Positions 1 to 64,000 of a DNA stretch of 64,000 bases are shown here, in pieces (position 1 is the first letter of the stretch; each line of letters starts with the position of its first letter). The notes under the pieces are model-generated. The model had not been told where the DNA came from. It ran no database searches and saw nothing but the letters and a program-made list of their open reading frames with translations. The position numbers were made by a program, and so were the translations under genes. Source of the stretch: Dokdonia sp. 4H-3-7-5 (GTDB taxonomy: Bacteria; Bacteroidota; Bacteroidia; Flavobacteriales; Flavobacteriaceae); contig NC_015496.1 in assembly GCF_000212355.1 (NCBI RefSeq), positions 496,001 through 560,000 of the forward strand. Direction: 5' to 3'.

Positions 1-1620
<1,620 letters not shown>

Positions 1621-1680
1621 TTAACCACTTACAAACAGTGTATATAAGTCATTTTCACCTAACAAAAAGAAGGTCTTCTA

Positions 1681-2277
1681 TTACTTCTTAGATTCGAGTG
1701 AAGCCTTTAACCACTTAGGCATTGCCATAGGCTTAAAATTCTCCATCTGATCAAGAAGCCCTTCTACCGTGGTATCTACAAGAAGGATATCGTAATTTTC
1801 TTGCTTTAAAAATCCTTTATCTACCATATTTCTAAGCGCACTTAAAAGATCATCATAAAAGCCATTTACATTAAGCATACCCACCGGTTTTTGGTGTAAT
1901 GCTAGTTGGCTCCAGGTCAGCACTTCAAAAAGCTCTTCCATAGTTCCAAAGCCTCCTGGCAATGTAATAAATCCATCAGAACGCTCTTGCAGTTCCATCT
2001 TACGCTCGTGCATGGTATCATTTACGATAAGCTCCGTAAGTCCTGTATGGACAACCTCCTTTATTTTTAAAAATTCTGGAATCACACCTACTACCTCACC
2101 GTTGTAATCGAGAGCTCCTTGAGCCACGGCGCCCATAATACCAATTTTGGCAGCTCCGTATATGAGCGTAATATCTCGCTCAGCCAGTGTCTTACCTAGT
2201 ATTTGAGCTTGCTTTATAATTTCTGGATCTGTACCTGCACTGCTTCCGCAGTACACGCATAGTGATGTTAATTTCAT
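1681..2277 (-). CDS. LOG family protein (TIGR00730), nucleoside 5'-monophosphate phosphoribohydrolase-like
   Basis: 198 residues, the usual length of the LOG/TIGR00730 family. The signature PGGFGTMEE is at residues 107-115, and the N-terminal Rossmann-like strand with YCGSS is present. Characterised members (plant LOG, some bacterial homologues) split cytokinin riboside monophosphates or AMP into base and ribose 5-phosphate; the bacterial role is mostly nucleotide salvage or unknown. The gene lies 63 nt downstream of prmC on the same strand and is followed by a strong terminator, so it is probably the last gene of the GNAT-prmC-LOG transcript. No signal peptide; cytoplasmic. Confidence 0.9.
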   Translation of the reverse strand: MKLTSLCVYCGSSAGTDPEIIKQAQILGKTLAERDITLIYGAAKIGIMGAVAQGALDYNGEVVGVIPEFLKIKEVVHTGLTELIVNDTMHERKMELQERSDGFITLPGGFGTMEELFEVLTWSQLALHQKPVGMLNVNGFYDDLLSALRNMVDKGFLKQENYDILLVDTTVEGLLDQMENFKPMAMPKWLKASLESKK

Positions 2278-2340
2278 AATAGCTATTTAATTTTAAGCAA
2301 GCATAAAGTGCTTCCCTTTATTTCTCAATTATAATAATCT

Positions 2341-3207
2341 CTAGCGACTCGCTTTAATCATTCTATCTTTTCCAAACATATCTTCTCGCAACTCCACATT
2401 CTCAAAGCCTATTACTTTTAAAAGATCAATCATTTCTTTTCCTAAGTATTCATTAATCTCAAAATATAAGAATCCATTTACAGAAAGACTTTCAAAAGCT
2501 AGCTCACCTATTTTTCTATAAAAAATCAATGGGTCATCATCTGAGACAAAGAGCGCGCTATCTGGTTCATTACTAAGCACATTATCTCTCATCTCCTTTT
2601 TCTCGAGCATACGCACATAAGGAGGATTACTCACGATAATATCATATTTGTGCTCTAGTTCCTCTACAGCTAGCACATCTTGATTGTAAAAAGTAACATC
2701 TACTTCGTTCCTTTTTGCATTTTGATACGCTGTTGCAAGTGCATCTTGAGAAATATCAATCGCCTCAACATGCGCCTTTGACATATATTTAGCTAGCGAG
2801 ATTGCGATGCATCCAGAACCAGTTCCTATATCAAGAATTTTCAATTTTTCTTGCGTCTCACTCTTGACAAAGCTCTCAGCTTTATCTGTAATAATCCAAT
2901 CAACCAATTCTTCGGTTTCTGGTCGAGGTATTAAGGTAGCGGGATTTACTTGAAATTCTATCCCGTAAAATTCTGTAGTACCTACGATATATTGGATAGG
3001 TTCGCTACGTGATAATCTACCAGTTACATCATTCAATTGTGTAAGGGCAGATGTGGAGATATCCATTTTTCGCGAAAGCGAAACCTCTACCCTATTCATT
3101 TTTAGCACATGTTCTAAGGTAAGAAAGCAAAGGTTTTCCACCTCTTCTCGCTCGTACATACCTGCGAGCTGCTGCCTGAAATCAATGCGAAACTCGTCTA
3201 TATTCAT
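2341..3207 (-). CDS. prmC: Release factor glutamine methyltransferase PrmC (HemK)
   Basis: 288 residues. PrmC methylates the glutamine of the GGQ motif in peptide release factors RF1 and RF2, using S-adenosylmethionine. The SAM-binding motif DIGTGSGC is at residues 126-133 and the catalytic NPPY at 194-197, preceded by the family's helical N-terminal domain. The ATG overlaps the stop of the upstream acetyltransferase gene by four bases, indicating translational coupling. A degenerate copy of the genome's CTTTCGCGAAAG palindrome falls in codons for SLSRK near residue 45, in a region of the N-domain that tolerates variation. Confidence 0.95.
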   Translation of the reverse strand: MNIDEFRIDFRQQLAGMYEREEVENLCFLTLEHVLKMNRVEVSLSRKMDISTSALTQLNDVTGRLSRSEPIQYIVGTTEFYGIEFQVNPATLIPRPETEELVDWIITDKAESFVKSETQEKLKILDIGTGSGCIAISLAKYMSKAHVEAIDISQDALATAYQNAKRNEVDVTFYNQDVLAVEELEHKYDIIVSNPPYVRMLEKKEMRDNVLSNEPDSALFVSDDDPLIFYRKIGELAFESLSVNGFLYFEINEYLGKEMIDLLKVIGFENVELREDMFGKDRMIKASR

Positions 3208-3689
3208 AAATCAATTATCATATGCACTGGGCAAGAAAAATGCCCTGTATCACCCATAGGGCCGTCTATGTATCTAAAACCTGTACGCTTGTATAACTTC
3301 TGAGCCGCCTCCATATAAGGCATGGTCTCAAGGTAGCATTGATCAAAACCAAAATCACGTGCTTGATTAAGACAAGCATCCATCATTTGCGACCCTATAC
3401 CGCGGCCTCTCGCCTCTTCTAGAAAATACATTTTTTGTAACTCACACACATTACCATCATAATTATCTAGTTGCGCAACACCTGCACACCCTATAATTAT
3501 TCCGTTGTCCTCCACCACAAAATACTCAGCTTTTGGTCTGCTATAATGCTCAAACATCGTGTCTAAAGCAGCATCTGCATAAGCAGTCCCTACCTTAGGA
3601 ACGCCTAGATCTACAAGTACCTTTCTCACCACTGCCGCTACTTGAGCATTGTCTTCTTTTTTAATCGGTCTAATGATTGGTTTGTCCAT
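3204..3689 (-). CDS. GNAT family N-acetyltransferase
   Basis: About 161 residues with the GNAT fold. The acetyl-CoA pyrophosphate-binding signature is EEARGRGIGSQMMD, and the C-terminal part reads LYKRTGFRY, typical of small-molecule or N-terminal acetyltransferases. The substrate cannot be read from sequence. I chose the ATG at 3689; a GTG directly before it at 3692 is also possible. The gene overlaps prmC by 4 nt and diverges from ribD with only 26 nt between starts. GNAT next to prmC makes a protein or ribosome-related substrate possible, but this is inference. Confidence 0.88.
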   Translation of the reverse strand: MDKPIIRPIKKEDNAQVAAVVRKVLVDLGVPKVGTAYADAALDTMFEHYSRPKAEYFVVEDNGIIIGCAGVAQLDNYDGNVCELQKMYFLEEARGRGIGSQMMDACLNQARDFGFDQCYLETMPYMEAAQKLYKRTGFRYIDGPMGDTGHFSCPVHMIIDL

Positions 3690-3711
3690 CACTTACAAAG
3701 GGTTATTTTTG
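3681..3711 (+). promoter_or_regulatory. Putative ribD promoter, leaderless geometry
   Basis: TTTG at 3681-3684, a 19-bp spacer, then TATTTTTG at 3704-3711. This matches the flavobacterial TTG / TAnnTTTG promoter described for Bacteroidota. The GTG proposed as the ribD start begins four bases after the box, so the transcript would be leaderless or nearly so. Confidence 0.5.
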
Positions 3712-3715
3712 TGCT

Positions 3716-4717
3716 GTGAAGATACATAACACCTACATAAATCGCTGTATTGCGCTAGCAAAAAATGGACTTCCCGTAGCCATGCCTAATCCATCTGTGG
3801 GTGCAGTACTCGTGCACAACAACAAGATTATAGCCGAAGGTTATACAAGTGATTATGGTGGGCCTCACGCAGAGGTGAATTGTATCGCTTTCGCGAAAGC
3901 GAATACTCCAGAACTAATAGCAAAATCAACCTTATATGTATCTCTAGAACCTTGCTCGCACTGGGGGAAAACACCGCCATGTGCAGATCTTGTAGTTGCT
4001 TCTGGTATAAAAAAAGTTGTTATAGGAACCATTGATCCTTTTGCCAAAGTAGCAGGCGCTGGTATTAAGAGATTAATACAAGCTGGAGTTGATGTCACCG
4101 TGGGTGTTCAAGAAAAAGAATGTCAAGAAATCAACAAGCGTTTCTTTACCTATCACGAGAAAAAGAGACCTTACGTCATTCTAAAGTGGGCAGAAACAGC
4201 AGATGGTTTTATCGCTCCAAAAACACGAGATGCTCAGCAACCTGTATGGATTACAAATCCCTACTCGAGACAACTCGTTCATAAATGGCGCAGCGAGGAA
4301 ATGGCAATTCTCGTAGGCGGAAAAACCGTACTAGAAGACAATCCTAGCTTAACCACGCGAGATTGGGAAGGTAAAAACCCAATACGAGTTGTTATTGATA
4401 CTAAAGGAAATCTAGATAACAACCTTACCGTTTTTAATCAGGAAGCTGAGACACTTGTAATAGCATCAACAGATTCTCAACTCATAAGTGAGACACTTTA
4501 TGATAAAGGAATCCAATCTGTAATTATAGAGGGTGGCGCGCAGACATTACAACATTTTATTGATGCAAATCTCTGGGATGAGGCACGTATTTTTAAAGGC
4601 AACACTAGCTTTTCTAAAGGCACAAAAGCACCTCAACTCTCGCAGCATTTTCTATTAGAAAAAACAGACACGATTCTAGACGACACCCTACACTATTATA
4701 AAAACTCAAGCATTTGA
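3716..4717 (+). CDS. ribD: Bifunctional riboflavin biosynthesis protein RibD (deaminase/reductase)
   Basis: Catalyses deamination and then reduction of the pyrimidine intermediate in riboflavin synthesis. The N-terminal cytidine-deaminase-like domain has the zinc motifs PHAEV and PCSHWGKTPPC; the C-terminal RibD reductase domain begins near RPYVILKWAETADG. I prefer GTG at 3716 because the protein then starts VKIHNTYINRCI, as homologues do; a TTG at 3677 in the same frame would overlap the divergent gene. A perfect copy of the CTTTCGCGAAAG palindrome at 3887 encodes AFAKA. The stop overlaps the TTG start of the next gene (TTGA). Confidence 0.94.
   Translation: MKIHNTYINRCIALAKNGLPVAMPNPSVGAVLVHNNKIIAEGYTSDYGGPHAEVNCIAFAKANTPELIAKSTLYVSLEPCSHWGKTPPCADLVVASGIKKVVIGTIDPFAKVAGAGIKRLIQAGVDVTVGVQEKECQEINKRFFTYHEKKRPYVILKWAETADGFIAPKTRDAQQPVWITNPYSRQLVHKWRSEEMAILVGGKTVLEDNPSLTTRDWEGKNPIRVVIDTKGNLDNNLTVFNQEAETLVIASTDSQLISETLYDKGIQSVIIEGGAQTLQHFIDANLWDEARIFKGNTSFSKGTKAPQLSQHFLLEKTDTILDDTLHYYKNSSI
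3887..3900. repeat. GCTTTCGCGAAAGC palindrome, copy 1
   Basis: Perfect copy inside ribD, read as AFAKA just after the HAEV zinc motif. Confidence 0.95.
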
Positions 4718-5580
4718 TTTACTTACTTCTTAGTATTGCTGCATCTAGTTTCATCTTTGTAGTATTTAAACTTTTTGCAAAGTTTAATGTAAACACCCTG
4801 CACGCAATCATTGTAAATTATGTGATTGCCTGTTCTTGCGGACTATTGTTGTATGACGGACCCACGTCTATCGCTGTAATTCCTGAGCAATCTTGGTTTT
4901 ACGCATCGGCGGGGCTAGGAGTATTATTTATTCTTGTTTTTAACTTAATGGCAGCAACCACACAACGCAGCGGACTCTCAGTAGTCTCTGTTGCTACTAA
5001 AATGAGTGTGGTTATCCCAATACTTTTTGGTGTACTCTATTACAGAGAATCTCTAGGCATATTAAAGATTACAGGGATTCTAACGGCACTTGTCGCTGTG
5101 TATCTTGCTTCTATAAAAGCAAAAGATGGGATTGCTATAAAGAAAGAAAACCTCATCTTCCCTATCCTTGTGTTTTTAGGCAGCGGAGCTATAGACACGA
5201 GTATAAAATTTATAGAAGGTGCTTATGTAAATGAGAGTGATGTACCCATCTTTGGCGCAACTATTTTTGGAGCAGCTGCTTGTATTGGTTTTTTGGTCAT
5301 CATGTATCAAGTCATTAAAGGCACATTTAAATTTGAGATTAAAAATATGATTGCCGGGATTTGTCTTGGGATTCCTAATTACTTTTCTATTGTCATGCTT
5401 GTGATGGCCCTTCGAGATTCGGCTTTTGAGAGTTCTACATTATTTACAGTAAATAATGTAGCCATTGTGATGGTGAGCACTTTTATTGGAATTCTACTTT
5501 TTAAAGAAAAATTACTAACTAAAAACTGGGTTGGAATTGGACTAGCAGTAATTAGTATTTTGCTAGTTTCTATGTCTTAA
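4714..5580 (+). CDS. EamA-like drug/metabolite transporter (DMT) permease
   Basis: 288 residues, very hydrophobic, with about ten predicted membrane helices arranged as two homologous halves, as in EamA transporters. It would sit in the inner membrane and move an unidentified small metabolite. The best start is TTG at 4714, whose last two bases belong to the ribD stop (TTGA). The first in-frame ATG is far downstream, inside the third helix, so an alternative start is needed. Coupling to ribD suggests a link to flavin or purine-derived metabolites, but DMT substrates cannot be predicted from this. Confidence 0.85.
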   Translation: MIYLLLSIAASSFIFVVFKLFAKFNVNTLHAIIVNYVIACSCGLLLYDGPTSIAVIPEQSWFYASAGLGVLFILVFNLMAATTQRSGLSVVSVATKMSVVIPILFGVLYYRESLGILKITGILTALVAVYLASIKAKDGIAIKKENLIFPILVFLGSGAIDTSIKFIEGAYVNESDVPIFGATIFGAAACIGFLVIMYQVIKGTFKFEIKNMIAGICLGIPNYFSIVMLVMALRDSAFESSTLFTVNNVAIVMVSTFIGILLFKEKLLTKNWVGIGLAVISILLVSMS

Positions 5581-5590
5581 TCCTCCTCAG

Positions 5591-5626
5591 AAATTAAAAA
5601 TTCTCTGATTAATTTTTAATTTTTTA
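5591..5626 (+). terminator. Possible AT-rich terminator after the DMT gene
   Basis: A 12-bp all-A/T inverted repeat (5591-5602 with 5611-5622) is followed by T residues, 10 nt after the transporter stop. The stem is weak, so its function is uncertain. Confidence 0.35.
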
Positions 5627-5631
5627 AGTCC

Positions 5632-5645
5632 GCTTTCGCGAAAGC
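5632..5645. repeat. GCTTTCGCGAAAGC palindrome, copy 2
   Basis: Perfect copy in the gap between the transporter gene and the small membrane-protein gene at 5792. Confidence 0.95.
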
Positions 5646-5791
5646 GCAATAATCCTCGCTCTATGATATTACTGCAGTTTTCTGAGACGACATAACTCTT
5701 AACGCCTGCTATCATGGAATCTACAAAACATTCACACTGTAACATTTACTTTTATTAAGCTACATATCTATGTAACCAAAATGAAAATGAT

Positions 5792-6100
5792 ATGGGATTC
5801 GGTGGAGCAGCTCTTGCAGCAAATCAAGTAATACGTAATAATAGAAATCTACTTAAAAATAAGAGAAATGTAGGAAACCTATCTTTTGTCTCGAGTACCA
5901 ATGAGAAATGGGTAGACCCAAAAAAAGCAACTTTTGATCAGTTAATGGAAATAAGAAAGCGGATACGCTATGAGAATAAAGTGCGTTTGTATAAAATCAT
6001 TTTCCTCACCATTTTGGGGTTTGTAATACTGACCTTGCTACTCGCTGTAGTTCCTTGGGATTTGATATTCACAAATACGTTTAATCCTTATAGCCATTAA
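5792..6100 (+). CDS. Conserved small membrane protein of unknown function
   Basis: 102 residues. The N-terminus is MGFGGAALAANQ followed by a basic stretch rich in Asn, Arg and Lys (about residues 14-30). A charged segment precedes one strong transmembrane helix near residues 72-95. I recognise the start as typical of a short uncharacterised family in Flavobacteriaceae but can assign no function. Single-gene unit between a plus-strand transporter and the convergent GlmU-like gene; the two coding regions end only about 14 nt apart. Confidence 0.75.
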   Translation: MGFGGAALAANQVIRNNRNLLKNKRNVGNLSFVSSTNEKWVDPKKATFDQLMEIRKRIRYENKVRLYKIIFLTILGFVILTLLLAVVPWDLIFTNTFNPYSH

Positions 6101-6114
6101 AATTATTGACAAGC

Positions 6115-7290
6115 TTACTCTCTACGATATTGCTTTGTCTCCTCAAAAACATGATTAAGGATTGCTTCATCTTGTTCTGTAAGTTCTAGATCACGACGTG
6201 CCATGGCAATTTTTGCAGTTTCGTAAGCTTTATTGGTCTTGTGTGTCACAAAGCCGCTAGCGCCTCCCCAAGAAAAAGAAGGAACAAAATTGCGAGGAAA
6301 TCCGCTTCCAAATATATTTGTTGCCACTCCTACCATTGTACCAGTATTAAACATGGTATTTATACCACACTTAGAATGGTCTCCCATCATCAACCCACAA
6401 AACTGAAGTCCCGTATTTGCAAAGCGACCTGTTTCATAATCCCATAACTTAACAGGAGCGTAGTTATTCTTTAAGTTAGAATTATTAGAATCTGCACCTA
6501 TATTACACCATTCTCCTAGTACACTGTTTCCTAAGAAACCATCATGACCTTTACTTGAATAGCCCATAAGCACGGAGTTATTTACCTCTCCGCCTACTTT
6601 ACAATGAGGACCTATGGTTGTGCCGCTATAAATTTTGGCTCCCATTTTTACAGCTCCATGATCACAGATTGCAAAAGGGCCACGTATGAGTGCGCCCTCC
6701 ATAATCTCTGCATCTTTACCTATATAGATAGGCCCATCTGTAGCATTGAGATGTGAGTAATGAACCGTAGCTCCTTCCTCTATAAATATCTGATCTTTAT
6801 TTATCGCTATTACGTGTGCTGGTATCTCTTCAGAATCTCTATCCTCGGTAAGCATCTCAAAATCTCTAGTGATTGCTTCTCCATTTTTGGCAAAAATATC
6901 CCAGGTATGCTCGATCCTTAAAATATCTGAAGCCGTATAGTCAATACTCTCATAAGTGTCAAAAGCTACTTCTTGACCTTCTTGTACTGAAAACGCGATT
7001 ATTTCTTCCCCATCAAGCAACACTTGCTTTGATGACAAATTTTTAATAATATCAGCTAAGTTGTCTGAAGGAAGATAGGATGCATTAATCATCACATTTT
7101 CTTCAAGCTCTATCATGGGCCACTTATCTGAAAGATACTCTTCTGTTACAGTTGAGGTCGTTGAGCCAAGCACAAACTCCCACTTTTCACGTATGGTCAT
7201 AATACCTACACGCAAGTCTGCAACAGGTTTTGTGTACGTGAATGGTAAGAGCTGATTGCGTACGTTTCCGTCAAAAAGGATAAAGTTCAT
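6115..7290 (-). CDS. GlmU family protein (TIGR03991-type sugar nucleotidyltransferase-like)
   Basis: 391 residues. The N-terminal half (FILFDGNVRNQLLPFTYTKPVADLRVG in outline) is a nucleotidyltransferase-like domain. The C-terminal half shows left-handed beta-helix hexapeptide repeats, for example GKDAEIMEGALIRGP and GAKIYSGTTIGPHC. This architecture matches the alternative GlmU-like family found across Bacteroidota. It is presumed to act on a sugar phosphate or N-acetylhexosamine in cell-wall or polysaccharide precursor synthesis, but the reaction has not been proven to my knowledge. Cytoplasmic; probably transcribed alone. Confidence 0.85.
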   Translation of the reverse strand: MNFILFDGNVRNQLLPFTYTKPVADLRVGIMTIREKWEFVLGSTTSTVTEEYLSDKWPMIELEENVMINASYLPSDNLADIIKNLSSKQVLLDGEEIIAFSVQEGQEVAFDTYESIDYTASDILRIEHTWDIFAKNGEAITRDFEMLTEDRDSEEIPAHVIAINKDQIFIEEGATVHYSHLNATDGPIYIGKDAEIMEGALIRGPFAICDHGAVKMGAKIYSGTTIGPHCKVGGEVNNSVLMGYSSKGHDGFLGNSVLGEWCNIGADSNNSNLKNNYAPVKLWDYETGRFANTGLQFCGLMMGDHSKCGINTMFNTGTMVGVATNIFGSGFPRNFVPSFSWGGASGFVTHKTNKAYETAKIAMARRDLELTEQDEAILNHVFEETKQYRRE

Positions 7291-7370
7291 GGATTAGATT
7301 TTAGTCTCTACATAAAGCGCATGAGACAGATAGACTTATGGATAAAACTTATTGAAAACGAAGTTACTTA

Positions 7371-7838
7371 TTATTTACGAGGCTTCTTTACTAAAAGTGT
7401 CCACTCAAAGTTAAACTCAGATACTTGCACACCATCTTTATTTGTCCCTATAGCTTTCATCCAGCATGTTTGTCCTTCTCCAGTAGCTACAGCATTTGCT
7501 ATAGCTTCTTTAATAGCTAGACCATCATCACACACAAAGTTAATTCTACCTGTAGCTTTTTTTGTGAAGCTTGCATTATTGTTTGCTACAAGCATTGATA
7601 TTTTCTGACCGCTTTCTTGTATGTGAGCAATTACTAAAGCTCCCGTAGCAAGCTCTGCCGCCATACCTTGTACTGCCCAGAACATACTATTAAATGGATT
7701 CTGATTAATCCATCTGTGTTTTACAGAAGTTGTACAAGAGTTAGGAGAAAGTTTTTTTACACGTACTCCCGAAAGCCACGCAGATGGAAGCTTAAACATT
7801 GTGAACGTGTTGAATTTACCAGGTAAGGGGAATGACAT
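7371..7838 (-). CDS. DUF4442 domain protein (hot-dog thioesterase-like)
   Basis: 155 residues covering the whole DUF4442 domain, a hot-dog-fold family related to acyl-CoA thioesterases such as PaaI. The pattern RWINQNPFNSMFWAVQGMAAE corresponds to the central helix of the hot-dog fold, where the conserved Asn and Glu lie. The substrate is unknown. A good promoter match lies directly upstream, with its -33 element inside the terminator of the preceding gene. Confidence 0.85.
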   Translation of the reverse strand: MSFPLPGKFNTFTMFKLPSAWLSGVRVKKLSPNSCTTSVKHRWINQNPFNSMFWAVQGMAAELATGALVIAHIQESGQKISMLVANNNASFTKKATGRINFVCDDGLAIKEAIANAVATGEGQTCWMKAIGTNKDGVQVSEFNFEWTLLVKKPRK

Positions 7839-7854
7839 AATATCTTATTTGAAG

Positions 7855-7884
7855 CAAAAATAGGCAATAAAAAAGGTTCCCAAA
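7855..7884 (-). promoter_or_regulatory. Putative promoter of the DUF4442 gene
   Basis: On the minus strand TTTG (7884-7881), 18-bp spacer, TATTTTTG (7862-7855). Transcription would start roughly a dozen bases before the ATG at 7838. The -33 element lies in the loop of the upstream terminator hairpin. Confidence 0.6.
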
Positions 7885-7896
7885 TGAGAACCTTTT
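7871..7896 (-). terminator. Terminator after the C1q/TNF-like secreted protein gene
   Basis: 9-bp stem AAAAGGTTC / GAACCTTTT with an 8-nt loop, followed on the minus strand by TTTTTATTG. It lies about 20 nt after the stop codon at 7917. Confidence 0.75.
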
Positions 7897-7916
7897 AAGA
7901 AAGAATATATAAATCT

Positions 7917-8606
7917 TTAATTGTCTATCAACTGTATTTTTAAGTAACTCCCTATACCCGTACCTGTGGACCCCACAGGATTAGCAAGAAGAACAAAATC
8001 ACCTGATGCAAATCCAAAATCATAAACCTTACCTGCCGTTAGCTCTGCAATACCTGTATATGTTTTTGCACTTCCCACGGCTCCAGTTCCATTCACCTCT
8101 TCCCTAGGCATTGAAAATCTCATTATCCAAGAACCTGTATCATCCATTAAACCTGCTACATAATTAGTGCTAGCTGTAGAATAACCTGAAATGGTTAACG
8201 TAATTGTAACTTCATAGATTCCTGTAAGAGGTGCAGTAAAACTACTAGTGGCAATATCAAAATCTCCTCCCGCATCTATAAGTTCTGTCATTGTATTAAT
8301 CTTATATATACCATTAGCATTTGGTGTATTGATCGACAGACGAGAATCAAAATCTGTAAGCAGCCTCCCTCTAAAGTTACCTAGCAAACTACTAAGTTGC
8401 TTCTTCACATTACCCTCACTGTCTATCACTAAAGGTATATCATCTGTAGATGAACTTGCTGTAGTACTGCGCACGCGCAAATCACCATTTACATCCAGCA
8501 TTGTAGTAGGATTTGTAGTATTAACCCCTACTTGAGACCACATTAATTGAGTTAACAACATGGCTATTATACACAAAGGGGTTTTAAAAATATGTCTTAT
8601 TTGCAT
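7917..8606 (-). CDS. Secreted protein with flavobacterial cell-surface N-terminus and C1q/TNF-like beta domain
   Basis: 229 residues. Signal peptide at 1-24 ending LMWSQ, then VGVNTTNPTTMLDVNGDLRVR, the start seen in many secreted flavobacterial surface proteins. The C-terminal half (FTAPLTGIYEVTITLTISG to GSYLKIQLID in outline) has the strand pattern of a C1q/TNF-like jelly roll. It is probably exported and surface-located, but I see no clear type IX sorting domain. Function unknown; adhesion or polymer binding would be a guess. Separated from neighbours by its own promoter and terminator. Confidence 0.75.
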   Translation of the reverse strand: MQIRHIFKTPLCIIAMLLTQLMWSQVGVNTTNPTTMLDVNGDLRVRSTTASSSTDDIPLVIDSEGNVKKQLSSLLGNFRGRLLTDFDSRLSINTPNANGIYKINTMTELIDAGGDFDIATSSFTAPLTGIYEVTITLTISGYSTASTNYVAGLMDDTGSWIMRFSMPREEVNGTGAVGSAKTYTGIAELTAGKVYDFGFASGDFVLLANPVGSTGTGIGSYLKIQLIDN

Positions 8607-8647
8607 GACTTTCTAATTGTAAAAAACCTTAATTGGTTTCAATGATG

Positions 8648-8655
8648 CAAATTTA
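8648..8655 (-). promoter_or_regulatory. -7 box upstream of the C1q-like gene
   Basis: Minus-strand TAAATTTG, about 42 nt before the ATG at 8606. A TTG exists at 8683-8681, giving a 25-bp spacer, slightly longer than usual. Confidence 0.4.
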
Positions 8656-8858
8656 AGACGCTCATGAAAATGTTAAATTTCAAAAAGTTCCAAACTAAAA
8701 TTTTCAGACAAAAGAACAGTTTAACAAGCTGTAATACGCAACATCACCACATTTACAAGACATTAGTTATTTATTTCTCTTGAAGTAAGCAGACTCCTAA
8801 ATCTTAATTAAAAGTTAATTTTTAGTACTATGCGTAACAAAGTACCTTTTTTTAGACA

Positions 8859-8866
8859 TATATTTG
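8859..8866 (+). promoter_or_regulatory. -7 box upstream of the DUF4870 gene
   Basis: TATATTTG ends 19 nt before the ATG at 8886. No clear TTG is seen at the expected -33 distance. Confidence 0.45.
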
Positions 8867-8885
8867 CATAAGACATTAATAGACT

Positions 8886-9419
8886 ATGGAAACTAGCATT
8901 ACAACACATCAAAAAAATATAGGTACATTAATACACCTATCTACATTCTCTAAATACTTATTTCCTTTTGGAAATTTTATTGCACCTCTCATTTTATGGA
9001 GCGCTCAAAAAAGGAATGCTGCTTTTATAGATAAGCATGGTAGAGATGCAATCAATTTTCAATTAAGTATTCTATTATACCTCATTGCCTTAGTTGTCAT
9101 TAGCATTCCATTCTTTATTTATTTCGCAATAAGTGCAGGTAATGGAAGCGAGAGTTTACTCACAAATGGCTATATAAATGATCCGAGTGATTTTGCAGAC
9201 TTGGGAGGGTTTCTTATTACCGCAATAGTGGTTGCCATTCTTGCATTGGGAATTTTTCTTTTAGAAATTATAACGGTGATTTCAGCAGCGGTTAAGGCAT
9301 CGCAAGGAGGTATTTATAAATTCCCGCTTACTATCAACTTTATTTCTGCGGCTTCGGTTTCAGATTCTAGAGAGACTCAAGAGACTTCATCACCTATTGA
9401 GGATAACACGGTAGTTTAA
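8886..9419 (+). CDS. DUF4870 domain membrane protein
   Basis: 177 residues. DUF4870 proteins carry a GxxxHLSxF-type N-terminal helix and an Asn/Asp-containing helix; here GTLIHLSTFSKYLFPFGNFIAPL and DKHGRDAINFQLSI match. Three to four membrane helices are predicted (about 25-45, 58-85, 108-140). The function of the family is unknown. It precedes the envelope-stress locus, separated by a palindrome copy and an AATC tandem repeat, so it may be an independent transcript. Confidence 0.85.
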   Translation: METSITTHQKNIGTLIHLSTFSKYLFPFGNFIAPLILWSAQKRNAAFIDKHGRDAINFQLSILLYLIALVVISIPFFIYFAISAGNGSESLLTNGYINDPSDFADLGGFLITAIVVAILALGIFLLEIITVISAAVKASQGGIYKFPLTINFISAASVSDSRETQETSSPIEDNTVV

Positions 9420-9431
9420 TATATGAGGTAC

Positions 9432-9445
9432 GCTTTCGCGAAAGC
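9432..9445. repeat. GCTTTCGCGAAAGC palindrome, copy 3
   Basis: Perfect copy (18-bp extended form with flanking AC/GT) 12 nt after the DUF4870 stop. Confidence 0.95.
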
Positions 9446-9462
9446 GTAAAAAAAGAAAAATC

Positions 9463-9493
<31 letters not shown>

Positions 9494-9551
9494 TCCCGAA
9501 AGTTATTGGGACAAAAGCGAACAGTTTAATGCATTTAAAAAATGAACATCT

Positions 9552-9893
9552 ATGAAGATTGAAAACACCAAAGCGCAGATGCGTAAGGGCGTGCTAGAGT
9601 ATTGTATCCTCTCTGTATTAAAAGACGAGGATGCCTACGTAGCAGAGATCTTAGGCACACTTAAAGACGCTAAGTTGCTGGTGGTGGAAGGAACGATATA
9701 CCCACTACTTACACGACTCAAAAACGCAGGCTTGCTCAATTATCGCTGGGAAGAATCTACCAGCGGGCCGCCACGTAAATATTACGGACTTACCGAAACA
9801 GGTAAAATATTTTTAAAAGAACTCTCAACCACTTGGGATGAGTTACAGACCGCAGTAACGGTAGTAACCACCACTAAAACCGCAACAAAATGA
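9552..9893 (+). CDS. PadR family transcriptional regulator
   Basis: 113 residues with the PadR winged-helix fold: RKGVLEYCILSVL forms helix 1, then GTIYPLLTRLKNAGLL is the recognition helix and ends in the wing with SGPPRKYYGLTETG. PadR proteins are usually repressors of a neighbouring operon. The stop overlaps the ATG of the PspC gene by four bases (ATGA), so the two are translationally coupled, and the regulator most likely controls this operon. This PadR-PspC pairing is recurrent in Bacteroidota, to my knowledge. Confidence 0.92.
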   Translation: MKIENTKAQMRKGVLEYCILSVLKDEDAYVAEILGTLKDAKLLVVEGTIYPLLTRLKNAGLLNYRWEESTSGPPRKYYGLTETGKIFLKELSTTWDELQTAVTVVTTTKTATK

Positions 9894-11686
9894 ATAAGAC
9901 AGTAAACATAAATTTAGCAGGGGTTTTCTTTCACGTAGATGAGGATGCTTACGGTAAATTACAGAGATATCTTGCTGCCATCAAACGTTCTTTTGAAGGC
10001 GTACAAGGGGAAGACGAAATCATAGCAGACATAGAAGCGCGTATCTCAGAACTTTTTTCTGAACGTATTAAAGACGAACGCCAGGTTATAAGCACTAAGG
10101 AGCTTGACGAGGTTATCGCTATCATGGGACAGCCAGAAGATTACATGGTAGATGACGATATTTTTGAAGATACAGCATCTTCTCAAAAATCATCTAGCCG
10201 CTCTTCAAGTAAAACACAACAAGCTAAGCGCATCTCAGACCGAAGGTTTTTTAGAGATACAGATAACGCATACATAGGTGGTGTATCTAGTGGTATGGCA
10301 CATTACATGGGACTTGATCCTTTGTGGGTTCGTGTAGGATGGGTATTACTAATTGCACTTACTTGGTTTACACTTGGTGGCACAGCTCTTATTTATCTTG
10401 CGTTATGGGTATTTGTACCAGAAGCACAATCTACTGCAGATAAACTCGCAATGCGGGGAAAGGCTGTTAACATTGACAATATCACAGAGAAAGTAAAAGA
10501 AGGATTTGAAAATGTTGCAGACACGGTTAAAAACGTAGATTATGATAAGTACGGTAATAAAGTAAAAACAGGAGCTCAAGGAGTTTTTGGGACTTTAGGA
10601 AAGATCATCATGTTCTTCTTTAAAATCATTGCAAAAATTGTGGGCGTACTATTAATAATCACGGGTGCTACAGTGGTGATTTCATTATTAATCACACTAC
10701 TTACTGGAGGAGTGGTAGATATTTTCACTCCTAACTTAGCAGACATGCCGTGGATTTCTAATGATACAGGTTTACCTATATGGCTCATGTTACTACTTGT
10801 ATTATTTGCAGTTGGGATTCCATTTTTCTTCTTGTTTTACTTAGGATTAAAAATTCTTTCTTCTAATGTAAAATCAATGCCTTTAAGTGCAAAACTAAGC
10901 CTATTAGGATTATGGCTTATCGCATCAATCACCATTGGAGTATTTTCTGTAAAACAGGCTATACAGTATTCTAACCTCGAGTCATCAAAGGTGACTACTA
11001 CAGAGACACTAGCTATTACAAAGAACGATACGCTACGTATCAAAATGAGAGGAAGCGAGCGTTTTGATATCCCTTTTGGGAGGTCTTCTCAATATGTACA
11101 GCTTATTAATAGCAACACAGAAGATGTAGCTGTGTATAGAAATGTGCGTCTTATAGTACGATCTACTCGTGACAGTCTTGCATATGTGCAAACAGTAAAA
11201 AGAACGAAAGGATCATCATATGACGTTGCAAAGGAACAAGCAGAAGCCATGATGCTCAACTATGACTTATCTGATAACGAACTAGCCATAGATGGTTTTT
11301 TTACTGGAGAAAGAGATGCACAATATAGACATGTAAGACCAAGTGTTGAGTTTATTGTGTATCTCCCAGAAGGAGCTACACTCATCGCAGATGAGAATAC
11401 TTACTCCTACCATAGAAATGACAGACAGTATCGTGATATTCTAGATAATGGTGATGAAGAAAAATTTCTTACCGTAGGTAATGGCAAACTTATATGCAGC
11501 AATTGTCCTGAGGATCGTGACAATGATGATGATAATTCTTGGCAACAGTCTGATGATAATGACGCTTGGGAAGAGCGTAGTTATAGAGAAGGTGAAGATA
11601 CACCAGCATGGGAGACAAATAATCAAGCTCCAAACTCTCCTACGCCTCCACCGACTCCTCAAATTGATAGAAATTCGATTAATTAA
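9890..11686 (+). CDS. PspC domain membrane protein with extracytoplasmic C-terminal domain
   Basis: 598 residues. Residues 1-85 are a soluble N-domain (KTVNINLAGVFFHVDEDAY in outline). A Ser-rich linker leads to the PspC domain at about 113-181, with FRDTDNAYIGGVSSGMAHYMG in outline and two membrane segments. Three or four further helices follow between about 245 and 375. The last 220 residues are beta-rich with IVYLPEGATL, a pattern like toastrack (DUF2807/DUF4097) domains, and end in an acidic Asp/Asn-rich then Pro-rich tail. PspC is the membrane sensor of the phage-shock response; this protein probably senses envelope state and is controlled by the coupled PadR. Confidence 0.88.
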   Translation: MNKTVNINLAGVFFHVDEDAYGKLQRYLAAIKRSFEGVQGEDEIIADIEARISELFSERIKDERQVISTKELDEVIAIMGQPEDYMVDDDIFEDTASSQKSSSRSSSKTQQAKRISDRRFFRDTDNAYIGGVSSGMAHYMGLDPLWVRVGWVLLIALTWFTLGGTALIYLALWVFVPEAQSTADKLAMRGKAVNIDNITEKVKEGFENVADTVKNVDYDKYGNKVKTGAQGVFGTLGKIIMFFFKIIAKIVGVLLIITGATVVISLLITLLTGGVVDIFTPNLADMPWISNDTGLPIWLMLLLVLFAVGIPFFFLFYLGLKILSSNVKSMPLSAKLSLLGLWLIASITIGVFSVKQAIQYSNLESSKVTTTETLAITKNDTLRIKMRGSERFDIPFGRSSQYVQLINSNTEDVAVYRNVRLIVRSTRDSLAYVQTVKRTKGSSYDVAKEQAEAMMLNYDLSDNELAIDGFFTGERDAQYRHVRPSVEFIVYLPEGATLIADENTYSYHRNDRQYRDILDNGDEEKFLTVGNGKLICSNCPEDRDNDDDNSWQQSDDNDAWEERSYREGEDTPAWETNNQAPNSPTPPPTPQIDRNSIN

Positions 11687-11695
11687 TAAGAGATA

Positions 11696-12142
11696 ATGTC
11701 CAAGCTCACTAATTTTATTACAATCCTGCTGCTACTCCCTATAATTGGAGTAGCACAGGTTTCTAAAGACAGTGATCTTTACAAAGAGATTCTAGCTACA
11801 GATGCTGCCCTTTTTGAGTCCTACAATACGTGTGACCTCGAGACTCATGCTTCACTCATATCAGAAGATTTAGAGTTTTACCATGATAAAGGAGGACTCG
11901 CTACAAGCAAGGAAGAGTATATGACCTCCATGAAGGCAAATATATGCGGCAAGGTGGAAAGAATACTTACTCCAGATACATTTGAAGTGCATAAGATTAA
12001 GGATTTTGGAGCCATCGCTCTAGGGAAACACAGTTTTCATAATCTTATGGAAGACAGCTATTCTGAACCTAGTAAGTTTATCACCATATTTAAAAAAACA
12101 GAAAATGGCTGGAAAATCACTCGTGTAATAAGCCTGCACTAG
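11696..12142 (+). CDS. Secreted NTF2-like (DUF4440/SnoaL-type) protein
   Basis: 148 residues. A signal peptide (MSKLTNFITILLLLPIIGVAQ in outline, cleavage near 21) precedes an NTF2-like domain: ILATDAALFESYNTCDLETHASLISEDLEFYHDKGG is characteristic of DUF4440/SnoaL-like folds, ending FKKTENGWKITRVIS. Such domains bind small molecules or are catalytic, and the ligand here is unknown. It starts 9 nt after the PspC gene, so it is probably the third gene of the PadR-PspC operon and acts in the periplasm. Confidence 0.82.
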   Translation: MSKLTNFITILLLLPIIGVAQVSKDSDLYKEILATDAALFESYNTCDLETHASLISEDLEFYHDKGGLATSKEEYMTSMKANICGKVERILTPDTFEVHKIKDFGAIALGKHSFHNLMEDSYSEPSKFITIFKKTENGWKITRVISLH

Positions 12143-12189
12143 TGATGTCTACAACTCAGCCGCACATAAAATACATTGGCATAGGTTAA

Positions 12190-12203
12190 GCTTTCGCGAA
12201 AGC
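12190..12203. repeat. GCTTTCGCGAAAGC palindrome, copy 4
   Basis: Perfect copy between the NTF2-like gene and the membrane-anchored unknown protein. Confidence 0.95.
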
Positions 12204-12248
12204 AGAATTGTTCCCAATTACTAATCATCAATCATTAAATCAACTAAA

Positions 12249-12998
12249 ATGACCAACCATCAAAGCACCCAAAAACTTGACAAAAAAATTAACATTCTAA
12301 CTACTTACGCTGTAGTAAGTGCATTAGTATTTTCCGCATTTGCACTTAGTAGTTTTAGTAAAAAAGACAATAACAAATCGTATGACGAGCTTATTGTAAA
12401 AAAATTAACAGTCATAGGTGAGGATAACCTACCTAGAATGGTGCTGAGTAATGAAGACAGACAACATTCTGGCAGAATGAATGGAAAAGAAATGGATAGA
12501 AGAGAGCGGCCTTCTGGAATTATATTCTTTAATAATGAAGGTGATGAGTGTGGAGGCTTAGTGTATAAAACAAAAATTAAAAATGGAAAAGTAACCTCCG
12601 GAATGTCTTTTACAATGGATAATTACAAAGATGACCAAGTAGTACAAATCCTTAATGACGAGTACTATAAAGATGGAAAAGCCTATATAAAACGAGGTAT
12701 ATCAATAAACCAATACCCCATTGGATCAAATATGGAGAAGCGCAACAATAAGCTTATGAAGCTGCGCTCTATAGAAGATGATGAAGAGAGAAAGCAGAAA
12801 ATAAATGAATTAATGGAAAACGAAGGACCCGTAAATCGTTTGTTTATAGGTAAAACAAAAGGTAATAGTTCTGGGCTATTTCTTGCAGGACCAGATGGAG
12901 CGCCTAAAATGATGATTTATGTAGATGATAAAGGAAATCCTAAAATCCAGACATTTAACAAAAACGGAGAAATAAAAGATCTTTTAGAAGTAGAATAA
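12249..12998 (+). CDS. Membrane-anchored protein of unknown function in the Psp locus
   Basis: 249 residues; I do not recognise a family. One transmembrane helix at about 18-36 anchors a soluble domain. That domain shows spaced Gly-turn segments of similar design: VIGEDNLPRMVLSN, PSGIIFFNNEGDECGGL, SSGLFLAGPDGAPKMMIYVDD and GNPKIQTFNKNGE. This suggests an internal repeat of short beta hairpins. A charged helix with RSIEDDEERKQKINELMENE lies between them. The leader has CATCAATCATTAAATCAAC, like other leaders in this locus. By position it may work with the PspC or DUF2807 proteins at the membrane. Confidence 0.75.
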   Translation: MTNHQSTQKLDKKINILTTYAVVSALVFSAFALSSFSKKDNNKSYDELIVKKLTVIGEDNLPRMVLSNEDRQHSGRMNGKEMDRRERPSGIIFFNNEGDECGGLVYKTKIKNGKVTSGMSFTMDNYKDDQVVQILNDEYYKDGKAYIKRGISINQYPIGSNMEKRNNKLMKLRSIEDDEERKQKINELMENEGPVNRLFIGKTKGNSSGLFLAGPDGAPKMMIYVDDKGNPKIQTFNKNGEIKDLLEVE

Positions 12999-13126
12999 AT
13001 CAATAGACAGTTGAGCACCCATAATCTACAACTGGGTAGCTTAAAGTTTTAAAGAAAAGTAATTTTGTAGAAGTTTACATCATCAATCAAAACAATTAAT
13101 TATTCATCAATCTAAAACCAACCACC

Positions 13127-13864
13127 ATGACAACACTTATCAAATTTATTATTGGGTTTCTTACTGCAATACTCGTCACCTCTTGTCAGTTTGACATTAA
13201 CCTTGGGCAAATAAATGGCGACGGAAATGTAGTTACAGAAGATTTTAACATCACAGAAGACTTTGACGAAGTAGTTGCTGGTAATGGCTGGGAAGTCTTT
13301 TTAGAAAAAGGAAATACAAATGGCGTAATACTTGAAGCCGATCAAAATCTAGTAGATGCAGCTGAAATTTATGTGAAAGACGGAAAGTTAAAAATATACT
13401 GCGAGGATAACATAAAAAATGCTACCTCAAAAAAGGTTTTTGTAACCTACTCAGAAAACCTTACCGAAGTGAGTGTAAACAGTGGTGCTAGTCTTACTAC
13501 AAAAGAAGCGCTCACTGGAGATGAAATAAATCTGGACGCATCATCCGGAGGAACATTACGTGTTGAGGTTACTGTAAATGACGTAGAGACAAATGTAAGT
13601 AGCGGTGGCGTAGTACGCATCTCAGGAACAGCAAATCGCGTAGATGCATCTGTTTCTAGTGGTGGTGTTGCAAGAATAAGTAAGCTCAAATCTGTATCTG
13701 CTATTGCAGATGCTTCTTCTGGAGGAGTGATGGATGTATATGCATCACAAGATCTTCGAGCAGATGCATCATCAGGTGGTGTCATAAATTATTATGGAAA
13801 GCCAGCAAACGTAGACAAACCAAAGGAAAGTTATTCTGGAGGTATCATACGTTCAAAAGATTAA
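13127..13864 (+). CDS. Head GIN domain (DUF2807, toastrack-type) lipoprotein
   Basis: 245 residues. The N-terminus ends LVTSCQF, a lipobox, so the mature protein is probably lipid-anchored. The rest is DUF2807: EDFDEVVAGNGWEVFLEKG is the usual head, followed by a ladder of SSGG turns (ASSGGTL, VSSGGVV, VSSGGVA, ASSGGVM, ASSGGVI, YSGGII) spaced about 18-22 residues, as in a beta-helix. DUF2807 overlaps the toastrack domains found fused to or beside PspC in many bacteria. It is probably an envelope-facing partner of the PspC protein. A terminator follows. Confidence 0.9.
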   Translation: MTTLIKFIIGFLTAILVTSCQFDINLGQINGDGNVVTEDFNITEDFDEVVAGNGWEVFLEKGNTNGVILEADQNLVDAAEIYVKDGKLKIYCEDNIKNATSKKVFVTYSENLTEVSVNSGASLTTKEALTGDEINLDASSGGTLRVEVTVNDVETNVSSGGVVRISGTANRVDASVSSGGVARISKLKSVSAIADASSGGVMDVYASQDLRADASSGGVINYYGKPANVDKPKESYSGGIIRSKD

Positions 13865-13893
13865 ATACTACCTCATCAATCAAATCAATACAC

Positions 13894-13924
13894 AACAAAG
13901 GCTCGATATCATCGAGCCTTTGTT
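13894..13924 (+). terminator. Bidirectional terminator between the DUF2807 and XRE genes
   Basis: A perfect 14-bp stem (AACAAAGGCTCGAT / ATCGAGCCTTTGTT) with a 3-nt loop lies between two convergent genes. T-rich tracts suit the plus strand best (TTATTTTA). Confidence 0.85.
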
Positions 13925-13946
13925 ATTTTATAAATACACGCTAAAC

Positions 13947-14702
13947 TTATAATTCTCCTTTTATCTGTAAGAATTGCGCTTGAAGCATTGCCATTTTTTC
14001 CTCAAGTCCATCTGCAAGTTCTGGCACTCTATGATAAAACACATAGCGTATGCGCCACAGCTCTTTCACTTCCTGGATAGGGAATTCAAGATCATCTATA
14101 TTCTTATGATCTGCACGCAGTGTTATGGTATTTTCAGAAAGATAGCATCGCCTCAATACGAGCTGATCTTCAAATACAGCGAGCACTAGATGACCATTAT
14201 TTAGCTTTTTATAAACATCTTTCGGTATCATCTCCCCTATTACAATATCCTTAGGGAAGAGTCCTTTGTCATTACTACTCATCTCTAGATTATCCACCGT
14301 AAATGCTCTGAACTCCTTTTCAGGATTGATAGGCAACTGTAATACTTGCATATCACTTACAAAAGCTTCTTTATCATTATAGAGAAGATATTCTTTTGCA
14401 TTTTTTGACGTTATGCAAGGAATACTTGCAAAGGCTTGCTTTGTGATGATATCATGATCTGTTGTAAGATTTGCTTTGAATTTGAGTAAACTATTTACCG
14501 TAAGCTCTTTTGTTAGCAAGTCATCGATAGGTATGCTAAAATAATTAGCAATCTTAATAATAGTATCTATTTTAGGTTCACTCCTACCTTCCTCATAAGC
14601 TCCTAACGTCCCTCTTTTCAAGTCAAACAGCTCTGCAAACGACTGCTGACTCAATGTCTTGACAGTTCTAATCTTTCGTATGTTTTTTCCAAAAAATGAC
14701 AT
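13947..14702 (-). CDS. XRE-family transcriptional regulator with C-terminal S24-like region
   Basis: 251 residues. The helix-turn-helix spans about 5-60: IRKIRTVKTLSQQSFAELF then RGTLGAYEEGRSEPKIDTI. The C-terminal 130 residues resemble the beta-rich LexA/CI (S24 peptidase-like) domain, containing GEMIPKDVYKKLNNGHLVLAVFEDQLVLRRC, but I cannot identify an intact Ser-Lys dyad. The gene points away from the YbjN-PspA-flotillin run and shares its upstream region, which carries three TTTTGCTAA boxes. It probably represses itself and that operon; the inducing signal is unknown. Confidence 0.85.
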   Translation of the reverse strand: MSFFGKNIRKIRTVKTLSQQSFAELFDLKRGTLGAYEEGRSEPKIDTIIKIANYFSIPIDDLLTKELTVNSLLKFKANLTTDHDIITKQAFASIPCITSKNAKEYLLYNDKEAFVSDMQVLQLPINPEKEFRAFTVDNLEMSSNDKGLFPKDIVIGEMIPKDVYKKLNNGHLVLAVFEDQLVLRRCYLSENTITLRADHKNIDDLEFPIQEVKELWRIRYVFYHRVPELADGLEEKMAMLQAQFLQIKGEL

Positions 14703-14703
14703 A

Positions 14704-14785
14704 TTTTGCTAATTTTATTTGCAAATTGTAAATTTATCTGTATATTTACCTAACAATTTTAGCAAAAAGAATTCAATTTTGCTAA
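14704..14785. promoter_or_regulatory. Three TTTTGCTAA boxes between the XRE gene and the PspA operon
   Basis: TTTTGCTAA occurs at 14704-14712 and 14777-14785 in direct orientation, and TTAGCAAAA (the inverse, shortened to nine bases) at 14759-14767. A small ATTTGCAAAT palindrome lies at 14717-14726. The first box directly abuts the XRE start codon. Repeated boxes beside a regulator gene fit operators for that regulator. Confidence 0.6.
14718..14748 (+). promoter_or_regulatory. Candidate promoter for the YbjN-PspA-flotillin operon
   Basis: TTTG at 14718-14721, a 19-bp spacer and TATATTTA at 14741-14748, one base from the TAnnTTTG consensus. It is flanked on both sides by TTTTGCTAA boxes, so bound repressor would block it. 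The leader to the ATG at 14969 would be about 215 nt long. Confidence 0.4.
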
Positions 14786-14968
14786 TTTATTTAGCTTTTT
14801 CGTGAAAGCGTAATTGCATCATCAAACATTCATCAATCAAAAAACAATCATTATGACCACTTTAATTATTTACATCCTGAGCCAGTTATAAACAATTGGG
14901 TATTTACAGAGACAAGTTTTCGTATTATTAACCTTCCAACGCATTGGAATACAACATCAACACTCTTT

Positions 14969-15364
14969 ATGAAGAACCACTTTAACATAACACGAGATTT
15001 TCTACTTGAACTTAACTTCAATATCACCACCGAAAACACCGAGGATGGTATTATGGTAGTACAAAAGGAAAACTCAGGAATTAAAAACCTCATTCTAGGC
15101 GTCGCTCCTCCTATCTTAATCATAGAGCAGTTTATTTTTACCATAAATAATCAGTCTGAAAAGATTTTTAAAAGTCTGCTACAAAAAAACCGCGATATCA
15201 TTCATGGAGCATTTGTACTAGATGAGACAGGTAAGAAAGTAATATTTAGAGATACCTTACAAATAGAAAATCTAGATTTAAACGAACTAGAAGGAAGCTT
15301 AAACTCGCTCAGTTTATTAATGAGTGAATACTCAGATCACATTATCGAATTTTCAAAATACTAA
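14969..15364 (+). CDS. YbjN / type III chaperone (Tir, CesT)-like protein
   Basis: 131 residues, no signal peptide or membrane segment. The fold pattern (NHFNITRDFLLELNFNITTE, then a central KNLILGVAPPILIIEQFIF strand-helix, then LQKNRDIIHGAFVLDE) is that of YbjN/CesT-like small proteins that pair with membrane or secreted partners. Homologues in this position, just before pspA, are often called molecular chaperone Tir. Start taken as ATG 14969; the frame stays open upstream to 14795 but offers no ATG, GTG or TTG. The next gene starts 11 nt after the stop. Confidence 0.78.
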   Translation: MKNHFNITRDFLLELNFNITTENTEDGIMVVQKENSGIKNLILGVAPPILIIEQFIFTINNQSEKIFKSLLQKNRDIIHGAFVLDETGKKVIFRDTLQIENLDLNELEGSLNSLSLLMSEYSDHIIEFSKY

Positions 15365-15375
15365 AACACAACGTT

Positions 15376-16089
15376 ATGAACATATTTAAAAGACTTTTTA
15401 AAATAGGCCAGGCAGAGGCAAATGCTTCTATAGATAACATGGAAGATCCTATTAAAATGACCGAGCAAGGCATAAGAGATATGAAAGAAGATCTTGCCAA
15501 AAGTGTAGAAGCAATGGCTCAAGTAAAAGCCATGGCAATACGCTCAAAAAACGAGCGCGATGAGCACCAAGAGAAAGCAAAAGATTATGAAGGTAAAGCA
15601 ATTACCATTCTTAAGAAAGCACACGCAGGTTCTATGGAAGCTACAGACGCAGACCGTCTAGCAAAAGAAGCGCTTGCCAAAAAGGAAGAAGCACAAGCGC
15701 ATGCAGATCGCGCTGGTGAAGACACAACAAAATTTGAAGGAAATGTAGCCCAGCTGCAATCTACTATCCAGACTATAAAAGATAATATAGGCAACTGGGA
15801 GAATGAGCTTAAAACACTTAAAGCAAGAGTAAAAGTAAGCTCTGCCACTAAGAATGTAAACAAGCAAATGGCTGCTCTTGATAGCACTGGAACCGTAAGT
15901 ATGCTAGAACGTATGAAGGAAAAAGTAGCTCAAGAAGAAGCACTTGCAGATGCTTATGGCGATATTGCAAATGCAAATAAAAGCATAGACGACGAGATTA
16001 ATGCTGCAGCAGATACTAGCAAAGAAAAAGTAGACGACGAACTTGCAAAGCTTAAGGAACAACTAGGTCTCGACAAGGACAAAGCATAA
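15376..16089 (+). CDS. pspA: PspA/IM30 (ESCRT-III-like) membrane stress protein
   Basis: 237 residues, almost entirely predicted helix. The N-terminal amphipathic helix (MNIFKRLFKIGQAEANASID in outline) and the segment with DNMEDPIKMTEQGIRDMKEDLAKS are classic PspA/IM30 features. PspA-family proteins polymerise on damaged membranes like ESCRT-III and limit proton leakage. The C-terminal helix is acidic and Lys-rich. Placed between the YbjN-like and the YqiJ-like genes, it should act with the flotillin and AAA+ ATPase downstream, the latter being a candidate for remodelling PspA polymers (inference). Confidence 0.93.
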   Translation: MNIFKRLFKIGQAEANASIDNMEDPIKMTEQGIRDMKEDLAKSVEAMAQVKAMAIRSKNERDEHQEKAKDYEGKAITILKKAHAGSMEATDADRLAKEALAKKEEAQAHADRAGEDTTKFEGNVAQLQSTIQTIKDNIGNWENELKTLKARVKVSSATKNVNKQMAALDSTGTVSMLERMKEKVAQEEALADAYGDIANANKSIDDEINAAADTSKEKVDDELAKLKEQLGLDKDKA

Positions 16090-16148
16090 GCACGCACCGC
16101 ATTGCGTTACTAGCACTTTGGATTATGAACCATTAAAACCACCAACCA

Positions 16149-16865
16149 TTGGATAACTATTTCGAAATTTTATTTTCACCAGTAAACATCACGTTAACGA
16201 TACTACTGTCTCTACTCCTTGTCTATTGGATATTTACAATGATCAGCGGTGTAGACTTTGATCTAGATGTAGATGTAGACATCGATATCGATGTGGACGT
16301 AGATGCAGATATTGATCTGGATTCTGGTCTCGAAGGCGGCAATATGGATTTCTCAGATGTAGCAAATGCAGAGGTAGATCGATCACACGTTGTAAATAGA
16401 AAACGTAAGCCTCTTAAATGGTGGCAAGTCGTTTTGATTTACTTCAATTTTGTCGGACTTCCATTTATGTTTACGTTTACTTTTTGGATCTTTATATGGT
16501 GGTTTTGTTCCCTTATTGTAACATCTATTACAGGAAGTTACGAGAATACATTTGGGCACCTTATCGTCTTAGCTTTTATGATTCCTGCGCTATTTATTAA
16601 TAAAATTATCACGACTCCTTTCAAGTCATTCTTCAAGAATTTGAATAAAGATGGAGACAAGGCAGTAGATTTTCTTGGTAGACAAGCCACTTTATTATCC
16701 ACAGTTTCTGGAGATAAAATGGGTAATGCAGAGCTTCAGGCAGATGGCAATACGATGAGCATTTATGTGAAATCACTAGATGGTTCTGAGTTACGCTTTC
16801 GCGAAAGCGTCCTAATCATCAAACAATCAACAGATAAAAATTATTTCTACGTCAGTAAAGATTAA
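16149..16865 (+). CDS. YqiJ-like membrane protein with OB-fold (flotillin partner)
   Basis: 238 residues. A first membrane helix at about 13-33 is followed by an unusual alternating Asp/hydrophobic tract (about residues 36-58, pattern D-x-D-x). Two or three further helices follow between about 90 and 165. The C-terminal 80 residues form an NfeD/OB-fold-like domain starting near DFLGRQATLLSTVSG. This corresponds to E. coli YqiJ, the neighbour of the flotillin YqiK. The start is TTG at 16149; no ATG fits. A palindrome copy near the end (16795) is read as RFRES rather than AFAKA. Flotillin follows within 65 nt. Confidence 0.82.
   Translation: MDNYFEILFSPVNITLTILLSLLLVYWIFTMISGVDFDLDVDVDIDIDVDVDADIDLDSGLEGGNMDFSDVANAEVDRSHVVNRKRKPLKWWQVVLIYFNFVGLPFMFTFTFWIFIWWFCSLIVTSITGSYENTFGHLIVLAFMIPALFINKIITTPFKSFFKNLNKDGDKAVDFLGRQATLLSTVSGDKMGNAELQADGNTMSIYVKSLDGSELRFRESVLIIKQSTDKNYFYVSKD
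16795..16808. repeat. GCTTTCGCGAAAGC palindrome, copy 5
   Basis: Perfect copy in the OB-fold part of the YqiJ-like gene. It is the only perfect coding copy not read as AFAKA (here RFRES). Confidence 0.95.
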
Positions 16866-16930
16866 TCTATGCTGATACCAATCATTATTATTTAAAAGAA
16901 AATTAACCAAAACCAAAAAAATCAGTTTCT

Positions 16931-18997
16931 ATGGATGCAATCCCATCGTTTGTAATTACCGGAATAGGAATCCTCTTATTTCTCGTTGTCGTTTATTTCG
17001 CAATCATCGCGATGTTCTACAAAAAAGTACATCAAGGTCAAGCCTTGGTCCGTACTGGATTTGGAGGAACAAAAGTTGCAACAGACAAGGGACTTTATGT
17101 AGTTCCAGTATTCCACCGTGTAGAAGTAATGGACGTTTCGGTAAAGAAAATCCAAATTGAGCGTCTCGCTACCGAAGGTCTTATCTGTAAGGATAACATG
17201 CGTGCAGATATTAAAGTGGCATTCTTTGTTCGTGTTAATAACGAAGTTGAGTACATCAAAAAAGTGGCACAAACGATTGGTGTAGAAAGAGCTTCACGTC
17301 AAGAAACACTTGAGGATCTTTTTGAAGCAAAATTCTCTGAAGCACTTAAAACCGTAGGTAAGAAATTTGACTTTATACAGTTATATGAATCCCGTCGTGA
17401 GTTTCGTGATGAGATTGTAGATATCATCGGTACAGATCTTAATGGTTATACACTAGAAGATTGTGCAATCGATTATCTTGAGCAAACGTCTGTTTCTTAT
17501 TTAAAAGCAGATAATATTCTTGATGCAGAAGGTATTAAGAAGATCACAGACCTTACTGCTGCACAAAACGTGCAATCTAACTTGATTAAGCGTGATGAGG
17601 AAAAAACCATCCGCAAGCAAGATGTAGAAGCTCGTGAAGCAATCCTTGAACTAGACAAACAACTTGCTGAAAAAGAAGAACAACAACTCCGTGAGATTGC
17701 CAACATAAAATCTCGTGAAGGTGCCGAAACTTTAAAGGTAGCAGAAGAAGAGCGCCTCAAGTCTGAAACAGCTCGTATCGCAACCGAAGAAAAAGTAAAA
17801 GTTGCCGAAGAAAATATGCAACGCCAGATTATAGTTGCCGAAAAGAACAAGCAACGTACCGAGGCTGTAGAAACTGAACGTGTAGAAAAAGATCGTTTAC
17901 TAGAAGCAACCGAAAGAGAACGCGTAGTTACACTCGCTCAGATTGAAAAAGAGAAAGTAGTAGAAGTTGAGAAAAAGAACATTCAAGATGTGATAAGAGA
18001 CCGCGTAGTTCTTGAAAAAGGAGTGGTTGAAGAGCAGGAAAATATGAAAGATATTGAGGCTTTCAAAACTGCAGATCGTAACAAACAAGTTACCATCACA
18101 AATGCTGAGAGTGCTGCTCAAGAAGATTTGATTAAAACTATCAAAGCTGCTGAGGCATCTAAAGAAGCTGCTAAGCAAAAAGCTGAAGAAATTAATATCG
18201 AAGCGCTTGCACATAAAGAAGCAAGTGAAAAAGAAGCAGATGCACGTAAGATTCTTGCCGAAGCACAAGCTAAGGAAGAAGCAACCGTAGGTATGTCTGA
18301 GGCGCAAGTAATGCACGCTAAGGCAGATGCAAACGAGCGTCAAGGTATTGTAGAAGCGACTATCATTGAGAAGAAGGCACTTGCAGAAGCAGCCGGAATT
18401 CAAGCAAAAGCAGAAGCAAAACGCCAAGACGGACTTGCAGAGGCAGATGTAATCAAAGAGAAAGCTCTTGCAGATGCTGCGGGAATCGAAGAGAAAGCCA
18501 ATGCAATGAAGAAACTTGACGGTGTAGGTAAAGACCACGAAGAGTTTAAACTACGTCTTGATAAAGAACTTCAAGTTGACCTTGCTGAAATCAATATCCA
18601 GAAAGATATTGCAGATGCTCAAGCACAAGTTATTGGTGATGCACTTAAAGCCGCAAACATTGATATTGTAGGTGGTGAGACCATGTTCTTTGACCAGATT
18701 ATCGGGCAAATTACAAAGGCCAAAGGATACGACAGACTAGTGAAGCATTCTGACACCGTGCATGAGGTAAAAGATGCCATTTTAGGTAGTGATGATGTAA
18801 AGGGAAACTTGCTTGAAAAAGTAAAAGAATTTGCAGGTAAGTACGGCATCTCTTCTGAGGATCTTAAGAATGTGACCATCGCAAATCTTTTGATGGACTT
18901 AAAATCTAAGTCTTCAGATAATGATGAGCAAACCTTATTCAGCAACCTATCTAACCTTGCAAAGGGACTTGGGTTATCTGATAAGAAGTTGAGATAA
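16931..18997 (+). CDS. Flotillin (YqiK-like SPFH protein)
   Basis: 688 residues. An N-terminal membrane helix (about 5-29) is followed by the SPFH/Band 7 domain: QGQALVRTGFGGTKVATDKGLYVVPVFHRVE is the usual flotillin start. From about 200 to 560 there is a long heptad-rich coiled coil with many Glu-Ala-Lys units, typical of flotillin domains. The tail (about 560-688) with GGETMFFDQIIGQITKAKG resembles YqiK C-termini. Flotillins form large membrane cages marking fluid microdomains. Gene order YqiJ-YqiK matches E. coli. Expected to scaffold PspA and the ATPase at the inner membrane (inference). Confidence 0.93.
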   Translation: MDAIPSFVITGIGILLFLVVVYFAIIAMFYKKVHQGQALVRTGFGGTKVATDKGLYVVPVFHRVEVMDVSVKKIQIERLATEGLICKDNMRADIKVAFFVRVNNEVEYIKKVAQTIGVERASRQETLEDLFEAKFSEALKTVGKKFDFIQLYESRREFRDEIVDIIGTDLNGYTLEDCAIDYLEQTSVSYLKADNILDAEGIKKITDLTAAQNVQSNLIKRDEEKTIRKQDVEAREAILELDKQLAEKEEQQLREIANIKSREGAETLKVAEEERLKSETARIATEEKVKVAEENMQRQIIVAEKNKQRTEAVETERVEKDRLLEATERERVVTLAQIEKEKVVEVEKKNIQDVIRDRVVLEKGVVEEQENMKDIEAFKTADRNKQVTITNAESAAQEDLIKTIKAAEASKEAAKQKAEEINIEALAHKEASEKEADARKILAEAQAKEEATVGMSEAQVMHAKADANERQGIVEATIIEKKALAEAAGIQAKAEAKRQDGLAEADVIKEKALADAAGIEEKANAMKKLDGVGKDHEEFKLRLDKELQVDLAEINIQKDIADAQAQVIGDALKAANIDIVGGETMFFDQIIGQITKAKGYDRLVKHSDTVHEVKDAILGSDDVKGNLLEKVKEFAGKYGISSEDLKNVTIANLLMDLKSKSSDNDEQTLFSNLSNLAKGLGLSDKKLR

Positions 18998-19012
18998 TTA
19001 TAATAAAGCAGT

Positions 19013-19060
19013 AACAGTTTGCAGTCGTGAGATTGTAAACTGTTGCCCGCTGTTTTTTTT
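19013..19060 (+). terminator. Possible terminator or attenuator between flotillin and AAA+ ATPase genes
   Basis: A 14-bp stem with two G-T pairs (19013-19026 with 19031-19044) is followed after 8 nt by an eight-T run. The gap between hairpin and T run makes it imperfect, so partial read-through into the ATPase gene is possible. Confidence 0.4.
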
Positions 19061-19062
19061 AC

Positions 19063-19076
19063 GCTTTCGCGAAAGC
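19063..19076. repeat. GCTTTCGCGAAAGC palindrome, copy 6
   Basis: Perfect copy (18-bp extended form) directly after the T run behind the flotillin gene. Confidence 0.95.
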
Positions 19077-19150
19077 GTAAACCTCCATTTTCTGTGGAAC
19101 TATACTACCTATAAGTCAATCATTAAATCAACGCACAGTTTCCAACATCT

Positions 19151-22100
19151 ATGGCAAACGAAACTCCAGATACACAACCTAAAGCATCACAGTCACTAGA
19201 CGGCGGTACTTATGAGATCATACAAGGTAGACTGCAAAAGCAGAAAATCGATCTCCAAGAACGCCTTCAAAAACTGAATGAGGAACGTAAAGATGTCTTT
19301 GGCTCTCTTGAGACAAAGCTCATTGCAAATGACCGTATCAATACAGAGAATAACTGTATTGCTCGTGACATCGTTTCTCTCAATAATCTATGCCTTTTTG
19401 GATATAATGTGCATTTTGGATTGCGCACAGACATTCACCTTAGTGATGTTTTTAGTGCCTATGAGTTCAAAGACAATCGTTTTGAGCCAAGGCCACTAAC
19501 ATTACTAGAAGATGATATTTTTCTTCTTGATTTTGCAAATTTATACAAGTACTACCGTAATACTATTTTCTCAAAGTTTGCCATCATCGGGAATTACCTT
19601 TACATGGTGTTTCAGCTAAGTGATAGTGTTACAGATATTAAAACATTTAAATGGCTTATAAGCGATGACACCTTAAAATACGTAGATAATCGTAGTGAAC
19701 ACGAATACAAGTTTCCAAAACAACATGATTTTAAATGGCTAGAAGCTACGCGCGATATGCATCGTTATGGTGTGCACGCACACGTTTCTATACTTGACAA
19801 GGTTTTTGTAGAAACCATAGGTGGTGATCTTACTATTAAAATAGAGGACAATACAGAAGAAGGAAAAGGAATCCTTGACGAACCTGTGGAGCACATCGAC
19901 CAGACACTTGATGACGGGCAATACCGTTATGCAGACCTTGGTAATTTACTGGCGCTTGAGATCAAACCTTTTCAAGAGGAAGCTCGTTATTTTGTCTATA
20001 ATCACAAACTCAAGCAAGTTCAAAAAATACAAAGTGTAAAAGATACTTGTGTATTACTTCCAGATGATCAGGGTATTATTTTCCCAACAGGTTATTACTT
20101 GCAAACAGGAGAGTATAACATCTTTGATAATGCAATCCCAAATGTAAAATTTCAAGAGAAAATCAGCTCGCCTAACGGAGAGGATTTCTTGTATGTTTTT
20201 TATTCCCCAGAGGCAGGACTTTACAACTTGATGTCATACAATGTGATTACTCAAGAAATTAAAACTCCGATTATCTGTAATGGATTTACCGTATTAAAAA
20301 ATGGCGAACTCAGCTATTTTAAAACTGAAAATGAGCAGAGCAAGCATCACGTCATACAGATCTGGCAAACCCCATTTTTAAAGGGTGATTATATGCCTTC
20401 TCAACATGAGGACACACTACTGTATAAAATAGGAAATAAAGATATCGTAAAAGCGATGGCAGAGGTTAACGGCCTTGTCACGCTACTCAACAAGGAGGAT
20501 AATTACGATGGATTATATAGTGATCTAGCCAAGTTTTCTAAAGATATTCTTGACGCCTATTACTGGCTTCCAGAGCCAGAAACGCAACAGCTTAACATAC
20601 CACTTACTGAGATAAACGGAGCTGCAAATGCAGCAATCGATGAATTTGAAAAAGTAGTCCAACTTAAGCGTAATGCTGCAAAGCAAACGCAAGAGATTCA
20701 GAAAAAGGCTGATGAGATTTTTGGCAAAATAAAAAGTACTTCTTTTAAATCTATTAATGATTTTGTGGCGTTGCTCACACAGTTACGCTCGTTGCGTGGC
20801 GAGACCATATCTCTTAATGACATACGCTATGTAGATCCCACTTTCGTGAAAACGTTAGAGGAAGAAATCGCGGTACAGACCCAAAAGATCTCAGAGAAGT
20901 GTGTACAGTTCTTACTAGACGACAAAGCTTTAAAACCTTATCATGAAGCGGTAGCTGAGAAGAAAGGCGCAATGGAAAAGATCAAGAAAGTGATCGAAGC
21001 CAAAAAGCTTGAAGAGGAAGTAAATCAGATTGCGACAGATCTTGAATTGCTTATCGATATCATATCTAATCTTGATATAGAAGACACCTCCCACTCTACT
21101 AAAATTATTGATGATATCTCGCTCATTTTTGCGACTATCAATCAGTTGAAGGCTGGGATTAAGAATAAGAAAAAATCACTAGGAAGTGCAGAGGCGCAAG
21201 CAGATTTTGCCGCTCAACTTAAGTTAATTGATCAAAGTATCATAAACTACCTAGATATTGCCACCACGCCAGAAAAGTGTGATGAGTTCCAGACTAAAAT
21301 CTCTATCCAACTAGAAGAGCTAGAAGGGAAGTTTGCAGATTGGGATGAGTTTATCACGCTTATTATTGAAAAGCGCGAGGAAGTGTACGGAGCTTTTGAA
21401 GCTCGTAAAAATGCCCTTGTAGAAAAGCGCAATAAAAAGGCGATGGCATTAAAAAATGCCGCAGAACGTATCTTAAAAGGTGTACGTAAAAAAGCCGAAA
21501 GCTTTAAAACGGCTTCGGAAATAAACGGATATTTTGCCGCAGATCTTATGATCAATAAGGTGCGCGATATCGTACAGCAACTTAAGGAGCAAGAAGATAC
21601 TGGAAAGGCAGAAGAGATCGAGACTGGACTTAAAACAGCCCGTGAAGATGCATTGCGCAAGCTCAAAGACAAACTAGATCTCTATGAAGATGGAGATACG
21701 GTGATACGACTTGGTAAGCATAAATTTGGTATAAACAAGCAACCGCTTGACCTCACTATTGTTCTCAAAGATAGCGCGCTTAACTATCACCTTACGGGAA
21801 CAGATTTTTACCAAGAACTCTCAAATGAAACGCTTCTCGCTTCTCGCCATATTTGGAATCAGGAGTTTGTTTCAGAAACTAGCGAGGTGTATCGCAGTGC
21901 CTACCTAGCTTACAAATTATTTAATAAACTAGACAAGCACACGCTACTAGAGGCTGGTGATGACGCGCTACTTGCGATAGTGCAAGAGGAAAGCCGCAAT
22001 GACTATGCAGAGGGCTATGTAAAAGGGGTACACGATGTAGATGCTTCAAAAATTTTAAAGGTACTCGTACATAAACACAACGAGCTAGGGCTACTCACCT

Positions 22101-24028
22101 ACGCACCAGAAATTAGGGCGTACGCTCAGTATTTCTGGAACAGTATTGAAGATAGCACTAAAAAAACACTAGATCAAACGATCAAGGCTTCGGGAGAGGT
22201 GTTGCAGTTTTTTCCAGATGCAAAGGAATACCAATTTATCGTTGAGACGTTAAGTGAGGAGATACACGCTTTCGCGAAAGCGGAATCCCTTTTCTCACCA
22301 GATTTGAGTCAAACTATAGCAAAGTACATTTTTGACGAATTACAAGAAGACACAGATTTTGTGCGCAGTAGCGTTGCTGTGCGATTGAAAGACGCTTTCG
22401 CGAAAGCGTTAAAACAACAACAAGCAGACCTTAAGTTTAAGAAAAGTTATGAGTCCCTCCCTAGCTTAAAAGGGAAAGTACAGCTCGTAAAACAGTGGGT
22501 GACCGCATTTGTACGCACCCAAGAAAGTCTTACCGATGTGCGCTACGTAGATGAAGTGGTGTGTTTACTACTCTTTGAAGATGAGTCGGTTTTAAAAACA
22601 AAAGCAGCTTCTCCAAATGAGAAAATCACTGGCTTAAGCGGTGATCATAGCACAATAACCGAAGGGGTCTTCAACTTTAACTACCACGACTTTACGGCAA
22701 GGCTCAACTTATTTGTAACAAAGCAAGTACCCGCATTTGAAACATTTAAGAAAGCAAAACACACGGTTACTGAAGAGTTAAAAGAAGCTTTAAAACTGGA
22801 CGAATTTAAACCAAGAGTACTTACGTCCTTTATACGTAATAAGCTGATTGACCAAGTGTATTTCCCATTGTTTGGTGATAACCTTGCAAAGCAATTAGGA
22901 ACCGTGGGCGATAATAAACGTACCGACCGTATGGGTATGTTGCTACTTATCTCGCCTCCTGGGTATGGTAAAACTACCCTGATGGAATATATAGCAAACC
23001 GTCTAGGACTCGTTTTTGTAAAAATAAATGGCCCTGCGATAGGTCACGAAGTAACCTCTGTAGATCCAGAAAGTGCCACAAATAGCGCCGCTCGTGAAGA
23101 ACTTAAAAAGCTGAACGTGGCTTTTGAAATGGGGAATAATGTGATGCTATATCTAGACGATATCCAACACTGTAATCCTGAGTTTTTACAAAAATTCATA
23201 TCGCTATCTGATGGTACACGTAAGATTGAAGGTGTATATAATGGTAAGTCGAAAACTTATGATCTGCGCAGTAAGAAATTCTGCGTGATTATGGCAGGTA
23301 ACCCATATACGGAGAGTGGAGAGAAATTCCGCATACCAGATATGCTTGCAAACAGGGCAGACATTTATAACCTGGGAGACATCATAGGCGATACGGAACA
23401 TCTGTTTAAGCTCAGTCTTATTGAGAATTCGCTCACTGCAAATCCGCTATTGCAGCAGTTGAGTAGTAGTCATTTTGAAGATGTGTATACCTTAATAGAC
23501 CGCATAGAAAATGCAACCCAGGACAGTCAGCTCAAAGGAAATCACACCGCGCAAGAAGTGGCAGATTATACAAAAGTACTAGAGAAGGTCATCACCATAC
23601 GTAACACAGTACTCAAGGTAAATGCAGAATACATACGCAGTGCTGCGCAAGAAGATGCCTATCGTACAGAGCCTTCTTTTAAGTTACAGGGATCATACCG
23701 TGATATGAATAAACTGGTAGCCAAAGTAGTTCCTATTATGAACGATACTGAGCTTGCGACCTTGCTCTTATCGCATTATGAAAGTGAGTCACAAACTCTC
23801 ACTTCAAGCGCAGAAGCCAACTTGTTAAAATATCGTGAGCTCATCAATTCGCTAGATGAAACGCAGCAACAGCGCTGGGACACGATGAAAGAAACCTTTG
23901 TAAAGAATAATAAACTCAAAGGATTTGGTAATAAGAACGAGATGGCACAAGTACTCTCTCAAATGATGGAGTTTACTGAAAACCTAGAAGGGATAAAAAA
24001 GGCGCTTGAGAAGGGGTTGGAGAAATGA
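19151..24028 (+). CDS. Giant AAA+ ATPase (annotated in relatives as DNA repair ATPase)
   Basis: 1625 residues. Residues 10-50 are coiled coil; 60-430 are beta-rich with repeated short strands, propeller-like; 500-900 are mostly helical with coiled-coil character. The C-terminal AAA+ module has Walker A PPGYGKTT (about 1269-1276), Walker B LYLDDIQ (about 1333-1339), and a sensor region with FCVIMAGNPYTESGEKFRIPDM. Homologues are called DNA repair ATPase, but I see no DNA-binding or nuclease motif, and the PspA-flotillin context argues for a membrane-associated remodelling machine. Two perfect palindrome copies (22268, 22394) both encode AFAKA. No signal peptide. Confidence 0.85.
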   Translation: MANETPDTQPKASQSLDGGTYEIIQGRLQKQKIDLQERLQKLNEERKDVFGSLETKLIANDRINTENNCIARDIVSLNNLCLFGYNVHFGLRTDIHLSDVFSAYEFKDNRFEPRPLTLLEDDIFLLDFANLYKYYRNTIFSKFAIIGNYLYMVFQLSDSVTDIKTFKWLISDDTLKYVDNRSEHEYKFPKQHDFKWLEATRDMHRYGVHAHVSILDKVFVETIGGDLTIKIEDNTEEGKGILDEPVEHIDQTLDDGQYRYADLGNLLALEIKPFQEEARYFVYNHKLKQVQKIQSVKDTCVLLPDDQGIIFPTGYYLQTGEYNIFDNAIPNVKFQEKISSPNGEDFLYVFYSPEAGLYNLMSYNVITQEIKTPIICNGFTVLKNGELSYFKTENEQSKHHVIQIWQTPFLKGDYMPSQHEDTLLYKIGNKDIVKAMAEVNGLVTLLNKEDNYDGLYSDLAKFSKDILDAYYWLPEPETQQLNIPLTEINGAANAAIDEFEKVVQLKRNAAKQTQEIQKKADEIFGKIKSTSFKSINDFVALLTQLRSLRGETISLNDIRYVDPTFVKTLEEEIAVQTQKISEKCVQFLLDDKALKPYHEAVAEKKGAMEKIKKVIEAKKLEEEVNQIATDLELLIDIISNLDIEDTSHSTKIIDDISLIFATINQLKAGIKNKKKSLGSAEAQADFAAQLKLIDQSIINYLDIATTPEKCDEFQTKISIQLEELEGKFADWDEFITLIIEKREEVYGAFEARKNALVEKRNKKAMALKNAAERILKGVRKKAESFKTASEINGYFAADLMINKVRDIVQQLKEQEDTGKAEEIETGLKTAREDALRKLKDKLDLYEDGDTVIRLGKHKFGINKQPLDLTIVLKDSALNYHLTGTDFYQELSNETLLASRHIWNQEFVSETSEVYRSAYLAYKLFNKLDKHTLLEAGDDALLAIVQEESRNDYAEGYVKGVHDVDASKILKVLVHKHNELGLLTYAPEIRAYAQYFWNSIEDSTKKTLDQTIKASGEVLQFFPDAKEYQFIVETLSEEIHAFAKAESLFSPDLSQTIAKYIFDELQEDTDFVRSSVAVRLKDAFAKALKQQQADLKFKKSYESLPSLKGKVQLVKQWVTAFVRTQESLTDVRYVDEVVCLLLFEDESVLKTKAASPNEKITGLSGDHSTITEGVFNFNYHDFTARLNLFVTKQVPAFETFKKAKHTVTEELKEALKLDEFKPRVLTSFIRNKLIDQVYFPLFGDNLAKQLGTVGDNKRTDRMGMLLLISPPGYGKTTLMEYIANRLGLVFVKINGPAIGHEVTSVDPESATNSAAREELKKLNVAFEMGNNVMLYLDDIQHCNPEFLQKFISLSDGTRKIEGVYNGKSKTYDLRSKKFCVIMAGNPYTESGEKFRIPDMLANRADIYNLGDIIGDTEHLFKLSLIENSLTANPLLQQLSSSHFEDVYTLIDRIENATQDSQLKGNHTAQEVADYTKVLEKVITIRNTVLKVNAEYIRSAAQEDAYRTEPSFKLQGSYRDMNKLVAKVVPIMNDTELATLLLSHYESESQTLTSSAEANLLKYRELINSLDETQQQRWDTMKETFVKNNKLKGFGNKNEMAQVLSQMMEFTENLEGIKKALEKGLEK
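22268..22281. repeat. GCTTTCGCGAAAGC palindrome, copy 7
   Basis: Perfect copy in the ATPase gene, read as AFAKA in a predicted helix. Confidence 0.95.
22394..22407. repeat. GCTTTCGCGAAAGC palindrome, copy 8
   Basis: Perfect copy exactly 126 bp (42 codons) after copy 7, in the same reading frame, again AFAKA. Confidence 0.95.
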
Positions 24029-24035
24029 TTTTAAA

Positions 24036-24164
24036 AACATCTCCCCTAACCCCTCTTCGAAGAGGGGAATACTCACGATACTTTTTATTTTGCTTCGCAA
24101 AATAGAAAGTCTTAAACCACAACAGTGTCCCTCTTTGAAGAGGGAGTCAGGGAGATGCCTGCAA
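24036..24164 (+). repeat. Structured intergenic repeat, copy A (MITE-like)
   Basis: About 129 bp starting 8 nt after the ATPase stop. It has imperfect terminal inverted repeats (CATCTCCCC... near 24038; ...GGGAGATG ending near 24157) and three internal hairpins: CCCCTCTTCGAAGAGGGG, a TATTTTGC/GCAAAATA stem, and CCCTCTTTGAAGAGGG. A second copy lies at 24712-24840 in the same orientation. No ORF inside. Confidence 0.88.
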
Positions 24165-24197
24165 GAATAATAAACGAATTTAATCTCTTGGAGGTAG

Positions 24198-24584
24198 TTA
24201 TTTTGAGAAGTACATATATAGAAGTAAACCTCCTATTGTATAGAGAAGCACACCAAAAAGCGAAATAATATTATAGCTCCTAATTTTCTTAATATATCCG
24301 AGCTGAGAGAAACGTTTATAGTTATCATCTTCATTAGAAAGAAAATTTACAATACCAAATGGGAAAAATAGATAGAATAACTTCAACGATAATTCTAAGG
24401 GTTCATTCATTCTTTTCTCTGCAAATGATAATTTTTGAATGAGTTTTTCATCATCAATTGTATGAGCATTAGAAAACTTCAAACGAATTTTTAATTCATC
24501 AACCGTCATTTTCTTCTTGACTAAATAATCAATTATTTGCTCAACACTTTTATCATTGAAATATGAGGTGTGTAAAGAATCCAT
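24198..24584 (-). CDS. Small membrane protein of unknown function between two repeat copies
   Basis: 128 residues; no family recognised. The first 75 residues are charged and helical (EQIIDYLVKKKMTVDELKIRL). Two membrane segments follow: LKLFYLFFPFGIVNFL at about 68-83 and ISLFGVLLYTIGGLLLYMYF at about 107-126. Its ATG is preceded at 6 nt by a TGATT pentanucleotide tandem repeat. It is the only gene between the two structured repeats and is more A+T-rich than its neighbours, so acquisition as a small cassette is possible but unproven. Confidence 0.65.
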   Translation of the reverse strand: MDSLHTSYFNDKSVEQIIDYLVKKKMTVDELKIRLKFSNAHTIDDEKLIQKLSFAEKRMNEPLELSLKLFYLFFPFGIVNFLSNEDDNYKRFSQLGYIKKIRSYNIISLFGVLLYTIGGLLLYMYFSK

Positions 24585-24590
24585 TTGAAT

Positions 24591-24619
24591 TGATTTGATT
24601 TGATTTGATTTGATTTGAT
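24591..24619. repeat. TGATT pentanucleotide tandem repeat
   Basis: Nearly six perfect copies of a 5-bp unit just upstream of the ATG at 24584. On the coding (minus) strand it reads AAATC repeats, much like the AATC repeats in the leaders of the Psp locus. Confidence 0.9.
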
Positions 24620-24711
24620 AAGTTTCAAAAATAAGATTTTTGAAGTCGTAAGTAATTCATGATAATATTACTCTTTGAATTTCACTTCGACGAATTAAGT
24701 AAGTGATAAAA

Positions 24712-24840
24712 AACGTCTCCCCCAGCCCCTCTTCGAAGAGGGGAACACTCAGAGGGCTTTGTATTTTGCTTCGCAAAATACAAAGCCTTAAATCACAACA
24801 GTGTCCCTCTTTGAAGAGGGAGTCAGGGAGATGCCTGCAA
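24712..24840 (+). repeat. Structured intergenic repeat, copy B (MITE-like)
   Basis: Same element as 24036-24164, same orientation. The last ~47 bases are identical to copy A. In the central hairpin the sequence differs but pairing is kept (GGCTTTG..CAAAGCC here), so the stem is fully paired. Confidence 0.88.
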
Positions 24841-24860
24841 AGAATCACAAGCAAAAAAAA

Positions 24861-24880
24861 GACAGCTCTAGCTGTCGTTT
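24861..24880 (-). terminator. Terminator after trxB
   Basis: GACAGCTCTAGCTGTC hairpin followed on the minus strand by eight T residues, 29 nt after the trxB stop. Confidence 0.85.
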
Positions 24881-24905
24881 TTAAATTCTATATAAGGTAT
24901 GTCCT

Positions 24906-25913
24906 TTACTGACGTGCTGCTGGAACTTCATCCACATAAGTAGAACCTACTCCTGGCTCATCTTGTGGAAGCTCGTCTTTTGACGCTAGGTATCGCTCTG
25001 CGTCTAGGGCTGCCATACATCCTGTTCCGGCAGCGGTGATTGCTTGACGGTACACGTGATCTGCTGCATCTCCAGATACAAATACTCCTGGTACGTTCGT
25101 TTTAGAAGTTCCTGGTGTATTGATAATATATCCAGTCTCATCTAACTTTAAATATTCTTTAAATATATCTGTGTTAGGCTTGTGCCCTATCGCTACAAAA
25201 AACCCTGTTGCTGGGATATCATGCTCTTCACCAGTAACATTATTTTTTACTCTTGCTCCTGTCACTCCTACATCGTCACCTAATACCTCAACAGTTTCTG
25301 TGTTGAAAAGGATTTCAATATTCTCTGTTTTCTTAACACGAGCAGCCATAATCTTAGAAGCACGGAACTCATCACGACGCACTAGCATCGTTACTTTTTT
25401 ACATAATTTAGAAAGGTAGTGTGCTTCCTCACAAGCGCTATCTCCAGCACCTACAATTACTACTTCTTGACCTCTATAAAAGAATCCATCACAAACAGCA
25501 CAGGCAGATACACCTCCACCCATTTTAAGATACTTCTGCTCAGAAGGTAATCCTAAATATTTTGCACTTGCACCTGTAGAGATGATGATTGATTCTGCAT
25601 GTATTTCCTTTTCTCCGTTGATCCAAGCTTTATGCACGTCCCCAGAAAAATCTACTTTAGTCACCCATCCGTCACGCACGTCCGTATCAAAACGTTGTGC
25701 TTGTTTCATTAACTGCACCATCATTTCTGGTCCAGTAACACCATCTACATACCCAGGGAAATTCTCTACTTCATTTGTAGTTGTAAGTTGGCCACCTGGC
25801 TGTTGCCCTTGGTATAGCACTGGTGCCATATTTGCACGTGCTGCATATATTGCTGCGGTATATCCCGCTGGTCCTGAACCTATGATAAGGCATTTTACTT
25901 TTTCTACTGACAT
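24906..25913 (-). CDS. trxB: Thioredoxin reductase
   Basis: 335 residues, slightly longer than the usual 310-320 owing to a short C-terminal tail. It reduces thioredoxin with NADPH via FAD. FAD-binding GSGPAGYTAAIYAARA is at 13-28, the redox-active CAVC at 138-141, the NADPH-binding GAGDSACEEA near 157, and the second FAD motif GVFVSGDAAD near the C-terminus. Cytoplasmic, single-gene unit with its own terminator. A perfect palindrome copy lies in its probable 5' leader, 16 nt before the ATG. Confidence 0.97.
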   Translation of the reverse strand: MSVEKVKCLIIGSGPAGYTAAIYAARANMAPVLYQGQQPGGQLTTTNEVENFPGYVDGVTGPEMMVQLMKQAQRFDTDVRDGWVTKVDFSGDVHKAWINGEKEIHAESIIISTGASAKYLGLPSEQKYLKMGGGVSACAVCDGFFYRGQEVVIVGAGDSACEEAHYLSKLCKKVTMLVRRDEFRASKIMAARVKKTENIEILFNTETVEVLGDDVGVTGARVKNNVTGEEHDIPATGFFVAIGHKPNTDIFKEYLKLDETGYIINTPGTSKTNVPGVFVSGDAADHVYRQAITAAGTGCMAALDAERYLASKDELPQDEPGVGSTYVDEVPAARQ

Positions 25914-25929
25914 ACTGTATTATTTTTAA

Positions 25930-25943
25930 GCTTTCGCGAAAGC
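25930..25943. repeat. GCTTTCGCGAAAGC palindrome, copy 9
   Basis: Perfect copy 16 nt upstream of the trxB ATG, inside the likely transcribed leader. Confidence 0.95.
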
Positions 25944-25991
25944 GTAATAAACACTTTTACAATCGCACAATTCTTATTTATATCTTCCTTG

Positions 25992-26023
25992 CAAAAGTAG
26001 GTTTTACAAGCCAAACCTTACAA
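25992..26023 (-). promoter_or_regulatory. Putative trxB promoter
   Basis: Minus-strand TTG (26023-26021), 21-bp spacer, TACTTTTG (25999-25992). This places the start about 70-75 nt before the ATG, leaving the palindrome copy in the mRNA leader. Confidence 0.5.
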
Positions 26024-26196
26024 TCAAGTTATCAAGAAAACCCATTGCTTTATCACCAAAATTGATATAACTGACTACGAGCTTACTCTTGCATAGATTA
26101 AAGATAAGATTCTAACCTCTAACACGTGTTTTCAAATTGTTAATACATCATAGAGTGTGGTGATTATTCTGTAATTTGCCATTAAAATCTGATACT

Positions 26197-27312
26197 ATGA
26201 AAAGTCGTTTTACTTATATCTTATTATTACTTGTTGCGAGTGTCGCTTGCGCGCAAGAAACTAGAGAAAATGATGTCCCACTAACCTCAAATCTAGATTA
26301 CACCTATGAGGTTATTGTTCCCGAACTTACAAACCCTTGGGGACTGGCAGTATTGCCAGATGAGTCTATGCTTATCACTGAAAAAAGTGGAGAGCTCATA
26401 CACTTTAAGAATGGTAAGAAGACAATGATTACTGGAGCTCCAGAGGTGGTAACGCGTAATCAAGGTGGTTTACTTGACATACGCTTGCATCCAGATTATG
26501 TGACTAATGGCTGGATTTACATTACGTACTCATCACCAGAAGGTGAAGAAGATGGAGCGATGACGGCACTTATGAGAGCAAAATTAAAAGACGGCGCGCT
26601 TACCGAAAAGAAGGTATTATATAAAGGAAGCCCAAATACGAGAAAGGGACATCACTTTGGCAGTCGTGTGCGTTTTGATAAGGATGGATACCTCTACTTT
26701 TCTATAGGAGATCGTGGTGAAAGAGATGAGAACCCTCAAGATATTATGCGTGATGGAGGAAAGATTTATAGACTCAATGCAGATGGAAGTATCCCTACAG
26801 ATAATCCTTTTGTAGGTCAAGACGGAGCAAAAGAGGCTGTTTTCTCTTACGGACATCGTAATCCGCAAGGAATGACTGTGCATCCTGAGACAGGTAAGAT
26901 ATGGATACACGAGCACGGACCTCGTGGTGGAGATGAGATTAATATCCCTGAGGCTGGTAAAAATTTTGGGTGGCCAGTAATCTCATACGGTATTAATTAT
27001 AGTGGAACTACGTTTACAGAAATTTCAAAAAAAGAGGGAATGGAGCAGCCTGTGTATTACTGGGTTCCTTCTATCGCTCCTTCTGGGATGGCTTTTGCAA
27101 ACAATACTGGTGACACAAAACTGGATGGCAACTTAGTAATAGGTTCGCTTAAATTTGAATACCTAGAACTTGTCATTTTAGAAAACGACAAGGTAGTTGC
27201 TCGCGAAAAGTTACTTGAAGATGTAGGTCGTGTGCGCAATGTGATTAATCACAATGGCACTATCTATGTAGGTGTAGAAGGAAAAGGAATCCTTAAACTA
27301 GTTAAGAAATAA
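26197..27312 (+). CDS. PQQ-dependent soluble aldose dehydrogenase (YliI-like)
   Basis: About 371 residues from the ATG at 26197, which gives a clean signal peptide ending ASVACAQ. The rest is a six-bladed beta-propeller of the soluble glucose dehydrogenase family: NPWGLAVLPD, GGLLDIRLHPDY, KGHHFGSRVRFD, SYGHRNPQGMTVHPETG and EHGPRGGDEIN contain the PQQ- and calcium-binding residues. It oxidises aldose sugars in the periplasm. The next gene, a cytochrome c, overlaps its stop by one base and is the probable electron acceptor. A TTG start 21 nt upstream is possible but breaks the signal peptide. Confidence 0.9.
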   Translation: MKSRFTYILLLLVASVACAQETRENDVPLTSNLDYTYEVIVPELTNPWGLAVLPDESMLITEKSGELIHFKNGKKTMITGAPEVVTRNQGGLLDIRLHPDYVTNGWIYITYSSPEGEEDGAMTALMRAKLKDGALTEKKVLYKGSPNTRKGHHFGSRVRFDKDGYLYFSIGDRGERDENPQDIMRDGGKIYRLNADGSIPTDNPFVGQDGAKEAVFSYGHRNPQGMTVHPETGKIWIHEHGPRGGDEINIPEAGKNFGWPVISYGINYSGTTFTEISKKEGMEQPVYYWVPSIAPSGMAFANNTGDTKLDGNLVIGSLKFEYLELVILENDKVVAREKLLEDVGRVRNVINHNGTIYVGVEGKGILKLVKK

Positions 27313-27737
27313 TGAAGCTACTTATAAGTTTATATACGGCAGGAGTTAGTGTGTTTTTATTTTTCGCGAAAGCGGAAAAAGAAGTTTACACATCACAAGA
27401 CGCACTTGCCGTATCAATAGAACGTGGTGCAGAGGTATATCAAGACTTTTGTATACAATGTCACTTAGGCAAAGGTGAAGGTGTAGCAGGAACTTTCCCG
27501 CCGCTGGCAGGTTCAGACTGGCTCACAGAAGATCGTTATAAAGAGGCAATAAAAGCTGTAAAATATGGACAACAAGGTCCTATAACTGTAAACGGTATTG
27601 ACTATAATGGCGTGATGGCAAACCTAGAACTTTATGAAGACGAGGTGGCAGATGTAATGAACTACATTATGAATAATTGGGGAAACACTCAAAAAGAAAT
27701 GATTACCGAAGAAGAGGTAAAAGCTATCTCAAAATAA
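27312..27737 (+). CDS. Periplasmic cytochrome c
   Basis: 141 residues with an N-terminal signal sequence. The haem motif CIQCH is followed by GKGEGVAGTFPPLAGSDWL and the Met ligand region (GVMANLELYEDEVADVMNYI), so this is a small class I cytochrome c. It overlaps the sugar dehydrogenase gene (TAATG), suggesting a periplasmic dehydrogenase-cytochrome pair passing electrons to a terminal oxidase. The signal peptide end, FFAKAEK, is encoded by a partial copy of the CTTTCGCGAAAG palindrome (27360-27373). Confidence 0.93.
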   Translation: MKLLISLYTAGVSVFLFFAKAEKEVYTSQDALAVSIERGAEVYQDFCIQCHLGKGEGVAGTFPPLAGSDWLTEDRYKEAIKAVKYGQQGPITVNGIDYNGVMANLELYEDEVADVMNYIMNNWGNTQKEMITEEEVKAISK

Positions 27738-27821
27738 AACCAACAGATTTTATTTCTTAATTAATGGAAATAGTTGTCTTGATTTTACTGGTGTTATCCA
27801 CTACTTTCTAAAATATCGATG

Positions 27822-27849
27822 AGCCGAGAATATTCTTCTCGGCTTTTTC
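27822..27849 (+). terminator. Terminator after the cytochrome c gene
   Basis: 9-bp stem AGCCGAGAA / TTCTCGGCT with a 5-nt loop and a following T run, 85 nt after the cytochrome stop. Confidence 0.85.
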
Positions 27850-27915
27850 ATTTCTAATCCATTTCAATTACCCATTTTAAATTGTATTTTTACCTCCTAA
27901 TCGTCCTCAAATTTT

Positions 27916-28683
27916 ATGGGTAAAATAATTGCTATTGCAAACCAAAAAGGTGGTGTAGGCAAGACCACTACTTCTGTTAATCTCGCTGCCTCACTAGGCG
28001 TGCTAGAGAAAAAAGTACTTCTTATTGACGCAGATCCTCAGGCTAATGCAACCTCTGGACTAGGCATTGATGTAGAAACCGTAGAGGTAGGAACATACCA
28101 ACTACTAGAGCATACTAATAATGCAGAGGAGGCGATTATAAAGACGTCTTCACCTAACCTTGATATCATTCCTGCACACATTGACCTTGTTGCTATAGAA
28201 ATAGAACTTGTAGATAAGGAGGCTCGTGAGTACATGATGAAAAAGGCGATAGGTCACCTTAGAGATAAGTATGACTATATACTTATAGATTGCGCACCGT
28301 CACTGGGCTTACTCACACTTAATGCGCTTACAGCGGCAGATTCTGTAATTATCCCAATTCAATGTGAGTATTTTGCACTAGAGGGATTAGGAAAATTATT
28401 AAATACTATAAAAAGTGTTCAAAAAATTCACAACCCAGATTTAGATATCGAAGGGCTTTTGCTCACAATGTTTGATTCAAGACTACGATTATCTAATCAA
28501 GTGGTTGAAGAGGTTCAAAAACATTTTAGTGAAATGGTTTTTGAAACAATCATACAACGTAACGTACGTTTAAGTGAGGCACCTAGTTATGGCGAAAGCA
28601 TTATTAACTACGATGCAGCAAGTAAAGGAGCAACTAATTACTTGAGCCTAGCTCAAGAACTTATTACAAAAAATAATAGCTAG
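27916..28683 (+). CDS. parA: Chromosome partitioning ATPase ParA (Soj)
   Basis: 255 residues. The deviant Walker A KGGVGKTT is at 11-18, with DADPQANATSG downstream and the Walker B-like YILIDCAPSLG. ParA moves ParB-parS complexes apart through nucleoid-bound ATP-dependent gradients. The chromosomal type is indicated by its length, no N-terminal HTH, and its position directly before parB in a housekeeping operon. Only one base separates it from parB. I found no canonical parS (GTTTCACGTGAAAC-like) in the window. Confidence 0.97.
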   Translation: MGKIIAIANQKGGVGKTTTSVNLAASLGVLEKKVLLIDADPQANATSGLGIDVETVEVGTYQLLEHTNNAEEAIIKTSSPNLDIIPAHIDLVAIEIELVDKEAREYMMKKAIGHLRDKYDYILIDCAPSLGLLTLNALTAADSVIIPIQCEYFALEGLGKLLNTIKSVQKIHNPDLDIEGLLLTMFDSRLRLSNQVVEEVQKHFSEMVFETIIQRNVRLSEAPSYGESIINYDAASKGATNYLSLAQELITKNNS

Positions 28684-28684
28684 A

Positions 28685-29590
28685 ATGGCTAAAGCAACAA
28701 AAAAACAAGCGCTAGGTCGCGGACTTTCGGCATTACTGAAAGATCCAGAAAACGACATTAAGAGCGCCGAAGATAAAAATGCAGACAAGGTTGTAGGTAA
28801 TATCATTGAGCTAGATCTAGGTGATATTGATGTCAATCCTTTTCAACCCCGTACAAGTTTTAATGAGGAAACCTTAAGAGAGCTTGCTTCATCTATACGC
28901 GAACTAGGTGTTATACAGCCCATTACGGTGCGTAAGATGAGTTTCGGTAAGTATCAATTGGTTTCTGGAGAGCGTCGTTATAGAGCTTCAAAATTAATAG
29001 GTAATGCTACGATTCCTGCATACATACGTATTGCAAATGATAATGAGAGTCTCACGATGGCTCTTGTTGAAAACATACAGCGACAAGATCTTGACCCTAT
29101 AGAAATCGCACTTTCATACCAGCGATTAATAGATGAGATTAACCTTACGCAGGAACAAATGAGTGACCGCGTGGGTAAAAATAGATCTACAATCACAAAT
29201 TACTTACGTTTATTAAAACTAGATCCTATTGTACAAACTGGTATGCGTGATGGCTTCTTGTCTATGGGACACGGTCGCGCACTTATCAATGTAGATGATA
29301 CTAGTGACCAACTGGATATTTATGAAAAAATCTTACAAGAAAAACTTTCGGTAAGACAGACTGAAGCACTGGTAAAAAATTACCATGCCACATCTAACGT
29401 TGAAACACCTACAGAGCAAAAGGAGGAAACTCCTAAGTTCATTAAAAAAGGAACTAAAGACTTTGCTGAGTATTTTGGAGCAAAAGTAGATATCAAAGTG
29501 GCAAAAAATGGTCGCGGAAAAATTTCTATTCCTTTTTCTTCAGAAGAGGACTTTAATCGCTTACAGAAATTAATTAAAGGTGCAAAGTAA
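28685..29590 (+). CDS. parB: Chromosome partitioning protein ParB (Spo0J)
   Basis: 301 residues. ParB binds parS, hydrolyses CTP and slides as a clamp. Seen here: basic N-terminus with LGRGLSALL; the CTPase domain with NPFQPRTSFNEETLRELASSI and GERRYRASK; the HTH region with LVENIQRQDLDPIEIALSYQRLI and VGKNRSTITNYLRLLKL; and a C-terminal dimerisation region. The DUF5683 gene begins inside its last codons. Confidence 0.97.
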   Translation: MAKATKKQALGRGLSALLKDPENDIKSAEDKNADKVVGNIIELDLGDIDVNPFQPRTSFNEETLRELASSIRELGVIQPITVRKMSFGKYQLVSGERRYRASKLIGNATIPAYIRIANDNESLTMALVENIQRQDLDPIEIALSYQRLIDEINLTQEQMSDRVGKNRSTITNYLRLLKLDPIVQTGMRDGFLSMGHGRALINVDDTSDQLDIYEKILQEKLSVRQTEALVKNYHATSNVETPTEQKEETPKFIKKGTKDFAEYFGAKVDIKVAKNGRGKISIPFSSEEDFNRLQKLIKGAK

Positions 29591-30182
29591 CAAATACCTC
29601 TTACTGGTTTTTTTATTGTGTTTTTACGCTTTCGCGAAAGCGCAACAAGACGCTCCTGCCGAAACTATCATAGATGCAGATGAGGTAGCAGGCGTATCTA
29701 GCAAAGAACCTTACGACCCATTGAGACCGGCTAAAGCCGCTTTTTACGGTGCTGTGCTTCCTGGTCTAGGTCAAATTTATAATAAAGATTACTGGAAGCT
29801 TCCATTAGTATATGGAGCTCTGGGCTCGACGATATATGGTGTCTCCTTTAATGGTAATCGGTCTGAACGTTTTAGAACAGCCTTTAAAGATAGACTTGCC
29901 GGTCGTCTAGATGAGTTTACCAGAATCAATGAAGATGGTACTACTACCGAAATCTTTTCTGATGATGCACTTATTAATGGTCAAGATCAATTTAGAAGAA
30001 GAAGAGATCTTTTTATCTTAGTTTCGGCTGGGGTTTATATTCTCCAGATTATAGAAGCAAATGTGGATGCACACTTATCACAATATGATGTGGATGATGA
30101 TTTGACTTTTGGTCCAGCACTTTATTTTGACGACTTAGGGCAGACCATGAATTATGGACTCTCTTTTAATTACAAATTTTAG
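29580..30182 (+). CDS. DUF5683 domain protein, exported
   Basis: 200 residues. GTG start at 29580 overlaps parB by 11 nt. The signal peptide ends FYAFAKAQ, so the AFAKA part is encoded by a perfect palindrome copy (29628) placed exactly at the cleavage site. The domain begins DPLRPAKAAFYGAVLPGLGQIYNKDYWKLP, characteristic of DUF5683, and contains two membrane-like segments (about 70-90 and 140-160). The function is unknown, but the parAB-DUF5683-dapB-lepB order is common in Flavobacteriia. Confidence 0.88.
   Translation: MQSNKYLLLVFLLCFYAFAKAQQDAPAETIIDADEVAGVSSKEPYDPLRPAKAAFYGAVLPGLGQIYNKDYWKLPLVYGALGSTIYGVSFNGNRSERFRTAFKDRLAGRLDEFTRINEDGTTTEIFSDDALINGQDQFRRRRDLFILVSAGVYILQIIEANVDAHLSQYDVDDDLTFGPALYFDDLGQTMNYGLSFNYKF
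29628..29641. repeat. GCTTTCGCGAAAGC palindrome, copy 10
   Basis: Perfect copy encoding AFAKA at the end of the DUF5683 signal peptide. Confidence 0.95.
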
Positions 30183-30185
30183 TAT

Positions 30186-30890
30186 ATGAAAATAGCACTC
30201 CTAGGCTATGGAAAAATGGGTAAAACCATAGAAAGCATTGCCACAGATAGAGGTCACGAGATTGTAGCAAGAGTAAACTCTCCTGAGAGCTTTACTCTCG
30301 CAGATGCAGATGTTGCCATTGATTTTAGCATCCCTGATAGTGCTGTAGACCATCTTACAAAATGTTTTGAAGCAGGAGTACCCGTTGTTTCTGGAACGAC
30401 AGGCTGGCTAGATAACTATCAAGATATGGTTGCTCTTTGTACTAAGAACAAAGGTGGATTTATTTACGCTTCAAACTTTAGCGTAGGCGTTAATTTATTT
30501 TTTGAGTTTAATAGAAAACTCGCAGCTATCATGGCACCTCATAAAGACTATAAAGTTGATATGACCGAGATACACCACACTCAAAAACTAGACGCACCTA
30601 GCGGCACCGCTATCACACTTGCAGAAGGTATTATTGAAGCATCAGATTATACAGCTTGGGATCTCAATGAAGGACAGAACATACAAGAAAATCACCTCCC
30701 AATTTCTGCCGAAAGGGAAGGCACTGTACCCGGCACACATATTATCAACTACAAGAGTGAGATAGACACGATCACCCTAAGCCACGAAGCACACTCTAGA
30801 CAAGGATTTGCTTTAGGAGCCGTAGTTGCGGCAGAATGGTTACAAGGAAAACAAGGAGTTTTCACTATGAGGGACGTTTTAGGTCTTTAA
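30186..30890 (+). CDS. dapB: 4-hydroxy-tetrahydrodipicolinate reductase
   Basis: 234 residues, shorter than the E. coli enzyme (273) as usual in this phylum. It reduces the cyclic product of DapA on the way to diaminopimelate and lysine. The NAD(P)-binding GYGKMG lies at 7-12, the substrate loop SGTTGW near 77, and the catalytic segment EIHHTQKLDAPSGTA near 138-152. Co-directional with parAB and lepB, with spacing of 3 nt from the gene before. Confidence 0.95.
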   Translation: MKIALLGYGKMGKTIESIATDRGHEIVARVNSPESFTLADADVAIDFSIPDSAVDHLTKCFEAGVPVVSGTTGWLDNYQDMVALCTKNKGGFIYASNFSVGVNLFFEFNRKLAAIMAPHKDYKVDMTEIHHTQKLDAPSGTAITLAEGIIEASDYTAWDLNEGQNIQENHLPISAEREGTVPGTHIINYKSEIDTITLSHEAHSRQGFALGAVVAAEWLQGKQGVFTMRDVLGL

Positions 30891-30944
30891 CTTGTAACAA
30901 TATCTAATAACGTAAGACCAACTTACAGATTCAAAATATTATAG

Positions 30945-32564
30945 ATGACACTTATACAATGGTTTATATTTTTTCTAATTGTTCAAGCAGTACACTTTGC
31001 TGGAACTTGGAAACTCTACGTACGCGCTGGTCGTAAAGCATGGGAAGCAGCAGTACCAGTTTACAATGCAGTAGTACTCATGGGTATTATTAATCGTCCT
31101 AAATGGTGGACCATTTTGTTATTTGTACCTATCGTAAACCTTATTATGATACCTGTAGTATGGGTAGAAACTGCTAGATCATTTGGCTTTAACACGATTA
31201 AAGATACAGCGCTTACGGTGCTCACAGGAGGATTGTATTTATACTACATCAATTACGCCACAGATGCTCCATACAAACACGATAGAGATATTAATCCTAA
31301 ATCGTCTAGCGGAGAATGGACAAGCTCATTATTATTTGCAATAGTTGCTGCAACATTAGTGCATACATACTTTATGCAACCATTTGTAATCCCGTCTTCG
31401 TCACTAGAGAAAACATTACTTGTAGGCGATTGGTTATTCGTAAGTAAATTTCATTACGGGGCAAGAACACCTATCACTACCGTAGCAACACCTATGCTAC
31501 ATGACACCATTTACGGTACAAAAACCAAGAGTTACTTATCGAGACCACAATTACCTTACTTTAGACTTCCTGGTTTTCAAGATATCAAGCGTAATGATAT
31601 TGTAGTTTTTAACTGGCCAGTTGATACGCTTACAGATATTACACCTGGTCACATGCGCGGTAGCGTGCGCAAGCCTATAGACAAGAAGTCTAACTATGTA
31701 AAGAGAGCTGTAGGTGTACCTGGAGATTCTCTTGAAGTACGCGATGGCTATGTATATATCAATGGAGAGCAAAACGATCTTCCCGATCGTGCTCGTATTC
31801 AGTTTAGCTATAAGATTGTATCTAAGGAGCTACTCGTAAAACGAGCTACAGATGTAAATGGGAATTATGTAGTACCTACAGATCTAGTGAATGGTCGCTA
31901 TGAAATTTCTGATATTTACTTATCTGGGGCAGAAGGACCGAATGGACCGTATGAACACATGGCGCACGCAAGTGAGGCAGCCATTGAAAAATTAAAAAAC
32001 AATGCTAACATCATAAGTGTTGAACGCACACGATATGATGTGAGAGAAAATAACACAGGAATCTTTGGAGCCATGCCAGGCCGAGCTTCTAGTGTAGATA
32101 ACTTTGGGCCTATTTACATTCCAGAAGAAGGTACAACAGTAGCTATAAACACAGAGAGTCTTCCTTATTACCAGCGCATCATTGAAGTGTATGAAGGTTA
32201 TGAAATGGGTAGAGAACGTGAAATCACAGTTAACGGTAACCAAATATTAATGAATGGTGAGCCTCTTACTGCGTATACTTTTGAGCAAGATTATTACTGG
32301 TTAATGGGTGATAACCGTCATAATTCGCAAGATGCGAGAGCGTGGGGTTACGTTCCTTTTAATCACGTAGTAGGTAAGCCTGTGTTTGTATGGTTTAGTA
32401 AAGACGCAAACGTTCCTGGTTTTAACGGAATACGATGGGATCGTGTATTTACAACCGTAGGTGGTAATGGACCTTTAGTAAGTTATCGCTACTGGTTTTT
32501 AGGAGCCTTATTATTATACATAGGATGGTCTTTCTTTAGAAAGAAAAAACAGACTAAGAAGTAA
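30945..32564 (+). CDS. lepB: Signal peptidase I with N-terminal multi-span extension
   Basis: 539 residues, far longer than ordinary type I signal peptidases. The first ~125 residues form a DUF5684-like domain with three or four membrane segments (IQWFIFFLIVQAVHFAG; WWTILLFVPIVNLIM). The peptidase part has the nucleophile in PSSSLEKTL (Ser about 153), the general base Lys about 253 in YVKRAVGVPGD, and GDNRHNSQDARAWG. Between the two catalytic motifs lies a large insertion. A C-terminal membrane helix (WFLGALLLYIGWSFF) is also predicted. It removes signal peptides at the inner membrane. wbqC follows after 3 nt. Confidence 0.93.
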   Translation: MTLIQWFIFFLIVQAVHFAGTWKLYVRAGRKAWEAAVPVYNAVVLMGIINRPKWWTILLFVPIVNLIMIPVVWVETARSFGFNTIKDTALTVLTGGLYLYYINYATDAPYKHDRDINPKSSSGEWTSSLLFAIVAATLVHTYFMQPFVIPSSSLEKTLLVGDWLFVSKFHYGARTPITTVATPMLHDTIYGTKTKSYLSRPQLPYFRLPGFQDIKRNDIVVFNWPVDTLTDITPGHMRGSVRKPIDKKSNYVKRAVGVPGDSLEVRDGYVYINGEQNDLPDRARIQFSYKIVSKELLVKRATDVNGNYVVPTDLVNGRYEISDIYLSGAEGPNGPYEHMAHASEAAIEKLKNNANIISVERTRYDVRENNTGIFGAMPGRASSVDNFGPIYIPEEGTTVAINTESLPYYQRIIEVYEGYEMGREREITVNGNQILMNGEPLTAYTFEQDYYWLMGDNRHNSQDARAWGYVPFNHVVGKPVFVWFSKDANVPGFNGIRWDRVFTTVGGNGPLVSYRYWFLGALLLYIGWSFFRKKKQTKK

Positions 32565-32567
32565 TCT

Positions 32568-33203
32568 ATGAAACCAGCTCTTATTACCGTAGGCTACTGT
32601 GCTCCTATCATTCAATACGCAGTAATTTATCAAACCGAACAACTTCACATTGAAGCTAAGGGGAATTTCCAAAAGCAATCGTACCGCACGCGTATGAAGA
32701 TTGCTACATCTACTGGTGAGTTAACACTCATTGTTCCTATTCTTCACCGCAAGGATAAAACAGAGCGCCAACAATATTATGATGTGAAGATTGAGAATAA
32801 ATTTCACTGGCAGCGTGATCACTGGAGGTCTCTTAAAATTGCATATCAAACTTCACCGTACTTTGAGTATTATGAGGACGATTTTGAGCATTTATATCAT
32901 ACGACTTATGAAAGCCTTATAGACTTTAATAACGCTTGTCATGCTGTTATTATGGAGTGTTTACAACTAGAAATCACACCTATTCTTACTGAAGAGTTTT
33001 TTAAAAATCCTGAACAACTAGATTATAGAGATCTCGTTCAGGCAAAAAAAGAACCGAGCTATCCTTTACCGGAATATCACCAACTCTTTAACGAGAATCA
33101 TGGCTATTTATCTAACCTAACTATTCTTGACTTACTATTCAATCTCGGCCCAAGCGCACAAGATTATCTAGCAAAGGTTGATCTATCTAAAGAGCTAGCA
33201 TAA
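32568..33203 (+). CDS. WbqC family protein
   Basis: 211 residues matching the WbqC-like family: an N-terminal segment with YCAPIIQYAVIYQ, then KGNFQKQSYRTRMKIAT and HWRSLKIAYQTSPYFEYY. Members are found in surface-polysaccharide regions and are thought to act in sugar modification or glycyltransfer, but the activity here is unproven. Last gene of the parA-to-wbqC run; its end overlaps the convergent EEP-family gene by 17 nt. Confidence 0.9.
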   Translation: MKPALITVGYCAPIIQYAVIYQTEQLHIEAKGNFQKQSYRTRMKIATSTGELTLIVPILHRKDKTERQQYYDVKIENKFHWQRDHWRSLKIAYQTSPYFEYYEDDFEHLYHTTYESLIDFNNACHAVIMECLQLEITPILTEEFFKNPEQLDYRDLVQAKKEPSYPLPEYHQLFNENHGYLSNLTILDLLFNLGPSAQDYLAKVDLSKELA

Positions 33204-34212
33204 AAGTCGCCATAGAAGGCTTATGATCGCTTAAATCTACATCGTAGGTTTCAAAGTTTGTAACCGGTAAAGACTCGTCTACTAAGATAAAGTCTATACG
33301 CAAAGGAATGATGTCAAACCAGAAGGTTGCTCCTGTTCCTGATCCCGCTTTCGCGAAAGCGTCAACCTTATCACCTTTCACCTTGCGATACATATAAGAA
33401 GTAGCGCTATTATTAAAATCGCCAGTTACGATAACCGGATAGGGAGATGTAGCTTCGTTATTTAAAAACTTAGCAACCTGAGTTTCTTGCTTTTCAAAAG
33501 CTTGACCCAATCTACCCAGTAATTTTTTTGAGTTCTCCTTTTGCAAGTTTGCTAGATTAGGAGATAAACTGAAAGATTGAAAATGCATATTATACACTCT
33601 TACTGTATCAGTAGCAGTAGCTATATCTGCGTAAATTCCATTATTACCAGTATTTTCAAAATCCAATGAACCACTATTGATAATTGGATATTTTGAAAAA
33701 ATTACCTGACCAAAAGATTTACTAGGTGATTTCATCACTTTGTACTCATAAGGATAAACCTTCTCATCAGGTTTAAATCCTGGGTAATATTCTTGAAAAG
33801 AAACAACATCAGGGTTTTTATCTGAGATTAGCTGTATGGTACGTTCACCTACTTTAACCTCATCAGACCAACCATGAATATTAAACTGTCGCACATTATA
33901 GGTAAGCACTTTTAATGTGGTTCCATCACCTATATCCTCACCTCCACCTATACGTACAAGAGAGAAAATATGTGTAATCCCTAAGGCTAGAATAATAGCA
34001 GATAATAACAATTGCTTCCTTCCTCTGAAAAGCCAATACATCAAAAACAAAAAGTTGATGATAAGCAATACAGGAAGCACAAGGCTAAGCACTGAAAGTG
34101 CTGGAAAGATATGTGGAGGTATAAATGGTAATAAATAACTAGCTAATAGAAGTACGGCAAATATGCTATTTACAAAGAAGATAATCTTACCGAAGAATTC
34201 GAGCTTTTTCAT
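33187..34212 (-). CDS. Membrane-anchored endonuclease/exonuclease/phosphatase family protein
   Basis: 341 residues. Three N-terminal membrane helices (about 8-30, 36-58, 66-84) precede an EEP-fold catalytic domain starting at LKVLTYNVRQFN. Catalytic motifs visible: VSFQEYY, VYNMHFQS, VTGDFNNS and SDHKPSMATF. Substrates in this superfamily include nucleic acids, inositol phosphates and lipids, so it cannot be narrowed. The membrane anchor suggests a phospholipid or sugar-phosphate target (inference). A perfect palindrome copy (33347) encodes AFAKA. It follows the rhomboid genes by 3 nt. Confidence 0.88.
   Translation of the reverse strand: MKKLEFFGKIIFFVNSIFAVLLLASYLLPFIPPHIFPALSVLSLVLPVLLIINFLFLMYWLFRGRKQLLLSAIILALGITHIFSLVRIGGGEDIGDGTTLKVLTYNVRQFNIHGWSDEVKVGERTIQLISDKNPDVVSFQEYYPGFKPDEKVYPYEYKVMKSPSKSFGQVIFSKYPIINSGSLDFENTGNNGIYADIATATDTVRVYNMHFQSFSLSPNLANLQKENSKKLLGRLGQAFEKQETQVAKFLNNEATSPYPVIVTGDFNNSATSYMYRKVKGDKVDAFAKAGSGTGATFWFDIIPLRIDFILVDESLPVTNFETYDVDLSDHKPSMATFMLAL
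33347..33360. repeat. GCTTTCGCGAAAGC palindrome, copy 11
   Basis: Perfect copy in the EEP-family gene, read as AFAKA on the minus strand. Confidence 0.95.
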
Positions 34213-34215
34213 CTC

Positions 34216-35100
34216 TTATTCCTTACCGGCTTTAAATAAAAAATCCTTCTCAGCCTTAGACAGACTATCGTAACCGCTTTTACTAATCTTATCTAGAATA
34301 GCATCTATGCGTTGTTGCTGCTCAGATTTTGATCCAGTTGCAGTACTTCTCGTTTTAGACCCTGCATTCTTTGCTGTTCTATGTACCGTACGAAGCGGAG
34401 ATTTCTTTTCTTTTTTAGGTGTTTTAGTAAACCAACTTGTTACAGAATCCATGATTTTTTCAAACCACAATCCAATGTCATTACCTTTAAGTAATTGCTT
34501 TGCATATATAAATCCAAAAGCCGCACCACCTAAGTGAGATATTAATCCTCCAGCGTTTCCAGAATCTAGCATTAATAGGTCTCTAAGCACTACAAATACT
34601 GCAATCCACCATAGCTTAATGTTAAATGTAAATATCCTTATCTCTGCATTAGGTGTGTATGTACCTATGAAGACTACAATTGCATTTACAGCCGCACTTG
34701 CACCTAGCAACACACCTGTACCTCTAAATGCTGGAAGTACATTATATAATAATGCAAAAAGTGTTCCTCCAGCGATAGCTCCTAGAAGGTAAATTGCTAT
34801 AAATTTCTTTTCAGAAAAAATGTTTAAAACAAACCTTGAGAAGACATAAAGCCACACCATATTCCAAAACAAGTGCCCAAAACCAGCATGTAAAAAAGCA
34901 TATGTAAGTATACTCCACGGCTGCTGCAAGAATCTCACAAAGTCTGATGGCAATACAAAGTATCTACTAAAAAAATCTGATCCTAAACCAGATATCCACG
35001 GGATAATATTAAAAAGCAAGTACACAGCTACATTGATCACAATCAATTTGATTGCAATATTTGCGGTACTATATTTATATGCTAGTGATGTATTTGCCAT
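34216..35100 (-). CDS. Rhomboid family intramembrane serine protease (GASA variant)
   Basis: 294 residues, six predicted membrane helices then a basic C-terminal tail. The nucleophile is Ser about 135 in GASA, where the last Gly of the usual GxSG is Ala; the catalytic His is about 189 in SHLGGAAFGF. An HAGFGHLFWNM motif at about 71-81 matches the conserved rhomboid loop. Probably active, since G/A at that position occurs, but I cannot be sure. Tandem with a second rhomboid gene 9 nt upstream; substrates unknown. Confidence 0.9.
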   Translation of the reverse strand: MANTSLAYKYSTANIAIKLIVINVAVYLLFNIIPWISGLGSDFFSRYFVLPSDFVRFLQQPWSILTYAFLHAGFGHLFWNMVWLYVFSRFVLNIFSEKKFIAIYLLGAIAGGTLFALLYNVLPAFRGTGVLLGASAAVNAIVVFIGTYTPNAEIRIFTFNIKLWWIAVFVVLRDLLMLDSGNAGGLISHLGGAAFGFIYAKQLLKGNDIGLWFEKIMDSVTSWFTKTPKKEKKSPLRTVHRTAKNAGSKTRSTATGSKSEQQQRIDAILDKISKSGYDSLSKAEKDFLFKAGKE

Positions 35101-35109
35101 ATGTAAATA

Positions 35110-35844
35110 TCAATATTGACCTAATCCTTGTTTCTTCCAGTAGAACATCATTACAAATCCAAATAAAGCACCTCCAAAGTGAGCCCAATGTGCAATGTTT
35201 GCCCCAAAAATTGAAAAGCCTGTTACTCCAGAAAATAAATCTATCCCCACAATGATAGGTATAAAGTATTTAGCCTTGATAGGTACAGGAATAAATAGTA
35301 ATCCTAATGAAGCATTAGGAAACAGCATCCCAAACGCTACAAGTAATCCCATTATTGCACCAGATGCACCAACTGCAGGCACAGCGAATGACTCGTATAA
35401 CTCCTGAGCGGTTTCTCGTGGTATAACCTCACTAAATGAACCTGTACTTAGAATACTTTTTATATCCTCAGCATTAAAACCTAAGGCCATTATAGCATCG
35501 CTTGCGCTATTAAAATGATAATAATTGACGAGTGTATGTATAAGTGCTGCACCTAATCCTGCCGAAAAATAGAAGAATACAAATCGTTTTTGTCCAAGTG
35601 CATTTTCGATAGGGCTTCCAAACATCCAAAGCGCATACATATTAAAAAGTATGTGCATAGGGCTTCCCATATCATGCATAAACATATGCGTGAGTGGCTG
35701 CCATACTTGCCAGCTAGGATTTTCAACAAACCATAATGCAAATAATTGCATCGCTGGATCTGGTTTAATAATAAACAGAGATCCTAGATAGAAAATCACG
35801 TTAACTATCAGTAGTATTTTTACTGTTTCAGTTATTCTTCCCAT
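35110..35844 (-). CDS. Rhomboid family intramembrane serine protease
   Basis: 244 residues, about six membrane helices. Ser about 161 in VGASGAIMG and His about 222 in HWAHFGGALFGF form the catalytic dyad. HDMGSPMHILFNMYALWMFG is the conserved loop region. It lies two nt behind mutL on the same strand and directly before the second rhomboid gene. mutL followed by paired rhomboids is a neighbourhood I associate with Flavobacteriia; no functional link to mismatch repair is implied. Confidence 0.93.
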   Translation of the reverse strand: MGRITETVKILLIVNVIFYLGSLFIIKPDPAMQLFALWFVENPSWQVWQPLTHMFMHDMGSPMHILFNMYALWMFGSPIENALGQKRFVFFYFSAGLGAALIHTLVNYYHFNSASDAIMALGFNAEDIKSILSTGSFSEVIPRETAQELYESFAVPAVGASGAIMGLLVAFGMLFPNASLGLLFIPVPIKAKYFIPIIVGIDLFSGVTGFSIFGANIAHWAHFGGALFGFVMMFYWKKQGLGQY

Positions 35845-35846
35845 AC

Positions 35847-37721
35847 CTACTTAAATTTTCTTTCTAAGTCTTCACTTGTCATTGTCACAAACGTCTTGCG
35901 ATTAGTAGGTGAAATACTCGGTTCTTTACAAGCAAAAAGGCTATTTACTAGATGCTCTCTAGATGCACTATCTAATGATACGCCACCTTTTACAGCTAGA
36001 CTTTTTGCCATACTCTTAGCTAGTGTATCCGTTTGACTAAAGCCACTATCTGGCACCTCGTTTTCAAGATCACTTAGTAATTGATCTATCACCACTGGCA
36101 CTTGGCTCTCTGTGATAGAAGTAGGAATTCCGTTTATCTCAAGAATATCTCCGCTTATAGTCCCAAAGATAAAACCTGTGTTTTCTAGACCAGCTTTGAG
36201 TTCTTCAATAAGGGCTAGCTCTGTAGTACTATAAGCCAAGGTTAATGGAAATAACAATTGCTGACTTACAGATTCCTTTACCGTGATGTTACGCAAGAAC
36301 TCTTCATAAAGGACACGCTGGTGCGCTCTATGCTGATCTATAATCACCATCCCACTTTTGATGGTACTAACTATATACTTATTATTAAGTTGATAGGTAG
36401 ATGATTCATTTTGAGAAGACGAAGTCGGGGTACTATGCTTAGCACCATTAAGTCCGCTCTCAAACATATTTGGAGTACTCACCTCTTTCTCAAAAGTCAT
36501 GGTACTTACGGCAGTTGCTTGAGATTCCATCCCTTCATACATATTCTCCCACCCAGCAGCACTAGGCTTCTCAAATTCTGGACGTTGCGCTCCACGTTTT
36601 GGAGGCGCTACGTTTTCAAAGGGATTAAATGTGCGGTCTACTTCTATCTTAGGCGTCACAATACCCTTATTTTTATAATCATAAGGAGTATCGAGTTCGC
36701 TATCGCGATTAAAATCGAGTACTGGCGCAATACTAAATTGCCCTAAACTATGCTTGATGGTACTGCGTAGCATTGCGTATAATGCATGCTCATCATCAAA
36801 CTTTATCTCTGTCTTGGTAGGGTGTATATTAATATCAATCGTACTTGGATCTACCTTAAGGTATAAGAAGTAGCTCGCTCTAGCTCTTTCTGGCAAGAGA
36901 CCATCAAAAGCTGCCGTTACAGCATGATTGAGATATGCGCTTTTTATAAAACGATCATTTACAAAAAAGAACTGCTCCCCTCGTGTCTTCTTAGAAAACT
37001 CAGGTTTTACTACAAATCCGTCAATAGTAAGGATGTCTGTCTCTTCTTGAACGGGAACTAACTTCTCATTAGTCTTACCACCGAAAATAGCCACAATACG
37101 TTGTTTAAGATTCCCTTGAGGTAATTGAAACAACTCACCCTCATTATGATACATTGCAAAAGCAATATCTGGATGCGCAAGTGAAACACGTTGAAACTCG
37201 TCAATTACATGACGTAGCTCAACACTATTAGATTTTAAGAAATTACGCCTCGCTGGAATATTAAAAAACAGGTTTTTTACAGAAAGCGAAGTTCCCTTAG
37301 GCGTAGCACAAACCTCTTGTGCATTAATCTTACTACCTTCTATCTCTATGCGCGTTCCAACCTCTGCTCCTTCTGGACGCGTCTTAAGTTCTACATGAGC
37401 AACTGCGGCAATAGATGCAAGTGCTTCCCCACGAAAACCTTTTGTATTTAAATTAAATAAATCATCTGCTGTAGTAATCTTAGATGTCGCGTGACGTTCA
37501 AAACTCATGCGAGCATCAGTATCACTCATTCCTTTTCCATCATCTATGATCTGGATCAGGGTTTTACCAGCATCTTTTACTATAAGTTTAATGGTAGATG
37601 CTCCTGCATCTATAGCATTTTCAAGTAATTCTTTTACCACAGAAGCTGGACGTTGCACAACTTCTCCCGCAGCGATCTGGTTTGCTACGTGATCGGGTAA
37701 GAGTTTTATAATGTCTGCCAT
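35847..37721 (-). CDS. mutL: DNA mismatch repair protein MutL
   Basis: 624 residues. The N-terminal GHKL ATPase has IAAGEVVQRPASVVKELLENAIDAGA in outline, IDDGKGM and GFRGEALASI. A low-complexity linker (about 340-430) leads to the C-terminal dimerisation domain. There the endonuclease motif DQHAxxExxxxE reads DQHRAHQRVLYEE (from about residue 462), with Gln where the metal-binding Glu is expected, and the last motif is ACKEPSISPTNRKTF rather than a CPHGRP type. MutL couples mismatch recognition by MutS to strand removal. Confidence 0.96.
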   Translation of the reverse strand: MADIIKLLPDHVANQIAAGEVVQRPASVVKELLENAIDAGASTIKLIVKDAGKTLIQIIDDGKGMSDTDARMSFERHATSKITTADDLFNLNTKGFRGEALASIAAVAHVELKTRPEGAEVGTRIEIEGSKINAQEVCATPKGTSLSVKNLFFNIPARRNFLKSNSVELRHVIDEFQRVSLAHPDIAFAMYHNEGELFQLPQGNLKQRIVAIFGGKTNEKLVPVQEETDILTIDGFVVKPEFSKKTRGEQFFFVNDRFIKSAYLNHAVTAAFDGLLPERARASYFLYLKVDPSTIDINIHPTKTEIKFDDEHALYAMLRSTIKHSLGQFSIAPVLDFNRDSELDTPYDYKNKGIVTPKIEVDRTFNPFENVAPPKRGAQRPEFEKPSAAGWENMYEGMESQATAVSTMTFEKEVSTPNMFESGLNGAKHSTPTSSSQNESSTYQLNNKYIVSTIKSGMVIIDQHRAHQRVLYEEFLRNITVKESVSQQLLFPLTLAYSTTELALIEELKAGLENTGFIFGTISGDILEINGIPTSITESQVPVVIDQLLSDLENEVPDSGFSQTDTLAKSMAKSLAVKGGVSLDSASREHLVNSLFACKEPSISPTNRKTFVTMTSEDLERKFK

Positions 37722-37733
37722 TAGGACTTACGG

Positions 37734-38021
37734 TTATAGCGGATTTGTAAATATGGATAAGTCGAAGTCTATTATCCAAAGAAATAATAATACCATGAGA
37801 ATGAATACAATTGCGATTGTACGATTATATCCACCTTTACGACTTTCTTGGAGCTCATCCCACGCAGTAGTAAACTTTTTCTTTAGTCCACCATTGTAGT
37901 TAAGCGTTTTACGATGCTCATCAAAGCGTCCTTCTATCTTAAAAGGACTCCCTTCCTTATCGCTATTATAATAGCGCGGCTCGTAACTATACTTCTTGTT
38001 TGTGCGTTTTATAATTCCCAT
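37734..38021 (-). CDS. Small membrane protein (often mislabelled riboflavin synthase subunit beta)
   Basis: 95 residues: a basic N-terminus (GIIKRTNKKYSYEPRYYN), a middle segment with FDEHRKTLNYNGGLKKKFTTAW, and one membrane helix (about 69-88, IVFILMVLLFLWIIDF). It has no lumazine or riboflavin synthase features. Database copies carry that name probably because they sit beside ribH. Function unknown; likely an inner-membrane protein. It lies 12 nt upstream of mutL. Confidence 0.8.
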   Translation of the reverse strand: MGIIKRTNKKYSYEPRYYNSDKEGSPFKIEGRFDEHRKTLNYNGGLKKKFTTAWDELQESRKGGYNRTIAIVFILMVLLFLWIIDFDLSIFTNPL

Positions 38022-38172
38022 AATACTGTTGTTTCAAAGATACAATATCGTATCCAAAAAGCGTACCGTTCCATTCATTCTCCCTAGAGAATTAAGAACA
38101 ATCACACCAAACGGAAACACAAATAGTACAACAACTACTATGAGATATAAAAAATTATTGTTTGTTTATCAC

Positions 38173-38186
38173 GCTTTCGCGAAAGC
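38173..38186. repeat. GCTTTCGCGAAAGC palindrome, copy 12
   Basis: Perfect copy (18-bp extended form) 15 nt after the ribH stop. Confidence 0.95.
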
Positions 38187-38201
38187 GTAACCCTACAACA
38201 T

Positions 38202-38699
38202 TTAGAACTTTGCATCTTTTCTCAATTGCGCCATTTTTATAGCTGCAATCGCTGCTTCTGTTCCTTTATTACCGTGTATACCGCCACTACGAGCTCTAGA
38301 CTGCTCTATGTTATTATCTGTAAGTACACAGAAAATCACAGGAATATCTTGTTGCAAGTTCAGGTCCTTAATTCCTTGAGTCACTCCTTCACATACAAAA
38401 TCAAAATGCTTAGTCTCACCTTGAATCACGGTACCGATGACGATAATAGCATCTAGCATGTCATATGCCTGTATCATCTTTTTAGCTCCATAGATGAGCT
38501 CAAAGGCTCCTGGAACATTCCAGCGCACAATATTGTCGTTAATTGCCCCACAATCCTTTAAAGCGTCAAATACGCCTTTAAAGAGTCCTTCTGTGATCTC
38601 ATCGTTCCACTCAGAAACAACAATCCCAAACTTGAAGTCTTTCGAGTTTGGGATGGTTGCTTTATCATAGGCCGAGAGGTTGTTACCTGCTGTTGCCAT
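38202..38699 (-). CDS. ribH: 6,7-dimethyl-8-ribityllumazine synthase
   Basis: 165 residues, normal length. It condenses 5-amino-6-ribitylaminouracil with 3,4-dihydroxy-2-butanone 4-phosphate; sixty-subunit shells are common in the family. Motifs: FGIVVSEWN, VPGAFELIYGAKKM, GTVIQGETKHFDFVC (with the catalytic His) and VTQGIKDL. It follows the TPR gene by 50 nt. Other riboflavin genes are absent here apart from ribD at 3.7 kb. Confidence 0.97.
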   Translation of the reverse strand: MATAGNNLSAYDKATIPNSKDFKFGIVVSEWNDEITEGLFKGVFDALKDCGAINDNIVRWNVPGAFELIYGAKKMIQAYDMLDAIIVIGTVIQGETKHFDFVCEGVTQGIKDLNLQQDIPVIFCVLTDNNIEQSRARSGGIHGNKGTEAAIAAIKMAQLRKDAKF

Positions 38700-38749
38700 A
38701 ATAGTAATTTATGTTATAGTACAAAGCGCTTTAAATGCGCTAGTCTATG

Positions 38750-39535
38750 TTATTTTGCTGCTTGCGCGCGACCTAAGTATAAGTCTACTTGACTTGCATA
38801 CTCAGATGTTGCATACTCTTCTTTAATACGAGTAAGATGCTTTACTGCTGCATCCATCTTTCCTAGATCGATTGCTGCTACACCTGCTTTAAATAAGAAA
38901 CGTGGTGTTGTAAAGTCATTTGCGTTCATCCCTGCTGCTTTCTCATAATAATCAAGAGCCTCATCTGCTTGACCTAGTTGCATGAATGCGTCACCTATTG
39001 CTCCTTTTGCAAGTGGTGCTAGCATTTTATCATCACTAGAAAAATCTTGCAAGTGAGTAATTGCGTTTTGATAATCTTTAATCTCAAGGTAAGACATTCC
39101 AGCATAATAGTGAGCAAGGTTACCAGAAGGAGTTCCTCCATAGTTATCTGCTACGTCTAAAAGACCGTACTTACCGTTCTTTCCATTAAGTGCCACCATA
39201 TATAGTGAATCTTTAACAGAAGTATTTGTTGCTTCTAGTGCTGTTGTAAAGCTTTCTTGAGCAACTACAAGCTCATTTGCTGCTTCTGCTCTTGCAGGTT
39301 CTGCAACAAATTTACTGTATGCTAGGTACAATAAAGCAATCACAAGGATAGCTATGATAACTCCTATCACAGGTTTTTGGTTTTTTTCAAACCACTCCTC
39401 TGCTTTATTCGCTCCTTCATCTAGTGATTCAAAGACCTCTGCCGTTGTGCTTTCGCTATCATCTATAAACTCTTCAACTTCTTCCTTTTCAGGCTTCGTT
39501 TTCGATTTATATCCTCTTTTATTATATGTTGCCAT
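38750..39535 (-). CDS. Membrane-anchored TPR protein (YfgM-like)
   Basis: 261 residues. An acidic N-terminus (about 1-50) precedes a single helix at about 56-77 (VIGVIIAILVIALLYLAYSKF in outline). TPR-type helical pairs then run to the end, for example GNLAHYYAGMSYLEIKDYQNAI and AIGDAFMQLGQADEALDYYEKA. This resembles YfgM/BamD-like periplasmic TPR proteins that assist envelope protein folding. Partner unknown. Confidence 0.88.
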   Translation of the reverse strand: MATYNKRGYKSKTKPEKEEVEEFIDDSESTTAEVFESLDEGANKAEEWFEKNQKPVIGVIIAILVIALLYLAYSKFVAEPARAEAANELVVAQESFTTALEATNTSVKDSLYMVALNGKNGKYGLLDVADNYGGTPSGNLAHYYAGMSYLEIKDYQNAITHLQDFSSDDKMLAPLAKGAIGDAFMQLGQADEALDYYEKAAGMNANDFTTPRFLFKAGVAAIDLGKMDAAVKHLTRIKEEYATSEYASQVDLYLGRAQAAK

Positions 39536-39678
39536 ATTTCGTCGTTTATTAGTCGGGCAAAAATATAATATTTATTGAATTATGAAAGGGAAATTAATGC
39601 TTAATTTTGAAGACTAATAAAGCACTATTACTAGATGTACTAAGCTTTTGTAAAAGCGTTGCACACCTACACCACCCT

Positions 39679-40770
39679 ATGATTCTGAAATCTCTCTCTC
39701 TTATCAACTACAAGAATTTTGAGTCCAAGGACTTTACCTTTGATGCAAAAATAAATTGTTTCGTCGGAAATAACGGCGTGGGGAAGACTAATATACTCGA
39801 TGCGATTTATCACTTATCCTTTGGTAAAAGCTACTTTAATCCAGTTACTAGTCAGAACATAAATCACGATGCAGATTTCTTTGTAGTAAACGGAGTTTAT
39901 GAAAAAGACGGTCGTGATGAGAAAGTCGTGGTTAGCGCAAAAAAAGGTAGCAAGAAAGTAATAAAACGCAATGCTAAGATATACGAGCGTTTTGCAGATC
40001 ACATAGGCTTTTTACCACTTGTTATTATCTCACCAGCAGATAGAGATCTTATTACCGAAGGAAGTGACACCCGCCGTAAATTCATAGATGGCGTAATCTC
40101 ACAAAGTGACAAAAGCTACCTCTCTAACCTTCTAGGATATTCTAAAATACTTGCTCAAAGAAATGCCTTGCTCAAATATTTTGCAGCAAATAGCACCTTT
40201 AATGCAGATACACTCGCCGTTTACAATGAGCAACTTGAAGGCTTTGGAACTCCTATTTTTGAAAAGCGCAAACAGTTTTTAGAACGCTTTGCTCCTATAT
40301 TTAACGAGCGCTACAAAGCGATAAGTGGCGGCACAGAGCATGTGACACTTACCTACAGCAGTACACTAAGCGACATGCCGCTCAAGCACTCTCTTACTAA
40401 TGCGCTAGCAAAAGATCGCTCCTTGCAATACACAAGCGTAGGTATTCATAAAGATGATCTTCAATTTGAAATTAATGGTCATCCCGTAAAAAAGTTTGGA
40501 AGTCAAGGTCAGCAAAAATCATATCTCATTGCCTTAAAACTAGCACAGTTTGATTTTATAAAGCAAGAAAGTGGCACCACGCCGCTACTGTTACTTGATG
40601 ATATTTTTGACAAGCTAGATGAAAGTCGAGTGCAACACATCATTGAGCTAGTAAACACCAATGATTTTGGCCAACTATTTATAAGTGACACCCATCCGGA
40701 ACGCACGGAAAGTGTGGTGAAAAATATTCATCAGAGTTATGAGCTTTTTCATCTGGAACGCGCTCAATAA
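39679..40770 (+). CDS. recF: DNA replication and repair protein RecF
   Basis: About 363 residues from ATG 39679, which gives the usual start [14 protein letters not shown]; a TTG 72 nt upstream is unlikely. The SMC-like ATPase has Walker [10 protein letters not shown], signature [17 protein letters not shown] and Walker [16 protein letters not shown]. RecF loads RecA at gaps with RecO and RecR. Divergent from the TPR gene. A lipoprotein gene and a DciA-like gene follow in the same direction. Confidence 0.96.
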
Positions 40771-40817
40771 GACATTCTTTTTATCGTATTTTGCATTTCA
40801 ACTTTTAGTACACTTTC

Positions 40818-41234
40818 GTGAAAAATTTATACCTACTACTCATTCTAGCCATCACTCTAGGCTGCACACAGTCTAATGAGGAAAAACTAAAACACATAAG
40901 CGGTTATTGGGAAATTGCTTCCATTGAAAACCTTAACGGACAAGTAAAAGAGTTCAGCATGAGTCAGAATATTGACTTCTTTGAAGTAAATGCAGACGGA
41001 AAGGGTGTTCGTAAAAAAGTACAACCTAACGTAGTAGGAGAATTTACAACGTCGCAATCTAGCGAAAACATCAATGTAGTTTACAAGGATGATTTATTAC
41101 TACTAGAATATGCTACTCCGATGGACACCTGGCAAGAAATCGTAAAGAAAGCAACTACCGATGAGCTTGTCTTAATCAATGAAGATGGACTCATATATAC
41201 TTACAGAAAATACACACCCCTAGCACTCGATTAA
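40818..41234 (+). CDS. Lipocalin-like lipoprotein
   Basis: 138 residues from GTG 40818. A lipobox (LAITLGCTQ) directs lipid anchoring. The rest is a small beta domain (ISGYWEIASIENLNGQVKEF ... LIYTYRKY), like short lipocalin-type lipoproteins of Bacteroidota. Function unknown. The stop overlaps the start of the DUF721 gene (TAATG), so it is translated in the same operon as the DciA-like protein. Confidence 0.8.
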   Translation: MKNLYLLLILAITLGCTQSNEEKLKHISGYWEIASIENLNGQVKEFSMSQNIDFFEVNADGKGVRKKVQPNVVGEFTTSQSSENINVVYKDDLLLLEYATPMDTWQEIVKKATTDELVLINEDGLIYTYRKYTPLALD

Positions 41235-41527
41235 TGGCAAAAAGAAACACAGACCCTATTTCCATAAGTCAGGCCTTAGGAGAATTTGTTGAAAAGAATA
41301 AACTCAACAAAGGAATGGATAAAGTGGATGTTACAGGCGCATGGTTTGCACTCAATCCAGCTTTTGAAACCTACACTACTTCCATACGTTTTGAGAGGGA
41401 AACACTATTTGTAAACCTAAGCTCTTCCGTCTTTAGAGAAGAACTCTCTTATGGAAAGGAAAAAATTCTCAAAATGATCAATGAAGAATTAGGTAGAGAG
41501 GTTGTGAAGAAGATTGTGTTGCGGTAA
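41234..41527 (+). CDS. DUF721 protein (DciA-like helicase loader candidate)
   Basis: 97 residues covering a DUF721 domain. DUF721/DciA proteins load the replicative helicase DnaB in bacteria that lack DnaC or DnaI. The typical pattern is GEFVEKNKLNKGMDKVDVTGAWFALNP then LFVNLSSSVFREELSYGKEKIL. Its position behind recF, in a replication-repair setting, supports this role, though the Bacteroidota version is shorter than the actinobacterial one. A strong terminator follows. Confidence 0.85.
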   Translation: MAKRNTDPISISQALGEFVEKNKLNKGMDKVDVTGAWFALNPAFETYTTSIRFERETLFVNLSSSVFREELSYGKEKILKMINEELGREVVKKIVLR

Positions 41528-41548
41528 TCATCCGTAATAGATAAGCAT

Positions 41549-41582
41549 AAAAAAAGCGAGACTTTCAGTCTCGCTTTTTTTA
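41549..41582. terminator. Bidirectional terminator between DUF721 and argS
   Basis: An 8-bp GCGAGACT / AGTCTCGC stem with a 3-nt loop is flanked by A7 on the left and T8 on the right, so it works for both convergent genes. Confidence 0.92.
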
Positions 41583-41598
41583 TGTGTAATTGATCTCC

Positions 41599-43377
41599 CT
41601 ACATACGTTCTGGAACCTCAATCCCAAGCAAGCTGAAGGCACTTTCTATTACCAGCCCTACTTCTTTACTAAGCGCTACACGGAAACTTTGATCCTCTAT
41701 ATTATCTGTACCCAAAATCTGTACTTGCTGGAAGAATGAGTTATATTCTTTTACCAAATCATAGGTATAGTTTGCAATAATGGCAGGACTCTTTTGCGCC
41801 GCAGCCAGTTGTATGGTTGCTGGATATTCTTGAATGATTTTAAGTAATTCCTTTTCTTTAGGATGCAATGTTCTTTCCTGAGCAATTTCCACAGGAACAT
41901 TCATTTCCTTTGCCTTGCGCAAGATTGCCTGGATACGTACGTAAGTATACTGTATAAAAGGACCTGTATTCCCTTGAAAATCTACAGACTCCTTAGGGTC
42001 AAATAAAATACGCTTCTTAGGATCTACTTTTAATATGTAGTACTTAAGAGCTCCAAGACCTATCGTCTTATAAAGTGCTTTTTTCTCTTCATCAGAGTAG
42101 CCTTCTAGTTTCCCTAATTCTTCAGAGATTTCACCTGCTGTTTGTGCAACTTCGTTTATGAGATCATCTGCATCTACTACAGTTCCCTCACGAGATTTCA
42201 TTTTTCCAGAAGGAAGATCTACCATACCATAACTTAGATGGAACAGGTTCTCTGCCCAGTCGTATCCTAGTTTTTTAAGAATCAAGAACAATACTTGGAA
42301 GTGATAATCCTGCTCGTTACCTACGGTATAAATCATACCGCCTACATCTGGATGGTCTTTTACACGTTGTATTGCAGTACCTATATCCTGCGTCATGTAT
42401 ACCGCAGTACCATCTGCACGCAACACAATTTTTCTATCTAGACCATCTTCTGTAAGGTCACACCATACAGAACCATCTGGATCTTGCTCAAAAACTCCCT
42501 TTGCAAGACCTTCTTCTATATTATCTTTCCCAAGTAAGTATGTGTTACTCTCATAGTAATAGCTATCAAAATCTACTCCTATATTTTTATAAGTAACTTC
42601 AAATCCGTCATATACCCACTCGTTCATCTTCTTCCACAAGGCAACAACCTCAGCATCTCCAGCTTCCCACTTGCGTAGCATTTCTTGAGCTTCAAGAATA
42701 AGCGGTGCTTCCTTCTTTGCTTCTTCTTCTGTTTTTCCAGCAGCAACTAAATCTGCTATTTGCTTTTTATATTCTTGGTCAAACTTCACATAATAATTCC
42801 CGACCAACTTATCTCCTTTAAGACCTGTAGATTCTGGCGTCTCGCCATTACCAAAACGCTCCCAAGCGAGCATAGATTTACAAATATGAATCCCACGATC
42901 ATTAATGATCTGCGTTTTATACACTTTTGATCCTGCAGCTTTAATAATTTCAGACACAGAGTATCCCAGTAATACATTACGCACGTGACCTAAGTGAAGT
43001 GGCTTATTTGTGTTAGGTGATGAGTACTCCACCATTACTGCCTTTCCAGACTCTGGTGTTCTTCCAAAATTTTCGGCTGCTTGTATATCTGCAAATGAAG
43101 ACATATAAAAGCTATCTGCAATTACAAGATTCAAGAAACCTTTAACCACATTAAATGCAGTGATCTCTGCCACATGCTCCACAAGGTATTCCCCTATTTG
43201 TGTGCCTATTTGCACAGGGTTTCCTTTTACCACTCTAAGCATCGGGAAGACTACCACCGTAATATCTCCTTCAAATTCTTTCCGCGTTGCTTGAAATTCC
43301 ACTTCTGGAAGCGTTGCGTTGAATAGTTGGCTTACTGCCGTTTTTACGTGAGTTTCAATGGTAGATTGTAAAGACAT
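41599..43377 (-). CDS. argS: Arginine-tRNA ligase
   Basis: 592 residues, full length. The HIGH-type motif is HLGH at about 128-131 and the KMSKS-type motif is GKMKSREGT. The N-terminal Add1 domain and the C-terminal anticodon-binding domain (YNSFFQQVQILG) are present. Cytoplasmic class I synthetase charging tRNA-Arg. It stands alone, with a palindrome copy 37 nt upstream of its ATG. Confidence 0.98.
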   Translation of the reverse strand: MSLQSTIETHVKTAVSQLFNATLPEVEFQATRKEFEGDITVVVFPMLRVVKGNPVQIGTQIGEYLVEHVAEITAFNVVKGFLNLVIADSFYMSSFADIQAAENFGRTPESGKAVMVEYSSPNTNKPLHLGHVRNVLLGYSVSEIIKAAGSKVYKTQIINDRGIHICKSMLAWERFGNGETPESTGLKGDKLVGNYYVKFDQEYKKQIADLVAAGKTEEEAKKEAPLILEAQEMLRKWEAGDAEVVALWKKMNEWVYDGFEVTYKNIGVDFDSYYYESNTYLLGKDNIEEGLAKGVFEQDPDGSVWCDLTEDGLDRKIVLRADGTAVYMTQDIGTAIQRVKDHPDVGGMIYTVGNEQDYHFQVLFLILKKLGYDWAENLFHLSYGMVDLPSGKMKSREGTVVDADDLINEVAQTAGEISEELGKLEGYSDEEKKALYKTIGLGALKYYILKVDPKKRILFDPKESVDFQGNTGPFIQYTYVRIQAILRKAKEMNVPVEIAQERTLHPKEKELLKIIQEYPATIQLAAAQKSPAIIANYTYDLVKEYNSFFQQVQILGTDNIEDQSFRVALSKEVGLVIESAFSLLGIEVPERM

Positions 43378-43413
43378 AGATTCTTAATGATTGGTACTGG
43401 TTGGGTTTGTTAC

Positions 43414-43427
43414 GCTTTCGCGAAAGC
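43414..43427. repeat. GCTTTCGCGAAAGC palindrome, copy 13
   Basis: Perfect copy (18-bp extended form) 37 nt upstream of argS. Confidence 0.95.
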
Positions 43428-43554
43428 GTAATAGAAACATTTATAAAACGTAAAAATCCCCTATTTACGGGTATTACGTGAAGCACAAAGATATGTGAAA
43501 ATTGAAAGTTAGCGCACAGAATCCATAGCGAAACTCGTATCTTTAAAAGAAAAA

Positions 43555-43986
43555 ATGCTATTAAATGTATCTTACAACAACCCAGATGTAAAACGCAAAA
43601 TAGATGCCGAGGTGGGTGAAGCCTTTGGACTACGCGAGCGCATCAAACAAGGCGGCATAGGAATAGGACACTTAGTGATCACAGAATCAAGTGTACAGAT
43701 TCAAAATTTTCTTGCGCTAGATAAATATCGCAACAAGTGCAACATAGAGTTGCGACCAAGAGGAATTATCGTAGGCTTTAGAGCATTACTAGACAGTTAT
43801 GCGCTGATAATCCCATACTGGAAATTAAACCTCTACAAAGGACGCGCCGAGGAATATAGCATCTATCGTGACAGTTATTTCATTAAGATAGAGGCAAAAG
43901 CAAAGGATAAAAAAGTACATAACTTTATCAAACGTATTCTTCAAGAAAAAGCTGCACAAGCTCCTACTAACATAGACGACCTTTAA
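43555..43986 (+). CDS. Conserved hypothetical protein, soluble
   Basis: 143 residues; no characterised family recognised. No signal peptide or helix. The strand-rich middle (GIGHLVITESSVQIQ, CNIELRPRGIIVGFRALLDSYALIIPYWKLNLYKG in outline) and the terminal helix (VHNFIKRILQEKA) resemble a PH-like or small beta-barrel fold. It ends 5 nt before the SDR gene, so both are probably expressed together; any joint role is unknown. Confidence 0.8.
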   Translation: MLLNVSYNNPDVKRKIDAEVGEAFGLRERIKQGGIGIGHLVITESSVQIQNFLALDKYRNKCNIELRPRGIIVGFRALLDSYALIIPYWKLNLYKGRAEEYSIYRDSYFIKIEAKAKDKKVHNFIKRILQEKAAQAPTNIDDL

Positions 43987-43991
43987 ACCAT

Positions 43992-45425
43992 ATGAAAATC
44001 TTACTCACAGGAGCAAATGGCTATATCGGGATGCGCTTGCTCTCCATGTTACTAGAAGCAAAACACGAGGTTATTTGTGCGGTGCGCAATGAAGCTAGAC
44101 TTTCTGTATCAAAAAAAATAAGAGAGCAGATCACCGTTGTAGAAATTGACTTTCTAGATGAACCAGATATTTCAAAAATACCTGTAGATATTGATGCGGC
44201 TTATTACTTGCTCCACTCCATGAGCTCAAGCACGTCAGATTTTGACGAGAAAGAAGAACTTTCGGCAATAAACTTCAATAAGTACATCGCTCCCACAAAT
44301 TGCAAGCAAGTTATTTATCTAGGTGGTATCGCAAATGACAAAACACTCAGTAAGCACTTAAAATCGAGACAAAATGTAGAGACTACATTGCGCAAAGGTA
44401 AAGCTGCGCTTACCGTATTGAGAGCAGGAATTATAGTAGGTTCTGGAAGTTCATCTTTTGAAATCATAAGAGATTTATGTGAGAAGTTACCGGTAATGAT
44501 TACCCCAAAATGGGTGCAAACCAAATGCCAACCCATAGCCATACGTAATGTGATGCAATACCTCACAGGCGTGCTAGGGAATGAACAAACGTATAATGAC
44601 CAGTTTGATATAGGTGGTCCAGACGTACTCACGTATCGCGATATGATGCAACGATATGCAAAAGTGCGCGGCTTGAAATTATACATACTGACCGTACCAG
44701 TCATGAGTCCAAAAATATCCTCTTACTGGTTGTATTTTATAACCTCTACATCTTATAAACTTGCACTCAACCTCGTAGATAGCATGAAAATAGAAGTAGT
44801 CTCAAAAGACACTAGGCTACAAGATTTACTACAGATAACTCCTATTTCTTATGAGGAGGCTATTAATTTGGCTTTCGCCAAAATTGAACAAAATCAAGTA
44901 GCCAGCTCGTGGAAAGATAGCCTCGTAAGTGGCCGACTCAAAACGAATCTTGAAGAGTATATACAAATACCCACATATGGATGCCTCAAAGACAGACAAA
45001 CTGTACAGCTTAAAGACAGGGAACTTGCTCTAGAAAATATCTGGGCGATAGGTGGTGACAGAGGCTGGTATTATGCAGACTGGCTCTGGAAAATTCGCGG
45101 ATACGTAGACAAACTTGCAGGCGGAGTAGGCCTGCGCCGAGGGAGAACGCATAGCAATAAGATTTACACCGGTGACGTACTTGACTTCTGGAGAGTACTA
45201 CTCGCAAGTAAAGAAGAACCACGACTACTACTCTTTGCCGAAATGAGAGTACCTGGAGAAGCCTGGCTAGAGTTTACAATAGATGAAAACGACGTATTGC
45301 ATCAAACAGCAACCTTTAGACCTAAAGGATTGTTTGGCAGACTATACTGGTATAGTATGCTCCCATTTCACTACTTTATTTTTGGAGGTATGATTAGAAA
45401 TATAGCTACTAAAAGATTTAAGTAG
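43992..45425 (+). CDS. SDR-type NAD(P)-binding protein with DUF2867 C-terminal domain
   Basis: 477 residues. Residues 1-290 are an atypical SDR/NAD-epimerase-like Rossmann domain (TGANGYIGMRLLSML at 5-19). From about 310 to the end is DUF2867, with LENIWAIGGDRGWYYADWLWKIRG in outline and DVLDFWRVL. Two-domain proteins of this type are widespread and usually annotated only as oxidoreductase; the substrate is not established. Likely cytoplasmic, in an operon with the preceding hypothetical gene. Confidence 0.88.
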   Translation: MKILLTGANGYIGMRLLSMLLEAKHEVICAVRNEARLSVSKKIREQITVVEIDFLDEPDISKIPVDIDAAYYLLHSMSSSTSDFDEKEELSAINFNKYIAPTNCKQVIYLGGIANDKTLSKHLKSRQNVETTLRKGKAALTVLRAGIIVGSGSSSFEIIRDLCEKLPVMITPKWVQTKCQPIAIRNVMQYLTGVLGNEQTYNDQFDIGGPDVLTYRDMMQRYAKVRGLKLYILTVPVMSPKISSYWLYFITSTSYKLALNLVDSMKIEVVSKDTRLQDLLQITPISYEEAINLAFAKIEQNQVASSWKDSLVSGRLKTNLEEYIQIPTYGCLKDRQTVQLKDRELALENIWAIGGDRGWYYADWLWKIRGYVDKLAGGVGLRRGRTHSNKIYTGDVLDFWRVLLASKEEPRLLLFAEMRVPGEAWLEFTIDENDVLHQTATFRPKGLFGRLYWYSMLPFHYFIFGGMIRNIATKRFK

Positions 45426-45734
45426 TATATAAAAAAGGCGCACTAGAAAAAGTATGATTGAAAGATTATATGGTTCCTTTTTAAATCCTACTAAAAAAAT
45501 TTACCTGTACTGCTTATGCAGTTAAATTATAAAAATGAAAACTACAAACATTTTTAAAATTGCTACTTTCAAAACTTATATCTAGAACGCCTATATGATA
45601 AATATAACGTCTTATTTTTTAAAAACCAATGATTCACCAATGCATTAGATGAACAACACAATGTTCATTCATTAAAAAACGTAAATCTTAGATTTTACAA
45701 CTAGCCATCCTCATAAGGGAGCTAGGAGATATAC
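45426..45734. other. 309-bp A+T-rich gap without a convincing gene
   Basis: The gap lies between two convergent genes. It holds short inverted repeats at 45681-45698 and 45701-45725 (CTAGC ... GCTAG), which may end transcription of ctlX on the minus strand. A 23-codon reading frame at 45454-45525 is too weak to call. No tRNA-like structure was seen. Confidence 0.6.
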
Positions 45735-46673
45735 CTATTTTTTAGGTAGAAAAACTTCTGCCATCATGCAACGAGCACTACCACCTCCACAAGTCTCAAT
45801 AGTACCTAAGTCACTACTTAAAATCTTACTGTGTCTTTCTATTTTCTTTACTTGATCTGAAGTAAGGCTTTGATGCGCATCTGCACTCATCACAAGATAC
45901 TTCTTATTATCTGCCCCTAATACTTGAAGCATATTTCCTGCAAAGTGATGCATTTGATCTTCTGTGATTGCTATAATTTCCTTGTTAGTCGCCTTTAAAT
46001 GCTTCAACACATTTTTACGTTCCTTCTTATCGTCAATAGTATCAAGACAGATTACACAAAATTCTTCTGCAAGACACATCATCACATTAGTATGATAGAT
46101 AGGAAGACGCTCTCCATTTACAGTTTGATTTGCCGTAAATACAATAGGCGTATATTCAAAATCCTCACAGAATTCTATAAAAAGCTGCTCATCTGCTCTT
46201 GCAGATAGTGCACAATATGCACGCTCGTTCTGACGATCCATTAAGATACTTCCTGTTCCTTCTAAGAAAAAATCTTCCTCTTCTGCCTCAGAATAATCAA
46301 ATACATTCTTAATCTCAAAACCTTCTTTCTCGAGTCTAATAAGCACTTCTTCTCTGCGCTCTCTTCTTCTGTTTTCGGCAAACATTGGGTACAATGCAAC
46401 ATCACCATTTTCATGAAAAGAAACCCAGTTGTTAGGGAATACAGAATCTGGAGTATTACCCTCCTTATCATCATTTTCCACAATAACATTTACTCCTACA
46501 AATCTCAGTTTCGCTACAAAATCATCAAACTCCTGTTGCGCTTTTTTATTAATCTCTTCATTTTTAAGATTGAGCTCTTCCTGAAAATAATTATTTACTG
46601 CCGTTTCCTCGTTCATTCTAAACTGGATAGGGCGTATCATCAAGATCGTATTGGTAATTTGTCGTAATGCCAT
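45735..46673 (-). CDS. ctlX: Citrulline utilization hydrolase CtlX (amidinotransferase-fold)
   Basis: 312 residues of the guanidino-group-modifying superfamily. Seen: DSVFPNNWVSFHENG, EGTGSILMDRQNERAYCALS, the His segment YHTNVMMCL, and the catalytic Cys about 302 in GGGSARCMMAEVF. CtlX was named for citrulline use in Francisella; in Bacteroidota the close homologues are usually labelled CtlX or arginine deiminase-related. It may release ammonia from citrulline or a related guanidino compound. Single gene on the minus strand. Confidence 0.85.
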   Translation of the reverse strand: MALRQITNTILMIRPIQFRMNEETAVNNYFQEELNLKNEEINKKAQQEFDDFVAKLRFVGVNVIVENDDKEGNTPDSVFPNNWVSFHENGDVALYPMFAENRRRERREEVLIRLEKEGFEIKNVFDYSEAEEEDFFLEGTGSILMDRQNERAYCALSARADEQLFIEFCEDFEYTPIVFTANQTVNGERLPIYHTNVMMCLAEEFCVICLDTIDDKKERKNVLKHLKATNKEIIAITEDQMHHFAGNMLQVLGADNKKYLVMSADAHQSLTSDQVKKIERHSKILSSDLGTIETCGGGSARCMMAEVFLPKK

Positions 46674-46830
46674 GAGTGTATATTCTTTAAATTATAGCTA
46701 GCGCATGAGTCGCTTATAAATAGGAAATTCTATATCGATTGCGAAGTTAATTTGAAACTTGATCAAGTAGCGTGATTTGGCTTACTTTTTTTTCGAAAAG
46801 CTTAAGAAAGAAATAACAGTAAAAGCAGTT

Positions 46831-47805
46831 CTAAAGCTCAGTCACTAAATGATCCATAATCATCTCTGCGTGTACTCGGGTATTTTCAATAAAAAATCTA
46901 CTAGTCTTGAGGCCTCCCGCAGCTACACCGGCAACAAAGACGTTTTTAAGAGGGGTCTCTAAGGTTTCTTCGTTATAAATAGGAGTCTTAAAATCATCAC
47001 TCCCTATAGGTAAATTTAAATTTTCAAAAAGCTTGTAGTTAGGCTTATAACCTATCATTGCAAGCACAAAATCATTCTCTATAGTTACTAAGCCTTCTGG
47101 AGTCTTAATCGTTACTTCTCTCTCAGTGATATCAACGACCTCTGAGTTAAAGTGTGCGTTTATGGAACCTTCCTTAATTCGGTTCTCTATATTAGGTTTG
47201 ATCCAATATTTTGTTCGGTTATTTATTTCTGATCCACGTACTACCATAGTCACCTTGGCTCCTTTATAATAGGTTTCTAGTGCTACGTCGCAAGCGGAGT
47301 TTGCTGCACCTATTACAACCACATGCTGATCTACATATGGGTGCGGACTATCATAAAAATATTTAACTTTTGGTAAGTCTGCACCTGGCACATTGAGCTC
47401 CCTAGGCATGTCATAAAAACCAGTTGAAACAACGACTGCCTTGGTAAAAACATCACCCTTGCCCGTTACGATTTCATAACCACCGTCTCTTGGAGTCATT
47501 TTTTCTACAGCTGTATATAAGCTCACATTAAGCTTATACGTTTCCAAGACTCTACGGTAATACTCTAGAGACTCTTTCCTGGTCGGCTTATCACGATCTG
47601 ATACAAAAGGTACCTCTCCTATTTCCAGAAGCTCTGAGGTGCTAAAAAAAGTCATGTTTTCAGGAAAATTATACAAAGAATTTACCAGCACTCCTTTTTC
47701 AACTATGATATAATTAAGTCCTTTTTTTTGTGCCGCGATTCCACAGGCAAGACCTATAGGACCAGCTCCTATGATGACGAGATCGTATATTGATTTATCT
47801 AACAT
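46831..47805 (-). CDS. YpdA family (bacillithiol-disulfide reductase-like) flavoprotein
   Basis: 324 residues, thioredoxin-reductase-like but without a CxxC dithiol. FAD-binding IIGAGPIGLACGIAAQKKG is at about 11-29, NADPH-binding VIGAANSACDVALETYYKG in the middle, and VFVAGVAAGG near the end. YpdA in Firmicutes reduces bacillithiol disulfide. Some Bacteroidota make bacillithiol, so the same role is possible. The ATG overlaps the trkH stop (TAATG), linking it to the potassium-uptake operon, an unusual coupling. Confidence 0.88.
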   Translation of the reverse strand: MLDKSIYDLVIIGAGPIGLACGIAAQKKGLNYIIVEKGVLVNSLYNFPENMTFFSTSELLEIGEVPFVSDRDKPTRKESLEYYRRVLETYKLNVSLYTAVEKMTPRDGGYEIVTGKGDVFTKAVVVSTGFYDMPRELNVPGADLPKVKYFYDSPHPYVDQHVVVIGAANSACDVALETYYKGAKVTMVVRGSEINNRTKYWIKPNIENRIKEGSINAHFNSEVVDITEREVTIKTPEGLVTIENDFVLAMIGYKPNYKLFENLNLPIGSDDFKTPIYNEETLETPLKNVFVAGVAAGGLKTSRFFIENTRVHAEMIMDHLVTEL

Positions 47806-49301
47806 TATCTATTTCTCCAGAAAAATGGGGTTAATAAAATAAGTACTGTAAATAACTCTAAACGCCCTATAAGCATTAAAAATGCCATCCACCACTTTCC
47901 TGCAAGCGGTAGCCATCCATAATTATCTACTGGACCTAGACCTCCAAAGGCAGGACCTACGTTTCCTAGCGCAGAGGCTGCGCCTCCAAGTGCTGTTCTA
48001 AAATCGAGCCCCATTGAAGCTAGCACACTAGCTCCTATAATCCACGATAGCATATAGAGTATAAAGAACGCGAGTATATTAAAGATAATAGATCTATCTA
48101 CAGATTTTGTATTATAACGTACAGGTAGTATTGCGTTAGGGTGCAATGTTCTTTTAAACTCTACAAGTGCATTACGTATGGTAAGTAAATGTCTCACCAC
48201 TTTAATACCTCCAGAAGTAGATCCCGCAGAACCCCCTAAAAACATTAACCCGAAAAAGATAACAGTAAGAAATGGCGTCCACATCGTATAATCTGCGGTA
48301 ATAAAACCAGTAGTGGTAATTACTGCCAGCACTTGAAATAAAGCGTGACGTACAGATGCCTCTGCTTTACCCCATACCATAGGATGATCAATACTTGATA
48401 TTCCTAAATCTACATTGAAGTAAATCACAAGGGAAGCAATAATCCCAAATCCAAATACAAAAGCCATGTACAGACGAAACTCTTCATCTCTCAATATCTT
48501 CTGAATCTTACCTTTAAAAGCAAAGTAACTGAGTACAAAGTTTGTACCTGCAAGAAGCATAAAAAAGATAATTATATACTGGATAAGCGGCTTGTCATTC
48601 CAGTATGCAACACTTGCATTTTTGGTTGAAAATCCACCTGTAGACAGCGTACTTAACGCATGATTAATTGCGTCAAAAAATGACATACCTGCTAGCTTAA
48701 GCAAGATGGTTTCTATTACTGTAAAACTCACATAAATTAACCAAAGACGCTTTGCAGTGTCTGTAATTCTTGGGTGCAACTTATCTGCACTAGGACCAGG
48801 AGCTTCGGCTGCAAAGAGCTGCATACCACCTATTCCCAGCAACGGTAGTATTGCTATCGCAAGTACTATAATACCCATTCCTCCTATCCAGTGCGTCATA
48901 GAACGCCAGAACAAAATACTCTTAGGTAATGTCTCTATCTCACTTAAAATTGTAGCTCCGGTAGTGGTATAACCGCTTATCGTTTCAAAAAAAGCATTTG
49001 CAACTCCTGGTATAGTGCCAGAAAACAAATAAGGTAGCATACCGCTGAGTGACATAAAAAGCCAACCAAAAGTTACAATGATATATCCTTCACGTTTCTT
49101 GAGTTCTTTTTCGTGACCTCTAGTGATAAACATGAGCAAAGTACCCACAAGTGCCGTAATTAACGCCGCTGCAGATACTTCTAGCATCACACCATCCTTC
49201 GTTATAAAACTTACGAGCGCTGATATAAGCATAAAGCCACCGTTAATTAACAGCAGCACACCCATTAAATGAAATATAATCTTGTAATTAAGTTTAGGCA
49301 T
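47805..49301 (-). CDS. trkH: Trk potassium uptake protein TrkH
   Basis: 498 residues, about ten membrane helices with four selectivity-filter-like loops, for example TGATILSEIETLP, STGGFSTKN, TTTGFITADY and GNVGPAFGGLG. It forms the K+ translocating subunit at the inner membrane, gated by TrkA. It lies 4 nt behind trkA and overlaps the ypdA start. Typical of the KtrB/TrkH family; I infer K+ rather than Na+ from family membership. Confidence 0.95.
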   Translation of the reverse strand: MPKLNYKIIFHLMGVLLLINGGFMLISALVSFITKDGVMLEVSAAALITALVGTLLMFITRGHEKELKKREGYIIVTFGWLFMSLSGMLPYLFSGTIPGVANAFFETISGYTTTGATILSEIETLPKSILFWRSMTHWIGGMGIIVLAIAILPLLGIGGMQLFAAEAPGPSADKLHPRITDTAKRLWLIYVSFTVIETILLKLAGMSFFDAINHALSTLSTGGFSTKNASVAYWNDKPLIQYIIIFFMLLAGTNFVLSYFAFKGKIQKILRDEEFRLYMAFVFGFGIIASLVIYFNVDLGISSIDHPMVWGKAEASVRHALFQVLAVITTTGFITADYTMWTPFLTVIFFGLMFLGGSAGSTSGGIKVVRHLLTIRNALVEFKRTLHPNAILPVRYNTKSVDRSIIFNILAFFILYMLSWIIGASVLASMGLDFRTALGGAASALGNVGPAFGGLGPVDNYGWLPLAGKWWMAFLMLIGRLELFTVLILLTPFFWRNR

Positions 49302-49305
49302 GGGG

Positions 49306-50655
49306 CTAGATAAACATTTCTTCTACTTTCTTAATCGATCGTGGTAAACAGCACACCACTACACGATCTCCTACTTCTATTCTAAAATCTCCTAGAGCAA
49401 TAAGACCTTGGTCATTACGCACGACTCCCGCTATGGTAGCAGATCGAGGAAAATCAATATCCTTTATACGCTTCCCTTGCACCTCTGAAGAATTTTTTAC
49501 AATAAACTCAAGTAGCTCAGCATTCATATTGTTGAGCTTAGTCATTGCTACTACTTCCCCTTTACGGATATATCTAAAAATGTTATTTGCCGCAAGTAAT
49601 TTTTTATTAATCAAGGTATCAATCCCGATACTCTGTGAGAGCTGGAAGTAATCCATGTTTTCTACCAGTGCAATTGTTTTTTGCACCCCTTTAGACTTAG
49701 CAACTAGACACGACATAATATTAGTTTCACTATCCCCTGTTACAGAGATAAATGCATCCATATCATGTATATTTTCTTCATCTAGCAACTCTACATTACG
49801 TCCATCACCATTTATAATTAATGCTTTGGGAAGTAAATCTGCAAGATCTATTGCCTTATCGCGATTTTTCTCAACGAGTTTGACATTAAATCTGTTACTA
49901 CAGAGATCTTTGGCAGTTTTTGACCCGATGTTACTACCACCTAAGATCATGACATTCTTTATATGCTGTCTTACTTTACCTGTAAGTTTATATATCTCTT
50001 CTACTCCACCCTTTACTGTTACAAAGTAAATATGATCTCCTTCCTTGAAGATGGTATCTCCACGAGGAATGAGAGTATATTGCGTACCTTCTCGCTGTAT
50101 TGCGATAGGCATAAAATGTAATTCTGGAAAAATCTTAGCTGCTTCCTTAACGCTTTTACCTACAAAAGAGGCTGTGCGTGATAACGTAGTTCCTACCATA
50201 GTAAGTGCGCCGTTATCAAACTCAAAACTATCAGAAAAACCACTTTGATTGAGCAGTAACTCAATTTCACTAGCTGCAAGACTTTCTGGTGATATCAACT
50301 CATCGATACCAAACTTTTGAAAACCGGCTAATTCTTTATTATCTATAAACTCCGTGTTAGAAATACGCGCTATAGTACGCTTTGCACCTAGCTGTTTAGC
50401 TAGTACACATACTGTAATATTAGTTGTTTCACTTGCAGTTACCGCAATAAGAAGATCTACACCATCTACGCGCGAATCTTGCAATATAGATATGGAAGTC
50501 GCATCACCCTTTATCGTTCTAATATCCAGATGGGTATCTGCATAAGATAGACTTTCTTTATCGGTATCAATTAACGTAATATCTTGAGATTCGTAAGAGA
50601 GTAATTTAGCTAAGTGAAAGCCTACTTCTCCTGCTCCTGCAATGATTATTTTCAT
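49306..50655 (-). CDS. trkA: Trk system potassium uptake regulator TrkA
   Basis: 449 residues with two tandem RCK units, each an RCK_N (GAGEVGFHLAKLL at about 6-18 and GGSNIGSKTAKDL near 240) followed by an RCK_C domain. It binds NAD(H)/ATP and gates TrkH from the cytoplasm. First gene of the trkA-trkH-ypdA operon, with a TATCTTTG box about 26 nt upstream. Confidence 0.96.
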   Translation of the reverse strand: MKIIIAGAGEVGFHLAKLLSYESQDITLIDTDKESLSYADTHLDIRTIKGDATSISILQDSRVDGVDLLIAVTASETTNITVCVLAKQLGAKRTIARISNTEFIDNKELAGFQKFGIDELISPESLAASEIELLLNQSGFSDSFEFDNGALTMVGTTLSRTASFVGKSVKEAAKIFPELHFMPIAIQREGTQYTLIPRGDTIFKEGDHIYFVTVKGGVEEIYKLTGKVRQHIKNVMILGGSNIGSKTAKDLCSNRFNVKLVEKNRDKAIDLADLLPKALIINGDGRNVELLDEENIHDMDAFISVTGDSETNIMSCLVAKSKGVQKTIALVENMDYFQLSQSIGIDTLINKKLLAANNIFRYIRKGEVVAMTKLNNMNAELLEFIVKNSSEVQGKRIKDIDFPRSATIAGVVRNDQGLIALGDFRIEVGDRVVVCCLPRSIKKVEEMFI

Positions 50656-50680
50656 AAATGGGTGTGCTCAAAAATGCCTA

Positions 50681-50688
50681 CAAAGATA
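50681..50688 (-). promoter_or_regulatory. -7 box of the trkA-trkH-ypdA operon
   Basis: Minus-strand TATCTTTG, 25 nt before the trkA ATG; no clear -33 TTG at the expected distance. Confidence 0.45.
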
Positions 50689-50883
50689 ATACTTTGATAG
50701 CCGATTAAAAAAATGCAGCCGTTAATCTCTTGATGGACTTTTATTTATTGGTTCGCTTTCGCGAAAATTTGAATGCATTACTTAAAAAGCACACCATTAT
50801 CCCTTTAAAAGGTCATAATTATAGCTCAATATGCACAATCAAAATGTCCTTAGGTGAGGTTAATCACATTTTGGCGAAAGCCT

Positions 50884-50891
50884 TATCTTTG
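50884..50891 (+). promoter_or_regulatory. -7 box of the ubiE-porT operon
   Basis: TATCTTTG, 12 nt before the ubiE ATG. The nearest TTG upstream is too close (10-bp spacer), so only the -7 box is convincing. Confidence 0.45.
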
Positions 50892-50903
50892 TAAAAAAAA
50901 GCA

Positions 50904-51632
50904 ATGTCTAAGAAAGTAACACCCTATAAGTCTTCTGAGCAATCAAAAAAAGATCAGGTCGAGCAGATGTTTGATAATATCTCTGGAGAATATGATGGAC
51001 TTAATCGTGTCATCTCTTTTGGTATCGATGTAAAATGGCGTAAAAAAGTGGTGCAACTAGTTGCAGATACTAATCCAGCCTCTATTCTTGATATTGCGAC
51101 AGGTACTGGAGACCTCATCATTAATATGGCTAGTACAAATGCTAGCAGACTAGTGGGACTTGATATTTCTGAAGGGATGCTCTCTGTAGGTAGAAAAAAA
51201 ATAGCGGCAAAAAAACTAGATAGCCGCATCGAGATGATGCAGGCAGACAGTGAGAACATGCCTTTTGAAGATAGTACCTTTGACGCGATCACAGTCGCTT
51301 TTGGAGTGCGCAACTTTGAAACGCTAGAAAAAGGCCTTGCCGAAATTTTACGCGTACTTAAACCAGGTGGCATCTTTGTTATCTTAGAAACATCTGTCCC
51401 TACAAAAACACCATTTAAACAAGGATATAATTTTCACTCTAAAGTGATTTTACCTACCGTAGGTAAACTCTTTTCTAAAGATAAAAATGCTTATGGTTAC
51501 CTAAGTGAAAGTGCAAATGCATTCCCTTTTGGAGAGAAGCTAAACAATATTTTACGCAAAACTGGGTTTAAAGACGTGCAACACAAACCCCAAACCTTTG
51601 GAGTTGCAACAATTTATACTGCTACAAAATAA
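50904..51632 (+). CDS. ubiE: Demethylmenaquinone methyltransferase (MenG/UbiE)
   Basis: 242 residues. Class I SAM methyltransferase: [15 protein letters not shown] (SAM motif), [13 protein letters not shown], then [14 protein letters not shown], the UbiE signature. It adds the last methyl group to menaquinone, the only quinone expected in this group. The TAA stop is 4 nt before the porT ATG. Anaerobic/aerobic respiration role, cytoplasmic side of the inner membrane. Confidence 0.96.
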
Positions 51633-51636
51633 TTTT

Positions 51637-52341
51637 ATGCGTACATACATTGCTATAATAGCACTTGTTTTAAGCTTCTCAACGGTTCATGGTCAATGGC
51701 TCTCTAGAGCTCGAGTACAAAATGATCAAAATTTTGACAAAAAGCCAATCTCTTGGGGTTACTACTTTGGTGTCAACTCCATGGATTATAATTTTGACTA
51801 CCAGACAGACCAAGAAGATATTCAAGTAGAGCGTTCTTTAGGCTTCAATGTAGGTATCGTAGGAGACCTAAGACTTTCTGAGTTTATAAGCATACGTACA
51901 GAGCCTGGACTCGTCTATACACAACGTAATTTAATGTACGCTCCAGATGCTCGTTTTGATAGTGAAAATGATCTTCTAAGAGAAGTGCCGTCTACCTATA
52001 TATATTTACCACTTGCATTAAAATTTAATACTAGAAGACTTAATAATGTGCGTCCTTATGTTCAAGTAGGGGTAGCTGCGGTAACAAACCTTTCTAGTAA
52101 CGAGAAAAACCCAGATGACAACTTTGCTGGCCAGTTCCGTACAACTTCAAATCCCTTGTTTTATGAGATGGCTATAGGTGTAGAGCTCTACCTCTACTAC
52201 TTTAAGTTTATCCCTAGCTTAAAAGGAGTATTTGCAATGTCTGATGAGCTCGTGAGAGATAACAGCCCAAACAGCCCTTGGACCGGTAACATCAATAAAA
52301 TGCAAACAAGAGGAATATTTTTAAACTTTACCTTCCAGTAG
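51637..52341 (+). CDS. porT: PorT family outer-membrane beta-barrel protein
   Basis: About 234 residues from ATG 51637, with signal peptide ending FSTVHGQ. An eight-strand beta-barrel follows: KPISWGYYFGVNSMDYNFDY starts the first strand and the last strand ends RGIFLNFTFQ with a terminal aromatic residue. PorT is needed for type IX secretion in Porphyromonas; ubiE-porT order is conserved in Flavobacteriia. Other T9SS genes are not in the window. A TTG start 39 nt upstream would overlap ubiE and spoil the signal peptide. Confidence 0.88.
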   Translation: MRTYIAIIALVLSFSTVHGQWLSRARVQNDQNFDKKPISWGYYFGVNSMDYNFDYQTDQEDIQVERSLGFNVGIVGDLRLSEFISIRTEPGLVYTQRNLMYAPDARFDSENDLLREVPSTYIYLPLALKFNTRRLNNVRPYVQVGVAAVTNLSSNEKNPDDNFAGQFRTTSNPLFYEMAIGVELYLYYFKFIPSLKGVFAMSDELVRDNSPNSPWTGNINKMQTRGIFLNFTFQ

Positions 52342-52344
52342 CAA

Positions 52345-53085
52345 TCACCCTCTTTTAAATTCGCTTAAGCAGATTGCAGTTGCTGTCGCGACATTAAGAC
52401 TTTCTGTTTCTTGTAGATCTCCAAACCTCGGTATTGCAATACGATTAGACACTACAGCCTCTGTTTCTCGAGATATGCCGTTTGCTTCATTCCCCATGAT
52501 AATAACACCTTCTGCTGGCAAACTTGTATTGTAAATGTTTGTACCATCCATAAAGGTCCCAAAGACTTCACGACTATCATTTTCAAGATATTCCTCTAGG
52601 TTGGTATAGATAACATCTACTCTCGTCAGAGACCCCATAGTGGCTTGAACCACCTTAGGATTGTAACAATCTACGGTTCCTATAGAACACACGAGTTGTT
52701 TAATCCCAAACCAATCGCACAAACGTATAATTGTACCTAGATTCCCAGGATCACGCACATCATCTAGCAATAATGTAAGCCCAGATCTATCTAGCTGTGC
52801 AGCTTCTGGCATTCTAAATGTTGCCACTGCTTTTTGTGTAGTTTTTAAGAACGTGATTTTCTTCAAGTCTGCAGTGCTTACTTCTTCTACTATCGCTTGA
52901 TTTTTGTTTTGTAACGCTTTCGCGAAAGAGGAAACGTCTTCTGCATACAATTCCACAAGTTCTAAGTCCGAATTGAGCAGCTCATGTACCACCTTAATTC
53001 CCTCAGCCACAAAAACGCGTTCACGCTGTCTGTACTTTTTTTGACCTAAACTCGTTATTCGTTTGATTGTATTTTTGCTTACCAC
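52345..53085 (-). CDS. SPOUT (TrmH/SpoU) RNA methyltransferase
   Basis: About 246 residues from GTG 53085; the frame stays open further upstream, but homologues start VSKNTIKRITSLGQKKYR. The N-domain binds RNA substrate and the C-domain has the trefoil-knot motifs DDVRDPGNLGTIIRLCDWFG, IIMGNEANGIS and SLNVATATAICLSEF. It methylates ribose 2'-OH in rRNA or tRNA; the target nucleotide cannot be read from sequence. Divergent from the BamA/TamA-like gene with only 37 nt between starts. A palindrome near-copy (52916) encodes FAKA. Confidence 0.92.
   Translation of the reverse strand: MVSKNTIKRITSLGQKKYRQRERVFVAEGIKVVHELLNSDLELVELYAEDVSSFAKALQNKNQAIVEEVSTADLKKITFLKTTQKAVATFRMPEAAQLDRSGLTLLLDDVRDPGNLGTIIRLCDWFGIKQLVCSIGTVDCYNPKVVQATMGSLTRVDVIYTNLEEYLENDSREVFGTFMDGTNIYNTSLPAEGVIIMGNEANGISRETEAVVSNRIAIPRFGDLQETESLNVATATAICLSEFKRG
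52916..52929. repeat. Near-copy of the palindrome (one mismatch)
   Basis: GCTTTCGCGAAAGA, differing only at the last base, within the SPOUT methyltransferase gene. Confidence 0.85.
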
Positions 53086-53103
53086 GATTAAGATGTACTT
53101 TTG
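53074..53103 (+). promoter_or_regulatory. Putative promoter of the BamA/TamA-like gene
   Basis: TTTG at 53074-53077, 18-bp spacer, TACTTTTG at 53096-53103. Transcription would begin close to an ATG at 53109 that opens a five-codon minicistron before the main TTG start. Confidence 0.55.
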
Positions 53104-53108
53104 AAATA

Positions 53109-53126
53109 ATGAAAACGCCCTTTTGA
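53109..53126 (+). CDS. Possible five-codon leader minicistron
   Basis: ATG AAA ACG CCC TTT TGA (MKTPF). Its stop overlaps the TTG start of the BamA/TamA-like gene (TTGA), so ribosomes ending here could restart on the main gene. Too short to prove. Confidence 0.25.
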   Translation: MKTPF

Positions 53127-55693
53127 AAACGACTTTTACAAAAATATCACTAATTCTGCTAGTGGCGGTGTTTCTATTAAGTTGTGATGCAACAAAGCGT
53201 GTACCAGATGATGGGCATTTGCTTACCGAAAACACCATTTATGATGGCGAAGAGAAAGTAAATGAGAGCCGACTTTATAATTTTCTTTATCAAAAACCCA
53301 ACACTACACTACCTGGGTTAGGAATTCCGCTGCGACTTTATATTTATAATCTTGCGAGACCTAACATAGATTCTATACTCGATGCACAAAGAGCGGCGAG
53401 CGAAAATAAATTCACCTTCTGGGAACGCGTACTTTCTCGCAAGCAAGTAGAAGCTGCCCGTAACTTCAAAAAGAGCATCAACACAGGGATTAAAAAAACC
53501 GGTGAAGCTCCTGCTATTGTCACAGATGCAATTACTCAAAAATCTGCGCAACGTCTTAATTCTTATTATGTAAACAATGGCTACTTTAATGCTACTGTAG
53601 ATTATGAAATTAAAAAGGACAGCAACCAGCGCGCCAGCGTAGACTATAAGGTCAATAAACGTAAAGCCTATTTTTTAGATAGTATCAAGCCTATGATAGC
53701 TTCACCAGTTGCAGATTCTATCTATAATGTTCACAAAAGTGCTTCCTTACTTAAGGCTGGAGATCGCTATGCTACTGGAAATATTAATGCCGAAACACAG
53801 CGTCTTACAGAACTCTTTAGAAACAATGGCTTATATCATTTTGAGTCAGAATACATACGCCTCGTAGGGGATACCGTAAACACAAATCATAAAGCCAACT
53901 TAGAGTACATTATAGACAACCCTACGGAAAACATAAACGATTCTATTTTTGAAGTACCGTTTAAAGTTCACAATGTTTCTGAAGTAAATATTATTACAGA
54001 TTACAGTTATGCTAATCGAGATAAGCCTTTTAATGACTCCTTAGTAAAGGACGGATTTAAGATCTATGCTTATGATAAAATCAATTACAGACCTAAGGCC
54101 CTCACAGATATTATCCCTCTTAAACCAGGTGATATTTATAAAGATAGAGATCGTATCCAAAGTTTAAGCAGACTAAGTAGACTTGGCACTTTTAAATACC
54201 CAAGTATTCAATACATGGAAGACCCTGCAGATAGCACAAGGTCTGATCTTATTGCAAGCATAAGACTCTCCCCTCTTGAGAAATATAAATTAAGAGCAGA
54301 CTTTGACGTGTCTACCTCAAACATTCAAGATTTTGGGATCGCTGGATTTGGATCTCTATTAATTCGTAATATTTTTCGAGGTGCCGAAACCTTAGAAATA
54401 TCTGCTCGTGGTAGTATAGGAGCGTCAGACGATGCTGCAAATCCTGATGATAGCTTCTTTAATATTTCAGAAATAGGTGCAGATGTAAGACTTACGTTCC
54501 CTCGTATATTTTTTCCGGTAAGTACAAGCGCTCTCATTCCAGCCGAATGGCAGCCTAATACTCGCTTTAATCTTGGTATAGGAGTACAACAAAATATAGG
54601 TCTTGATAAGCAAACGGTAACCGCGGGACTTACATATAATTGGAGCCCATCATGGAAACGCAGCTTTAGTGTAGACCTCATCAATGCTCAATATGTGCGT
54701 AATCTTAACCCAGACAACTATTTTAATATTTATAGAAATAGTTATGAAGACCTCAATACCATCGCACGCAACAATGAAGCAAATATCAACCCTGGATATT
54801 TTATAACCGATGAAAATGGCGATAGAAATCTTTCTATACCCACAGGAGCAGAGCAGTTTATAAATGACGTAAACCGCAGCCAAGTAGACAATCTAGTTCA
54901 AGACGATATAGATGATATACGAGCGATAGGAGAACGCCAAGAGCGACTTACAGAAGACAACCTTATTGTATCCTTAAATATTTCCCACACCTATGACAAT
55001 AGGGAAAATCTGTTTGATGAAACCTTTAGCCGCCTGAGAACTCGTGTGGAACTTGCTGGTAATGCGCTAGCACTTGCTGGAGGAATTGCAAACACAGAGA
55101 AAAACGAGGATGGAAATAAAAGCCTTTTTGGCGTTGTTTATTCTCAATATGTAAAAACAGAAGTAGAATACTCACGCCACTGGGATCTGGGAGGTAATAA
55201 CATCATTGCAGCAAGAGCTTTTGGCGGTATTGCAATTCCTTACGGAAACTCTACGAGCATCCCTTTTATACGTAGTTTTTTTGGTGGAGGTTCTAATGAT
55301 AACAGAGCATGGAGAGCGTATGATCTAGGCCCAGGAAGTAGCGGTAGTCCAAATGAGTTTAATGAAGCAAACATGAAACTTGCCTTCAACCTTGAGTATC
55401 GTTTTGACTTAATAGGCCCTATAGAAGGTGCACTCTTTACGGACGCTGGAAATATCTGGAATGTGTTTGATAATGTAGAAGACCCTAGATCACGCTTTAA
55501 TAATATCGCTAGTTTAAAAGATCTTGCGGTAGGCTCTGGTTTTGGACTCAGATGGGATTTTGACTTTTTTGCCCTCCGCTTTGACGTAGGCTTTAAATCT
55601 TACAACCCTGCACTCCCAGAAGGTGATCGCTGGTTTAAAGAGTACAACTTCTCAAATGCAGTGTATAACGTGGGGATTAACTATCCTTTCTAA
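53123..55693 (+). CDS. BamA/TamA family outer-membrane assembly-type protein (lipoprotein N-terminus)
   Basis: 856 residues. TTG start; the N-terminus ends FLLSCDATK, a lipobox, unusual for Omp85 proteins outside Bacteroidota. POTRA-like repeats occupy about 30-400, followed by a beta-barrel with the Omp85 strand motif (SFFGGGSNDNRAWRAYDLGPGS in outline, about 715) and a last strand ending in Phe (GINYPF). TamA-like members help insert outer-membrane proteins. Divergent from the SPOUT methyltransferase; order ubiE-porT-methyltransferase-BamA-like is conserved in relatives. Outer membrane. Confidence 0.9.
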   Translation: MKTTFTKISLILLVAVFLLSCDATKRVPDDGHLLTENTIYDGEEKVNESRLYNFLYQKPNTTLPGLGIPLRLYIYNLARPNIDSILDAQRAASENKFTFWERVLSRKQVEAARNFKKSINTGIKKTGEAPAIVTDAITQKSAQRLNSYYVNNGYFNATVDYEIKKDSNQRASVDYKVNKRKAYFLDSIKPMIASPVADSIYNVHKSASLLKAGDRYATGNINAETQRLTELFRNNGLYHFESEYIRLVGDTVNTNHKANLEYIIDNPTENINDSIFEVPFKVHNVSEVNIITDYSYANRDKPFNDSLVKDGFKIYAYDKINYRPKALTDIIPLKPGDIYKDRDRIQSLSRLSRLGTFKYPSIQYMEDPADSTRSDLIASIRLSPLEKYKLRADFDVSTSNIQDFGIAGFGSLLIRNIFRGAETLEISARGSIGASDDAANPDDSFFNISEIGADVRLTFPRIFFPVSTSALIPAEWQPNTRFNLGIGVQQNIGLDKQTVTAGLTYNWSPSWKRSFSVDLINAQYVRNLNPDNYFNIYRNSYEDLNTIARNNEANINPGYFITDENGDRNLSIPTGAEQFINDVNRSQVDNLVQDDIDDIRAIGERQERLTEDNLIVSLNISHTYDNRENLFDETFSRLRTRVELAGNALALAGGIANTEKNEDGNKSLFGVVYSQYVKTEVEYSRHWDLGGNNIIAARAFGGIAIPYGNSTSIPFIRSFFGGGSNDNRAWRAYDLGPGSSGSPNEFNEANMKLAFNLEYRFDLIGPIEGALFTDAGNIWNVFDNVEDPRSRFNNIASLKDLAVGSGFGLRWDFDFFALRFDVGFKSYNPALPEGDRWFKEYNFSNAVYNVGINYPF

Positions 55694-55762
55694 AAAGAAG
55701 CGGTTTACTTTGTCATTATCTACACTCATTACTTTCTTAAAGCTTCTGTTGTTATTTTATTC

Positions 55763-55776
55763 GCTTTTGCGAAAGC
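55763..55776. repeat. Near-copy of the palindrome (one mismatch)
   Basis: GCTTTTGCGAAAGC, in the gap between the BamA/TamA-like and histidine kinase genes. Confidence 0.85.
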
Positions 55777-55850
55777 GTGATGAACTCCATTACCAATATT
55801 CTATGGTTTACAACTTGTAAAATCAACAATTTTATTAGCCACTAAAACCT

Positions 55851-55887
55851 AAACAGTTCTGTTTATCCGGAAAATTTAAAATTTTCC
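55851..55887. promoter_or_regulatory. Two palindromes upstream of the hybrid histidine kinase
   Basis: AAACAGTTCTGTTT (55851-55864) and GGAAAATTTAAAATTTTCC (55869-55887) lie 80-117 nt before the ATG. Either could be an operator; the second could also end transcription from the upstream gene. The rest of the 274-bp gap has only the palindrome near-copy at 55763. Confidence 0.4.
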
Positions 55888-55967
55888 TTATTGTCACAAA
55901 ATGAGTAACTTACTATTAATTATAGTATACTTATTATTTTTACAACCCTAAATCTAATCAGCACAAC

Positions 55968-58178
55968 ATGAAATACTCTTTCTTATTTGTTGCTTTCTCG
56001 TGTACAATATTTTTATCAATATCTGTTTCTGGTCAGAATAATCAATCACAAATAGATAGCACTAATAATAATCGTCTTGAAAGTCTTATAAAGTCTATTA
56101 GGAATAATTTTTATTCTGGAAATTATGCAGATGTTATAAATCAAATTCCGGATGCAGTATTACTCGCAAAAACGCTAGAAGATATTGAAAAAGGTCATAT
56201 GTTAAATAGCGTTTTAGGAAACACCTTCATAAAGCTTAAAGACACCATTCAAGCTCGTGAAGTTTTTATTGAGATGTTGGAGGAATCTATTAATGCCAAA
56301 CAGCCCAAATACGTTATGGCGATATCTATAGACTTAGGTAATACCTATGTAAATAGTAATCCAGAACTAGCCATTGAATATTTCAATAAAGTTATCGTTT
56401 TAGCAAAGGAACATAACGATAGCCATAGGCACTTTATAGCACAATATAATCTCGCCGAACTATATTTAAATAAAAAGAAACCTGTCATCGCTAAAAAACA
56501 TATAGATGCAGCATTCCCAATAATTGATACTATTGATGGAGTAGCTATTTACGAGGCAAGTTTAGATATGATTTTGGGGCGCTATTATTTGACAATTAAT
56601 AATCCAGCTGAAGCAATAATAAATTTTAAAAAATCTATAAAGACTGCTAAAGACAACAATCTTAAGGAGTTGCTATTGGAAAATTACACCTATTATCTTG
56701 AGGCTTTAGACCTGCAAAAAGATTACATGGGTATGTATGAAATAAGAAAAATGTATAAACCCATCAGAGAAGAAATTTATGAAGCATCCAAAATTTATGA
56801 AATAGAGGTAGCTAAAGCAAAATATAATATTGATCAATACAAGCAAACCATTGTAACCCAAAAGCTTGAAAAGCAACTCGCAGAGCAAAAAGCAAAAGAT
56901 AGCAAAACAATCACCTACGCTGCTATAGGAATTATGATCATACTTCTAATAGCAATGTTATCTTTCTTAAATTCACTAAAGAAACGTAAAAGATTGCTAA
57001 TAATCTTAAGGGAAAGAAATAAGCAATATCTTCTAGCGAAGCAAAAATCTGAAAAGCTGTCGAAAGCAAAAGCTCAACTTTTTTCAACAGTTTCCCATGA
57101 GCTTAGAACACCGCTTTATGGAATTATAGGATTATCTTCAAGTTTACTAATAGACAACAAAGAGCCTAAACTCAATCAGGATATAAAATCTTTAAAATTT
57201 TCTGCAGATTATTTATTGGCTTTGGTAAATGACGTCTTGCATCTTAATAAATTAGAAGAACAAGAAGGAGGGGTTTTAGAAAATGAACTATTTAGCATAA
57301 GAGATCTAATCAAAAATATTGCAAAGTCTTTTGAATTTATGAGAGACCAAAATAGTAATGAGATTATAATTTCTATTGCACCCACTATACCAGATGTGCT
57401 GATTGGCGATGCTACTAAACTCTCTCAGATTTTAATGAATCTCATAGGTAACTCTTGTAAATTTACTGAACACGGCACTATATCACTTGACATTTTACAG
57501 AATAAGGAAAGTCCAGATACAATCTCGTTAACGTTTAAAATAACAGACAATGGCATTGGCATTCCAAAAGAAAAACAACAACAGATCTTTGATGAGTTTA
57601 TACAAATTTCAAAAAACACAAAATATCAAGGAACCGGTCTCGGACTACCTATTGTAAACAAGATTTTGGCATTACTTAGTTCTAAGCTTGAATTTAACAG
57701 TAAACTTGGCGAAGGTTCTTCATTTTGGTTTACAGTAGGATACATTAAAGCTTCACAAGAGCTTATTGAAAAAAATAGCGCAGCTTCAGAAAATAATGGA
57801 TATTACAAAAGTTCCCACCTTCTAGTAGTAGATGACAATAGAATAAATCAAATTGTAAGTCAGAAGATGATAGAAAATTGCGGTATGACTTGCGATACAG
57901 CTAGTGATGGATTAGAGGCTATAGAGCGTGTAAAAGTTAACAAATATGATATTATTCTTATGGATATCAATATGCCAATAATGAATGGTTATGAAGCTTC
58001 AGAAAAAATACGCACTATGGATATAACCACTCCTATTATTGCCCTCACAGCTATTGATATAGAAGGGGCAAGTAATCAACTTTCCAAATACGGAATTAAT
58101 GATTACATAATTAAACCGTATCAAGTAAATCATTTTAAAAAAGTGATTTCAAGAAATCTCACCGCTAAACACTTATAA
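55968..58178 (+). CDS. Hybrid sensor histidine kinase with TPR sensor and receiver domain
   Basis: 736 residues. Signal peptide (to about 23), TPR-like helices at about 30-310 with a coiled coil, a membrane helix at about 316-338, then HisKA with the phospho-acceptor His about 377 in FSTVSHELRTPL. HATPase follows (NLIGNSCKFTEHG, DNGIGIPKEKQ, GTGLGLPIV) and a C-terminal receiver with Asp about 666 in LMDINMPIMNG and Lys in IIKPYQ. Periplasmic TPRs sense the signal; output must pass to a separate histidine phosphotransfer or response-regulator protein, absent here. Orphan in this window. Confidence 0.94.
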   Translation: MKYSFLFVAFSCTIFLSISVSGQNNQSQIDSTNNNRLESLIKSIRNNFYSGNYADVINQIPDAVLLAKTLEDIEKGHMLNSVLGNTFIKLKDTIQAREVFIEMLEESINAKQPKYVMAISIDLGNTYVNSNPELAIEYFNKVIVLAKEHNDSHRHFIAQYNLAELYLNKKKPVIAKKHIDAAFPIIDTIDGVAIYEASLDMILGRYYLTINNPAEAIINFKKSIKTAKDNNLKELLLENYTYYLEALDLQKDYMGMYEIRKMYKPIREEIYEASKIYEIEVAKAKYNIDQYKQTIVTQKLEKQLAEQKAKDSKTITYAAIGIMIILLIAMLSFLNSLKKRKRLLIILRERNKQYLLAKQKSEKLSKAKAQLFSTVSHELRTPLYGIIGLSSSLLIDNKEPKLNQDIKSLKFSADYLLALVNDVLHLNKLEEQEGGVLENELFSIRDLIKNIAKSFEFMRDQNSNEIIISIAPTIPDVLIGDATKLSQILMNLIGNSCKFTEHGTISLDILQNKESPDTISLTFKITDNGIGIPKEKQQQIFDEFIQISKNTKYQGTGLGLPIVNKILALLSSKLEFNSKLGEGSSFWFTVGYIKASQELIEKNSAASENNGYYKSSHLLVVDDNRINQIVSQKMIENCGMTCDTASDGLEAIERVKVNKYDIILMDINMPIMNGYEASEKIRTMDITTPIIALTAIDIEGASNQLSKYGINDYIIKPYQVNHFKKVISRNLTAKHL

Positions 58179-58273
58179 AACCTAGCTAAAACGTTGTCGT
58201 AGTAACCTTTATATCTGGGCTACTTTCCGAGTAATATTTGTTATTTTTACTTCACTAATTTTAAACAACAACA

Positions 58274-59341
58274 ATGTCGCATTCTATAAAACCAGGTGTA
58301 GCCACGGGCCACGAAGTACAAGCAATTTTTAATTATGCAAAAGAGAAAGGCTTTGCCCTTCCTGCGGTTAATGTAATTGGGTCTAACAGTATCAACACGG
58401 TTCTAGAGACTGCAGCAGCGCTTAACGCTCCTGTAATTATCCAGTTTTCAAATGGTGGAGCACAGTTTAATGCTGGAAAAGGATTAAACAATGACAACCA
58501 AAAAGCAGCTGTACTAGGTGCTGTAGCTGGAGCAAAGCACGTACACGAACTTGCAAAAGCATACGGAGCAACCGTAATTTTACATACAGATCACTGTGCA
58601 AAAAAATTACTTCCTTGGATGGACGGAATGCTTGATGCAAATGAGGCTTACTATAAAGAACATGGTCATTCACTCTTTAGCTCTCACATGATTGATTTAA
58701 GTGAAGAATCACTTGAAGAGAATATTGAGATTTGCAAAGGATATCTTGAGCGCATGGCTAAGATGGAAATGACACTTGAAATAGAGTTAGGTATTACTGG
58801 TGGTGAAGAAGATGGTGTAGATAACAGTGATGTAGATGATTCAAAATTATACACACAACCAGAAGAAGTTGCTTACGCTTATGAGGAACTAAGCAAAGTA
58901 AGTGATCAATTTACAATTGCTGCAGCCTTTGGAAATGTACACGGAGTTTACAAGCCAGGAAACGTAAAGCTTACCCCGAAAATTCTTAAAAACTCTCAAG
59001 AGCACATCTCTGAGAAGTATGGTAAGGAACACAACCATATTGATTTTGTTTTTCACGGAGGAAGTGGATCTACAGTAGAGGAAATACGTGAAGGAATCTC
59101 TTACGGAGTTATCAAAATGAACATTGACACAGATTTACAGTGGTCTACTGCAGAAGGTATCCGTGATTATTTTGGAGAAAATGCTGAGTATCTTAAAACA
59201 CAGATAGGTAACCCTACTGGTGATGATTCACCAAACAAGAAGTTTTATGATCCTCGCGTATGGTTACGTAAGGCAGAGCAAACTATGGGAGCTCGTCTTA
59301 AAAAGGCTTTTGAAGATTTAAATAATATCGATACACTATAG
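58274..59341 (+). CDS. fbaA: Fructose-bisphosphate aldolase, class II
   Basis: 355 residues, close to the E. coli FbaA length. Zinc-dependent cleavage of fructose 1,6-bisphosphate in glycolysis and gluconeogenesis. Seen: HTDHCAKKLLPWMDG with zinc-binding His, LEIELGITGGEEDGVDNS, FGNVHGVYKPGNVKL and FHGGSGSTVEEIREGISYGVIKMNIDTDLQ in outline. A terminator follows. Cytoplasmic; single gene. Confidence 0.97.
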   Translation: MSHSIKPGVATGHEVQAIFNYAKEKGFALPAVNVIGSNSINTVLETAAALNAPVIIQFSNGGAQFNAGKGLNNDNQKAAVLGAVAGAKHVHELAKAYGATVILHTDHCAKKLLPWMDGMLDANEAYYKEHGHSLFSSHMIDLSEESLEENIEICKGYLERMAKMEMTLEIELGITGGEEDGVDNSDVDDSKLYTQPEEVAYAYEELSKVSDQFTIAAAFGNVHGVYKPGNVKLTPKILKNSQEHISEKYGKEHNHIDFVFHGGSGSTVEEIREGISYGVIKMNIDTDLQWSTAEGIRDYFGENAEYLKTQIGNPTGDDSPNKKFYDPRVWLRKAEQTMGARLKKAFEDLNNIDTL

Positions 59342-59365
59342 TATCAAGACTTTATAAAAATTGTA

Positions 59366-59406
59366 AAAACGGATTGCATCAAAATTGATTTGATGTAATC
59401 CGTTTT
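59366..59406 (+). terminator. Terminator after fbaA
   Basis: An 18-bp stem with one G-T pair (59366-59383 with 59389-59406) ends in TTTT, 24 nt after the stop. Confidence 0.85.
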
Positions 59407-59548
59407 CCGTATTTTTACGGCTTGCATTAGTAATTAATGAGTCCTAACGATGCTAGGATTTACTTTCTAATAGTAGAAAGGAATTATTTATAGTTATAAC
59501 ATTTTCGCGAAAGCGGAATAAATACCATTAACCAAATTCAAACACAAT

Positions 59549-60406
59549 ATGGCTTGGTTCAAACGTAAAGAAAAAGGAATACACACTGCAACAGAGGACA
59601 AAAAAGACACTCCTAAAGGGCTGTGGTACAAATCACCTACTGGAAAAATAGTAGATACAGAAGAGCTAGAAAAGAACTTCTATATCTCACCTGAGGATGG
59701 ATACCACGTACGAATAGGTAGTAATGAATATTTTGAAATCCTCTTTGATGATAATAAATATAAAGAGCTAGATGCCAAACTTACTTCTAAGGATCCTCTT
59801 AAGTTTGAGGATAAGAAGAAGTATGTAGACCGTCTCGCTGCTGCTCAAGAAAAAACAGGTCTTAAAGATGCCATTAGAACTGCCGTAGGTAAGTCTAAAG
59901 GTGCAGATATTGTAATAGCTTGTATGGACTTCAGCTTTATAGGTGGATCTATGGGAAGTGTAGTAGGTGAAAAAATCGCACGTGCTGCAGATTACTCTCT
60001 TAAAAACAATATTCCTTTTATGATTATCTCTAAATCTGGAGGTGCTCGTATGATGGAAGCGGCTTTATCACTTATGCAACTTGCAAAAACAAGTGCTAAG
60101 CTTGCTCAACTTGCAGACGCAGGGATACCTTATGTATCGCTTTGTACAGACCCTACTACAGGAGGTACAACAGCATCATTTGCAATGCTAGGGGACATTA
60201 ACATCTCTGAGCCTGGAGCACTTATAGGTTTTGCAGGACCACGTATTGTACGTGATACTACTGGAAAGGAATTACCAGATGGTTTCCAAACTGCAGAATT
60301 CTTACAAGAACACGGTTTCTTAGACTTTATCACTCCGCGTCAAGAATTAAAAAACAAAGTAAATCTCTACTTAGATTTAGTTATGAATCGAGCAGTAAGA
60401 GCTTAA
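59549..60406 (+). CDS. accD: Acetyl-CoA carboxylase carboxyltransferase subunit beta
   Basis: 285 residues. Transfers carboxyl from carboxybiotin to acetyl-CoA with AccA, first step of fatty-acid synthesis. The crotonase-like core is intact ([56 protein letters not shown]). The N-terminal zinc ribbon is not: where E. coli has four Cys, this protein reads [13 protein letters not shown] and ISPEDGYH, no cysteine at all. AccA is not in the window. A partial palindrome copy lies 35-48 nt upstream of the ATG. Confidence 0.96.
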
Positions 60407-60420
60407 TTCTTATATCATAT

Positions 60421-60456
60421 CAAAAAAAGCTAAACGTAATGTTTAGCCTTTTTTTT
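60421..60456. terminator. Bidirectional terminator between accD and the polyprenyl synthase gene
   Basis: GCTAAAC / GTTTAGC stem (60429-60447) flanked by seven A on the left and eight T on the right, between convergent genes. Confidence 0.9.
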
Positions 60457-60472
60457 GTGTACTATTTTTAAA

Positions 60473-61450
60473 TTACTTCTTCCTATCTATCACATAGTTG
60501 ACCATTAACTCAAGAGAGTCGCGGTACACCGACTTAGGATATGTCATTAGGATTTCTAACGCTTCTTGCTGTAATGCCTTCATCTTTGTAACTGCATACT
60601 CTAGGCCGCCGTTATCTCTTACAAAAGCAATTACTTCATTTACACGCTTCTTGTCTGTATTCTTATTCTTGATGCTATTAATGAGCCAATTTTTATCTTT
60701 TTTAGAAACCGTATTCAGCACATATATAAGCGGCAAGGTCATCTTTTGCTCTTTGATATCAATACCTGTAGGTTTCCCTATTTTGGCAGTACCATAATCG
60801 AACAAGTCATCTTTAATTTGAAAAGCCATCCCTATAAGCTCTCCAAACTTATGCATACGCTTTACTTCTTTATCCTTAGCATGGACTGCACAAGCTCCCA
60901 TAGCACAACATGCAGCAATTAATGTTGCTGTTTTCTGACGGATAATCTCGTAGTATAAATCTTCTGTAATATCGAGCTTGCGGGCTTTCTCAATTTGGAG
61001 TAATTCGCCTTCTGAGATTTCTCTTACTGCTACAGATATAATTTGCAATAAATCTGTATCGCCATTATCTATAGAAAGCAACAGTCCCTTTGAGAATAAA
61101 AAATCTCCAACAAGTACTGCAATCTTATTTTTCCATAATGCATTAAGCGAGAAGAAACCTCTACGAATGTTACTATCATCTACTACATCATCATGTACGA
61201 GACTAGCAGTATGAATCAACTCTATAACCGATGCTCCACGATAGGTACGATCATTCACCTCACCATTGTTCATCATTTTTGCGGTAAGAAAGACAAACAT
61301 AGGGCGCATTTGCTTCCCTTTGCGGTTTACAATATAATGTGTGATACGATTGAGAAGTGCCACCTTAGAGCGCATAGAAAGTGAAAACTTTTCTTCAAAA
61401 AGCTCCATTTCATAAGCGATGGGTTCTTTAATCTGTGCTACTATTTTCAT
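60473..61450 (-). CDS. Polyprenyl synthetase (trans-prenyl diphosphate synthase, IspB-like)
   Basis: 325 residues. Two Asp-rich motifs, DDVVDDSNIRRG (first) and QIKDDLFDYG (second), with GKQMRPMFVFLTAKMM in the N-terminal part, define the long-chain trans-prenyl transferase family. It chains isopentenyl diphosphate units to make the menaquinone side chain, likely hexaprenyl in this group. That fits ubiE at 51 kb. Chain length cannot be fixed from sequence alone. Confidence 0.94.
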   Translation of the reverse strand: MKIVAQIKEPIAYEMELFEEKFSLSMRSKVALLNRITHYIVNRKGKQMRPMFVFLTAKMMNNGEVNDRTYRGASVIELIHTASLVHDDVVDDSNIRRGFFSLNALWKNKIAVLVGDFLFSKGLLLSIDNGDTDLLQIISVAVREISEGELLQIEKARKLDITEDLYYEIIRQKTATLIAACCAMGACAVHAKDKEVKRMHKFGELIGMAFQIKDDLFDYGTAKIGKPTGIDIKEQKMTLPLIYVLNTVSKKDKNWLINSIKNKNTDKKRVNEVIAFVRDNGGLEYAVTKMKALQQEALEILMTYPKSVYRDSLELMVNYVIDRKK

Positions 61451-61483
61451 TATAGTAAAGATAAGTAACGACTACTTTGCATC

Positions 61484-62524
61484 CTATTGCTTATTAGCTA
61501 GTTGTCCGCAGGCTGCATCGATGTCTTTACCTCTTGATCTACGCACGGTTACTGTCACACCATTTGCCTCAAGAACTGACACATAACGGTCTATTGCTTC
61601 AGGATTTGCTTGCTGGAACTGACCATCATCAATAGGGTTATACTCAATGATATTTACTTTGCTAGGTACAGCTTTACAGAAGTCTAATAGTGCCATAATA
61701 TCAATGTGGCGATCATTTATACCATCCCACACTACGTATTCGTATGTAATACGTTTTCCTGTTTTTTCATACCAATAAATAAGCGCCTCTTTAAGATCTG
61801 CAAGTGGCATTTGCTCATTAAAAGGCATAATCTCTGTACGCACATTATCAAGTGCAGAGTGTAATGAAACGGCAAGATTAAACTTTACGTCATCATCTGC
61901 CATTTTCTTAATAATCTTAGGCACTCCAGAGGTAGATACGGTAATACGCTTAGGAGACATCCCTAATCCTTCTGGATCTGTGATTTTGTCTATTGCTTTA
62001 ATGACATTATTATAGTTCATTAAAGGCTCTCCCATTCCCATAAAGACAATGTTAGACAACGGCTTATCGTGATATAGCCTACTTTGTCTATCTATCACAA
62101 CAACTTGATCTACAATCTCATCTGGATTGAGATTACGCATACGCTTTAAACGTGCGGTAGCACAAAACTTACAGTTAAGACTGCAGCCTACTTGTGATGA
62201 AACACAAGCGGTCGTTCTATTTTTTGTTGGAATCAATACAGACTCGACCATAAGACCGTCATGTAGCTCAACACCATTTTTTATAGTACCATCACTACTC
62301 CGCTGCATTTGATCTACGCGTATGTGATTAATCACGAAGTTCTCATCTAGAAGTATACGAGTATCCTTAGACAAGTTTGTCATATCTATAAAGTCGTGTG
62401 CGCCCTTTTGCCACAGCCATTCATATACCTGATTTCCGCGGAAGGGTTTATCTCCTTGAGATACAAAAAAATCTCTGAGTTCTTCCTTACTTAATTTACG
62501 TATGTCTCTCTTATCTGTTTTCAC
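61484..62524 (-). CDS. rlmN: 23S rRNA (adenine2503-C2)-methyltransferase RlmN
   Basis: 346 residues. Radical-SAM CxxxCxxC motif CSLNCKFC, followed by FMGMGEPLMNYNNVI, and the methyl-carrying Cys in DAACGQL near the C-terminus. It methylates A2503 of 23S rRNA (and A37 of some tRNAs), tuning translation fidelity. GTG start at 62524, with a TACCTTTG box 5 nt upstream, so probably leaderless. It ends 34 nt before the start of the polyprenyl synthase gene and may be co-transcribed with it. Confidence 0.97.
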   Translation of the reverse strand: MKTDKRDIRKLSKEELRDFFVSQGDKPFRGNQVYEWLWQKGAHDFIDMTNLSKDTRILLDENFVINHIRVDQMQRSSDGTIKNGVELHDGLMVESVLIPTKNRTTACVSSQVGCSLNCKFCATARLKRMRNLNPDEIVDQVVVIDRQSRLYHDKPLSNIVFMGMGEPLMNYNNVIKAIDKITDPEGLGMSPKRITVSTSGVPKIIKKMADDDVKFNLAVSLHSALDNVRTEIMPFNEQMPLADLKEALIYWYEKTGKRITYEYVVWDGINDRHIDIMALLDFCKAVPSKVNIIEYNPIDDGQFQQANPEAIDRYVSVLEANGVTVTVRRSRGKDIDAACGQLANKQ

Positions 62525-62528
62525 AATG

Positions 62529-62536
62529 CAAAGGTA
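62529..62536 (-). promoter_or_regulatory. -7 box of rlmN, leaderless geometry
   Basis: Minus-strand TACCTTTG ends four bases before the GTG start of rlmN, the same spacing as in front of ribD. Confidence 0.5.
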
Positions 62537-62692
62537 CGTAGTTGTTTGTTGGTTTTCACATTGAATACAAGCTTGCTATTAAAAGCTTTTCAATACTATC
62601 AAAACAATTATTTATACGTATTCCATAAAAATAAAAACGCCAGACTTCTTAGGGAGAAACTAGCGCTATAAACTCATAAAATAATTACACTT

Positions 62693-63856
62693 TTAATCCA
62701 AGCGATCTTGGAAAACTTTTAAGCTCACCCCAGATTCAAAAGAATAATTTAAGGCAGATAGCGAGCGCTCTAATGCACCTAGAACACAAAGCAAATCATT
62801 TGCCGACACAGATCCCATGTGCCCAACCCTAAAGTAATTGGCTTTGATTTCTGAAAGCAAGCCTCCAGCCACAATCACATCATCTTGCGTCATGTTTGCC
62901 CTTAAAACAGCTCCGTCTATACCTTTTGGATAGTACACTGCAGTAAGCGTACTCGCAGCAATCTCCTCTGTTTTTGGTAATATATCTAAATTCAAAGAGC
63001 GGATTGCAGCCCTAAAAGCACTAGCAAGGCGTTCATGCCTATGTACTCTTGCGACTATTCCTTCACTACAAATTAGTTGCAGACTTTTTTCAAGTGCTAG
63101 AATTAAGTTAACAGGTGGGGTGCCAAAATAAGATGGACGTCTTTCCTCATATGCTGTCATGATGGGCAACCAGTTATTCCATGATGCATAATAATTTTGA
63201 ACAGGTGTTTTTCGGTTTTTCCACACTTCTATTGCTTTTTGCGATGCTACTAGCAATGCTAATCCTGGCGGCACACCTATTGCCTTTTGAGACCCAGTAA
63301 GAACAACATCTACACCCCAGGCATCTTGTAAAATTTCTTGACCAGCTACAGAGCACACTCCATCAAGTATGGTGAGTACATTATATTTCTTTGCAAGTTT
63401 ACACAGAGGCTCTGGTTCAACCATTACACCTGTAGATGTATCTACATGCGTGAAGGTAACTACCTTATATTCTTTTGCTTTAAAAGCCGCTTCTATCTCT
63501 CTCAAAGGCACAACCTGGCCTATAGGCGCGCTTAATATAGTAGTATCTGCGCCATAAGTTTCTAGTATATCCTTAAAGCGTTCTCCAAAATAACCAGAAG
63601 AAACAACTAGCGCAGCATCTCCTTTTTCTAGTAGATTTGCGGCTGCCATATCCATCGCAAGTGTACCGCTTCCTGCCACTACAAATGGCTGTCCATTTGG
63701 AGCATTCCACACTTCACGCATCATATCTAGACTATTCCCAAAAATCTCTATAAAATTTGGTGCAACATGACTCGCAGTAGGAACTGCCATCGCTTGCAAC
63801 ACATCTGGCTCAAATTCTATAGGACCAGGAATCATCAGTAATTTTCTACTTTTCAT
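62693..63856 (-). CDS. Class V aminotransferase, alanine/serine-glyoxylate aminotransferase type
   Basis: 387 residues, PLP-dependent. The opening LLMIPGPIEFEPDVLQAM and GSGTLAMDMA are typical of alanine-glyoxylate and serine-glyoxylate aminotransferases. PLP-binding Asp about 165 (LDGVCSVAG) and Schiff-base Lys about 191 (GSQKAIGVPPG) are seen. It would transaminate glyoxylate or a similar keto acid; donor uncertain. Monocistronic; a palindrome copy lies 77 nt upstream of the ATG. Confidence 0.92.
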   Translation of the reverse strand: MKSRKLLMIPGPIEFEPDVLQAMAVPTASHVAPNFIEIFGNSLDMMREVWNAPNGQPFVVAGSGTLAMDMAAANLLEKGDAALVVSSGYFGERFKDILETYGADTTILSAPIGQVVPLREIEAAFKAKEYKVVTFTHVDTSTGVMVEPEPLCKLAKKYNVLTILDGVCSVAGQEILQDAWGVDVVLTGSQKAIGVPPGLALLVASQKAIEVWKNRKTPVQNYYASWNNWLPIMTAYEERRPSYFGTPPVNLILALEKSLQLICSEGIVARVHRHERLASAFRAAIRSLNLDILPKTEEIAASTLTAVYYPKGIDGAVLRANMTQDDVIVAGGLLSEIKANYFRVGHMGSVSANDLLCVLGALERSLSALNYSFESGVSLKVFQDRLD

Positions 63857-63932
63857 ATTTTTCCTAAGATTTTTAATGATATTTTTTTGCCTTCCTTTTC
63901 ATATTTCCTTGTGAAATGTTTGTTTTAATAAC

Positions 63933-63946
63933 GCTTTCGCGAAAGC
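63933..63946. repeat. GCTTTCGCGAAAGC palindrome, copy 14
   Basis: Perfect copy 77 nt upstream of the aminotransferase gene. No further gene is visible to the window end. Confidence 0.95.
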
Positions 63947-64000
63947 GCAACTCAATAAACATCATCCACTATAAGTATATATGAGAAAAGCAATCTAGTA

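Follow-up and report, generated by a model that had tools for sequence, protein, structure and literature searches.

The window analyzed here is a 64,000-nucleotide stretch of the Dokdonia sp. 4H-3-7-5 genome (G000, a single 3.39-Mb contig), corresponding to G000:C1:496001-560000. It contains two copies of a structured repeat, copy A at 24033-24164 and copy B at 24709-24840, both on the plus strand and 90% identical to each other. The repeats lie in a slot whose left anchor is a DUF3686/AAA ATPase gene (19151-24028, plus strand) and whose right anchor is a minus-strand gene (24906-25913) that encodes a thioredoxin reductase by sequence and that we take to be trxB. Judged by the ATPase gene, the closest named relatives are Dokdonia (98, 96 and 90%). 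Between the copies, a 128-codon ORF is read from the minus strand (24198-24584). It contains hydrophobic stretches, as judged by reading the sequence, gave no match in Pfam, NCBIfam or PADLOC, and is taken here as a passenger. A terminator-like hairpin (24861-24876), called on both strands, adjoins trxB and is separate from the repeats; it is also present in the related genomes G001, G004, G006 and G016. A run of TTTGA units (24583-24619) directly upstream of the start of the 128-codon ORF is about 11 nt shorter in G011, possibly as a result of slippage-type length variation, and a GCTTTCGCGAAAGCG-type palindrome lies upstream of trxB at 25923-25950, a word that recurs at several loci of the genus.

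We refer to a whole repeat copy as R and to its half-unit, ACATCTCCCYNANYCCYTCTTNNAAGAGGGG, as U. Three parts follow one another in U, namely the outer arm, a spacer resembling TA(A/G) and a C/G palindrome; in R, two U units, each with its own palindrome, face each other in inverted orientation across a central hairpin. In copy A, the first U (24037-24067, plus strand) comprises the outer arm ACATCTCCCC, a TAA spacer and the palindrome CCCCTCTTCGAAGAGGGG at 24050-24067; it is followed by the central hairpin (24080-24110, plus strand; 14-nt arms, a TTC loop and one T-G pair) and the inverted U on the minus strand (24131-24158, which is G000:C1:520131-520158). Copy B has the same order, with U at 24713-24743 on the plus strand (palindrome CCCCTCTTCGAAGAGGGG at 24726-24743), a perfect central hairpin with 15-nt arms at 24755-24787 on the plus strand, and the inverted U on the minus strand at 24807-24834 (G000:C1:520807-520834). 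Both copies carry the palindromes CCCCTCTTCGAAGAGGGG and CCCTCTTTGAAGAGGG as well as the central TTTTGC..GCAAAA hairpin, and the outer arms of R, CATCTCCC and GGGAGATG, pair with each other (CGTCTCCC instead in copy B).

An earlier note, made from this sequence alone, had described two copies of approximately 129 bp in the same orientation (24036-24164 and 24712-24840), each with near-terminal inverted repeats and three hairpins. Our analysis bore this out: 116 of the 129 positions are identical, and outer arms, two palindromes and a central hairpin were found in each copy. When folded as DNA, the plus strand gave z scores of -7.5 (A) and -8.7 (B) and the minus strand -6.1 (A) and -6.6 (B), and in each case none of 200 dinucleotide shuffles folded as well. 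Two further statements of the note were also confirmed. The ORF at 24198-24584 is the only one of at least 60 codons between the copies, which thus bracket just the 128-residue gene, and the central hairpin differs between A and B by two real changes that preserve pairing, one from A-T to G-C and the other from T-G to G-C. Outside the TTTTGC/GCAAAA core, the central arms of 25 copies from the genus formed 5.28 of 8 pairs with their own partner, as compared to 4.23 of 8 with the partners of other copies. None of 2000 shuffles gave own-partner pairing as high in these 25 copies, which are related and therefore not independent. Decayed central stems at L171, L173:3107 and L176:1698 retain just 3 of 8 pairs. 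A search of the window against Rfam at gathering scores gave no match, and R had no match in collections of plasmids and phages.

The slot between the ATPase gene and trxB was compared among relatives. The ATPase gene is present in 7 of the 18 genomes of the genus, and the 128-codon ORF is absent from the slot in G001, G004, G006 and G016. In G001 a single R precedes the terminator hairpin, a 127-codon ORF lies nearer trxB, and the 128-aa gene is missing. In both G004 and G016 the ATPase gene is followed by a 328-codon ORF and then R (shortened in G004), and in G006 a U half-repeat comes first, separated from R by a 216-codon ORF and a gene of flavodoxin fold. The R-gene-R arrangement was found in G000 and in G011, whose contig ends at the second R, and no U was found in the 3.46 kb available at the slot in G014. 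These results show that the contents of the slot turn over among relatives. Because A on its left and B on its right have the same outer flanks as the single R of G001, save for approximately 45 nt extra in G001 on the right, the two states differ mainly by 'gene plus one R'. We infer that a single R beside the ATPase gene may have become R-gene-R on gain of the passenger; recombination of R with R could then remove or exchange a passenger such as the 128-aa ORF. As a local explanation, the suggestion of the earlier note that a cassette had been moved by recombination between the copies is thus supported by the differing contents in G001, G004, G016 and G006, and the comparison with relatives lacking the gene, which it had proposed, revealed a single R in G001 and other genes elsewhere, i.e. 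an arrangement that is not fixed.

The shared R-gene-R arrangement of G000 and G011 could also mean that the whole unit transposes as a composite bounded by the two R copies, all the more since the G000 ATPase gene is closer to those of G001, G004 and G016 (98-99%) than to that of G011 (96%). This explanation appears extremely unlikely. In 397 genomes of the family, G000 aside, the 128-aa gene had only weak partial matches, and the outer flanks of A and B are those predicted by recombination at a resident R. In addition, G000 and G011 are completely identical over approximately 445 nt (about 23985-24430), from the end of the ATPase gene through A into the ORF, as compared to 77-96% identity per 100 nt in the remaining ATPase stretch compared. 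Because this identical tract ends inside the gene, it points to homologous exchange, which was likely recent and at the repeat. A mobile R-gene-R composite was therefore rejected as the first choice, the gene having no good match elsewhere and the flanks fitting a resident single R.

U is dispersed in the genus. Allowing up to 3 mismatches, U sites were present in 12 of the 18 genus genomes, G000 included, at 1 to 31 per genome, and in six there were none: 31 sites were found in G006, 28 in G004, 22 in G011, 21 in G000, 7 in G003, 5 each in G001 and G008, 4 in G016, and 1 each in G007, G009, G010 and G012. A backward-pattern control gave 0-2 sites per genome (0 in G000; 2 each in G004, G006 and G011). 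Among the 397 family genomes, searched with up to 2 mismatches, matches occurred in five, namely G000, G003 and three more with one site each. In G000, U was found as inverted pairs (the window and L191), as direct arrays (L193, L194 and L190) and as a single unit (L195). Units recur at orthologous places in numbers that differ from genome to genome, and in the loci examined, U copies were mapped almost exclusively outside larger ORFs. U is thus a palindromic unit in the 20-40 nt range that is multi-copy, extragenic, and both solo and in inverted pairs, as is typical of REP and BIME sequences. Because U stands alone, in direct arrays and as inverted pairs, its organization is REP/BIME-like and goes beyond a fixed two-copy structure, and the window repeats are short non-autonomous palindromic elements of this build. 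The earlier note had proposed a MITE or REP-like non-autonomous element and a genome search for further copies; the copies found in G000 and in other genomes of the genus uphold that proposal. R resembles MITEs in its length of about 130 bp, in the near-terminal inverted repeats formed by its outer arms and in having no gene inside. In contrast to MITEs, its half-units are also found singly and in direct arrays, and the partner proposed below is not a known transposase; with respect to a target-site duplication, the comparison of the window slot with relatives offered no clean empty site for R. At L008 and L012 of G000, L286 of G004 and L295 of G011, U is interspersed with a second family of palindromes, of which CCAATTCCCACCCTTCAGGGTCGGGGAAAGGAATTGG in L008 is an example.

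The preference of U for positions outside larger ORFs and the retained pairing of the central hairpin would also fit an immobile structured element with a function in RNA or the chromosome, such as a terminator, protection of mRNA ends, or a nucleoid or gyrase site. However, presence and copy number vary among close relatives, and the ORFs on the two sides of the arrays at one orthologous place (L174, L176 and L178) are read divergently. Terminator prediction gave no call at either R, and a terminator role was therefore rejected. Overall, we consider an immobile element distinctly improbable.

The similarity to REP and BIME sequences raises the question of a partner enzyme. Like systems of REP/BIME and TnpA_REP (RAYT), U consists of short palindromic units that are solo or in inverted pairs, intergenic and present in tens of copies. 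The earlier note had named a RAYT-type transposase as a possible partner, which was not corroborated. A search of G000 for PF01797 (RAYT) found no match. PF01797 matches occur in 4 of the 18 genus genomes (G003, G012, G013 and G014), and in none of the four that are rich in U. The RAYT-like gene of G003, which we assign as subclass-2.6-like from its NHYH and YIHRNP motifs, has relatives in 61 of the 397 family genomes; the repeats at its own flanks are of ACCTCGCAGGT type, a different palindrome set. We scanned the flanks of 70 family RAYT loci, a sample and not a complete survey, from 500 nt upstream to 600 nt downstream with CCCTCTT[CT][AG]AAGAGGG, allowing up to 2 changes; U-type flanks were found at none of them. 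A repeated 11-mer is present in 43 of the 70 loci, and 24 of these 43 show a ACCTNNNAGGT word. RAYT was therefore rejected as the partner of U. As a separate observation, 16 of the RAYT matches listed (L204, L205, L207, L208, L213 and others) lie in open frames of 490-553 codons instead of approximately 190-240, and are perhaps fusions.

A RAYT could nevertheless have mobilized U as a classical REP/BIME family and since been lost from the lineage. The BIME-like architecture (solo, tandem and inverted pairs) and the presence in G003 of both a subclass-2.6-like gene and 7 U sites agree with this history, as do the CCC/GGG hairpins at some RAYT flanks (see below). In the available text of Quentin et al. 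2018 (PMC6006769), TnpA proteins of subclass 2.6 from Bacteroidetes are described as having 'atypical secondary structures' at their flanks, with further copies of these in other parts of the genome, and this subclass lacks the GT[AG]G sequence that is the canonical REP foot. In 25 aligned copies, the foot of U is ACATCTCCC(C)TAA/TGA-like and has no canonical GT[AG]G. The DUF559 loci described below are like the subclass 2.6 structures, as far as that text describes them, in belonging to the same phylum and in having multi-copy palindromes around a nuclease gene; they are unlike them in that the RAYT loci sampled carry repeats other than U. Given the absence of PF01797 from G000 and from all U-rich genomes, the ACCTCGCAGGT-type flanks in G003 and the lack of U-type palindromes in the family RAYT flanks inspected, we regard a lost RAYT as improbable. 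GTAG- and CGTC-tagged repeats, the latter reported in the available text of PMC3733652 from five phyla including Bacteroidetes, are likewise palindromic, and the foot of U differs from those described there in having neither tag.

Genes of the DUF559 family lie among U copies at 2685-2689 kb in G000 and, in both G004 and G011, at the F4-F3 place. All three proteins match DUF559 (PF04480; E 1.6e-29 reported), and that of G000, which has 119 aa (G000:C1:2686862-2687179), has a solved relative, the endonuclease-like protein 3hrl_A (E 3.4e-12). Residues E65, D67, G68 and H71 are invariant in six aligned sequences; such conserved acidic and His residues agree with a Vsr-like PD-(D/E)XK nuclease. 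DUF559 was found in 14 of the 18 genus genomes (31 matches) and in 147 of the 397 family genomes. We examined 99 DUF559 loci: all but one of the 31 genus matches, together with 69 of the listed family loci, taken mostly from the top of the list. One of the 99, L303, was mis-located but retained in the hairpin counts and, as a long branch, in the tree; 98 of the 99 loci were usable for these counts. A CCC/GGG hairpin with exact arms of at least 7 nt and a loop of up to 8 nt was present no more than 200 nt from DUF559 on at least one side at 76 of the 98 loci and on both sides at 37; 22 had none on either side. In contrast, such hairpins were found at 0 of 95 positions 900 nt away, 1 of 72 ATPase 3' flanks and 7 of 400 random pairs, and shuffled flanks gave 3.6 of 98 on either side and 0 on both. 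RAYT flanks were above these other controls, with hairpins at 9 of 69 on either side and 5 of 69 on both. Because orthologous places inflate pooled counts, the loci were grouped by their neighboring genes into 46 contexts. With one locus per context, the mean was 36.6 of 46 for either side, 20.2 of 46 for both sides and 0 of 46 for the far position.

The similarity of the flanking repeats followed that of the DUF559 proteins across the 46 contexts (Mantel r 0.525, no permutation as high); for far flanks r was 0.05, with 8.7% of permutations as high. In a pooled run of 58 loci outside LeuRS, MetH and HemD, from which 10 near-duplicate genus rows were dropped along with L303, which was excluded from all Mantel tests, far flanks gave r 0.13 with no permutation as high, a correlation that fell to the 0.05 given above on thinning. 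DUF559 and its flanking palindromes thus co-diversify, as would be predicted if the repeat were cognate to the nuclease, and the general link between the two is strong.

The specific link between DUF559 and the U type of the window is moderate. U-type palindromes bracket DUF559 in G000, G006, G009 and G011, and are present on the readable side in G010. The DUF559 proteins of these five genomes form a clade with support of 100/98, and a putative sister clade (G002 and G015) has support of 97/86, the tree program flagging a possible long-branch join. The combination CCCCTCTT..AGAGGGG within 320 nt was found at 7 of 7 loci of both clades, as compared to 1 of 92 other DUF559 loci, counted without thinning. 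Because the five U-clade loci are one orthologous place, the pairing of U with DUF559 rests on two independent places, this one and that of G002/G015. In G009 and G010, the only U match of the genome lies approximately 90 and 140 nt, respectively, from the DUF559 domain. In G000, 1 of the 21 U pattern sites is close to DUF559, though variant units missed by the pattern are also there. From these comparisons, a DUF559 protein encoded outside the window appears the likely partner of the window repeats. Repeats like those of the second palindrome family adjoin the other type of DUF559 in G004 and G011.

DUF559 blocks were also found in frame within core genes. In a gene that we take from its sequence motifs to encode LeuRS, one loop was compared in 16 of the 18 genus genomes. 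In G006, G010, G014, G015 and G017 it is filled by an in-frame palindrome-DUF559-palindrome block of 426-432 nt. At its start, this block has a spacer resembling TA(A/G) or TGAT between two C-runs, together with a CCCCC..GGGGG palindrome; DUF559 follows, and the inverted counterpart of the start closes the block. An empty 36-nt loop with no palindrome was found in G000, G001, G002, G004, G007, G008, G011 and G016, so that G006 differs in carrying the block from G000, G004 and G011, to which it is closely related. In the same loop, G003, G009 and G013 have a different in-frame insert of 57-60 nt, which (L386, L384 and L381, respectively) contains a TCGAGC(G/A)CAGTCGAGA word. The DUF559 sequences located in LeuRS (16 loci), in MetH (6) and fused with or beside HemD (8) form site-specific groups in the tree; those of MetH make up one clade, those of HemD another, and LeuRS needs two label changes. 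Such groups fit either homing or inheritance with loss. In the LeuRS and MetH elements, the longest exact inverted repeats between the flanks are only 5-20 nt; therefore, perfect long ends are not general.

Alternatively, the palindromes may pre-exist and DUF559 genes may be parasites that home into them, with the nuclease playing no part in spreading the repeats. The small share of G000 U sites near DUF559 agrees with this view, and so does the F4-F3 locus of G004 and G011, where a DUF559 of a different type, with distinct proximal repeats of its own, sits inside a U array. Against it, the LeuRS palindromes occur only together with DUF559 and are absent from the 8 empty sites, and the palindrome type tracks the DUF559 protein across the 46 contexts. 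We therefore judge this explanation unlikely.

We slightly favor instead a model in which R would be a short non-autonomous relative of DUF559 elements, and DUF559 cutting followed by repair would have spread the palindrome blocks. The full-length relatives would be the palindrome-bracketed DUF559 gene blocks. DUF559 would recognize or cut the palindrome or the target site, and repair of the break would copy the palindrome-bearing block in, a homing-like spread instead of HUH transposition. Short derivatives such as R would multiply and be reshuffled by homologous recombination between copies. Mobilization by DUF559 is what we infer from sequence comparison, and several observations count against it. 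A U-clade DUF559 is missing from G004 despite its 28 U sites, and the 3-kb loci of the three single U-like sites found beyond the genus contain no DUF559. The U-type DUF559 genes of five genomes share one orthologous place, and their join with G002/G015 may be a long-branch artefact. Some DUF559 loci have no hairpin on either side, and RAYT flanks are also enriched for these hairpins. The DUF559s of LeuRS, MetH and HemC/D are mostly site-specific, which fits old inheritance with loss too, and no R insertion with a target duplication was mapped among the loci compared. Finally, the available text of a report on Caulobacter VsrA, a DUF559 protein, describes DUF559 as Vsr-like and proposes that VsrA is a mismatch-repair endonuclease linked to cytosine methylation (PMC12907096). 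VsrA resembles the proteins described here in its DUF559 domain and PD-(D/E)XK superfamily; it differs in this proposal and in that repeats are not mentioned in the available text.

Vsr-like homing endonucleases constitute the EDxHD family. Like them, the DUF559 proteins have a Vsr-like fold, occur inside conserved genes and form site-specific groups; unlike them, they are bracketed by palindromes, lie in frame in LeuRS and MetH, and have a repeat with short derivatives. To our knowledge, bacterial palindromic REP repeats have so far been connected with a single family of enzymes, the HUH RAYTs, and a search of open-licence papers, in the text available, found nothing linking DUF559 with such repeats. 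As in REP/BIME-RAYT systems, a nuclease gene is flanked by cognate repeats. The present case differs in that the proposed partner is a PD-(D/E)XK protein (DUF559) and not a Y1 HUH enzyme, the GT[AG]G foot is lacking, and G000 has no RAYT match. REPs with a partner nuclease are already known; a Vsr-like PD-(D/E)XK partner would be new, and would define a new class if mobility were proven. On the wider proposal we are evenly divided: Flavobacteriaceae, and perhaps Bacteroidota, may harbor an undescribed class of mobile element, consisting of a DUF559 gene bracketed by lineage-specific C/G palindromes. Such an element would insert into intergenic DNA as well as, with the reading frame kept, into core genes such as that for LeuRS, and would shed short palindromic derivatives (R) as a REP-type system based on PD-(D/E)XK instead of HUH. 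If this were true, the C/G palindromes near many Flavobacteriaceae genes would be explained and DUF559 would gain a role; the in-frame insertions in LeuRS and MetH could be read as scars of mobile elements, and gene turnover at repeat-bracketed slots would become directly testable.

DUF559 genes were also observed near the DUF3686 ATPase gene itself. In 8 Aquimarina records (L103, L116, L123-L126, L130 and L137), the matched ATPase stretch has a DUF559 gene approximately 3.5-4 kb upstream, which places it close to the beginning of the ATPase gene, and in L370 (G194) one lies close upstream of a gene that begins like the ATPase.
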